From a virus: a stretch of DNA of 34,888 bases. Under the pieces are notes generated by a model, which was not told the origin of the DNA, made no database searches, and saw only the letters and a program-made list of their open reading frames with translations. Both the position numbers and the translations under genes were made by a program. How positions within the stretch are numbered: position 1 is the stretch's first letter; every line of letters starts with the position of its first letter. Positions 1-34,888 of this stretch are shown in pieces. Where the stretch lies: IMG/VR virus record IMGVR_UViG_3300020371_000028, positions 1-34,888 of that record. One strand, 5' to 3'.

Positions 1-206
1 AGGAAGTCGGAGCCTTCATCAACAGCATCCCAAAGGGATACGTTGATTTCATCCATGTCCTCTTCAGAGAAGAGGGCTTTCTCTTCCAGTAGGAAGAGAC
101 TGTGGTTCAAGGTTTCGTGAGAAACCTCCTGAGCCAGCAGGCTGGCTGGGCGGGAGTCACCAAGGGTGACACAAAGGGCAGGGTTCATGTTCATGGTTTC
201 AATCAT
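1..206 (-). CDS. Small phage protein, hairpin-rich gene family member 1 (C-terminus off window)
   Basis: An open frame starts with ATG at 206 on the minus strand and runs off the left edge after 68 codons. Its N-terminus (MIETMNMNP) matches that of the next two genes upstream (MTETMNMNP and a variant). A motif EVSHETL near residues 28-34 recurs as EVSKETL and EVPYETL in the genes at 229-654 and 969-1280, so these are paralogues or share a duplicated module. The protein is acidic and probably helical. I recognise no domain. The coding DNA is a near-continuous run of short hairpins (18-47, 59-75, 80-99, 110-127, 132-147, 156-170). Such small minus-strand genes apart from the late operon are often early host-takeover genes, but that is inference. 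Confidence 0.6.
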   Translation of the reverse strand, partial: MIETMNMNPALCVTLGDSRPASLLAQEVSHETLNHSLFLLEEKALFSEEDMDEINVSLWDAVDEGSDF

Positions 207-580
207 GGTTCAACGTAGTTGGTTAGGGTTATTGGATGTCATCTTCGATGGCCTTCTCAAGGTTCTCCATGAGAACCTCAACCTTCTCAATCTCATCTTC
301 GATGAGCTTGACCGGAGCTTGATATTCCCTGTGGATGAGAGGGCACCTCTCATCAGGATGGAGATCCTCAAACTCCCTGAGTTCAAGGTAAACCTTGGAG
401 AGCAGTCCCTCAAAGTCGGGATCTCCAAGCACTTCACAATACTCATCCAGAGTATTGAAAGCCTCTTCCAAAGTCTCTTTAGAGACTTCTTCATTAAGAG
501 TATAAGCGTCAAGACGCTTAGACTCTGTAGCATTCAGCAGGAGGTTCTCCTGCTCTTCACGGGTAGCTCTCAAGAGAGCT
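18..580. other. Chain of short hairpins inside two coding regions
   Basis: At least 14 perfect or near-perfect inverted repeats with 5-9 bp stems and 2-5 nt loops: 18-47 (nested), 59-75, 80-99, 110-127, 132-147, 156-170, 260-278, 292-306, 334-354, 437-457, 471-488, 503-520, 536-554, 565-580. The stems differ in sequence while the architecture repeats, so this is not a dispersed copy of one palindrome. They lie within codons of the minus-strand genes. I did not notice a comparable density elsewhere in the window, although I could not compute it. Confidence 0.75.
181..231 (-). repeat. Leader/start repeat, copy 1 (mate at 629-677)
   Basis: This stretch spans the stop codon of the 141-aa gene, the short gap and the start of the partial gene. 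It is nearly identical to 629-677, which does the same job between the next two genes. Both read, on the minus strand, TAACCC, a short AAC/ACGTT block, then ACCATGA and the codons for ETMNMNP. No Shine-Dalgarno sequence lies in it. The repeat shows that this gene array grew by duplication, or that the leader itself is under selection. Confidence 0.75.
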
Positions 581-654
581 TCATTGACGAAGTAAAAGCC
601 TTCGCCACCTTCGGTGAGGATGGAATCAGGGTTCATGTTCATGGTTTCAGTCAT
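229..654 (-). CDS. Small acidic phage protein, hairpin-rich gene family member 2
   Basis: 141 codons from ATG at 654 to TAA at 229. The start is supported by the shared N-terminus MTETMNMNP and the shared leader repeat. The product is very rich in Glu and Leu and probably all-helical. It carries EVSKETL near residues 55-61, matching EVSHETL in the neighbour downstream. No known domain is recognised. The coding DNA contains strong hairpins at 260-278, 292-306, 334-354 (9-bp stem, 3-nt loop), 437-457, 471-488, 503-520, 536-554 and 565-580. Function unknown; an early regulatory or host-interaction protein is possible but unsupported. Confidence 0.65.
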   Translation of the reverse strand: MTETMNMNPDSILTEGGEGFYFVNEALLRATREEQENLLLNATESKRLDAYTLNEEVSKETLEEAFNTLDEYCEVLGDPDFEGLLSKVYLELREFEDLHPDERCPLIHREYQAPVKLIEDEIEKVEVLMENLEKAIEDDIQ

Positions 655-677
655 GGTTTTAACGTAGTTAAGGGTTA
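629..677 (-). repeat. Leader/start repeat, copy 2 (mate at 181-231)
   Basis: Near-identical to 181-231. It begins with the TAA stop of the gene at 675-935, continues through an AT-rich leader and ends in the start codons of the 141-aa gene. A shorter version of the coding part (ACCATGAACATGAA on the minus strand) also occurs near 898-920, in the N-terminus of the third gene. Confidence 0.75.
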
Positions 678-935
678 GTCTTCGATGAACTCGCGCCGTC
701 CTTCAAGAGGACCGTGCCAAGTTCCTTGGGGCCTTTGCTGATTCCAAAATTCAGCTTCTCTATGGTTCAGTAGTCGCTGGCAAGCTTCACGCACTACTGG
801 ATCAGGATGGTTCTCCAGCAAATCGTTCAGGTCACGATCAGGAAGGGTTGCATGCATTCGCATGATTTGGGGGAGGTGGTTCATGGTCAGGGATTCAGGA
901 TTCATGTTCATGGTTTCAGTGGTTTCGGTCATCAT
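675..935 (-). CDS. Small phage protein, gene family member 3
   Basis: 86 codons from the ATG at 935; a TTG at 941 in the same frame gives two more residues. The N-terminus MMTETTETMNMNP aligns with the MTETMNMNP start of the next genes, which decides the start. Residues roughly 33-60 (DLLENHPDPVVREACQRLL, then EAEFW) resemble a segment of the fourth gene that also has Asp-Pro followed by a helix and an E-A-x-x-W-like end, so the family is divergent but probably related. No domain is recognised. It is preceded by a 48-bp leader repeat (939-987) that also precedes the fourth gene. Weak hairpins occur at 698-712 and 717-729. Confidence 0.55.
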   Translation of the reverse strand: MMTETTETMNMNPESLTMNHLPQIMRMHATLPDRDLNDLLENHPDPVVREACQRLLNHREAEFWNQQRPQGTWHGPLEGRREFIED

Positions 936-938
936 AAT

Positions 939-987
939 CAATGGGAGTCGAGTCGATTTCTGGCCTCTTTAGAGGCTGTAGGTGCTA
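939..987 (-). repeat. Upstream leader repeat with hairpin, copy 1 (mate at 1287-1334)
   Basis: About 48 bp matching 1287-1334 except for a few transitions and one small length change in a loop. Both lie immediately 5' of a minus-strand gene start. Each contains a small hairpin: GCCTCT-tt-AGAGGC here (963-976) and GCCTC-tct-GAGGC in the mate. The stop codon of the fourth gene (969-971) sits inside this hairpin. A conserved leader hairpin suggests control of translation, mRNA processing or transcription of each gene; the sequence does not tell which. Confidence 0.65.
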
Positions 988-1280
988 GGTGCGAGAGATA
1001 GGATCTCTTCGCGAGATTTCTCACACCAGAGATGTTTATCGATGAAGTAATCATCATCATAAATGATGTAGTCGAGGGTTTCCAAGAGGTCCTCCTCTGG
1101 AGAGCAACAGTCATGGTCTTCAATATCATACTGCTTCGTCTCAAAGAGACGGTCTAATCTGGCTTCCCAGAACCGTTGACTGGCGAGCAAGGTTTCATAA
1201 GGAACCTCACGTAGCAGTTGAACGGGTGTTCTGGGGTCATCAATCAGGATCAAGTCGGCTGGGATCATTGTTTCACTCAT
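969..1280 (-). CDS. Small acidic phage protein, gene family member 4
   Basis: 103 codons from ATG at 1280; three in-frame TTG codons lie just upstream, up to 1289. The N-terminus MSETM and the internal motif EVPYETL (followed by a helical stretch ending LDRLF) relate it to the genes downstream. It is strongly acidic with several Asp/Glu runs, and its C-terminal half is rich in Tyr and Asp. No known domain is recognised. Hairpins are present (for example 1137-1151) but fewer than in the first two genes. It is the promoter-proximal gene of the leftward array, so transcription probably starts in or beyond the hairpin region to its right. Confidence 0.55.
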   Translation of the reverse strand: MSETMIPADLILIDDPRTPVQLLREVPYETLLASQRFWEARLDRLFETKQYDIEDHDCCSPEEDLLETLDYIIYDDDYFIDKHLWCEKSREEILSLAPSTYSL

Positions 1281-1286
1281 CAACAA

Positions 1287-1334
1287 CAATGGGAGTCGAG
1301 CCGATCTCCGGCCTCTCTGAGGCTGTGGGCGCTA
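1287..1334 (-). repeat. Upstream leader repeat with hairpin, copy 2 (mate at 939-987)
   Basis: Second copy of the leader repeat, directly 5' of the fourth minus-strand gene. It shares CAATGGGAGTCGAG and, after the hairpin, a GGCTGT/GGCGCTA block with the first copy; most differences are C/T or G/A transitions. The stem GCCTC/GAGGC (1311-1323) is retained. It is also the first hairpin of the array that follows. Confidence 0.65.
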
Positions 1335-1620
1335 CGCATTGCTCCCTAAAGGGAGCCGCCATTCCTTTTAGGAATGGCATGCGCGGGGCGCGTGAAACTT
1401 TCCTTGAAAGTTTTGAACCCAGAAAACCACTTAACACTCACCTTTGGTGAGTGAATCCTTGATCCCTTATCCTGAATTATGATTCAGGAATAAGGGATCA
1501 AGATCGTTAATCCTTGATACCCAAAGGGTTATCAAGGATTAACGGAGTCAGCATTACGTTAATTGTTTGAAGTTATGACTTCAAACAATCAAAGACGCCA
1601 CCCCTAGGGGTGGCGTCTTT
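1311..1620. other. Array of about ten back-to-back hairpins in a divergent non-coding region
   Basis: No credible gene lies between 1290 and 1695. The space is filled with perfect or near-perfect inverted repeats: 1311-1323, 1341-1356 (GCTCCC/GGGAGC), 1358-1378 (GCCATTCC/GGAATGGC), 1378-1394, 1395-1413 (AAACTTTC/GAAAGTTT), 1435-1453 (CACTCACC/GGTGAGTG), 1458-1502 (13+7 bp stem, one bulged A, TATG loop), 1505-1544 (15+3 bp stem, AAA loop), 1562-1589 (12-bp stem, TATG loop) and 1591-1620 (30-bp palindrome). Spacers are mostly 0-25 nt. Two hairpins share the TATG loop and two share AATCCTTGAT in the left arm. This could be a structured leader or small RNA, a replication origin, or a cluster of terminators or processing sites. 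Confidence 0.75.
1591..1620. terminator. 30-bp perfect palindrome, probable bidirectional terminator
   Basis: AAAGACGCCACCCCT is followed directly by its exact reverse complement. The GC-rich core with T-runs at the ends in both directions fits a bidirectional intrinsic terminator, although only three Ts follow on each side. A perfect palindrome without spacer could equally form a cruciform or bind a dimeric protein. It separates the hairpin array from the plus-strand gene start at 1696. Confidence 0.55.
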
Positions 1621-1662
1621 CGTGCGCGTGCGCCCTGTACATATGTGTGTCTGAGAAAAAAA

Positions 1663-1690
1663 TTGACGGTTAGCCCGCTTTAAGTAGCAT
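1663..1690 (+). promoter_or_regulatory. Candidate sigma70-like promoter (TTGACG-N16-TAGCAT)
   Basis: A -35 match of 5/6 and a -10 match of 4/6 are spaced 16 bp apart and preceded by an A-run at 1656-1662 that could act as an UP element. It sits at the head of the plus-strand gene block. The expected transcription start falls at the ATG at 1696, so the transcript would be leaderless or nearly so, or the site is not a promoter. Confidence 0.35.
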
Positions 1691-1695
1691 CAGGC

Positions 1696-1944
1696 ATGGC
1701 AGACCCTAAGAAACAGGAGTATTACAGGAAAAACAAAGAGAAGCGTCTCAAGTATCAACACGAGTGGTATGCACGTAATAAGGAGATGTTCGTACGCAAA
1801 GACGAGATTCTCCAAGTTACCGACCCAGAAGAATGGGAGCGTAAGCGCAAGAAAAAGAAGGAATATAACAGGAAGTATTATCTCAAGAACCGTGAGCGGA
1901 TACTCGCGAATCAACGTGCACGGTACGGAGCAAACAAAGCGTAG
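1696..1944 (+). CDS. Small Lys/Arg/Tyr-rich basic protein
   Basis: 82 residues, extremely basic. It contains two copies of a Y-Y-x-K-N-[KR]-E-[KR] type motif, near residues 9-17 and 59-67. This pattern is familiar from many small phage proteins and from the N-terminal parts of some phage HNH proteins, but no HNH motif is present. DNA or RNA binding is a reasonable inference from charge. The ATG lies six bases after a candidate -10 box, without a Shine-Dalgarno sequence. It is the first rightward gene after the hairpin array and is followed six bases later by the next gene. Confidence 0.7.
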   Translation: MADPKKQEYYRKNKEKRLKYQHEWYARNKEMFVRKDEILQVTDPEEWERKRKKKKEYNRKYYLKNRERILANQRARYGANKA

Positions 1945-1950
1945 GTAGAT

Positions 1951-2178
1951 ATGTTTGGCGACTTACTAGACGATGCCCTTGTTTTGGACGGGCTGGACGA
2001 CGCAATCGAAGGGGCTTCTGACTGTGGGCGGTTGATCTACCGCTACGAGAAGGTTCTTAAGATATTTATGGATCGGGACAACATGACAGAGGCGGAAGCA
2101 GAAGAGTGGGTGGAGTGCAACGTCATGGGGGTTCAGCCTAACGGGGCTGGCTTTATTATGATGTTTCCGCAAGCGTAG
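1951..2178 (+). CDS. Small acidic phage protein of unknown function
   Basis: 75 residues from ATG to TAG. The sequence contains a Y-E-x-V-L-x-x-F-M-D-R-D-N-M-T-x-x-E-A-x-E-W segment (about residues 33-53), a pattern I associate with small conserved proteins of marine phages; no function is known to me. It is acidic, in contrast to the basic protein just upstream, and probably shares its transcript. The 77-bp dyad element begins 26 bp after its stop. Confidence 0.7.
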   Translation: MFGDLLDDALVLDGLDDAIEGASDCGRLIYRYEKVLKIFMDRDNMTEAEAEEWVECNVMGVQPNGAGFIMMFPQA

Positions 2179-2204
2179 GCACATTGCCTCCTGCGAAACT
2201 CAAT

Positions 2205-2281
2205 TCAAAAAGTCTTCTGTAAAACATATGGTCTTATTGGACTCTCCAATGTGCCCATGTATATTCTAGAAGACTTTTTGA
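2205..2281. repeat. 77-bp dyad element, copy A (mate at 31419-31495)
   Basis: Perfect 14-bp outer arms TCAAAAAGTCTTCT (2205-2218) and its reverse complement (2268-2281) enclose a central hairpin ATTGGA-ctc-TCCAAT (2236-2250). The same 77-bp element recurs at 31419-31495. The first 21 bp match in the direct orientation, but the central 26 bp (2233-2258) match the mate only as the reverse complement. The outer arm ending in TTTTT would serve as a terminator in both directions. Conservation of the centre suggests a further role, such as an RNA element, protein-binding site or recombination site. Confidence 0.8.
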
Positions 2282-2356
2282 TTCCCGATTTGCAGGGGAC
2301 GTTGTGCCCACGAAAAGTCTTGATGAACCGACCCGCTTCTGTTACCCTCTACGTGT

Positions 2357-2776
2357 ATGGACGCGCAGGTTATAGAGGGGGCTTCTGATTACGCCCTCGC
2401 CTCAAGTGGATACATTTACAATGTAAACACAAAGCGCAGGCTGAAGCGTGAATGGATTGACGGTCGATGGCAGACTAAGGTCAAGACGGACGATGGCCGT
2501 TCTTGCCGTGTTCAGCATGACACGCTCCACGTCCCGCCCCAAACGCTCCCCACCGACAAATACACCCCGATTCCTGATTACCCAGACTACGCCGTGACTC
2601 CTTACGGCGCGGTATGGAAGGTTCGCAATTTGCGGGGCAGGCGCGGGCGGCACCCATTCATTGTGACCGAATACTATCGGGGCACTAAGCCCTACGTTCG
2701 ATTACGCAATAAGTATGGTAAACAGCACAATGTTCCGGTTGCACGGATCATGGATAGCTGTTTCCCCAAACCTTGA
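2357..2776 (+). CDS. NUMOD4-like protein without HNH domain
   Basis: 139 residues. The second half has the NUMOD4-like pattern I-P-D-Y-P-D-Y-A-V-T-P-Y-G-x-V-W-x-V (about 72-89), followed by Y-V-R-L and V-A-R-I. The first half carries a weaker copy (ASDYALASSGYIYNV). NUMOD4 is a DNA-binding module usually attached to HNH homing endonucleases. No H-N-H motif follows here, so this is probably a stand-alone DNA-binding protein or a remnant of a homing endonuclease. It lies between the 77-bp dyad element and the portal gene, a typical spot for a homing insertion. Confidence 0.65.
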   Translation: MDAQVIEGASDYALASSGYIYNVNTKRRLKREWIDGRWQTKVKTDDGRSCRVQHDTLHVPPQTLPTDKYTPIPDYPDYAVTPYGAVWKVRNLRGRRGRHPFIVTEYYRGTKPYVRLRNKYGKQHNVPVARIMDSCFPKP

Positions 2777-2800
2777 CAGAAAACATGGTAAAGGTATCAT
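2773..2800 (+). promoter_or_regulatory. Candidate sigma70-like promoter (TTGACA-N16-TATCAT) before the portal gene
   Basis: A perfect -35 box and a 5/6 -10 box with a 16-bp spacer lie at the end of the upstream gene. The ATG chosen for the portal is at 2811, ten bases after the -10 box, so the 5' leader would be only a few bases long. The good match and its position before the structural block make it one of the better promoter candidates in the window. Confidence 0.45.
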
Positions 2801-2810
2801 CCATCCTCTA

Positions 2811-5039
2811 ATGTCGGATATGTATGGACTGGAGAGTCTTGACCTTGCTGGTCTGGACGAAAAGGGGAAGCCTGCGGAGCAGAGGCTCAAGGATGTAAAA
2901 TCCGCCACAAACATTTTCCATGCCCTGCACAGGGCTGACGAAGCATCAGCCGTGAACCGTGCACGGGTAGACGCGATGTTCGATGGTGCGGCTCCGTATA
3001 ATTCTTCCAAGCTGGCGGTCAGCGGTCAGGGCTTAAAGACAAACCTGAACTTTGGAGAAGCCCAGCGTATCTTGGATGTTGCGTTGTCGGCTTATGTTGA
3101 TCTGTATAGTTCGCTTGAACGCTTTGTTGAAGTCAAGGCGACTACTGGCGAGAGGAGTGAAGTTGGCCCGAAAGAGGAGATCGTCGCTGAAGAGTTGACG
3201 CACCTGTTCCGAAGCTGGCCTGAGTTCCATTCATCTTACCTGCGCCTTTGTACCACGTTCATTAAACATGGTGTAGGGATCACGTATTTTGATTCCGTTG
3301 ACGACTGGCGGTTCAAGGTTGGCAGCTTTGCCGACATCCTGATCCCAAGGCAGACCCCCTCTTCGGAAGAGCGCATTGATGTGGCGGTTGGCAGGCGGCA
3401 GTATCACCTGCACGAGTTGTATGCATTCATCCGCAACGAAAAGGCGGCGAAGGCAGTTGGTTGGGACGTTGACGAGGTTAAGCGGGTGATGGTTCAGAAT
3501 GTAAAGCACACTGGTCGTGCTCACAGCCGGAACTCGCTCACTGAATTTGAAGCCCTGCAAGCGGAGATCAAGAACAACGACATCCACACTGGAATCCAGA
3601 ACCCGACTGTGGACGTGCTCCACTTCTGGGTCCGCGAACTTGACGGCAGTGTGAGCCATTACATTTCTGCCGAACAAGACCCAGAGGCGTTCATGTATAA
3701 GAAGCCCAGCCGTTACGCCAAACCCGAACAGGCATATATCCTGTTTACATATGGGGTTGGCAGCAATGGCACCTACCACTCGATTCGTGGTCTGGGCCAG
3801 AGGATCTTCAACCACATCCAGACGAGCAACCGTTTGCGGTGCCAGCAGATCGACGGCGCGATGTTGTCATCTGCCGTAATGATCCAACCAGAGAACCAGC
3901 GTTCACTGGACGAGTTACAGTTTACATTCTACGGCGCATACGCAGTGATGTCGCCTAATGTTAAGATTGTTGAGAAGGCGATCCCGAACCTTGGGACTGC
4001 GGTCCAGCCAGCGTTGCAGGATCTTACCCAGCAGTTGCAACTTAATACGGACACCATCAGTTCCTATGGCCCGAACCAGAGTTCACCTTACAGGAACCAG
4101 ATGCAGGTTGTATCGGACATGGACGTTGCCACCCGCATTAGTGGCGCGACCCTCAACTTGTTTTACGCGAGTTGGAATCGCCTGATGCGCGAAATGGTTC
4201 GTCGTGTTGTCCAGTCCAAGAAACAGGATGCAGCGATCAAGGATTTTTATGACAGGTGTGCAAAACGTGGAGTCGAGGCAGAGTTTATCAAGGCCCTTGA
4301 TGTTGAGAGAACCAAGGCAGTCCGTTCCATTGGGAGCGGCTCGATGGCAAACCGACTCGTCTCCCTTCGGGAGCTTCAGGGCATCAGTGGTCAGTTTGAT
4401 GACGTTGGTCGCCGTAACCTCACTCGTGACATTGTTAGCACTCGTGTTGGGCATGACTTGGCTGACAGATATGTTCCTGCGGAAGTTGAAAGCCGCCCTG
4501 CGGTGGATACGAAGATAGCCTTCCTTGAGAATAGCCAGCTTCAGCAGGGTCAGCCTGTTCCGGTTGTAGGAAACGAGTTGCACGGTCAACATTTGCAGGT
4601 GCATGTCCCGCTCTTGCAGCAACTGCTTGAGGGCATCAACACGGGGCAGGCTGACCCCCAGCAGGTTTTGCCGATGTTGCAGGCGTTCTACCAGCACATC
4701 AGCGAGACAGTTCAGTTTGCTGCGGGCGACCCTGCCTTGGAAGGACTGGTTGGTCAGACCAAGCAAGTCCTTCAATTTGCTGAAGAGGCCATCAATAATA
4801 CGATGAAGGCTCTGGAAAAAATCCAGCGGGACCAAGCTATGGCCGCACAGGAAGCTGGCGGCGAGCAACCAGCCGGACCATCTGAAGTTGACATGAAGAT
4901 GCAGAAAGCACAGATTGAGATGCAGATCGCGCAGCAAAAAGCGGAACTCGACATGTCCCTCAAGCAGCGCAAGTTCGATCAGGAGCAGGCGATGAGGGAT
5001 GCAAAAGCTGCCCTTGAGTTCCGAGAAGACCAGACATAA
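2811..5039 (+). CDS. Portal (head-tail connector) protein
   Basis: 742 residues from the ATG at 2811; the frame is open upstream to 2715, but that part overlaps the previous gene. The length, the position directly before a scaffold-like and a capsid-like gene, and the general make-up fit the dodecameric portal of podoviruses, through which DNA is packaged and ejected. Helical segments such as GLGQRIFNHIQTSNRLRCQQ (about 328-347) resemble podovirus connectors. The last 60 residues are a Gln/Lys-rich coiled coil (MKMQKAQIEMQIAQQKAELD region). The stop overlaps the next start (TAATG). The assignment rests on pattern and context rather than on a unique motif. Confidence 0.8.
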   Translation: MSDMYGLESLDLAGLDEKGKPAEQRLKDVKSATNIFHALHRADEASAVNRARVDAMFDGAAPYNSSKLAVSGQGLKTNLNFGEAQRILDVALSAYVDLYSSLERFVEVKATTGERSEVGPKEEIVAEELTHLFRSWPEFHSSYLRLCTTFIKHGVGITYFDSVDDWRFKVGSFADILIPRQTPSSEERIDVAVGRRQYHLHELYAFIRNEKAAKAVGWDVDEVKRVMVQNVKHTGRAHSRNSLTEFEALQAEIKNNDIHTGIQNPTVDVLHFWVRELDGSVSHYISAEQDPEAFMYKKPSRYAKPEQAYILFTYGVGSNGTYHSIRGLGQRIFNHIQTSNRLRCQQIDGAMLSSAVMIQPENQRSLDELQFTFYGAYAVMSPNVKIVEKAIPNLGTAVQPALQDLTQQLQLNTDTISSYGPNQSSPYRNQMQVVSDMDVATRISGATLNLFYASWNRLMREMVRRVVQSKKQDAAIKDFYDRCAKRGVEAEFIKALDVERTKAVRSIGSGSMANRLVSLRELQGISGQFDDVGRRNLTRDIVSTRVGHDLADRYVPAEVESRPAVDTKIAFLENSQLQQGQPVPVVGNELHGQHLQVHVPLLQQLLEGINTGQADPQQVLPMLQAFYQHISETVQFAAGDPALEGLVGQTKQVLQFAEEAINNTMKALEKIQRDQAMAAQEAGGEQPAGPSEVDMKMQKAQIEMQIAQQKAELDMSLKQRKFDQEQAMRDAKAALEFREDQT

Positions 5040-5344
5040 TGCCTCAGAAAAAAAAGCCCACTGTTCCGATTAAACTGGAACATTGGTTTAATGACGTTAA
5101 AGCTATAGAGCAGTTAAGGAATATCTTAGCTGACCCTGCCCTCCAGCAAGCTATAGCTATCCTCAAGGAAGCTGCTGGCCCGACTGTTTCTTCTATTGGG
5201 ACAAACCCACAGGAGAACAGCCATAAACTGAGCTGGTATGCAGGATACAGGGACGCTTTCAACGACTTGGAAAAACTCACCAAACAACCGAATTCAAACC
5301 AGCCACCAACTATTGAAGAATGGAATCACATTCAGAATCCGTAG
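5039..5344 (+). CDS. Small virion-assembly-region protein, unknown function
   Basis: 101 residues. It starts on the last base of the portal stop (TAATG) and ends 25 bp inside the next gene, so translation is probably coupled. The N-terminus is Lys-rich and the middle is helical, with an SWYAGYRDAFNDLEKL segment near 66-81. Similar small proteins often sit between portal and scaffold genes in marine podoviruses, but I do not recognise a function. Confidence 0.65.
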   Translation: MPQKKKPTVPIKLEHWFNDVKAIEQLRNILADPALQQAIAILKEAAGPTVSSIGTNPQENSHKLSWYAGYRDAFNDLEKLTKQPNSNQPPTIEEWNHIQNP

Positions 5345-6579
5345 CCGAACCTGAAGCTCCCGCAGTTGATGCCTTGCCTGATGCTGGGGAATCTATGTCC
5401 TTTGAGTCTTCACTGGAAGCAGCCTTTGCTAATCTAGACAATGCGGCCTCAGACCCAGAACCTGTGGCAGAACCTGTGGCAGAACCTGTGGCAGAACCTG
5501 TGGCGGAATCCGCACCAGAGCCTGCGGCAGAATCTGCACCACTAGATCAAGCAGAGGAAAAGGCAGCGGATTTGCTGGAGCAATTAAGTGACCAGACCCC
5601 AGCAGAGAATACGGAAAATGTTCCAGAGACTGAAGCAGAGTTCCAAGAGCCTATTGAGTCACTGACTGAAGATATCGGGGACGACTGGACCCCAAAGGCT
5701 GCATCCCGATTCAAGCAACTGAAGTCTGAACTCAAGGATAGTAAATCTGAGTTGGATATGTTGCGCCAGCAGCAGGTGACTTATGAGCGCAAGATCCAAG
5801 AGTTGACTGGTTTGACCGAGAACAAGGACATTGAGACCCTTCAGGCTAAGATAACTGAATACGAGAACCAACAACTTCTCTCTAACCTTGAATCTACAGA
5901 CGCTTACCAACAGGCGATAACCGAACCGTTGGCCGCTTTGATGGAGCAAGCAGACCAGATTGCTGACAAATACGAGATTGACCCTGACGCTCTTGTTGAC
6001 GTTCTTGCTTTGGACGACCAGCAACAACAGGACGAGCAACTTAGCGAGTTGTTGCCAAGTGCGACTGATCGGGACAAAGCGCGTCTGTATCGGATCATCG
6101 AGGATATTGACCCCATTGTGGAGCGCAGGAAGCAAATGTTTGAGAATTCTGACCAAGCTTTGGCAGAGGCCAAGCTGGTTGCAGAGCAGAAAGCAGCACA
6201 AGAAGCCGCTGAAAGAGCGCAATTACGCACTAATGTGACCCGCAATGTCGTCGAGCGGGTTCAGCAAAAACTCCCATTTTTATCCGGCATCGAAGGTTTG
6301 GATATGCAGTCCATTCAGTCCAAAGCCTCTGACGTGGACCCCTCTGAAATCCACCCCGTTGACCACGCCTATAATGTAGTGTCAGCCCAGCTCCTCCCGA
6401 ATATCGTCCGCGAATATGTGTCGATGCGAAAAGAAAACGAGGTTTTGACTGACCGTCTGGCTGAATATGAAGGTGCGGAGCCAACAATGTCAGGACAGCC
6501 CCAGAATGCGGCATCTCCATCTGGAGTCACGTCTGACATGACTTTTGAGCAGAGTATTGCTGCTGCTTTAGGCGGCTAA
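5320..6579 (+). CDS. Scaffold-like capsid assembly protein
   Basis: 419 residues, strongly acidic. A low-complexity Ala/Pro/Glu region (about residues 1-100) is followed by long coiled-coil stretches (roughly 120-190 and 265-320) and a short C-terminal tail ending FEQSIAAALGG. Acidic coiled-coil proteins encoded directly before the major capsid gene are typically scaffolding proteins, which shape the procapsid through their C-terminus and then leave. The N-terminal region contains a 12-bp tandem repeat encoding EPVA (5458-5505). The start overlaps the previous gene. No protease motif is evident. Confidence 0.7.
   Translation: MESHSESVAEPEAPAVDALPDAGESMSFESSLEAAFANLDNAASDPEPVAEPVAEPVAEPVAESAPEPAAESAPLDQAEEKAADLLEQLSDQTPAENTENVPETEAEFQEPIESLTEDIGDDWTPKAASRFKQLKSELKDSKSELDMLRQQQVTYERKIQELTGLTENKDIETLQAKITEYENQQLLSNLESTDAYQQAITEPLAALMEQADQIADKYEIDPDALVDVLALDDQQQQDEQLSELLPSATDRDKARLYRIIEDIDPIVERRKQMFENSDQALAEAKLVAEQKAAQEAAERAQLRTNVTRNVVERVQQKLPFLSGIEGLDMQSIQSKASDVDPSEIHPVDHAYNVVSAQLLPNIVREYVSMRKENEVLTDRLAEYEGAEPTMSGQPQNAASPSGVTSDMTFEQSIAAALGG
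5458..5505 (+). repeat. Four tandem 12-bp repeats encoding EPVA
   Basis: Four units of GAACCTGTGGCA, the last ending in G instead of A. They keep the reading frame and add the peptide EPVA four times. Near-perfect identity implies recent slippage expansion, so copy number may vary between relatives. Confidence 0.9.
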
Positions 6580-6625
6580 CGGCCCCCTTGATATTTTATC
6601 GGCATTGTGGGAAAATAACCCTACA

Positions 6626-6934
6626 ATGCCGACTAATTCTAAACCGGATTCCAAGATAGCCCTTTACGCGGGACTCGCCGTTCAAGCGGCTGGAATTGTG
6701 TGGTGGGCATCTAACCTGAGTTCAGAAGTGCAGCATAATGACTTCCAAATCCAGATGATGGGGCGTGATGTGGCTAAAAACTCGGATTTTGTGGAAAAAT
6801 GGCCAAGTGGCAAATGGGGCAGTGGGGAACTCCCCTCTGATACACGGCAGGATCTTCATATCTCAGAACTCCAGAAACAGGTTAGTAAACTGACTGAGGA
6901 TCTCTACACCCTCAAGGGCACCGCAGGAGAATAA
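6626..6934 (+). CDS. Small membrane-anchored coiled-coil protein
   Basis: 102 residues from the ATG at 6626; a TTG at 6605 in frame is less likely. A hydrophobic segment near residues 11-30 (ALYAGLAVQAAGIVWWASNL) is a single predicted membrane helix. After it comes a soluble region with a C-terminal heptad-like stretch (ISELQKQVSKLTEDLYTL). It sits between the scaffold and capsid genes. The layout fits a small inner-membrane protein such as a holin-like or superinfection protein, but it could also be a virion component. The family is not recognised. Confidence 0.6.
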   Translation: MPTNSKPDSKIALYAGLAVQAAGIVWWASNLSSEVQHNDFQIQMMGRDVAKNSDFVEKWPSGKWGSGELPSDTRQDLHISELQKQVSKLTEDLYTLKGTAGE

Positions 6935-6943
6935 ATCTTCCTA

Positions 6944-6971
6944 TTGACAATCCTAAGTTTTTGGTTAGGAT
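6944..6971 (+). promoter_or_regulatory. Candidate promoter before the capsid gene (TTGACA-N16-TAGGAT)
   Basis: A perfect -35 box is followed after 16 bp by a 4/6 -10 box. It lies in the 240-bp non-coding gap before the major capsid gene, ahead of two 28-bp direct repeats. This gap is the largest in the structural block, consistent with separate, strong transcription of the capsid gene. Confidence 0.45.
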
Positions 6972-6989
6972 GCTCAAATAACGTGTGAC

Positions 6990-7017
6990 GGTTGCTCTAG
7001 CCATAAAATAGTTCTAG
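6990..7017 (+). repeat. 28-bp direct repeat, copy 1, upstream of capsid gene
   Basis: Begins GGTTGCTCTAGCCAT and ends TAGTTCTAG; it matches 7056-7083 at 26 of 28 positions. The copies are 66 bp apart. This copy is flanked by GTGAC/GTCAC (6985-6989, 7017-7021), which could close a stem. Candidate roles are operators, a late-activator site or phage-specific promoters for the capsid gene. Confidence 0.75.
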
Positions 7018-7055
7018 TCACCACCACTGGGCTATGACCCTTAAAGAAGAACGCT

Positions 7056-7083
7056 GGTTGCTCTAGCCATTAACTAGTTCTAG
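7056..7083 (+). repeat. 28-bp direct repeat, copy 2, upstream of capsid gene
   Basis: Second copy, differing from the first at two positions in the middle. It contains several CTAG tetranucleotides. It ends 91 bp before the capsid ATG. Confidence 0.75.
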
Positions 7084-7111
7084 GAAGCGGGATTCACCTA
7101 CATCTTCGTTT

Positions 7112-7150
7112 GACCTCTTTGGCCCCTTATGGGGGAGCGGTCTCTTTTTC
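7112..7150 (+). terminator. Hairpin and U-rich tract in the capsid leader
   Basis: GACC...CCCC-ttat-GGGG...GGTC, with an imperfect middle, followed by a T-rich tract (TCTCTTTTTCTTT) and a run of T just before the capsid ATG. It could be an intrinsic terminator or attenuator, or a 5' stabilising structure for the capsid mRNA. The internal mismatches keep confidence low. Confidence 0.4.
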
Positions 7151-7174
7151 TTTAATTTCATATTTTTTTTTATC

Positions 7175-8560
7175 ATGGCTTTCGGACCACAGACCTCTAG
7201 GTACGTCAACCCCGGCGCAGACGGTGCGGTTGACACTATCAACACAATCCTGACCCAAGAAGCAAATCGCATTGGGCAGGACATCCACAAGGCGACTCTC
7301 CACACTTCTCCGTGGATCGACCTTATCAAGCAGTCTAGTTTCCCTGAAGGGATGGGGTATCAACTGAATACCCTCATTTACGACCGCGCTCTTCCGATTA
7401 CTCCAATCACCCATGACCTTGGAGATACCAGCGGAGCCAGCGTAGGAACTGACTGGTTTGCTATGGGCGCAACTGACGCTACAGCAGCCAATGGTTACAG
7501 CGGCGGTCAGACTACGACCACCAACGACCACCCCACAGAAGGGGCCAACGTAAACGTCATCGACTTCACCAAAGTCCTGAAGAACTACAGCCTGAGCCGC
7601 GCTGTGATCGAATCTCCCCGAATCAACGTCGAGGAACTTCGCTTCGCCGCTCACCGGACTGAGCAACTTCGGGCTATCATGGATCTCCTCAAGGAGTCTA
7701 CCCGTGAGTCTTGGGAAGATCGTTATCGTCAGCAGTATGACCAGCAGTGCGACAATGTCGTATATGCTAAGGCTGCAAGCAGCCGTTTCACGACTGGCGC
7801 AGAAGGTAAGGCAACCCACGGCCCTGCTGCGGACCTTATTGATATTGACGACACTGCCCTCACCGCTGGTGGTGACGGCACCGACGACAACGTCATTAAC
7901 GTCGATGCCAACATCTCCAACGCGCTTCTGGATAAGATCTATTACCAGCTCGTGCGTAAAGGTGCAGGCAACAATGCCCACGGTCGTGAGAACGGTCGCC
8001 CCGTATTCACCCTCGTGTGTTCTTCGGAGGCTTCCTACCAGCTCCAGACCGAAGCCGGATTCCGCGACGATGTGCGTTACAACAACGCCCGTGTGTCTGA
8101 CCTGATCGCTCCTCTTGGAGTTGAGAAGTCCTTCAGGGGTTTCTACCACCTGATCGACGACAAGGCTCCCCGTTTTAACCTCGCACTCTCCAGTGAAAAG
8201 CTGGTCAACGTGCCTGTCTACACAGTACAGGCTCCGGGTGGTGGAGACGACGGAACTGGAAAGGTCATCGTCAATACCGCTTACGATAGCGCCGATGTCG
8301 AAGTCGCTTACATCCTCCACGAGGAAGTTATGGAGTCCCTGATTCCTTCTCCTCTTGGTAATGTCAACGGCCTCAAGTTTGACCCTGTTTCCTATAAGGG
8401 AGACTTTAAGTGGACGAACATCCCCGATATCACAAGAAACCCCGATGGTATTATCGGATTCTTCAGGGGCATCATGGCCAGTGCATCGAAGCCGATTAAG
8501 ACGGACTTCGGTTACATCATCTTGTTCAAGCGCACCAGCACTACTCCTGCTGCTGTGTAG
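7175..8560 (+). CDS. Major capsid protein
   Basis: 461 residues, the usual length for a HK97-fold major capsid protein of podoviruses. The evidence is its place right after portal and scaffold genes, its own promoter-like region, balanced composition, and typical features such as an N-terminal helical arm, a long central helix-rich part (about residues 135-200) and a beta-rich C-terminal half. No sequence motif is diagnostic, so the call rests on context and overall look. A T-run and the ATG follow each other with no Shine-Dalgarno. A strong GC-rich hairpin follows the stop (8572-8608). Confidence 0.8.
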   Translation: MAFGPQTSRYVNPGADGAVDTINTILTQEANRIGQDIHKATLHTSPWIDLIKQSSFPEGMGYQLNTLIYDRALPITPITHDLGDTSGASVGTDWFAMGATDATAANGYSGGQTTTTNDHPTEGANVNVIDFTKVLKNYSLSRAVIESPRINVEELRFAAHRTEQLRAIMDLLKESTRESWEDRYRQQYDQQCDNVVYAKAASSRFTTGAEGKATHGPAADLIDIDDTALTAGGDGTDDNVINVDANISNALLDKIYYQLVRKGAGNNAHGRENGRPVFTLVCSSEASYQLQTEAGFRDDVRYNNARVSDLIAPLGVEKSFRGFYHLIDDKAPRFNLALSSEKLVNVPVYTVQAPGGGDDGTGKVIVNTAYDSADVEVAYILHEEVMESLIPSPLGNVNGLKFDPVSYKGDFKWTNIPDITRNPDGIIGFFRGIMASASKPIKTDFGYIILFKRTSTTPAAV

Positions 8561-8571
8561 GTTTCATAACT

Positions 8572-8608
8572 TGTGCGGGGCGGTAGCTTAATACTGCCGC
8601 CCCGCGCA
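8572..8608 (+). terminator. GC-rich hairpin after the capsid gene
   Basis: A 12-bp stem including one G-T pair, with core GCGGGGCGG/CCGCCCCGC, and a 13-nt loop. No T-run follows, so it may mark RNA 3' processing or partial attenuation rather than clean termination. Such an element after the capsid gene would set a high ratio of capsid mRNA to downstream mRNA. Confidence 0.6.
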
Positions 8609-8625
8609 TAACCCACTATACGATT

Positions 8626-9198
8626 ATGCCTACTCTAGATGACGCACCAACTTTACCTACTCTTGGAGCCGTTAAAGGACAAGACTCGCTTCTTGTTTCA
8701 GACAAAGACGGAGCTGGAGGATCTAAAGTCAAACGAATCCCATCCGCCCTCGTGACCCACGGGTTCACCCACGGGTGGCTCTTTAATTACGACAATTCGG
8801 AAATTGCGGCGACTTCTGGTCATGCCGCTACAAACTTTGACGTTTACACCTTTGATGCTAATGACCGCGTTGACCGCGTTATGGTGGTTTGCACAGAAGC
8901 GTTTGAAGGCAACAGTTTGAGTGCCGCAGTTGTCAATGTTGGAGCTAACACCCAAGATCCAGATGGCTACATCAATGATGCAAGTGTCTTCGCTCTAGGT
9001 ACTATGGAAAATAATGGCGTCAAGCTTGACACTGAAGCTGATATCATTGGCGGTTATGATAACCCCACCGATGGAGACACATTACGGATCTCGTTTGATC
9101 CTGACGCTAATAATGCCGACCTCACCGCAGGTCAATTTGTTGTGCTGGCGAACATCGTGAATCCCACTCATTTTAAGGATTGTTTGGACCCGCAGTAA
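8626..9198 (+). CDS. Probable virion structural protein (capsid-adjacent)
   Basis: 190 residues, rich in Asp, Ala, Gly and Val, with patterns of alternating hydrophobic residues that suggest a beta-sandwich (about 60-185). Its position directly after the capsid gene fits a head decoration or fibre-base protein. I do not recognise the family. Initiation lacks a Shine-Dalgarno sequence. A hairpin with terminator character follows the stop. Confidence 0.55.
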   Translation: MPTLDDAPTLPTLGAVKGQDSLLVSDKDGAGGSKVKRIPSALVTHGFTHGWLFNYDNSEIAATSGHAATNFDVYTFDANDRVDRVMVVCTEAFEGNSLSAAVVNVGANTQDPDGYINDASVFALGTMENNGVKLDTEADIIGGYDNPTDGDTLRISFDPDANNADLTAGQFVVLANIVNPTHFKDCLDPQ

Positions 9199-9224
9199 TC
9201 CTTACCCCTCAACCTCAATGACTC

Positions 9225-9260
9225 ATCCCGAACCCTGAGCAATCCTTCGGGGTTCGGGAT
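9225..9260 (+). terminator. Intrinsic-terminator-like hairpin
   Basis: An 11-bp perfect stem ATCCCGAACCC/GGGTTCGGGAT with a 14-nt loop, followed by TTGTCT. A TATAAC box (9266-9271) follows at once and could be the -10 of a promoter for the next gene, although no good -35 box is present. Confidence 0.6.
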
Positions 9261-9282
9261 TTGTCTATAACCACATATTGAT

Positions 9283-10404
9283 ATGTCCAAATTTCTAGAA
9301 CAACTTGGCAGACTAGTCGCTGAGAACGAAGACCTCCAAAATCTTATTCTTGGTGCTAAACGAGACATCAAAGGTGTCGTCACTGCACCCGGAAGGGCAC
9401 TTGGGGCAGGCGCAAAAATGGTAGGGCGCGGCATAGAGAACGTAGCAGATTTTGCCGAAGACGCTGCTGGCTTTGTAGCAGATAACGCCCCGCGCCTTGA
9501 GATAGGTTCGGGCGGCTCTGAGATCGAGATCAACCCCCTTGGCGCTTTGGCCAGAGGTGCAGAAGCATATGCCGACAATGTTTCAACTCTTGGTGGTGCT
9601 GTAGCTGACTCTGACCTTATCGACGACCTTTCAGGGCAATCCGCCCTCGACAGAATGGACCGCCGCATTGAAAACATTTCAAGCGACGGTCTTTCCCAAA
9701 GAGACAGGTTCTTGCAGCGTAAAGCTCAACTTGAAGCACAAGCGGCGGAAAGAGGAGAGCGGTCGCCGTACAAAAGAAAACAAGACTCAGACGAGTTCAA
9801 CCCTCCAAGTTTTTCTGATCTTTCTCCCGCAGAACAGGAAGCGCATCGCAAGCGGAAAGCTGAGAGACGCGGTAAATTAGCAGGGGATTACCGCGACCCC
9901 GAACGCCGGAAAAGAATCGCGAAAATGAAGGAAGACTTTGGAAGGCGAGTGGCAGAAAGGGCTGGAGGAGGTGAAGAGTCTTTTGAAGATTTTGATCCTA
10001 CCGGAGAAGAGTATGATTCTGCTTTCGATGGGTCTGCTGATTCACAAGGCCGCTCTGCTTTTGCTCCTTCAGAGACTCAACCAAAAAGAGGCACTCAGCG
10101 GGTAGCTTCTAAGCCCGATTCCGGCCCTATGGATACTGGAGGCTTAGACCCTGACGACCCCACTACTTTTGGTGAGCCACTAGCTGCTCAAGGTTCTGAA
10201 CCTGATCCCCCAAAGGCGGTTCCTGTTGCACCTGACGATCAAGCTGAAGCTCTTTTCAGGACTGTGCATGGTGGACCTTTCGACCCGAATTCTAGCATGG
10301 ATCGCGGCAAGCTTGCCAAGATCAAAGAGAATCTGGTTCGCGAAGAATACCAAGGTCTTACCCCCAACCAGTTCGCCTTGAAAATGTATCGGGAAGCTGC
10401 CTGA
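9283..10404 (+). CDS. Probable virion or assembly protein, largely disordered
   Basis: 373 residues. The N-terminal third has Ala/Gly-rich amphipathic helices (about 25-130). The middle is very Arg/Lys-rich with RKAER and RDPERRKRIAKMK-like runs (about 150-225), and the C-terminal third is acidic and Pro-rich, ending in a compact helix (MKENLVREEYQGL-like). It could be a minor head or internal protein that binds DNA. The family is not recognised. Its stop overlaps the start of the next gene. Confidence 0.55.
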   Translation: MSKFLEQLGRLVAENEDLQNLILGAKRDIKGVVTAPGRALGAGAKMVGRGIENVADFAEDAAGFVADNAPRLEIGSGGSEIEINPLGALARGAEAYADNVSTLGGAVADSDLIDDLSGQSALDRMDRRIENISSDGLSQRDRFLQRKAQLEAQAAERGERSPYKRKQDSDEFNPPSFSDLSPAEQEAHRKRKAERRGKLAGDYRDPERRKRIAKMKEDFGRRVAERAGGGEESFEDFDPTGEEYDSAFDGSADSQGRSAFAPSETQPKRGTQRVASKPDSGPMDTGGLDPDDPTTFGEPLAAQGSEPDPPKAVPVAPDDQAEALFRTVHGGPFDPNSSMDRGKLAKIKENLVREEYQGLTPNQFALKMYREAA

Positions 10405-10733
10405 TGCAAAGAGAAGGAAATTTAGTCCCAGTTGATGCCCCTGAGAATAAACAGGGGCATCATTCTGGGCAGATCGCTGATGACCACAAGATGGTCATGC
10501 ACCAGCTCAACAACCTGCACCAGAATGCATGTGAGTTGTTAGAGCATCTGTCTCATTGTGCCACTCCCCACCTAGAAGAAGACTGGGTTAAAAAAAAGAT
10601 CATCCTCGCTACCGACTATCTCGATTCTGTTCGCGACTACGTTATGAGCGGTCACGGAGGAAAGATGGAAGCCGATAAAGGCGACGGGTTCTTGGTCATG
10701 GTCGAGCAGCAGATGCCTAAGCCTAAGTATTGA
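10404..10733 (+). CDS. Small helical protein of unknown function
   Basis: 109 residues beginning ATG within TGATG at the end of the previous gene, so it is probably translationally coupled. It contains DDHKMVMHQLNNLHQNACEL (about 28-47), a His-rich helix, and an HLEEDWVKKKI segment. No domain is recognised. A candidate promoter for the following gene overlaps its stop. Confidence 0.6.
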   Translation: MQREGNLVPVDAPENKQGHHSGQIADDHKMVMHQLNNLHQNACELLEHLSHCATPHLEEDWVKKKIILATDYLDSVRDYVMSGHGGKMEADKGDGFLVMVEQQMPKPKY

Positions 10734-10759
10734 GCTTAGTCTTGCCCCTAAAATATAAA
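10730..10759 (+). promoter_or_regulatory. Candidate promoter (TTGAGC-N18-TATAAA)
   Basis: A 4/6 -35 box, an 18-bp spacer and a 5/6 -10 box lie across the end of the previous gene and the 46-bp gap before the ATG at 10780. The start would fall near 10766, leaving a short leader with no Shine-Dalgarno sequence. Confidence 0.4.
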
Positions 10760-10779
10760 ACTGTAGATTACTTTAACTA

Positions 10780-11181
10780 ATGGCCGCTAAATCTGTAACG
10801 CACTCGATTACGTTGTCGGTGGGTGATATTTCGCTCGCCTTCAGTAACACACAGACAGCAGCTTCTGACCCAACTAATTTTGTAGTAGGGGATCAACAAG
10901 TTTCGGGTTCTAGCCATGAGTATCTAGGTCGCGCTAATAAAACGGATGCTTTGGGCGATCTGGAAATGACAGGACACAACACTATGTTGCTTCTACGCAA
11001 CGACACTGCTTCGGGCGGGGGAGAGTTGACTGTTTCTTTCGACGATGCCTCAGACTTTCCTGTTCAAATCTTGCCGCAGCAAATGAACTTGTATAGTGTA
11101 GAAGATATACGCGATGTCAAAATTGCCAGCACTTCTGGGGACGCTACTTTTACTTACATGGCAATTCAACTCGACAGCTAA
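10780..11181 (+). CDS. Small beta-rich virion protein
   Basis: 133 residues, rich in Ser, Thr, Asp and Gly. Hydrophobic residues alternate throughout, suggesting an all-beta fold. It lies at the head of a run of likely tail and fibre genes. A role in the virion surface or tail is likely from context, but no family is recognised. Confidence 0.55.
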   Translation: MAAKSVTHSITLSVGDISLAFSNTQTAASDPTNFVVGDQQVSGSSHEYLGRANKTDALGDLEMTGHNTMLLLRNDTASGGGELTVSFDDASDFPVQILPQQMNLYSVEDIRDVKIASTSGDATFTYMAIQLDS

Positions 11182-11198
11182 TTTAACAACCAACAATC

Positions 11199-11531
11199 AT
11201 GGCAACTTCAAACATCGACAAACAATCCTTCGGGCAGGCGGGGGCAACTATGCTCACTGGAACTGAAGGAGTAGTGAAAGAAATATGCGCCATACTCATC
11301 ATTGAGGATACCATATTTGATGGCTACGATGACGACAGTGATGGCAGCTATACTGACGGGGACCATTCTAAATGGCCCGAACTTACAGACTCAGCAACCA
11401 ACGGCAAAAAACTTCTACGGAGTGATTCTGCCGCTGATGGCGTAACTGTCCCTGCTGGAATTACTATTTACGGGCAGTTTACCGCAGTTAAGCTCCGTTC
11501 TGGAACCGTTCTCTGCTACCACGCAGCCTAA
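11199..11531 (+). CDS. Small virion surface protein, unknown family
   Basis: 110 residues with an acidic Gly/Asp/Ser-rich loop in the middle (DGYDDDSDGSYTDGDHSKW, about 41-59). The C-terminal segment (VTVPAGITIYGQFTAVKLRS) is typical of small beta-sandwich proteins associated with phage fibres. The stop overlaps the next start (TAATG). Function is inferred from its place in the fibre gene cluster. Confidence 0.5.
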   Translation: MATSNIDKQSFGQAGATMLTGTEGVVKEICAILIIEDTIFDGYDDDSDGSYTDGDHSKWPELTDSATNGKKLLRSDSAADGVTVPAGITIYGQFTAVKLRSGTVLCYHAA

Positions 11532-12496
11532 TGCGTTTAGGACAGTCACTTGGTCTGGCCGCGCACCAGAAGAAACCTTCTGCTGCGGCAACGCCCATGC
11601 TGCTGGACAGGGACGGGATGCCGACAGCTACCCTTGCCTATAGCCTAAGAAAGCTACGGGCAGATTATTCAAGCTATGCAGTCAGGGTCCGAAAAGGGAC
11701 CGGAGGTTCTGCGGTCGAAGTAGATGTCTCTTTTGACGATGATAATAAGGTCAGCGCATCTTCTGCTATATCGGTCGCTTCAGGCTCATACAGCGGAACA
11801 ATGACTTTGACCGCGTTTGCTGGTGGAGCTACTGTTTATGTGACTACGTGGTATGACCAAGTCGGATCGGCACAAAGTGCGTACCAAACATCTGCAAGTT
11901 TACAGCCTCCTCTGTTGGCAGACTTTACTGCGTTAGACTTCAGCGCAACCGAATACCTGCAAACAACCCATGTCCCAGCCGAAGGAGGAGACGGAACAGA
12001 CGTTGGAGATTCAAACACATGGGTGACGGCATCTAAGTATATCGACACCGATAACGACAGGCATGAGATAATCTCCGCTCTGTATTATTATCCTGCGTAT
12101 GGCCGCTCTCTGTATGTTGAGGGAGACACATATCGCTTTGATGTGGGTGGTGGCGGCAGCACTACCGATATTGATACTTTGAATAGCACGGTTTCTGCCA
12201 GCACCAGTAGCATTGATGTAAACATCGCTTCTTATATGCCCGCCGAGTCAGGCAATGAGATTCAAATGAAGGTGAATGGAACTGATAGGTCGCCAGCGAG
12301 TTCTTCACACAACGTAAATTCGTTTGGTTATGGCCACTTCCATATTGGATATTGCAACTACCCTTACTTCACAACTGACCAGTGGGACGGGCAAATTTAT
12401 GAGGTAGTCTGTTGGGAGAACACCGCAGCCTTCGCCGCATCAAGCGCAACTGCTGGAACTGTTTGGAGCGATCTGGAAACCTACTACGAATTGTAA
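11531..12496 (+). CDS. Tail fibre or receptor-binding protein with arabinofuranosidase-B-like/lectin-like fold
   Basis: 321 residues. The segment AYSLRKLRADYSSYAVRVRK (about 36-55), a V-x-D-x-x-F motif, and VTTWYDQVGSAQSAYQ with LQPPLL (about 103-125) match the pattern seen in the catalytic-like domain of alpha-L-arabinofuranosidase B (GH54) and in many phage tail proteins using the same jelly-roll. The C-terminal part (about 140-321) looks like a concanavalin/LamG-type lectin domain, with a W-D-G-x-I-Y-E-V strand near the end. It probably binds host surface glycans; catalysis cannot be claimed. Its stop overlaps the next start. Confidence 0.65.
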   Translation: MRLGQSLGLAAHQKKPSAAATPMLLDRDGMPTATLAYSLRKLRADYSSYAVRVRKGTGGSAVEVDVSFDDDNKVSASSAISVASGSYSGTMTLTAFAGGATVYVTTWYDQVGSAQSAYQTSASLQPPLLADFTALDFSATEYLQTTHVPAEGGDGTDVGDSNTWVTASKYIDTDNDRHEIISALYYYPAYGRSLYVEGDTYRFDVGGGGSTTDIDTLNSTVSASTSSIDVNIASYMPAESGNEIQMKVNGTDRSPASSSHNVNSFGYGHFHIGYCNYPYFTTDQWDGQIYEVVCWENTAAFAASSATAGTVWSDLETYYEL

Positions 12497-12741
12497 TGTC
12501 AAAATACTTACATTTTGAAACAAAGGCGGGGGCCGCAAACCGTAGCAAAGAACTGTGGGGCGGCGATGAAGACGCTGTTACCCAGCATCTTTATGGTTTC
12601 GTAGAAAGCAGAAAGACAACAGGAGGCAGTTTTCTAATCGTTCCAGATGACGGTGGAGAGCTGAATAGCGACGAAAAAAGTAATTTGCAAGACCACGCAT
12701 CCTATCTTGAGTGGGTTGAACAATTCCTTGCCCCCGAATAG
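12496..12741 (+). CDS. Small acidic protein downstream of fibre gene
   Basis: 81 residues from ATG at 12496, which overlaps the previous stop (TAATG). An in-frame upstream start at 12412 lies inside the fibre gene and is unlikely. It is acidic and ends LQDHASYLEWVEQFLAPE. It resembles small fibre-accessory or chaperone proteins only by position. Confidence 0.55.
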   Translation: MSKYLHFETKAGAANRSKELWGGDEDAVTQHLYGFVESRKTTGGSFLIVPDDGGELNSDEKSNLQDHASYLEWVEQFLAPE

Positions 12742-12747
12742 TGAACC

Positions 12748-14427
12748 ATGCCCATCCAACGCGGTCAGCCAGCACCAGAACGCCAGAGCGTCCTCTCGTT
12801 CGTTTCACCGAGCGTTGCGGACCTGCTGTTCTACGAAACGGTTGATGCAAAGACCATTGGGGCTGGGGGAGGTAAAACGGTAATTGCTATTTCGTCCGCT
12901 ACGCAGGCGGTTGAGGTCACCGCTGGTGGCACCTATGACGGAGACTACCATGAATCTGGTTTCCTTGTTCAAGTTACTTCTACGGCTCACGGTTACTCTG
13001 TCGGAGATGTGGTCACGGTTGAGAATGCCCCCGATGGCAGTAACGGCTTAAACCCAAATGGGACTTTTGAGATAAGAGCAACGGACACAAACTGGTTCAA
13101 ATACTTTGTCCGTGGATCGGGTTCGACCAGCACTTGGGGCGATGCTGCCGTCCAAGCAGCAAACACTGTCGTCTATAAATCGCACCCACAATACGGAACG
13201 GCCCACCCCGACACGGAAAAGTTCCCCACCCACAAGTTGTGCCACGTTAAACAAGCTGACCCCAATGGTTTGTTTTTTCAGTATTACTACGCCGCAGAAC
13301 GTAACCACCAAGACGATTACAATTTCGAGTTCAGCCAAGCGGACTTAGGGGGGAATAAATACGATACTGTTGTTCGGACGTATGTTACCCTGCGGTCTGA
13401 CTTTTCAGATGTTGATGGGGAGTATCAAGCGGGTGACCCCATGCCAGATCCTCTGAACCAGTTCTCTGCGGACAACGCAGTTTTATACAACAGAGATGCC
13501 ACAAGCTATGGAGCCGTTGACGAAGACGAAACAAGCGTAAACTACATCCTGATGACGCGCCAACAGAAGCGCATTGGGGATCAAGAATTAGATGGGTTGT
13601 TTGTTGTCGAACAACGGGTTTATTTTAGGCGGGTCGATTTCAGCAGGCAGTCTCTCGACCCTGCTACTGGGGGCGTATTAAAAACAGTAGAAAAACTTAT
13701 CTACAGGGGTGAGACAACTTTTGTAACTGCTGATGGAGGCACCTCTACAGCAGGGTCCGAAGATTGGGAAGCTGATGCTAATTGGGGCCTGACTGATGCT
13801 GGCCAGAATATTGAGTGCCAGCAACTAAGCCACGACTGGTGGAAAGTAACTATCCAAGATGTTATCCCTCAAGTGGGCACATCTGCGGGGGTCGATAGTA
13901 GTAGGTTAATTAGACAATACTTCACATACAGGAATTTCACATGGCCTTCTGTTGTAGGAAGTCTTGAGTTTACTTCAGTAGGAATGAAAAACGGGGCTAC
14001 AAAAACTTCGGTCACAGTCCGCAACAAAGACGGCAAAGACGGTTTTACTGGCCCAACTAAAATGGAAATTTTCCAGTATTGGAAAAAGACACCTTTTTCA
14101 TCTACTGCTGTAACTATCGATTTTGACCCCGATAATACAGGCACCATAAGTAATCCCACATCATTTAGAACTTCATCTGCTAATTACGCAGGAGTCCAAT
14201 TTGGCGTTAGTGTGAGCAATGTTCTTACTGAAGCGATTACCCTGACTGACTTTATCGGAACAAGCCACCCCGTTTACAAAATGGGAGAGTATGCTTTCCC
14301 TAAACCTTTTTGCAAAGCCTCGACTCCAACCGATTGGCCTAGTTCGGAATTCACTGCATCTTTCGATCAAAAACCTTTCAGGGGTGGTTTCTTGTTGGAG
14401 GTAGTTAAAGTCTACCCGCCCTCTTAA
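12748..14427 (+). CDS. Large virion protein, probable tail component
   Basis: 559 residues, mostly beta, rich in aromatic residues and Asp/Thr/Ser, with no signal peptide or membrane segment. A segment around residues 75-110 (VTSTAHGYSVGDVVTV, then NGLNPNGTFEI) has the pattern of a repeated beta domain seen in phage tail proteins. It lies between the fibre cluster and two paralogous small virion proteins. Its stop overlaps the next start. Specific role unknown. Confidence 0.55.
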   Translation: MPIQRGQPAPERQSVLSFVSPSVADLLFYETVDAKTIGAGGGKTVIAISSATQAVEVTAGGTYDGDYHESGFLVQVTSTAHGYSVGDVVTVENAPDGSNGLNPNGTFEIRATDTNWFKYFVRGSGSTSTWGDAAVQAANTVVYKSHPQYGTAHPDTEKFPTHKLCHVKQADPNGLFFQYYYAAERNHQDDYNFEFSQADLGGNKYDTVVRTYVTLRSDFSDVDGEYQAGDPMPDPLNQFSADNAVLYNRDATSYGAVDEDETSVNYILMTRQQKRIGDQELDGLFVVEQRVYFRRVDFSRQSLDPATGGVLKTVEKLIYRGETTFVTADGGTSTAGSEDWEADANWGLTDAGQNIECQQLSHDWWKVTIQDVIPQVGTSAGVDSSRLIRQYFTYRNFTWPSVVGSLEFTSVGMKNGATKTSVTVRNKDGKDGFTGPTKMEIFQYWKKTPFSSTAVTIDFDPDNTGTISNPTSFRTSSANYAGVQFGVSVSNVLTEAITLTDFIGTSHPVYKMGEYAFPKPFCKASTPTDWPSSEFTASFDQKPFRGGFLLEVVKVYPPS

Positions 14428-15095
14428 TGGCTCAGTCTTTCCAACCCCCCGAAGGGCTAGAAGAACTCCCTGAAGGGGAACGCCCGACTGGTTCAGTTAT
14501 TGGAAATTTTTCTGCTAGCTCCGCAGACTTTGATGGGGGCGATACTTTGCAATACCACCGACCCCATGCGTTTGCTCTGTATCACGGGAATGGCGGGGCT
14601 ATGGTTGCATATGGACAACTCATGTGGCGTATAGATGTTCTTGTGCTTAATTTTGGTTCAGCAGGTGGTGGGTGTTTAGCAGCAGGGCAAGATGCAGTAA
14701 GTGCTTACAATGCAAAGATCCCAACTATTGGCAGTAGCACGGGAGATGCAATGGACCCAACTATCCCTAATGTTTACCACCAACTTGACGATTATGGGGA
14801 TGTATATCTTTATTGGACTACAAAACTAGATGAAACCGCAATGGCAGATCGCGTAGACGCTTGTTGGGTGCAGGTAGGTGGGTCATCTCCTTCTGAAGAC
14901 GAACTAGACTTAGTAGCAACCGCTGATACAGCATTTAGTAGATTTAACGACGGCGCAGGAGCGGTAGGCGCTTCTTCCGGTCAATTAGTAGGGACTTACC
15001 GCGTTAAACTAGGGACAGTTAAAAAAGATGAGTTAGTCAAACAAGACTACGCTTCGGATGTTTACTGGTCTACTGTTCTTTTAGAAAGAACCTAA
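14427..15095 (+). CDS. Virion protein, tandem paralogue 1
   Basis: 222 residues, clearly homologous along its length to the next gene. Shared stretches include SSADFDG, YHRPH, FALYHGN, GAMVAYGQLMWR, NVYHQLD, YGDVYL, YRVKLGTV, DELV and SDVYWS. It has an extra Pro/Gly/Glu-rich N-terminus of about 27 residues that the partner lacks. The fold looks all-beta. Overlapping stop/start codons join it to both neighbours. It is probably a tail or fibre-associated subunit. Confidence 0.6.
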   Translation: MAQSFQPPEGLEELPEGERPTGSVIGNFSASSADFDGGDTLQYHRPHAFALYHGNGGAMVAYGQLMWRIDVLVLNFGSAGGGCLAAGQDAVSAYNAKIPTIGSSTGDAMDPTIPNVYHQLDDYGDVYLYWTTKLDETAMADRVDACWVQVGGSSPSEDELDLVATADTAFSRFNDGAGAVGASSGQLVGTYRVKLGTVKKDELVKQDYASDVYWSTVLLERT

Positions 15096-15718
15096 TGAGT
15101 GACTCTAGTTTTTCTGTTAGCTCCGCAGACTTTGATGGCGATCATACGTTAAAGTATCATCGCCCTCACCCGTTCGCTCTGTATCACGGGAATAACGGGG
15201 CTATGGTTGCTTACGGCCAACTCATGTGGCGTGTAGATGTCATAGACTTTCTTTTTACTACGTCTTCTGATGGGGCTGGGGGTTATGTAGTGGACCCTAT
15301 GGATTCTGCTGGGCAAGACGCTATAAAGAAACTGAATGTGGTTATCCCTAAATTAAATAACAGCAATGGTGACCCAATGGACCCAACTGTCCCTAATGTT
15401 TATCATCAACTTGATGGTTATGGGGATGTATATCTTGTTTGGCATATGGAGTTCAATGAATCAGAGATTGTTACTGAATGTTTTGTAGAAGTCATTCCAG
15501 AAGGTGGGTCGGGGACTACCCCTAGCGAAGCCGCCGCAGTAAGCACATCGCACACTACTTTTAATAGGTTCCAGAGTGTCGGGACTTCTTCTAGTCACCT
15601 AAGTGGTTATTATCGGGTTAAGTTAGGCACCGTAAATAGAGACGAATTAGTCCAACAAGATATCTCTAGTGATGTATATTGGTCTTTCTTTTTGATAGAA
15701 AGATTGCTCTACGGTTAA
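15095..15718 (+). CDS. Virion protein, tandem paralogue 2
   Basis: 207 residues. It is the diverged twin of the previous gene, with the same order of conserved blocks (SSADFDG, YHRPH, ALYHGN, AYGQLMWRVDV, NVYHQLDGYGDVYL, YRVKLGTV, SDVYWS). Its central part, between about residues 52 and 90, differs in length and sequence. The start overlaps the previous stop (TAATG). The pair may form a hetero-oligomer or represent duplication followed by specialisation. Confidence 0.6.
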   Translation: MSDSSFSVSSADFDGDHTLKYHRPHPFALYHGNNGAMVAYGQLMWRVDVIDFLFTTSSDGAGGYVVDPMDSAGQDAIKKLNVVIPKLNNSNGDPMDPTVPNVYHQLDGYGDVYLVWHMEFNESEIVTECFVEVIPEGGSGTTPSEAAAVSTSHTTFNRFQSVGTSSSHLSGYYRVKLGTVNRDELVQQDISSDVYWSFFLIERLLYG

Positions 15719-15719
15719 A

Positions 15720-16169
15720 ATGGACGGGGACTTTAGATGCTCTTGCAGTCTTTTTACGAAAAGTTCTTTCGACAAAAGCCGCGAAGAAGCCCCACATTCA
15801 GATGTTTTTTTAATTTCTGTAGATTTTTTTATCTCCTTATCAACCCATTTAGACGAAAAAAAATCAACTAAACGGGTAGCCCAGCAGTTTTATGATGCGC
15901 GGGTCAAATTTTTCAGTTTACCGTATTTTAGATTACAGAGGCTATCTTCTAAAAAATACAGAGTAATTCAGCACGACGGAAGACACAGAGCTTATCTTTT
16001 ACAACGGGAGGGCTACAAAACCATGCCTGTTATTCTACTCCGCTCTGGCAAAGAAGTTGAAGACATCCCTTGGCCTAAAACCATTCAGGCCCAAGAAGAT
16101 GCAAAAAACCCTAAATTTACAGTCCCTTTGCCTCCCCGTTTAGACCCTGTGTTGTGGCCTGAATCTTGA
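15720..16169 (+). CDS. ParB/sulfiredoxin-fold-like small protein
   Basis: 149 residues. The central motif VIQHDGRHRAYLLQREG (about 83-99), followed by MPVILL, matches the core of ParB N-terminal/sulfiredoxin-like domains, in which an H-x-G-R-H-R loop binds a nucleotide. ParB proteins bind and hydrolyse CTP, and other members of the fold use ATP. There is no HTH DNA-binding domain, so this is not a partition protein. The role in a virion gene cluster is unknown. The start lies two bases after the previous stop. The first 40 residues look atypical, so a later start is possible. Confidence 0.6.
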   Translation: MDGDFRCSCSLFTKSSFDKSREEAPHSDVFLISVDFFISLSTHLDEKKSTKRVAQQFYDARVKFFSLPYFRLQRLSSKKYRVIQHDGRHRAYLLQREGYKTMPVILLRSGKEVEDIPWPKTIQAQEDAKNPKFTVPLPPRLDPVLWPES

Positions 16170-16199
16170 CCCTTAACCTCCTATCTGATACTGTGAATT

Positions 16200-17225
16200 A
16201 TGGCCACATTGACTGTACAGGGGGTGGAAGATGCTTTGCTGGAGATATGCGGTTCCAGAGGCGCGAACTCCGATCAGTTTAGAAAAGAACTGAATCTGGC
16301 CCTCCCCCGCCTTTACAATATGGGGATGTGGCGCGACCTGCTTTTTGAGCACGTTGTCACCACCACGGCTAGTACTTTTACGATCCCCGACAATGCTGAG
16401 TCTATTATCTCGGCTCTTGTGGATTCTGATAGTAACAGCATTGATTATTCTTACCCCAATACGGTTTACGGACCCCACCATGATTACAGGATCGCGGGCC
16501 GTAATGACAGAGCAGGGGACCATACTCTGGCTTCTTTCGGGATCGTGGACGACGGCTACTCAGCCACTGTCGAAGAGCCTGTGGACGGGAAGACCTACAG
16601 CTTACGGTTAGCTCCGATCAATCCGGCTACCGCGCTCCCTTCTTCTGGGATTATCTATGTAACTTTTTCAGACGGGACAAACACATCTAAACTTGGAACC
16701 AATGAAGATTCCGCTGACGGGGGTAAGTTTACTTGCGACGGGTCAGCAGCTTTGAACACAGCTTCTGTAACGTCCGATATAACCAGTATTAGTGAAATAA
16801 GAGTAAGCACTACTGAGTTATCTGACCCAGTTCAGTTGTTGTGGGTTGAGACAGGCTCGTCTCCCGAAGTGACTCTCGTAGCAGCTAACGACCTCCAACA
16901 AGCCAATCAAGTAACCCGTTACCGCCGCTACCGCATCGACAACCGGAACGAAAAAACGATGTCGATCCGCCTCCTGCTAAAGCGCAAGTTCCAGACACTT
17001 CTTAGTAGCACAGACGTTGTTTATGTTTCTAGTCTGAGTGCAATCAAGCATGCCATGTTGGGCAACACTGCGGAAGACAACGCAGATCTTGAACGCGCTA
17101 ATTACCACTGGGGAATTTGCCGCGCTATCCTTGATGAAGAGCTTGATGCCCACAGAGGCGCGGCTAAACCCAGAATCAATTTCGACCCCTCTGGTGTGGG
17201 AGCCTACACCAACAATATGATGTAA
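16200..17225 (+). CDS. Virion protein, possible head-tail adaptor or tail tubular protein
   Basis: 341 residues. The N-terminal helical segment (VEDALLEICGSRGANSDQFRKE, then LNLALPRLYNMGMWRDL; about residues 6-47) is like the start of podovirus gp11-type adaptor proteins. The middle is beta-rich, and residues 230-270 have a Arg/Lys-rich segment (RYRRYRIDNRNEKTMSIRLLLKRKF region). The C-terminal helix contains DLERANYHWGICRAILDEEL. Adaptor proteins join the portal to the tail nozzle. The assignment is tentative. A TTGACC box upstream hints at a weak promoter. Confidence 0.5.
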   Translation: MATLTVQGVEDALLEICGSRGANSDQFRKELNLALPRLYNMGMWRDLLFEHVVTTTASTFTIPDNAESIISALVDSDSNSIDYSYPNTVYGPHHDYRIAGRNDRAGDHTLASFGIVDDGYSATVEEPVDGKTYSLRLAPINPATALPSSGIIYVTFSDGTNTSKLGTNEDSADGGKFTCDGSAALNTASVTSDITSISEIRVSTTELSDPVQLLWVETGSSPEVTLVAANDLQQANQVTRYRRYRIDNRNEKTMSIRLLLKRKFQTLLSSTDVVYVSSLSAIKHAMLGNTAEDNADLERANYHWGICRAILDEELDAHRGAAKPRINFDPSGVGAYTNNMM

Positions 17226-17236
17226 CCCCCAATTCA

Positions 17237-17416
17237 ATGATCGAATACATTACAAATAACGCAGAAGAACTTTTGCAGATTGCAGCCAGCGTAATTGCGG
17301 TGGCCTCACTAGTCGCCACCATGACTCCTAACGAATCGGACAACAAATGGGTCCAGAGAATCTCAGGCGTCATTAGCTGGCTTGCCCTCAATGTGGGCAA
17401 GGCTAAGAGCAAGTGA
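17237..17416 (+). CDS. Small membrane protein of the lysis cassette
   Basis: 59 residues with one clear hydrophobic segment (about 12-29, LLQIAASVIAVASLVATM) and a second weaker one near the C-terminus (ISGVISWLALNVG), ending in a basic KAKSK tail. It precedes four other lysis-region genes and its stop overlaps the next start (GTGA). A holin or antiholin role is plausible; topology and size fit, but the family is not recognised. Confidence 0.6.
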   Translation: MIEYITNNAEELLQIAASVIAVASLVATMTPNESDNKWVQRISGVISWLALNVGKAKSK

Positions 17417-17631
17417 AAACCTTCTTTAAGTTATTAACTGCTGCTTTACAGGCTTATGTCGAATATGTGCGACTGCAACGAGACCGACATCTCGACGCTC
17501 TCGAAGATAGGCTTGATGGCCTTGCTTCCATTGGCGACCCTCATAGCAAGCTGCTCATGGAACGGGTCGCAAAGCGCATCAAGCGCGAACGCCAGCGCAT
17601 TATACGATCCGCCGACAGTGACGCTGATTGA
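17413..17631 (+). CDS. Small helical protein of the lysis cassette (possible spanin partner)
   Basis: 72 residues from a GTG start at 17413 that overlaps the previous stop. An amphipathic N-terminus (KTFFKLLTAALQAYVEYVRL) is followed by a charged coiled-coil helix rich in Arg, Lys and Asp. It has no clear membrane span. Most of the gene overlaps a lipoprotein gene in another reading frame (17456-17737), as Rz and Rz1 do in lambda-type phages. That arrangement suggests an inner spanin-like role, but the weak membrane segment argues caution. Confidence 0.55.
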   Translation: MKTFFKLLTAALQAYVEYVRLQRDRHLDALEDRLDGLASIGDPHSKLLMERVAKRIKRERQRIIRSADSDAD

Positions 17632-17737
17632 AGGCAAAACGTATGAGTTCTGCGAAGGGAGTTTGGTGGGGCGAAAAGACCACAAGTTTCATAGCGACTA
17701 CTCATATCGCCGTGCGGTTATTATTGGTGAAAAATGA
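17456..17737 (+). CDS. Outer-membrane lipoprotein, o-spanin-like, overlapping gene
   Basis: 93 residues if it starts at 17456; an internal ATG at 17516 (residue 21) is also possible. Residues 17-33 form a lipoprotein signal (K, then GLMALLPLATL and the lipobox IASC with Cys 33). The mature part ends with EGSLVGRKDHKFHSDYSYRR (about 68-87). Lipobox cleavage and lipidation would put it in the outer membrane, implying a Gram-negative host. About 176 bp overlap the previous gene in another frame. The stop overlaps the next start (ATGA). It is probably the outer spanin that fuses the membranes at the end of lysis. Confidence 0.65.
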   Translation: MSNMCDCNETDISTLSKIGLMALLPLATLIASCSWNGSQSASSANASALYDPPTVTLIEGKTYEFCEGSLVGRKDHKFHSDYSYRRAVIIGEK

Positions 17738-17901
17738 TTAACTACCCTAAAGTCATCGACTCTCTAGTTGGCATGGCGGCTCCGATGCTGGGCCTTATCA
17801 CAAGCATGCAGGAACAATTTGAGTATTGGTTGCGTGTTGGTTCTCTTATTGTGGGCATCGCTGTTGGCCTTGTGTCTCTTTACCGCGTCATTAAAAAATG
17901 A
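17734..17901 (+). CDS. Putative holin
   Basis: 55 residues with a weakly hydrophobic first helix (about 8-24, IDSLVGMAAPMLGLITS) and a strong second one (about 33-51, LRVGSLIVGIAVGLVSLYR), ending in a basic tail (RVIKK). Small size, two possible spans, a positive C-terminus and the ATGA overlap with the amidase gene are typical of holins, which form the membrane lesion that frees the endolysin. The assignment is from context and topology. Confidence 0.65.
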   Translation: MINYPKVIDSLVGMAAPMLGLITSMQEQFEYWLRVGSLIVGIAVGLVSLYRVIKK

Positions 17902-18449
17902 AAATTGGTCTGGCAGTTGGGCACTCCCGTCTAGGAGACCAAGGCGCATATACGACAGGCGACTATGTCCTTTCGGAATGGGACTTTAACCGCGACATGG
18001 TTCGCCGTATTGCCCATGTTTTAAATGTAGACCACCGGATCTACGATACATATCCAGCTAAGAGTTATGTAGGTGGCATCAATTACCTGTCTCGTAAGTT
18101 AATCGAAGACGACATCGACGCAGTTATTGAGCTACATTTTAACTCAGCCAGCCCATCCGCCAAAGGGCACGAGTGGCTTTACTGGCATACTAGCAAGGGC
18201 GGAGAGAAACTTGCTTCTACTCTACGTGATGAGATGGAGCAATCGTATCCTGAAATGGTTTCACGGGGCATAAAACCGCGAGGCCCCAAACAACGAGGTA
18301 GTTATCTACTCCGCAAGGTGCGCCCTGTAGCGGTGATTGCTGAACCGTTTTTCGGGAGTAATGAAGAAGAGTGGAGAATGATTAACAATAATCGTGGGAG
18401 GCTTGCGGGTGTGTATGCCCGTGCGATTAAAAACTATGCAGAAGGATGA
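17898..18449 (+). CDS. Endolysin: N-acetylmuramoyl-L-alanine amidase (Amidase_3 type)
   Basis: 183 residues, a single catalytic domain. The zinc-binding set of the Amidase_3 family is visible: His 9 in LAVGHS, Glu 27 in LSEWDFNRD, His 80 in IELHFNSA, and catalytic Glu 149 in IAEPFFGSN. These enzymes cut the bond between MurNAc and the stem peptide's L-Ala, degrading the host cell wall at lysis. No signal peptide or wall-binding domain is present, so release depends on a holin, which fits the gene just upstream. Stop and next start overlap (ATGA). Confidence 0.9.
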   Translation: MKIGLAVGHSRLGDQGAYTTGDYVLSEWDFNRDMVRRIAHVLNVDHRIYDTYPAKSYVGGINYLSRKLIEDDIDAVIELHFNSASPSAKGHEWLYWHTSKGGEKLASTLRDEMEQSYPEMVSRGIKPRGPKQRGSYLLRKVRPVAVIAEPFFGSNEEEWRMINNNRGRLAGVYARAIKNYAEG

Positions 18450-18745
18450 GCCTCCCCAAGAGCATAACTATCGGCGGTGTTCGGGTCCGAATCCGGCTGG
18501 GAGATCTGGGAGATGATGACTGCTACGGGATGTATTCCCATAGACGAAAACTTATTACCATCGATAAGACCCTCAAGGGTAAGGAACTCCACGACACCGT
18601 GCGGCATGAGATGCTTCACGCTAGCCTCGCCATCTCTGGTCTCAGTTACTCAGAATCTTACGAAGAGGAAAGTATAGTGAGGTGTATGGACGAGATCTAT
18701 TTCCCAGCTTGGGAAAGGTTTACTAAACGATTTAACAGTGAATAA
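18446..18745 (+). CDS. Small HEXXH metalloprotease-like protein
   Basis: 99 residues. HEMLHASL at about 54-61 gives a zinc-binding HExxH motif within a helix, followed by an acidic stretch (SYEEES, about 70-75) that could supply the third ligand. The order strand, HExxH helix, Glu matches small SprT/ImmA-like or phage-type minimal metallopeptidases. The start overlaps the amidase stop. Substrate unknown; a role in lysis or in processing a host protein is possible. Confidence 0.7.
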   Translation: MSLPKSITIGGVRVRIRLGDLGDDDCYGMYSHRRKLITIDKTLKGKELHDTVRHEMLHASLAISGLSYSESYEEESIVRCMDEIYFPAWERFTKRFNSE

Positions 18746-18917
18746 AAAATCACGAGTCAACGAAGCGGGCAATTACACCAAGCCGACGATGCGACGCCGT
18801 TTGTTTAACGAGATCAAACGTGGAACAAAAGGGGGCAAAGCAGGACAATGGTCAGCACGGAAAGCCCAGTTATTAGCTTCTCGCTACAAAAAAGCGGGGG
18901 GCGGTTACAGAGATTAA
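18738..18917 (+). CDS. Small basic phage protein
   Basis: 59 residues from GTG at 18738, inside the end of the previous gene in another frame. The sequence includes NEAGNYTKPTMRRRLFNEIK and ends ARKAQLLASRYKKAGGGYRD. This pattern recurs in small proteins of many marine phages and appears conserved, but the function is unknown. It is highly basic, suggesting nucleic-acid or virion-DNA binding. Confidence 0.7.
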   Translation: MNKKSRVNEAGNYTKPTMRRRLFNEIKRGTKGGKAGQWSARKAQLLASRYKKAGGGYRD

Positions 18918-18921
18918 AGAT

Positions 18922-19089
18922 ATGAAAAAATTCAAACCACATATGATGTACGATAAGTCGGGCAAGGGCCACAAAGCAAACACCCACGAAGACCACCTTG
19001 CTATGAAGAAAAAAGGTTTTGGCCACACTAAACCCGAAGGCGCAAAAAAAAGAGCGGCTAGATTTCTAAAGAAAAAAGACAGTTACTGA
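18922..19089 (+). CDS. Small Lys/His-rich protein
   Basis: 55 residues, rich in Lys, His and Gly. Segments DKSGKGHKANTHEDHLAMKK and GFGHTKPEGAKKRAARFLKK are visible. The stop overlaps the next start (TGATG), so translation is coupled. It is similar in style to small basic proteins that accompany virion genes in marine phages. No domain is recognised. Confidence 0.65.
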   Translation: MKKFKPHMMYDKSGKGHKANTHEDHLAMKKKGFGHTKPEGAKKRAARFLKKKDSY

Positions 19090-19328
19090 TGGCTAAAAGA
19101 AACCCACAGAAATCTTTAGATCGTTGGACAAAACAGAAGTGGCGCACTTCTGATAAGAAGCCCAGCAAAGGGAAGAAAAGATATTTACCTGATGCTGCGT
19201 GGGCTTCTCTGTCTTCTTCTGAAAAGGCCGCAACTAATAAAGCTAAAGCTGAAGGTAACAAAGCGGGTAAGCAATTTGTTAAGCAACCTAAATCGATTGC
19301 TGATAAGACCCGCCAATTTAGAACTTGA
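19089..19328 (+). CDS. DUF5872-like small basic protein
   Basis: 79 residues. SLDRWTKQKWRTSDKKPSKG, the RYLPDAAWASLS block and KAGKQFVKQPKSIADKTRQF match my memory of the DUF5872 family, small Lys-rich proteins of phages and giant viruses with unknown function. It lies in a run of three small basic genes and its stop overlaps the TTG start of the next gene (TTGA). Confidence 0.65.
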   Translation: MAKRNPQKSLDRWTKQKWRTSDKKPSKGKKRYLPDAAWASLSSSEKAATNKAKAEGNKAGKQFVKQPKSIADKTRQFRT

Positions 19329-19876
19329 GCCAGTTTCGCCAGCTAAAAAACCGATTCGTCCTGTTTCACCCTAACAAGGAAGATGTCGCGGAGGCTTTCC
19401 GAAGGTCTCAGGTTTTAGGCATACCACCTAATTCCTACACTAAAGGGGCAGGCCGGATGACTGGGTTTTTGGGGGAGGTTGCTTTTGGCAAATATATTAA
19501 AGCCGCAGAGCATGTAGGTGAGCAGTGTTATACCCATGACTACCTTTTCAATAAGAAGAAGGTGGACGTAAAATCTAAAACCTGCACGACTCGTCCCCAA
19601 CTTCACTACATCGCTAGTGTAAATTCTGCGAACAAAGATTTAAAAGCAGACGTGTATTTTTTTACACGGGTCCACAAAGATTTTTCAAAAGTCTGGCTTT
19701 TAGGATGGGCTAGTCGCCACCACGTCACTAAGCCTTTAAATTTTAAAAAGAAAGGCGATTCAGATGAAGAAGGGTTTACCTATCTTTGCGATGGGTACCA
19801 CCTCCCGATCAAGGCGTTGAGACGGCCTGACTCGTTTGAGTCATCACATCGATATCGAAGGAAGAAGAAAGGCTGA
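19325..19876 (+). CDS. PD-(D/E)XK-like nuclease
   Basis: 183 residues from a TTG start at 19325 that overlaps the preceding stop. Residues 47-55 (GFLGEVAFG) supply a conserved Gly-Glu helix, and THDYLF followed by KKVDVKSK (about 70-85) gives the D-(x8)-D-x-K core of the PD-(D/E)XK fold, with Glu 51, Asp 72, Asp 81 and Lys 83 as likely metal and catalytic residues. Such single-domain enzymes act as restriction-like or structure-specific endonucleases. It has no methylase partner. Its last 68 bp overlap the end of the convergent primase-helicase gene. Confidence 0.65.
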   Translation: MSQFRQLKNRFVLFHPNKEDVAEAFRRSQVLGIPPNSYTKGAGRMTGFLGEVAFGKYIKAAEHVGEQCYTHDYLFNKKKVDVKSKTCTTRPQLHYIASVNSANKDLKADVYFFTRVHKDFSKVWLLGWASRHHVTKPLNFKKKGDSDEEGFTYLCDGYHLPIKALRRPDSFESSHRYRRKKKG

Positions 19877-21986
19877 TTTCCCAAATCTTGCCACCACCTC
19901 TACCTTTAGATTTGATTGGTCGAACGTGGGAATTGTTTTTCCCAGACTCTTCCAGAGTGGCCATACCTCGCCTGACAAACTCTAGGTTGTTGGACATGCC
20001 AACATTCCTCCCGTTGTTGAAGTCATGCAGCGCGACTTGGAATTCTGTCAAGGTGCCCGTCCAATAATCCATTTCGTCGTTTAGCTCGCGGCACCTCTTC
20101 ACAAAGAACTCTACTAGTTCTGCCACGGTGCTTCTGCTACTGTTATCGTAAGCGGCATCAGCAATAGTGTTGTCGATAAAAGACTGCACTCCAAAACGAC
20201 CCACGTCTTCCACTTCTTTTGGGATCACCCAGTCCATAAGGAACTTAGCGAAAAACGGCAGCTCATCCTCGATGGTCTTCTCAAGTATAGAGTTACGAGG
20301 GAAATTACTTGTAGCGTTGTCCCTGATACGTAGAGCCATCAACTTGTCCCTGTTGCTACTGTCCAAAGAAGGTATCACCGACAAACTGTTAATGTCCATG
20401 TTAAGAGACATCACAACTCTACCCGTCCACGGAATGCTCATTGCATCAGCGTATTTAGCCTGATACTCAACACGAGGGTTTGCTACGGCCCTCTTAATCA
20501 GCTCAGTTGCTTTCCGTTGATCTTGGAATGAAGCAGCAGAAGTAGTGTCGTCAATGACCCACGTTGCTACACGGCCCAGATCCTTGTTGAATTTTGTCTG
20601 ACCAGACAAGTAATCAGAAGCGTCAGCATACCCACCCACTAATCCACTGATTACCCTGTTCGACAACAACGACTTCCCCTTATTCGTTGGACCCACTAAG
20701 AGTAGAGCCTGCCCTTGTACGAACTCCCTCTCCAGAACGGACATATAGAACCGCTTCAGCCACGAGTAAAAGTAATCCAGAGCAGGGCTAGAACCGCTAT
20801 CCACAAAAAGCTGGCTCAACCACTTATCCAAAAAAGGCCATTTTGTTTTATCGCCGTCCGCATCAGGCTGGACTGGATCAATGTTTGCACAGTTCAGAAT
20901 CCTGTGCCCGTTGTAGCTCACCACCCGATCCCCTGAGAACACGACGGGGGCGATCTCATCGATTCTGTTCTGGTTGCTTACTGTTAAAATAGCAGCCTCC
21001 ACTTCCGACAGTGGTTGGTTCTTCCTTGGCTTGGCAGTAAATCCAGCCTGCCTCAACTCTAGGATAAGTTGGTCACGGGGAATAGACACAGCACTGTTAA
21101 AGAGCACCTTAAAAAAGCTCCGACCGTTAAACCAATACTCGTCAAGTAGCCCCGCCAGCTTCTTCTCTTCGTAGTCTTTTACGAACCCCGCTCCAAAGAT
21201 GTCGCGCCACGACATGAAGCCCTTCCCCGCTCTGTCGCTGTAACAGACGATACCGTCCTCTACGACCTGACACCCGTCTCTGTTTATACCGTCGTCAATC
21301 CAGAACAACGGGCCGCGAGACCCGATCTCAAAATCCCCAACCCAACGGTTTGGGAAACGTGATTCGATTTCTTCCGCTACTGTGCTGATGGGTATGGACG
21401 TGTCATTAGATTGAGGCGGCTTGTCGGACACCGCTTTAGCAAGAGCTGCCTGAACAATAGATGCGTCAAGCGGCTCTGATGTTTTTACCCAATCCTCCCC
21501 CAGCTCAAAATACTGATTGGCTCTTAACGAAGAACTATCAAACCCCGCAAACAACTTGTTCAGTTGCAGAGATTTCATCATGTTCAACATGAACGTATCG
21601 AACAGCTCAGGCTCGATAGGGATAGGCTCTTTGAATTCCCACACCAAACGGAGATACCCCGACTGTGTCTTAGATCTCCATGTTGGTAATTTCCCAGCCC
21701 CGCATTTGAACTTGATGTCACTGTCTATAGCGGCCCAGTCAACCGATGCGTCGTAGTCAGCAACGACCCCATATATTTTGTGCGCTGGGTTATCGTTGCT
21801 TACACGCTTTGAAGGTGCCCTACCTTCGACACTAGAATAAAAGACATGATCCGTTTGAGCATCCGCGCACCACTCCCTGTAGTCGGCTTTAGTTGAGAAC
21901 GAAGGCTTCTGTTTCTTTAACTTGCTAAGATCAGACGTGTAGTGTGCGCTGTTATCACGTAGATTTTTGAGATAACGGTATTTCAT
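19809..21986 (-). CDS. Replicative primase-helicase (PrimPol-like N-terminus, SF3-like helicase C-terminus)
   Basis: 725 residues from ATG at 21986, chosen because it forms an ATGA overlap with the polymerase stop; an upstream in-frame ATG at 22043 adds 19 residues. The N-terminal part has V-V-A-D-Y-D-A (Asp 77, Asp 79), like the catalytic hhhDhD motif of archaeo-eukaryotic primases. The C-terminal half has Walker A GPTNKGKS (about 432-439) and Walker B VIDD (about 477-480), as in D5/SF3-type phage and plasmid helicases. It would unwind DNA and prime synthesis for the polymerase encoded just upstream. Its 3' end overlaps the nuclease gene convergently. Confidence 0.85.
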   Translation of the reverse strand: MKYRYLKNLRDNSAHYTSDLSKLKKQKPSFSTKADYREWCADAQTDHVFYSSVEGRAPSKRVSNDNPAHKIYGVVADYDASVDWAAIDSDIKFKCGAGKLPTWRSKTQSGYLRLVWEFKEPIPIEPELFDTFMLNMMKSLQLNKLFAGFDSSSLRANQYFELGEDWVKTSEPLDASIVQAALAKAVSDKPPQSNDTSIPISTVAEEIESRFPNRWVGDFEIGSRGPLFWIDDGINRDGCQVVEDGIVCYSDRAGKGFMSWRDIFGAGFVKDYEEKKLAGLLDEYWFNGRSFFKVLFNSAVSIPRDQLILELRQAGFTAKPRKNQPLSEVEAAILTVSNQNRIDEIAPVVFSGDRVVSYNGHRILNCANIDPVQPDADGDKTKWPFLDKWLSQLFVDSGSSPALDYFYSWLKRFYMSVLEREFVQGQALLLVGPTNKGKSLLSNRVISGLVGGYADASDYLSGQTKFNKDLGRVATWVIDDTTSAASFQDQRKATELIKRAVANPRVEYQAKYADAMSIPWTGRVVMSLNMDINSLSVIPSLDSSNRDKLMALRIRDNATSNFPRNSILEKTIEDELPFFAKFLMDWVIPKEVEDVGRFGVQSFIDNTIADAAYDNSSRSTVAELVEFFVKRCRELNDEMDYWTGTLTEFQVALHDFNNGRNVGMSNNLEFVRRGMATLEESGKNNSHVRPIKSKGRGGGKIWEISLSSSFDIDVMTQTSQAVSTP

Positions 21987-23743
21987 TTCTGGTAACGGGT
22001 AAGTATTTGTCCTTCTGCCGCCAAGGGGATATCGGGTATCCATGTCGGCGGCGTTGACATGATCTCGATTGTTCGCTCCAGAATTGATTCTGCTTCATTT
22101 TCATCACATTCAATTACGACCTCGTCGTGGACGTGGAAGATCAAGTTGATTCCATCTTCTTCCAGCCTGACGATCATGTCTGAAAAGATGTCTCGTGCAA
22201 GTCCTTGCGATAGGTTTTCCGCGACAACCCCTCCCCAGAGTTTCATGGGTAGCCTCTTTCCATTACGGCTGACAATCGCCTGATGACTTATCTGGTCATT
22301 TTGCTTAACCAGTTTTATCCTCCCATAGTTAATGGTGCGTCCTGACGGAAGAGGTTCATCGTAAGGAACCCTTGTGTTGTAACATTGCCTCAATTTGTTG
22401 TTAATCCTTCGCCAGAGTTTCGGGATGGCATAAAGCCTGTCTCTGTAAAGATCTACAGCACCCTTCGCCTCATCTATTGGCATGCTGTACATCTCAGAAA
22501 ATTTAGTAGCTCCTGCACCATACCCGCACCCTAAGACAATAGCCTTTACCTTGTGCCGTAGTTTAGAGTCTTTCTCTTTCAAAGACCCCCTGTCCTTCGC
22601 CCACAAGCCCATCCTGATCGCAAACGCTTCGTAGATATCTTCGGTGTTCTCTATCTCATCTAAAGTATCTCGGTCCCCTGCGAGCCAGCACAATGTCCGC
22701 ACCTCAATTTGTGACAGATCAGCCACCACGAGCTTCTTCCCTTTTGGGGCGCAGATCATGTGGCGCAGGTTGACCCCAAACATCTCATCGCGAGGTAAGT
22801 TCTGTAGGTTAAGGTTACCGCCGCTCCCAGAGAAACGGCCAGTGTGTCCCCCCCAATACATCAATCCGCCATAGTAACGACCATCTGGCAGGGTAGCGTA
22901 GTCAAATGCCTCCAGCTTTTTCTTGAGTGCGTTGATACGCCTCCAGTTTGTAACGGCTTCAACCCACTTATACTTATGCCCAAACTGCCTTAACCATTCC
23001 TGAGCATCGACATCATTCTGGGCTAAGGATTTAGGTGGCTCCAGCCCATGATTGTGGCATTCTTCATCGAAAGCTGCGCGACTAAGTAGTGGTTTTTCTC
23101 CAGCCCACGGAATAGCCGACTCCGCTTCAAAGAGTCTCTGGTTGATTGTCTCCAGTTGCTCTTTTAATAAAGCTGCGTCCATTGGCAACCCCCGCTGGAT
23201 AATCCTACGGTTGGTTAGACTGATAAGCTTTTCGCGATCCGGCCATTGCTCTTGATATTTCTGCCAGAGTTCTAAACACAACACGGAGTCCTTTAAGGCG
23301 TAGTCACTAACTTCTTTTTGGAACTCTTCCGGCATGTTCTCCCACCTCTTCGCAGCCATGTTGTCGCGAGTAGTCTTAGAGATATCTAAATCGAAAGCTT
23401 CTGCCGTAGCGTTTTTCAACGACCTCGGAAGACCACATGCAGCGGCCATGTCAGCAGTGCAATGCCACTCTGCAAAGTCAACTTTCGGCCACCATCCTTT
23501 CTCTACTCCAAAGAAATAGAGCGTTTCGTCGAAGGATGCATTATGGGACAGGACACGGTTTCCTTCAAGTAGGCCCCATTCAAAATCTTTAGGGTGACCT
23601 ACAAATTCGTAGCCGTTGTCGCCCACAACTGACACCATGTAGGCATCAAAGTCAGGGTGGGAAAAATACCCCAGTGGGCCTAGCCGCTTGATTGAGCAGC
23701 TCTTATCGTAATAGGACTCATAGTCCAAGGCATAGGTTTCCAT
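21983..23743 (-). CDS. polA: DNA polymerase, family A, with 3'-5' exonuclease
   Basis: 586 residues. Exonuclease motifs: Asp 7-x-Glu 9 (LDYES), Asn 68...Asp 72 (HNASFDE) and Tyr 148...Asp 152 (DYALKD). Polymerase motifs: A, DLSQIEVR (Asp 342); B, R396-x3-K400-x3-L404-x3-Y408-G on the O helix; C, HDE (539-541). It lacks a 5'-3' nuclease domain, as expected for a phage replicase. The residue equivalent to E. coli Phe762 is Leu 404, a natural variant known in marine phage polymerases. The gene follows an intrinsic terminator and overlaps the primase-helicase start by four bases. Confidence 0.95.
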   Translation of the reverse strand: METYALDYESYYDKSCSIKRLGPLGYFSHPDFDAYMVSVVGDNGYEFVGHPKDFEWGLLEGNRVLSHNASFDETLYFFGVEKGWWPKVDFAEWHCTADMAAACGLPRSLKNATAEAFDLDISKTTRDNMAAKRWENMPEEFQKEVSDYALKDSVLCLELWQKYQEQWPDREKLISLTNRRIIQRGLPMDAALLKEQLETINQRLFEAESAIPWAGEKPLLSRAAFDEECHNHGLEPPKSLAQNDVDAQEWLRQFGHKYKWVEAVTNWRRINALKKKLEAFDYATLPDGRYYGGLMYWGGHTGRFSGSGGNLNLQNLPRDEMFGVNLRHMICAPKGKKLVVADLSQIEVRTLCWLAGDRDTLDEIENTEDIYEAFAIRMGLWAKDRGSLKEKDSKLRHKVKAIVLGCGYGAGATKFSEMYSMPIDEAKGAVDLYRDRLYAIPKLWRRINNKLRQCYNTRVPYDEPLPSGRTINYGRIKLVKQNDQISHQAIVSRNGKRLPMKLWGGVVAENLSQGLARDIFSDMIVRLEEDGINLIFHVHDEVVIECDENEAESILERTIEIMSTPPTWIPDIPLAAEGQILTRYQK

Positions 23744-23758
23744 GTAATCATAAAGAAA

Positions 23759-23793
23759 AGCCCGCCCCGATGGAAAATGAGTCGGGGCGGGCT
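23759..23793 (-). terminator. Strong intrinsic terminator inside the replication operon
   Basis: On the minus strand a 12-bp perfect stem AGCCCGCCCCGA (with its complement) and an 11-nt loop are followed by TTTTCTTT. It lies between the 74-aa gene and the polymerase gene, which are transcribed in the same direction. It would lower expression of polymerase and primase-helicase relative to upstream genes, or imply a separate polymerase promoter. Confidence 0.85.
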
Positions 23794-23804
23794 ATAAGGG
23801 TTAG

Positions 23805-24029
23805 TTACTCTTCATCGAGGTCAAGCTGGAGTTGCTCCTTGTTTGACCTGATCTGGTTCTGCAAAGCCTCGCGGACACATTCTAGTTTCCGCAAAGCCCT
23901 GCAAGCTGTCTGGACTTTATCCTCAAAGTCCGCAATGGTGCTGTTAATCATTTGAACTTCTTCTTTAAGAAGCTCATTGAAATGCTCCGTTGCGGAAGGA
24001 CATTCCGTAATTTCTGTATTCTCTTCCAT
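23805..24029 (-). CDS. Small coiled-coil protein
   Basis: 74 residues, acidic, with heptad-like Leu/Ile/Val spacing through most of its length (INSTIADFEDKVQTACRALR region). The ATG overlaps the stop of the gene before (TAATG), so it is probably coupled to the candidate ssDNA-binding protein and may partner it. No domain is recognised. It is the last gene before the terminator. Confidence 0.6.
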   Translation of the reverse strand: MEENTEITECPSATEHFNELLKEEVQMINSTIADFEDKVQTACRALRKLECVREALQNQIRSNKEQLQLDLDEE

Positions 24030-24691
24030 TACGAGAAGGTTCCTACAAAAGTTTTTACGGCATCTGTTGGCTCGTCCTGAAGGACGGACAAAGATGGCGC
24101 AAACCAGCTATACTTACCACGGCTGATCAAAGAACTCTTAAAGTTCCATAATCTGTGCTGCAATGATGCAGCCGGATTGAAGGCTGCGAATGTAGCCAAA
24201 CGCTTGAAAGTTTGCCTGTAGGCATCCTTACTCACGTTCATCCTGCCGATAGCGTAGTTATCATCCCCAATCGGGAACGGATACGCCGCATCATTGTCAG
24301 AGCCTTCCGGCTGCTTAAACAGGACGGTAATCTCCGCGAACTCAAGCATGTCATACTCAGAGGACGCTTTGATTTGATCTGCCTCTTCCTGCGTGTAAGC
24401 AGTCTGGGGGATCTCGTCGCTGTCATAGTCGATGTTCTCGCGCCAACCCTTAAGGGCAGAGAGAACAGTGACAGAGATTGCTTCATCCGCTTCAGCCAGC
24501 ACATGCTGCTTGTCGAGGACAACGGCCCCTAGTGGGGCCTCAATCTCACTGGTCTTCTGCACAATATTGACGCGAGGCACGTCAATATCAGTAGAAGAGA
24601 TTTCAAGTCCACTGGCATTTGTAGTGGCCAGCTCGCTCTTAGGTACTTCCGCTACTGCGGTCGTCGTTTCGGTTTCTTGTTTCTTGCTCAT
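24029..24691 (-). CDS. Candidate single-stranded DNA-binding protein
   Basis: 220 residues. A Thr/Ser/Ala-rich flexible N-terminus (about 1-35) is followed by a mixed alpha/beta core (about 38-210). The pattern, beginning with VPRVNIVQKTS and ending in a Trp/Phe-rich region (RLWNFKSSLISRGKYSWFAP), resembles small phage proteins annotated as SSB-like. There is no acidic C-terminal tail as in E. coli SSB. Position between nuclease/helicase genes and the polymerase supports a replication role, but the assignment is an inference. Confidence 0.45.
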   Translation of the reverse strand: MSKKQETETTTAVAEVPKSELATTNASGLEISSTDIDVPRVNIVQKTSEIEAPLGAVVLDKQHVLAEADEAISVTVLSALKGWRENIDYDSDEIPQTAYTQEEADQIKASSEYDMLEFAEITVLFKQPEGSDNDAAYPFPIGDDNYAIGRMNVSKDAYRQTFKRLATFAAFNPAASLQHRLWNFKSSLISRGKYSWFAPSLSVLQDEPTDAVKTFVGTFS

Positions 24692-24716
24692 CGCTTAATT
24701 GCTTCTCGCTTCTTGG

Positions 24717-25835
24717 TTATTGACTCACGATTGAGAACCGTTCGTCAGAGGTGTGGATAATGCCCGCGCTTTCACAGGCGTCAATGAAATTTCGTTCTAA
24801 CTCTTTTTTCTCTCCCTTGTCTGCTTGAGAACCAACGAGTTTTGCAATTTTAGAAAGCGGGAAAGACCCCTGCTCCAACAAGACAGAAGGCTCTAATCCG
24901 AATTCTTCCGCTATCTTCGTAAGCGTCTCGTTGTTGGTAATCTTCTTGGGTCTACCCATTGACCGCAACTTAAGCCCGTCCAGCTCTACGCCACCCAGCG
25001 CAGCTTCTTTAGTTCGCTCTTTAATACGAGCCGCCCAGTTCTCCACGATCTTGGCGATGTTAAAGAGTTCTGACAGACGCGCAGGATCGTCAATGTTTTC
25101 CAAATCTACGTCAGGGATCGTAGAGTCGAGCTTCTTCGCTACATCGAGAACCAACCCACCCAAGGCAGGGCAAGCGTCTTCATGTTTGCAGAACCGACAA
25201 TACTGGCTAGGCGTGCAGTCCTTAAGGTCTATTTCTCCCTTAGCCCACTTAGGCCGTACTTCTTCCCCCTTCTTGATAACATCACTTAACTCCTCAATAA
25301 GGCCAGCTAAGTCATCGCGGCTGAACGTATGGTGTAAAGAGTCGTTATGTTGTGGAACATAAAACACAAAGACGATCTTCTCGATATCCTTGTATTTTTG
25401 GAACGCCCCTATCGTGTAAGCTTTAGCTTGCCAGTTCTTGTCAGGTGGGTCGATAATGCTGATGCCTGTTTTGTAATCAGCCATTACAGCTTCAGTGCCT
25501 GACTCAAGGACTAGAAACCTGTCGCAGGTTCCCCACGTCTCTGTCCCGTCTAGTGTGACATCAACTTGGATCTCGTTGTGTTCTTCCTTCACGGGCGGGA
25601 AATTCCCCATGAATTCATCCTCCATTTCTACAATCTGATTGTAGATATCTGCCTCTTGCTCGTTATGCAGAGCAGACGAATCCCGCACTTCCAATGCTTC
25701 ATGGATGCGCGTACCCATCTCTGCGGCAGCACTGGTCCCATCTTTTCCCTCATACCCCGCACATGAGGCGACGTATTTAAGACTGGATGGGCTGAACTCT
25801 GCGTGCCCTCTGGAACTATGATCTGGCTGGCTCAT
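24717..25835 (-). CDS. RecB/Cas4-like nuclease with Fe-S cluster motif (DUF2800-like)
   Basis: 372 residues. PD-(D/E)XK nuclease signature: His 45 (GTRIHEAL), Asp 105 (GTCDRF), Asp 120-x-Lys 122 (MADYKTG), then Gln 136-x3-Tyr 140. Cys 25 and Cys 213, Cys 216, Cys 222 (YCRFCKHEDAC) have the spacing of the iron-sulphur cluster in Cas4/AddB-type nucleases. Phage members of this group (DUF2800) act as DNA exonucleases in recombination or host-DNA breakdown. The ATG overlaps the helicase stop by 20 bp, so the two are probably made and used together. Confidence 0.85.
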   Translation of the reverse strand: MSQPDHSSRGHAEFSPSSLKYVASCAGYEGKDGTSAAAEMGTRIHEALEVRDSSALHNEQEADIYNQIVEMEDEFMGNFPPVKEEHNEIQVDVTLDGTETWGTCDRFLVLESGTEAVMADYKTGISIIDPPDKNWQAKAYTIGAFQKYKDIEKIVFVFYVPQHNDSLHHTFSRDDLAGLIEELSDVIKKGEEVRPKWAKGEIDLKDCTPSQYCRFCKHEDACPALGGLVLDVAKKLDSTIPDVDLENIDDPARLSELFNIAKIVENWAARIKERTKEAALGGVELDGLKLRSMGRPKKITNNETLTKIAEEFGLEPSVLLEQGSFPLSKIAKLVGSQADKGEKKELERNFIDACESAGIIHTSDERFSIVSQ

Positions 25836-27126
25836 CGTGTAGTATATTTAGATTTTTGAGTTTCTTGTTAATGGATTTCATCACGGCTTCTTCAATAGAA
25901 TCGTGGGCCACTAGTATCTTCTGGATAGCGTCACTCTTCGCTCCGTTGCGGTGGATGCGGCCCAACGTCTGGAGGTGGTTCTTAGCTGAGAACGATGGGC
26001 AGATCAACGATACTCTTTGTCTCTTACCATTAGTATCGTGGAGAGATATGCCCGTCCCTCCTGCTGCAATGTTCACCACAAGGACGTGTGTCTCATCACG
26101 TTGGAATTTGTCGATAGCCTCCTGCCTTTGTTCTGCTGACTGACCCCCCTCTACTCTATCGCATCCTAGATTCTGACAGAGTGTCTGCACAGTGTCGGAG
26201 AAGTTTACGAATATAACTACGCTCTTACCCTCCAACACAAGATCCTCGGCCATGTCTACCAGATCAGTTATCTTAAATGACTCCGCTAATTGGCGAGCAC
26301 GGAGTATGTTTACCAGCATATAGTCGCTGTCCTCCACCGTCCCATTCTCGATATATTGTTCCACGATGTCCGGTGTGATGCCCGCTTTCTTGTAAGCGGA
26401 ACGTATCTTGGAAGCTTTACTAAATTCCACAGGTTCTGTGATTACCCTGTTTTCTTTGAACGAGTCTGGGAAGTCTTCGACTGTAAGACGCTTTACGTTT
26501 TTACCATACATCTGCGCCCTTATCGCAGGCAGGCATGACCGTTTAACAAGCTCCCATTTGCCCCATTCATTCTGCTGGCACCCGTTGCGTAACATCCAAC
26601 TGTACCAGTTACTCAAATCGTTTTCTGCTTTGTTTAAAGAGTGCAGCCCCAGCATGTATCCCAACGCTCTCATCTCGGTGGGATCTTCGGCTGCTGTAGC
26701 TGACATCCCATGCACTGAGTATCCTTGTTGGATCAGCGAGATCACAAGCTGCGCGTTCTGGGTGTATGGCCCCTTGCATTTATGGATTTCGTCTACCAAG
26801 ACCAGAGTGTCTTCAGGCAACCGCCATTTCATTATTTTCTTACCACTCTTGTCCATGTGGAGAGTTTTCCCAGTGCGGACCTTTTCAAAGTTGTGGATGA
26901 ACTCTATCTCGTCTACTTCGCATTCGTCCATCTCCATCCCCCACGCATGTATAACTGCCTTGGGACACAGAACCGCTACGGGGCGGTTAAGTTTCTTAGC
27001 CATCATGCAGGCTATGAGAGTTTTGCCTACGCCAGTATGTGATGTGTCGCAGGTGTTGTATCCGGCTTCTTGTTGCCGGACGAAGAAGTCAATGAGATCC
27101 TGTTGCCTTGGGTAGGGTGTTTTCAT
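25816..27126 (-). CDS. SF2 DEAD/SNF2-type helicase
   Basis: 436 residues with the full set of SF2 motifs: I TGVGKT (31-36), II VDEIH (111-115), III SAT (142-144), V in VNIAAGGTGIS (about 351-361) and VI QTLGRIHRNG (386-395). The layout is most like the SNF2-type helicases found in phage replication modules. It would use ATP to move on duplex DNA, probably in recombination-dependent replication with the RecB-like nuclease encoded next. The start overlaps the preceding stop (TAATG). Confidence 0.9.
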   Translation of the reverse strand: MKTPYPRQQDLIDFFVRQQEAGYNTCDTSHTGVGKTLIACMMAKKLNRPVAVLCPKAVIHAWGMEMDECEVDEIEFIHNFEKVRTGKTLHMDKSGKKIMKWRLPEDTLVLVDEIHKCKGPYTQNAQLVISLIQQGYSVHGMSATAAEDPTEMRALGYMLGLHSLNKAENDLSNWYSWMLRNGCQQNEWGKWELVKRSCLPAIRAQMYGKNVKRLTVEDFPDSFKENRVITEPVEFSKASKIRSAYKKAGITPDIVEQYIENGTVEDSDYMLVNILRARQLAESFKITDLVDMAEDLVLEGKSVVIFVNFSDTVQTLCQNLGCDRVEGGQSAEQRQEAIDKFQRDETHVLVVNIAAGGTGISLHDTNGKRQRVSLICPSFSAKNHLQTLGRIHRNGAKSDAIQKILVAHDSIEEAVMKSINKKLKNLNILHDEPARS

Positions 27127-27404
27127 TAGTGCATTGGGTTACTCAACATTGCATGCATCAACACCATGCCTAGATGGTATTTCGTAGCTTTAAAACCACG
27201 GTAGACTTTTCGATGCCTGTGCGGTGTAATCACGACAATATCGCCATTGTCCGATTGACCTAAAATAAAACCCAGCTCCAAGGCTGGCTGTATCGCCTTC
27301 CAATAAAACGAAGGCTTTTCTGGAACAGGTATCGAGTGTTGCTCGAAATACTGTTCGACGTGTTCTGGCTTAGTGTAGCGTGGCATGAAGGAGGGCTTTA
27401 CCAC
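27126..27404 (-). CDS. Small protein of unknown function in the replication operon
   Basis: 92 residues from a GTG at 27404, with GAGAGG a few bases upstream, one of the few plausible Shine-Dalgarno sites here; an in-frame ATG at 27386 is the alternative. It has a compact N-terminal helix, then IVVITPHRHRKVYRGFK (about 54-70) and a hydrophobic C-terminal helix. The stop overlaps the helicase start, so it may be a helicase partner. No domain is recognised. Confidence 0.6.
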   Translation of the reverse strand: MVKPSFMPRYTKPEHVEQYFEQHSIPVPEKPSFYWKAIQPALELGFILGQSDNGDIVVITPHRHRKVYRGFKATKYHLGMVLMHAMLSNPMH

Positions 27405-27429
27405 AGCCTCTCTTTAACCACAATACAAA

Positions 27430-27921
27430 TCAGTTTTTTTCTCTCTGGCCGTTGCGGTAGTAGTGAGCAATGAGGAACGAATCGATGATCCCGTCGTGAG
27501 GAACCTTACATCTTTTGTTCTTCAGCCAGTTTTCAGAAGGCTCCATTTCCTGCGCCAGTTTCAGAGCTACTTCTTTGGTTCTTCCCTTGGGGATAAAGCC
27601 CAACATTTTCTTTTGCCATTTGTGGACACTGACTCGCGCAACCTCGTAATCTTTGCACTCGGCCATCCCCAACAACTTCCCGAACGAGATCGCCATTGAG
27701 CGCACCGCCTGCGAGCTTTTCGCATGTGCCAACGGTTCCTCAATGGCTAAAACAAAAGGGGTGTTTAAATCTGATAGCCATTGGTGGATCTTGCAGATGT
27801 CAATCTCACGCTTCTTGCTGCGTCTTTGACATGGCATCGCGATCTTGTCGATCAGGCTACCATCGAACTGGGCAATAGCGCACAGCCCTCCGTCTAGCCC
27901 GTTATCGACACCAACGATCAT
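27430..27921 (-). CDS. RuvC-like Holliday junction resolvase
   Basis: 163 residues with an RNase-H/RuvC-like acidic set: Asp 6 in IVGVDNGL, Glu 61 or Glu 62 in LAIEEP, and His 142-Asp 143 with Asp 147 in HDGIIDSF. These enzymes cut four-way junctions symmetrically; in phages they resolve recombination intermediates or debranch DNA before packaging. It overlaps the preceding stop by ATGA. Length (163) is normal for the family. Confidence 0.85.
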   Translation of the reverse strand: MIVGVDNGLDGGLCAIAQFDGSLIDKIAMPCQRRSKKREIDICKIHQWLSDLNTPFVLAIEEPLAHAKSSQAVRSMAISFGKLLGMAECKDYEVARVSVHKWQKKMLGFIPKGRTKEVALKLAQEMEPSENWLKNKRCKVPHDGIIDSFLIAHYYRNGQREKN

Positions 27922-28151
27922 TTCTGCGTCAGCAGAAACTGGCTAGGATGTTCCACTGATGTAGCCCAACCAGACTGGTCTATGTCAGCTCTCATGCGGC
28001 CAATGTGTTTGCCCAGAGCAATCAAGGTGTTCTGATCGTCTGTCAGTTCCCTGTCCAACAAGTTAGCCCTGTCGAGTAACCAGTTCGCGAGTACTCGACA
28101 TTCGGTCGCGCACTTTTTTCTACGTGCTTCTCTAACAACATTTATGTCCAT
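27918..28151 (-). CDS. Small helical protein, unknown function
   Basis: 77 residues. An Arg/Lys-rich N-terminal helix with two Cys residues (EARRKKCATECRVLANWLLD) is followed by LTDDQNTLIALGKHIGRMRA. It overlaps the resolvase start by ATGA and is presumably co-translated with it. No family is recognised. Confidence 0.6.
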   Translation of the reverse strand: MDINVVREARRKKCATECRVLANWLLDRANLLDRELTDDQNTLIALGKHIGRMRADIDQSGWATSVEHPSQFLLTQK

Positions 28152-28154
28152 CGT

Positions 28155-28484
28155 TTACCGTTTTTTGGTTTCTGCTTCTTCTCGTAAGAGAGCTTTACAA
28201 AGGATTGCGTAATTGACGATGTCGTCGCAAGCATCTTCTACTGATTCATTGTGAACTCGCAAAGAGCCATCAGCCACGAATGAACGAATCCGCATCAGCT
28301 TGTCTTGAACACGGAGCAGGAGTCCGGTTACAGGGTGCAGGCCCAAGGATCTAGACGCTTTAAAATTCTCAAGGGCATCAGTTGCTTCGGAGCCACCAGT
28401 GTAATCACTGTTCTTCCTACGCATTATGTCCTGCGCCAGTTTTGATGTCTCTTCGTGGATTGCAAGGAGCTGCTCAGTGTTCAT
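28155..28484 (-). CDS. MazG-like / DUF1599-type nucleotide pyrophosphohydrolase-related protein
   Basis: 109 residues. The pattern R-R-K-N-S-D-Y-T (about 22-29), LLLRVQDKLMRI and HNESVEDACDDIVNYA (about 78-93) fits the DUF1599/MazG-like helical fold, where Glu and Asp residues on paired helices bind Mg2+ and nucleotides. Such phage proteins are thought to alter nucleotide pools or ppGpp-type signals, or to act in nucleotide modification. The exact substrate cannot be told. The start overlaps the preceding stop (ATGA). Confidence 0.75.
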   Translation of the reverse strand: MNTEQLLAIHEETSKLAQDIMRRKNSDYTGGSEATDALENFKASRSLGLHPVTGLLLRVQDKLMRIRSFVADGSLRVHNESVEDACDDIVNYAILCKALLREEAETKKR

Positions 28485-28726
28485 TTCTTTTTGGGTAATC
28501 TGGGCAGGGCGTCTTCTCTGATAAGGAACCCATCTCCATCAGGAGTGACTTCAAGGGTTTCGCCCTTGATTAACATCTGTGCAAAAAAAACTTCTCTCCA
28601 GCTAGAAGGGATAACGCGGCAGTATTTCCCTTTCACTTGAGTTACACGATAAGTAAACCTGTTATCGCCTAGCTCTTTTCGGCGTAGAACCAGAGGGTCT
28701 GTAACAGACTGTCTTTGAAAAAACAT
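28481..28726 (-). CDS. Small beta-rich protein, unknown function
   Basis: 81 residues with Arg/Lys-rich ends. The middle (YRVTQVKGKYCRVIPSSWRE, then KGETLEVTPDGDGFLI) suggests a small beta-barrel. The stop overlaps the MazG-like gene's start. It may bind nucleic acid, judged only by charge and fold guess. Confidence 0.55.
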   Translation of the reverse strand: MFFQRQSVTDPLVLRRKELGDNRFTYRVTQVKGKYCRVIPSSWREVFFAQMLIKGETLEVTPDGDGFLIREDALPRLPKKK

Positions 28727-28732
28727 TGTGCA

Positions 28733-29008
28733 TTATGTTTTAAGGAATGCTGGAGCTGACTCACCTTTAGCATTCTCAGCAAGATAGTCAATTAAATTGG
28801 ATGCTGCTGATTCGGATATATTCCAGTTATTAGAAAGGATAGCTGTGGCTATTGGATGGCTATAGCAGGATATAGGCGGGCCGTTAGGGTGATAAGCCAC
28901 TCCTATGTATGCTTCTGCAAGCTCAGACAACAGGCTCAGAGTAAGATGTCCTTCGATATCTTCTGGCCCGTCGAACTCTATGCTGAACCTGTCATTCCAC
29001 ATTTCCAT
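28733..29008 (-). CDS. Small acidic protein, unknown function
   Basis: 91 residues. It begins within the end of the HTH gene (17-bp overlap). The sequence has a helical core (LSLLSELAEAYIGVAYH, about 25-41) and a SESAASNLIDYLAEN segment. No domain is recognised. Confidence 0.55.
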   Translation of the reverse strand: MEMWNDRFSIEFDGPEDIEGHLTLSLLSELAEAYIGVAYHPNGPPISCYSHPIATAILSNNWNISESAASNLIDYLAENAKGESAPAFLKT

Positions 29009-29597
29009 CGCTGTCCACGTCGATTATGGTTTTACCCTTCATCTTGTCCAGCGAGCCATCACCTTTATCAGCTTTCGAGTTATTGAGTATAGAAATGTCT
29101 ATCTGCATGCGGCTCCCGCCGCCACCTGTCTTGGCGTTCAAGCCAAGGTTGCGCCTGATAAGTTGATCTAACTCTGACATTTCGCGCACAGTCTTCGGCC
29201 CTTTGATAGACACCATACTGTCGCGTAAAAGTTTAATCCCCGCTGCCGCGACGTAGTGTTGGTATTTATCGGCAGGGGAGTTCTGTGATTCGGCAATCTC
29301 TGCGAGGATCTTATCCTCTTCTGCGGACGCTGCCAGTTTAGCGGCGGTAGCGGCTTCTCGTGTCATCTCGTCCAGATGCACTTCAAGGTCTTCCTTCAGT
29401 TTGTCTTTATCGACATCTTTGTCAGGTAGTTTAAAACCTGCTTTCTTTGGGGGAAGCCCCAGTTTGCGGAACCATCTACGGACAGTCCCTTGATGAACAC
29501 CCAATCTTCTGGCGATAGCAGCATTAGTCATCCCTTCCGCATTAAGTTTTAATGCTTCTTGAACTATCTCGTTGTTCCCATCGCTCTTGCTTCCCAT
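28992..29597 (-). CDS. HTH protein, probable small terminase subunit
   Basis: 201 residues. A helix-turn-helix lies near residues 24-45 (TNAAIARRLGVHQGTVRRWF). A charged linker and a long Ala/Glu-rich helix (about 75-110) follow, then a region with VSIKGPKTVREMSELDQLIR. The N-terminal DNA-binding HTH, central oligomerisation helices and a flexible C-terminus are the plan of small terminase subunits, which recognise the packaging site. It lies back to back with the large terminase, 33 bp apart, which supports the call. A transcription regulator is the main alternative. Confidence 0.6.
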   Translation of the reverse strand: MGSKSDGNNEIVQEALKLNAEGMTNAAIARRLGVHQGTVRRWFRKLGLPPKKAGFKLPDKDVDKDKLKEDLEVHLDEMTREAATAAKLAASAEEDKILAEIAESQNSPADKYQHYVAAAGIKLLRDSMVSIKGPKTVREMSELDQLIRRNLGLNAKTGGGGSRMQIDISILNNSKADKGDGSLDKMKGKTIIDVDSDGNVE

Positions 29598-29630
29598 GTT
29601 TTTAACAGTAAAGTTGAACCTGATTTAATC

Positions 29631-31418
29631 ATGCCGCCCGACCCAAATAAACGCAAGCGCGTTCTTGAGCCACGAATCGATCCTAAGACGAAAAAAATGG
29701 ATGTCGGTGGGTTGTTGATTCCCCCGACAAGTTTAGTGACTTCGTTATTATACGGGTTCGCGCATCATCCGAAAATAATCGCAAAGGAGTATTACTTCTG
29801 GCGGCTGTGCGACGAGCTATGGAACCATGATGACCTGCCCGAACCCATGATGATTCGTCATCCTTGGGCAGAATTGATGATTCGTTCGGCGTTAAAAAAC
29901 AAATACCTGTCTATCGGCGGGTCAGCTTCGTCTGGAAAATCACACACGATGGCAGCTTGGGGGATCATCAACTGGCTGTCACAACCACGAGACACGCTGG
30001 TCTTGATGACCTCGACTACACTACGTGAAGCACGTAAGCGAATCTGGGGATCGGTCATGTCTTTGCTGTCCGTGATTGATGGAGCGCCGATCAAAATTCG
30101 GGATTCAATCGGCAACGCTGCCTATGTAGATGAAAAGGAGACTCTTATTGAGCGGGCTGGCTTGTCACTTATTGCTGCTGAGAAACAAAAAACGAAGGAC
30201 GCAGTCGGTAAATTTATCGGCTTGAAACAGAAGCGCGTGATTTTAATCGGGGACGAGCTGGCAGAACTGTCAGAAGCTATAGTCAATGCTGGCCTGACTA
30301 ACCTGTCGAAGAACCCGTTCTTCCAGATGATCGGGATGTCTAACCCGAACTCACGCTTCGATGCGTTTGGGGTCTGGTCAGAACCAGAAGACGGTTGGGA
30401 TTCTGTAGACATCCATACCGCAGACGAATGGGACACTAAGTGGGGCGGTAAGTATATTCGTTTAGATGGGGAGCGCAGTCCTAACGTCCTTCTAGGTGAG
30501 ACTAAATACCCTTGGCTACCAACAGCGGCGAAACTAGAAGAGGATCGAATACTACTGGGGCCGGAATCAAGAGGTTACATGCGGATGGTCAGGGCTATCT
30601 TTTTTGATAGCGACGAGACGACAGGCATCTACGGCGAATCTGAACTCACCAAGAGCGGGGCAATGGGGAAAATCGAGTGGGCAGATAAGCCGACAAAGGT
30701 CGCGGGGATCGACCCCGCATTTACGAATGGTGGTGACCGGACGATCCTTTCGATTGCTGAAGTAGGATACGCCAAGAACGGGCAATACGTTTGTCAGTTC
30801 ACTGACGCGATCCACCTCAACGACGATGCCACTAATAAGGCAGTGCCTCGCACTTACCAGATTGTTCACCAGATTGTAGACCACTGTAAACGTAAAGGGG
30901 TCAGCCCTGAGAACGTAGCGGTGGACTCCACTGGAGCGGGAGCACCATTCTGTGATGTCCTTGCAGGAGAGTGGTCGCCTAATTTCATGCGGGTGACATT
31001 TGGGGGCAGAGCATCTGACAAGCGTGTTTCCATGAACAGCCAGCTCACAGGTGAAGAACTCTACACTAACCGTGTTTCTGAGTTATGGTTTGTGGGAAAA
31101 GAACTTATGAGGACGAAACAGGTCTACGGCATCAGCTCTGATCTTGCTCAGGAGATGTGCGCTAGGAACTACGACATGATTAAAACTGGTTCCCTTAAGG
31201 TGAAGATTGAGTCCAAACCAGAGTTCAAGGCACGGTTCGGCAGGTCTCCTGACTTGGCAGACGCTGCATTCCTTGCACTGGATTGCGCCCGCCAGAGGCT
31301 AGGTTTAGTGGCTATCGACCCACCGAAAGAGGATCAGGGTGAGGGGTTCAGGAAGCGGGTTACAATTAAATCACTGGGTAAATCGCTGGAAAACCCAGAG
31401 ACGAATCTGATCTCGTAG
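29631..31418 (+). CDS. terL: Terminase large subunit
   Basis: 595 residues from ATG at 29631; an upstream TTG at 29559 would overlap the divergent gene and is rejected. ATPase: Walker A GGSASSGKS (96-104) and Walker B VILIGDE (203-209). RNase-H-like nuclease: Asp 361 (GIDPAF), Asp 432 (AVDSTG) and Asp 541 or 544 (SPDLADAAF). It cuts concatemeric DNA and drives it through the portal with ATP. It heads a rightward group of virion genes but is separated from portal and capsid genes by the replication operon on the other strand. The 77-bp dyad element follows its stop with no gap. Confidence 0.95.
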   Translation: MPPDPNKRKRVLEPRIDPKTKKMDVGGLLIPPTSLVTSLLYGFAHHPKIIAKEYYFWRLCDELWNHDDLPEPMMIRHPWAELMIRSALKNKYLSIGGSASSGKSHTMAAWGIINWLSQPRDTLVLMTSTTLREARKRIWGSVMSLLSVIDGAPIKIRDSIGNAAYVDEKETLIERAGLSLIAAEKQKTKDAVGKFIGLKQKRVILIGDELAELSEAIVNAGLTNLSKNPFFQMIGMSNPNSRFDAFGVWSEPEDGWDSVDIHTADEWDTKWGGKYIRLDGERSPNVLLGETKYPWLPTAAKLEEDRILLGPESRGYMRMVRAIFFDSDETTGIYGESELTKSGAMGKIEWADKPTKVAGIDPAFTNGGDRTILSIAEVGYAKNGQYVCQFTDAIHLNDDATNKAVPRTYQIVHQIVDHCKRKGVSPENVAVDSTGAGAPFCDVLAGEWSPNFMRVTFGGRASDKRVSMNSQLTGEELYTNRVSELWFVGKELMRTKQVYGISSDLAQEMCARNYDMIKTGSLKVKIESKPEFKARFGRSPDLADAAFLALDCARQRLGLVAIDPPKEDQGEGFRKRVTIKSLGKSLENPETNLIS

Positions 31419-31495
31419 TCAAAAAGTCTTCTGTAAAACGTATGGGCACATTGGAGAGTCCAATAAGCCCACATGTATTAGAGAGGACTTTTTGA
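31419..31495. repeat. 77-bp dyad element, copy B (mate at 2205-2281)
   Basis: Begins on the base after the terL stop. Left arm TCAAAAAGTCTTCT (31419-31432) pairs with 31482-31495; the single change there (A to G) still allows G-U pairing in RNA. The central hairpin is ATTGGA-gag-TCCAAT. The central 26 bp (31442-31467) equal the reverse complement of 2233-2258 in copy A, while the first 21 bp match copy A directly. It probably terminates transcription after terL and may have another role. Confidence 0.8.
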
Positions 31496-31605
31496 AGTCG
31501 ATTCTGCAATTTGCGAAATCGCGCCATTTCTCAGATTGCTTGACGCCTCCGTTAGCTCTATTGCTGGAATTGACAGTAAGCTTTAATAACGGTAACTTAT
31601 GGGTT

Positions 31606-31899
31606 GTGGCGGCAAAAAGGTTTAAGCGTCTTCCTTCTGGTAGAATCCAATACATGGGGGAGTCTTATGCTGGCTTCAACAAGCCGAAAAGAGCACCTAA
31701 AGGGTCTAAGAAAAAATTCGTAGTCCTTGGCAAACAAGGCGATAAGATCAAAAAAGTGTCGTACGGGCATCGTGATTACAGCGATTTTAGGAAACATAAA
31801 AATCCAAAACGCCGCGCAAATTTTCGAGCAAGACACAACTGTAAGACCGCAAAAGATAAAACCACAGCCCGTTACTGGGCCTGCAAACATCTCTGGTAG
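31606..31899 (+). CDS. Small very basic protein, conserved phage C-terminus
   Basis: 97 residues if it starts at GTG 31606; the frame is open back to a TTG at 31492 inside the dyad element, and an ATG occurs at about 31654. The ending K-R-R-A-N-F-R-A-R-H-N-C, then K-D-K-T-T-A-R-Y-W-A-C-K-H-L-W, is a pattern I recognise from small phage proteins of unknown role. High Lys/Arg content suggests nucleic-acid binding. A TTGACA box at 31570-31575 may be part of a promoter, but no good -10 is seen. Confidence 0.65.
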   Translation: MAAKRFKRLPSGRIQYMGESYAGFNKPKRAPKGSKKKFVVLGKQGDKIKKVSYGHRDYSDFRKHKNPKRRANFRARHNCKTAKDKTTARYWACKHLW

Positions 31900-31901
31900 A
31901 C

Positions 31902-32795
31902 ATGGCTCTGAGAGGAATAAAATCTAAAGAAGAAGAAGATCCGTATATGCAGCCCCTCGCTGGGGTTAAGACAGTTGATATTTCAGGGGGGCAAGTTACT
32001 CCTGTCTTAGGAAATAAAGCTTCTCTCCTTAAGTCAGCAAAAACACCTCCTGCCCCTGTAGCCACTGCTCCTGTAGGACAGAATCAACCTGAAACAGCAG
32101 CAACAACTACTGGCCCACTTTCGTGGAACCCTTCTATGCGCTCCGAAGAAGAAGTTCAGAGGGGGAAAGATATTGCTGGCAAAGTACGTGGCTTGGCTAA
32201 AGAAGGGAAACTTACTGCTGATCTTCTTAAAAAAGCAAGGGATCGCGGGGTCACTGATTCAGCCTTTGACGACAAAGGGTTTGATGCGTTCTTGAAGAAA
32301 GAGGGTATTGGCGTTTCAGAAAACCCAGTAGCTACAAGCGGGATACGTAGACAAGACTTCGCTTCTCAGGGAGCTTTTGATGCTGCTGTTGCTAGACAGA
32401 GTGGTGGGGGTGCCGCCCAACCAGCTCAACCATTTGGTTCGGGCAGTGCACTTAGACAAGCCCCTCGTGAAATCGGCTCTGACGCTGGCAGGTTAGCGAG
32501 TGCCTCAAGGCGGGCTAGACGGCTTGGTATGGAAAACGTAGCCCAGAAATTTATGGGCCAATCTTTAGGGGCGAGAATCAACCAACCCAACATTGTAAGT
32601 GAAGCCCATCGTGGTCGTGTTGCAGCGCAACAGGAACAATTAGCGGGGGCACAAAGGCAGATGGAAGACATGCAACTGAGAAGGATAAATTTAGCTAACA
32701 AGTTGTTAGCCGACAGAGAGAAGCAAGCGGGGCTGCGGACAGGCGGGCTACAAACAGGCGGGCTGCGGACGATGGAGAAACGCACTTCATACTAA
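31902..32795 (+). CDS. Probable internal virion protein, Ala/Gln/Arg-rich
   Basis: 297 residues. Low-complexity Pro/Ala/Thr-rich N-terminal region (about 40-75), then helical segments with many Ala, Arg and Gln, and a C-terminal Gly-Leu-Arg repeat. It lies between terL and a Gln-rich helical protein, a place where podoviruses encode internal core proteins. It shares no motif I can name. Confidence 0.5.
   Translation: MALRGIKSKEEEDPYMQPLAGVKTVDISGGQVTPVLGNKASLLKSAKTPPAPVATAPVGQNQPETAATTTGPLSWNPSMRSEEEVQRGKDIAGKVRGLAKEGKLTADLLKKARDRGVTDSAFDDKGFDAFLKKEGIGVSENPVATSGIRRQDFASQGAFDAAVARQSGGGAAQPAQPFGSGSALRQAPREIGSDAGRLASASRRARRLGMENVAQKFMGQSLGARINQPNIVSEAHRGRVAAQQEQLAGAQRQMEDMQLRRINLANKLLADREKQAGLRTGGLQTGGLRTMEKRTSY
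32729..32770 (+). repeat. Short in-frame tandem repeat near gene end
   Basis: Three imperfect units of about 15 bp (GGGCTGCGGACAGGC type) encode GLRTG, GLQTG and GLRT at the C-terminus of the upstream protein. The unit differs between copies by a few bases, so it is older than the EPVA repeat in the scaffold gene. Confidence 0.7.
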
Positions 32796-32797
32796 AC

Positions 32798-33814
32798 ATG
32801 GCTCTTAATTTTAATAACGACATCGCTCCCCTACGCTCACAGTTCTTCCCTGTGGGCGGTATGCGTCAGTCTGAGTTCCGCCAACTCCATGCAAACTACA
32901 TGCAATCGATTGCTCCGGTGCAGGAGCAATCGATTAAGATGGCTAACGATATGCTAAATATGCATCAGCAGGATTTGGCCTATCAAAGATCTCAGGAAGC
33001 CCTAGCTGCGACACGGCGAAAAGCTAAAGGAGAAATTGAAGCGATGGAGCAGATGCCTGCTCTTATGGAGAACTTGGACGCTATTCTCAACGATGATTCC
33101 AAAGACGCCTACCAACAGACCAGCGACATTGCTCGATTGCAGATGAGCATGGCTGGGGCATTGCCCTACAGCCCCGCAATGCAAAACATGTTTACGTCTG
33201 CGGCACAAACAGCACAAGCGAATGCCGCTAGAGCCAATAAAGAAGAGCAAGATTTACGCCGCAAAGAACAACGCGAAGCAGGCATCCACCACACTCTTGC
33301 TCAGATGGGTGCAGTAGAAGAAGTAGACAGGAGCACTGCTGTTGATGGCGAAATATCTGATTTGGATAAATCTTACAGGGGTCTTGCTCGTCATATGCAA
33401 GGCACGTCTGAAGCTAAGGCTGCTAAAGAGAAAGCCCAACTTGAACGGTCTATAATTAACACTAGAACTGACAATCAACGCAAAAGGCTTCTTCAACACG
33501 AAGCCACGCTTTTGAAAATGGGGGTTGTTGATGATGACTTTGTCGCACAGTCCCTCAAAGACGGGGTAGTACAAGAACCTCAAACTACAGGCAAACTTGA
33601 GTTTTCTCCAGAAGAACGCGAACAGCTAGAGGAGATTATCTTGAGCCTCAACCCCAATCTTGATCCTGAGTTTGTGGCTAGTTCTTCTACAAAAGATGTC
33701 TACCGTGCGGCCCTCCGCACAATAAACCAGTCAGTTACTCGCCTTAACGAAGGCACTGGAGTTGCTGGTAAAACACCCACTGGCGCACCGACGATTGCTT
33801 CACATTTCGACTAA
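32798..33814 (+). CDS. Probable internal virion protein, Gln/Met-rich and helical
   Basis: 338 residues. The N-terminal half (about 15-150) is Gln-, Met- and Ala-rich and almost entirely helical (YMQSIAPVQEQSIKMANDML region), like internal virion proteins that are ejected with the DNA. The second half is charged, with a coiled coil (about 140-230) and a globular C-terminus. It sits three bases after the previous stop. No catalytic motif is seen. Confidence 0.55.
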   Translation: MALNFNNDIAPLRSQFFPVGGMRQSEFRQLHANYMQSIAPVQEQSIKMANDMLNMHQQDLAYQRSQEALAATRRKAKGEIEAMEQMPALMENLDAILNDDSKDAYQQTSDIARLQMSMAGALPYSPAMQNMFTSAAQTAQANAARANKEEQDLRRKEQREAGIHHTLAQMGAVEEVDRSTAVDGEISDLDKSYRGLARHMQGTSEAKAAKEKAQLERSIINTRTDNQRKRLLQHEATLLKMGVVDDDFVAQSLKDGVVQEPQTTGKLEFSPEEREQLEEIILSLNPNLDPEFVASSSTKDVYRAALRTINQSVTRLNEGTGVAGKTPTGAPTIASHFD

Positions 33815-33848
33815 TCTCTAATCTACATATCCCAAACTTATTTCAGCT

Positions 33849-34888
33849 ATGACTGATTTTGAAATCCTTATGGGGAAGACACCGGAACCTCCGGCCCCTC
33901 TAGAAGTCCAGAAGTATTCTGAGTGGTCTGACACAGCCCCTTTAAACCACGATCAGATCCAGAACAGGCTAGATTACTCTAACTATCTACGGGAAGAATA
34001 CCTTAAGGCGGATCGATATAATGTAGGGGTTGAACAGGAGATTAGGTCTGGGTTTTCACAGTCGTTGCTCAGGGAAGGATTAGTCGCTGAAGACGACCCA
34101 GATATGCTGGAGTCGTTTTACAAGCCGCCCGCTTCGGTCTCTTTCGACAGGCAGGTTGACCTTATTCAATCTACTATTGATTTTCAAACTGACTCAGATT
34201 GGGAAACGATCACTCGCTACAAGGCACTTAAAAAAGTTGTTGAGACAGATTCAGATGTAATGCCTGAAACTGTTGATAAGCTGGAAGCAGCTAAGGCACA
34301 AGTAGAGAGCATTGTAGATAACCGTTTTGATGATGTAAAACGGACAGCAGTAAATAATGGAGAGCTTGCGTTTGCGATTGTCCAAGGAGATGACGGCAAC
34401 CCTGAGTTTATCGCAGGCGACCGCGCAACCAAAAGCGATCTTATTACCGCTCTTAAAGACTCCAAACTTGGTGGAGTGCAGATGTCAGATGCGTTTCTCG
34501 CGCAGGATCAACTGACTATCCAAGAAGGCACAGAGATACCTAAGTATAAATACAAGCGTCTGCGCGAAGCGCATGACATGATTTTAGAATTGGCCGAACA
34601 AGACGAGTCTTTTCGCCACCAGATATCAGGTCACGGGTCTCGCCTTGCTCGTTCTGAGTGGGACAAAGCTGATGCGTGGGAATGGTTTTTGGATGATGCG
34701 GGGCAGGACATAAGCGATGCTGCTGGTTGGCTGATTGGTAAGGTTACTGGGGGAGATCAAGACGAAAGAACAAAAGCAGCGCGAGACGAACGAGCCGCTA
34801 TTGCTACCGCAGGGGGGATCGACTTTAACGACGCAACCAGAGAACTTGCTCGTCGCCTTAATGAGAGCGTGGAACAAAGCGATGCGTT
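33849..34888 (+). CDS. Large internal virion protein, N-terminal part (runs off window)
   Basis: At least 346 residues from ATG at 33849, open to the right edge. It is acidic and helical, rich in Asp, Glu, Leu and Ala (YLREEYLKADRYNVGVEQEI region near 48-67; DAWEWFLDDAGQD near 276-288). Placement after terL and another helical Gln-rich protein fits the large ejection protein of podoviruses, which often carries a transglycosylase domain; no such motif appears in the visible part. The start is the first ATG in a 34-bp gap with no Shine-Dalgarno. Confidence 0.6.
   Translation, partial: MTDFEILMGKTPEPPAPLEVQKYSEWSDTAPLNHDQIQNRLDYSNYLREEYLKADRYNVGVEQEIRSGFSQSLLREGLVAEDDPDMLESFYKPPASVSFDRQVDLIQSTIDFQTDSDWETITRYKALKKVVETDSDVMPETVDKLEAAKAQVESIVDNRFDDVKRTAVNNGELAFAIVQGDDGNPEFIAGDRATKSDLITALKDSKLGGVQMSDAFLAQDQLTIQEGTEIPKYKYKRLREAHDMILELAEQDESFRHQISGHGSRLARSEWDKADAWEWFLDDAGQDISDAAGWLIGKVTGGDQDERTKAARDERAAIATAGGIDFNDATRELARRLNESVEQSDA

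Follow-up and report, generated by a model that had tools for sequence, protein, structure and literature searches.

The early genes at the left end of the genome of an uncultivated marine phage carry a dense string of short hairpins. This excess goes beyond what the encoded proteins need, is regional, recurs across the clade to which the phage belongs, and is absent from the late genes of the same stretch of DNA. That stretch, called the window here, is a 34,888-base IMG/VR virus record. Two small hairpins at 110–127 and 471–488, which the initial annotation had singled out as one stem kept by selection in two paralogues, are part of this string. The best explanation, which is put forward tentatively, is a regional pressure at the nucleotide level for local pairing of the early transcripts, in which the hairpins are individually replaceable.

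Perfect hairpins were counted when they had an arm of 7 or more and a loop of 2–6. There are 18 perfect hairpins in positions 1–1620 and 17 across the remaining 33 kb, with about 0.5 expected from shuffles for the first 2 kb. Positions 1–1000 contain 11 (0.45 in shuffles) and positions 1001–2000 contain 7 (0.05 in shuffles). For coding sequence, the expectation came from shuffling synonymous codons within genes, an operation that preserves both the protein and its codon usage. With arms of 6 or more, the left minus-strand genes have 13 hairpins where such shuffling leaves 2.3, and the middle minus-strand genes have 19 against 5.6, while the late structural genes, with 11 against 11.3, are at expectation. 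Overall, coding hairpins in the hairpin-rich region are 4–7 fold above the synonymous-codon shuffles. Folding energies show the same picture. In positions 1–1290 the sense strand has an excess of local folding of −71.7 kcal per kb over synonymous shuffles (z −6.5) and the antisense strand one of −62.7 kcal per kb (z −4.6), compared with −6.8 kcal per kb for the late genes of the window. When the minus-strand transcript of 1–660 is folded, it forms a chain of separate local hairpins (z −6.6).

Table 1. Hairpins, genes and intergenic elements at the left end of the window
Feature	Position	Strand	Remarks
Early gene 1, cut off by the contig end (5' part present), small protein, family without assignment, EVSHETL	3–206	−	ORF; orthologues complete at 135 aa in L087 and L211
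Hairpin, 7-bp stem, 3-nt loop	59–75	−	
Hairpin, 8-bp stem, 4-nt loop	80–99	−	
Motif hairpin, copy 1	110–127	−	7-bp stem, 4-nt loop UCAC; inside gene 1
Hairpin, 7-bp palindrome, 2-nt centre	132–147	−	
Early gene 2, 141 aa, EVSKETL	229–654	−	ORF; L211 orthologue with EVSVETL
Hairpin, 8-bp stem, 3-nt loop	260–278	−	Same sequence in L211
Hairpin, 9-bp stem, 3-nt loop, −12.5 kcal/mol	334–354	−	
Hairpin, 8-bp stem, 5-nt loop	437–457	−	
Motif hairpin, copy 2	471–488	−	7-bp stem, 4-nt loop UAAA; inside gene 2
Hairpin, 8-bp palindrome, 2-nt centre	503–520	−	
Hairpin, 8-bp stem, 3-nt loop	536–554	−	G-C pair is A-T in L211 through two silent changes
Hairpin, 7-bp palindrome, 2-nt centre	565–580	−	
Early gene 3, about 80 aa, leader ETMNMNP	675–917	−	ORF; leader match; without arm-7 hairpin
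Early gene 4, up to 106 aa, EVPYETL	969–1289	−	BLASTP to gene 1 over 48 aa, E 0.005
Motif hairpin, imperfect third copy	1190–1207	−	One mismatch; inside gene 4
Pair of neighbouring intergenic hairpins with stems of 7 bp and 9 bp	1341–1378	.	Second loop inverted (AAA to TTT, minus-strand sense) in L211/L212
Two intergenic hairpins, 8 bp	1395–1453	.	
Three long inverted repeats between genes (nested 13+8 bp; 18 bp; 15 bp)	1458–1592	.	
15-bp palindrome, bidirectional intrinsic terminator-like	1591–1620	−	Identical in L087/G001 and L212
Sigma-70-like promoter ahead of late operon	1663–1690	+	

The four genes at the left end encode small proteins for which Pfam and PHROGs gave no match, and Rfam gave none in the window. 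They are presumed to be early genes from their position and small size. The proteins of genes 1 and 2 have a 16-residue leader (MTETMNMNP...) in common. Protein-pattern searches of viral contigs returned no homologue of gene 2 and found gene 4 in the contig of L087 only, and a search with the full gene 1 protein added a single relative, from a metagenome-assembled genome of Acidimicrobiaceae. The contig L212 (PBPU01000072.1, 15.6 kb), which is 94–98% identical to the window phage, is binned in an Acidimicrobiaceae MAG; this is possibly a hint to the host, or else a binning error or contamination. At 170–226, 627–678, 896–920, 922–987 and 1270–1334, and at 7293–8527 of L087, the early genes have in common the leader (ETMNMNP plus sequence upstream of it) and an intergenic repeat of 66 bp. 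L087 is nearly identical to the window, but cassettes lying between these repeats have been swapped, with window positions 226–908 replaced.

Re-reading of the sequence confirms that both motif hairpins are present with 7-bp stems and 4-nt loops, as the initial annotation had it. On the minus strand, gene 1 reads GAG GTT TCT CAC GAA ACC TTG (EVSHETL, 108–128) and gene 2 reads GAA GTC TCT AAA GAG ACT TTG (EVSKETL, 469–489), so the two pairs that differ between the stems do so, as claimed, by silent third-base changes. The imperfect stem reported in the fourth gene is also there, with the codons GAG GTT CCT TAT GAA ACC TTG (EVPYETL), in which a change from Ser to Pro breaks one stem pair. The RNA fold energies are −7.1 kcal/mol for copy 1, −7.0 for copy 2 and −3.3 for the third copy. 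The evolutionary conclusion drawn from these stems fares less well. Genes 1 and 2 had been taken as paralogues at the motif, but BLASTP aligns only their first 16 residues. Their comparison does not describe the evolution of one hairpin, because this leader is all that they share and the position of the motif differs, being residue 27 in one protein and residue 55 in the other. The gene 4 copy, which is homologous to that of gene 1, keeps the silent codons and breaks the pair. Given the peptide and the codon usage of the genome, a 7-bp stem is expected by chance in about 1.5% of cases per copy, a modest figure when taken alone, and five of the seven pairs are fixed once suitable Ser and Leu codons are in use. 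The specific argument for selection from two paralogues is not supported, whereas a pairing pressure beyond the needs of the protein is supported across the region as a whole. As for the two stems themselves, copy 1 is retained in L212, and copy 2 has 14 of 14 stem bases identical in the L211 orthologue, where the loop codon has changed from AAA to GTG (K to V), giving the loop UGUG.

To the right of these genes lies a set of intergenic hairpins and inverted repeats. A consensus scan of the minus strand finds that the palindrome at 1591–1620 has a G+C-rich stem followed by a T-run, which fits a putative intrinsic terminator. The TTGAC box of the promoter-like element beyond it also occurs ahead of the plus-strand gene in L090 and L095. 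Further on, the gap before the HNH gene holds an inverted repeat, imperfect and about 139 bp long (2174–2312), for which comparison with L087 gives a 71% match to its own reverse complement.

Relatives gathered by DNA polymerase and portal searches form a large clade of uncultivated phages whose genomes are near 60 kb. In about 55 of them hairpins are densest within the first kilobases to the left of the portal gene and fade over about 8 kb, and in this hairpin-rich region small genes run leftward. Pooled over the clade, perfect 7-bp hairpins occur at 1.0–2.0 per kb in the first 6 kb, where about 0.2–0.3 are expected, and fall to 0.5 per kb by 8–10 kb. The richest genomes are L087, L090, L095, L181, L185 and L191. 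The ratio of observed hairpins to synonymous shuffles is 3.9 in the early genes of the window and L087, 3.2 in six other hairpin-rich ("hot") genomes and 2.2 in the others; it is 1.7 at a distance of 6–10 kb and 1.4 in late genes. Far relatives, with portal identity below 40%, have little excess. The trait is not unique to this clade. Among unrelated cultured phages, coding hairpins are in excess in the first 6 kb of N4 (2.5) and P-SSP7 (3.7), and at 7–30 kb of DSS3phi2 they are at 2.7 times the synonymous shuffles; the ratio is near 1 for T7, lambda as a whole and SIO1, and the early regions of phiKMV and Syn5 show no excess. The window is at the extreme of this range, with N4 and P-SSP7 as weaker versions. 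A search of the open-access literature found no account of hairpin-dense early phage genes. As a separate observation, an intergenic unit (CTCCCTTTTAAAGGGAGCAGCGCAGGCTGCTGG) is present in several copies at 5222–8740 of L090, some of them with an inverted hairpin loop (TTA/TAA).

True homologues give mixed support for selection on the stems. In pairwise alignments across the clade, the early intergenic hairpins covary strongly, with 78 paired and 169 one-sided changes against 39 and 703 in the control (ratios of 0.46 and 0.055). In coding hairpins there are 34 paired and 367 one-sided changes, against 49 and 1087 in the control. The initial annotation would have been refuted by changes that break the stem as often as they keep it, and by that measure the coding hairpins go against it: breaking changes are ten times commoner than paired ones, although the coding ratio of 0.093 is twice the 0.045 of the control. 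Between gene 2 and its closest orthologue (L211/L212, PBPU01000072.1), 3 of 112 sites have changed in stems of 7 bp or more, and all three changes keep the pairing, one by a change to G-U and the others as a silent double change from G-C to A-T. This double change is in the hairpin at 536–554, where CAG has become CAA (Gln) and CTG has become TTG (Leu). Loops have changed at 4 of 19 sites and other sites at 16 of 281; with no breaks in stems of 7 bp or more, the contrast between stems and the rest is not significant alone (p 0.16). When L211 and the window are compared with N and gaps excluded, 3 of 301 sites in stems of 7 bp or more differ against 88 of 1246 others, a contrast that is inflated by the divergent, hairpin-poor gene 3. 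Farther early genes compared between G001 and L212 show no stem conservation (10 of 349 against 172 of 5821), and fourfold sites of the GP88 gene are not conserved in hairpins (8 of 19 vary) relative to those outside (39 of 93). In HEP homologues with 48% protein identity, three of four hairpins lie at an equivalent place, one of them in a shifted register; scans with the HEP protein returned G001 and G002 only. The repeated TSKEV units in HEP of L095 are encoded as ACT TCC AAG GAA GTA and as ACC TCT AAA GAG GTA, with two paired silent differences. It may be no more than that the peptide allows a stem at these HEP sites.

A mutational origin is a serious rival to selection on the transcript. 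In template switching (quasi-palindrome correction), one arm is copied onto the other, and perfect stems are made or repaired with no need for a function. This mechanism has been documented for RNA stems (PMC8794818) and for coding genes (PMC8604942), and it is a possible, though on balance unlikely, source of the string; the same holds for its consequence, namely that the paired silent changes would be single events. It would account for stems that are mostly perfect Watson-Crick and for loops that are symmetric between strands, as well as for several inverted spacers: the loop at 1358–1378 reads AAA in the window but TTT in L212, AATGAT-CTT-ATCATT has the spacer AAG in L020 and L022, and the repeats of L090 have TTA or TAA loops. 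The amino-acid order is itself hairpin-prone in hot genomes (shuffle ratio 1.38), which also agrees with a mutational source. However, clusters of substitutions that match a nearby reverse complement are as frequent as in reversed and complemented controls, both early and late, although few of these alignments cover the hottest regions, and loop inversion does not occur more often in early genes than in late ones. Nor are sense/antisense asymmetry and tolerance of G-U pairs expected from template switching. Sense folding exceeds antisense folding in four of five clade sets (z −2.0, −0.6, +0.1, −1.6 and −2.2, roughly −2.8 combined), and coding regions in the rest of the clade contain 176 stems with G-U where shuffles predict 100, with A-C at 137 for 114 expected; the hottest genomes by themselves have roughly as many A-C as G-U near-misses. 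The hairpin excess is flat across codon phases, with no rise where silent freedom is greater, which fits a mutational source as well as a pressure that acts on silent and replacement sites alike.

The slight sense bias points to RNA and so also speaks against a function at the DNA level, in which hairpins would be extruded from either strand for replication, recombination or cassette exchange. Such a function, which is rather improbable, would agree with the lack of strand preference in loops (GNRA 15 sense and 15 antisense, GNA 26 and 26, both enriched on both strands), with the preference of hot genomes for short loops and 5'Y-R3' closing pairs, and with the swapping of early cassettes between the window and L087; but the hairpins lie within genes and not solely at cassette borders, and the stem sequences are all different, and therefore offer no common binding motif. 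Mobile palindromic elements were ruled out by this same diversity of stems. Hairpin promoters of the N4 type, read by a virion RNA polymerase, are very improbable and were dropped. N4 is likewise rich in early hairpins and phages of the clade encode a giant protein of 3,500–5,000 aa, but stems and loops vary from hairpin to hairpin with no common sequence, and no such polymerase was detected: a PF00940 scan that detected T7 and N4 RNAP2, with N4 vRNAP itself below the cut-off, gave no hit in 12 records of the clade, several of which are incomplete. The giant proteins show no convincing similarity to N4 vRNAP, and one of them, searched against Pfam, PHROG and PDB, had no match. These proteins (L100:2077-14313, L125:7411-19845, L128:5606-16066 and L130:4831-19731) are encoded beyond the window's right end and have conserved N, middle (with a HEYTH zinc-protease-like motif) and C regions; they may be internal virion or polyvalent proteins. 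Finally, coincidence, from a palindromic motif peptide and compositional bias, is improbable. The chance figures for the motif stems given above and the mild excesses in unrelated phages are in its favour, and it is possible for the two motif hairpins alone. For the region as a whole it is disfavoured by a 4–7 fold excess over shuffles that keep protein and codon usage.

Under the preferred reading, local pairing of early transcripts, selection would act mainly on self-pairing of the transcript and would ask for a hairpin at a given place rather than for a fixed set of pairs. Most likely, packed hairpins of 7–9 bp would then protect early mRNA, while the host is being taken over, from 3' exonucleases and from nucleases specific for single strands, and the intergenic hairpins would add terminators and other RNA signals. 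A stronger form, in which interchangeable stems in host-takeover genes guard the mRNA against host or defence nucleases or are read by a dedicated phage factor, is doubtful. If true, it would mean that a second, structural message lies over early phage genes generally, in this clade and more weakly in N4 and P-SSP7. It is worth noting that most early genes of phages are small, evolve fast and have an obscure function, and that their nucleotide-level constraints have been little studied. If the strong, regional and protein-independent excess reflects structure, codon choice in early genes is shaped by it, which bears on gene finding, on tests of silent-site selection and on the survival of phage mRNA against host nucleases. 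If it is mutational, the region would be a natural case of template switching that builds paired "compensatory" changes which mimic selection.

RNA viruses have ordered RNA structure at the genome scale and conserved hairpins in coding regions. The window resembles them in its many local coding stems beyond the needs of codon choice, some with paired silent changes, but it belongs to a DNA phage, and its hairpins are mainly in early genes, mostly replaceable and weakly biased to one strand. Intrinsic terminators are matched by the palindrome at 1591–1620, whereas the coding hairpins mostly have no U-tracts and lie inside open frames. With the promoters of the N4 virion RNA polymerase (PMC4496689), the clade shares short hairpins in the early region and differs in having no common motif and no detected polymerase. 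The perfect short inverted repeats, spacer inversions and paired changes are like those of template-switch mutagenesis (PMC8794818, PMC8604942), but the clade has no excess of templated mutation clusters. In cells and DNA viruses, a weak excess of mRNA structure has been described downstream in genes, which in phages is slight and genome-wide (PMC3072339). At a distance from the start codon the window likewise folds better than its synonymous shuffles do, but here the effect is about 10 times that in its own late genes and is made of discrete, perfect hairpins.
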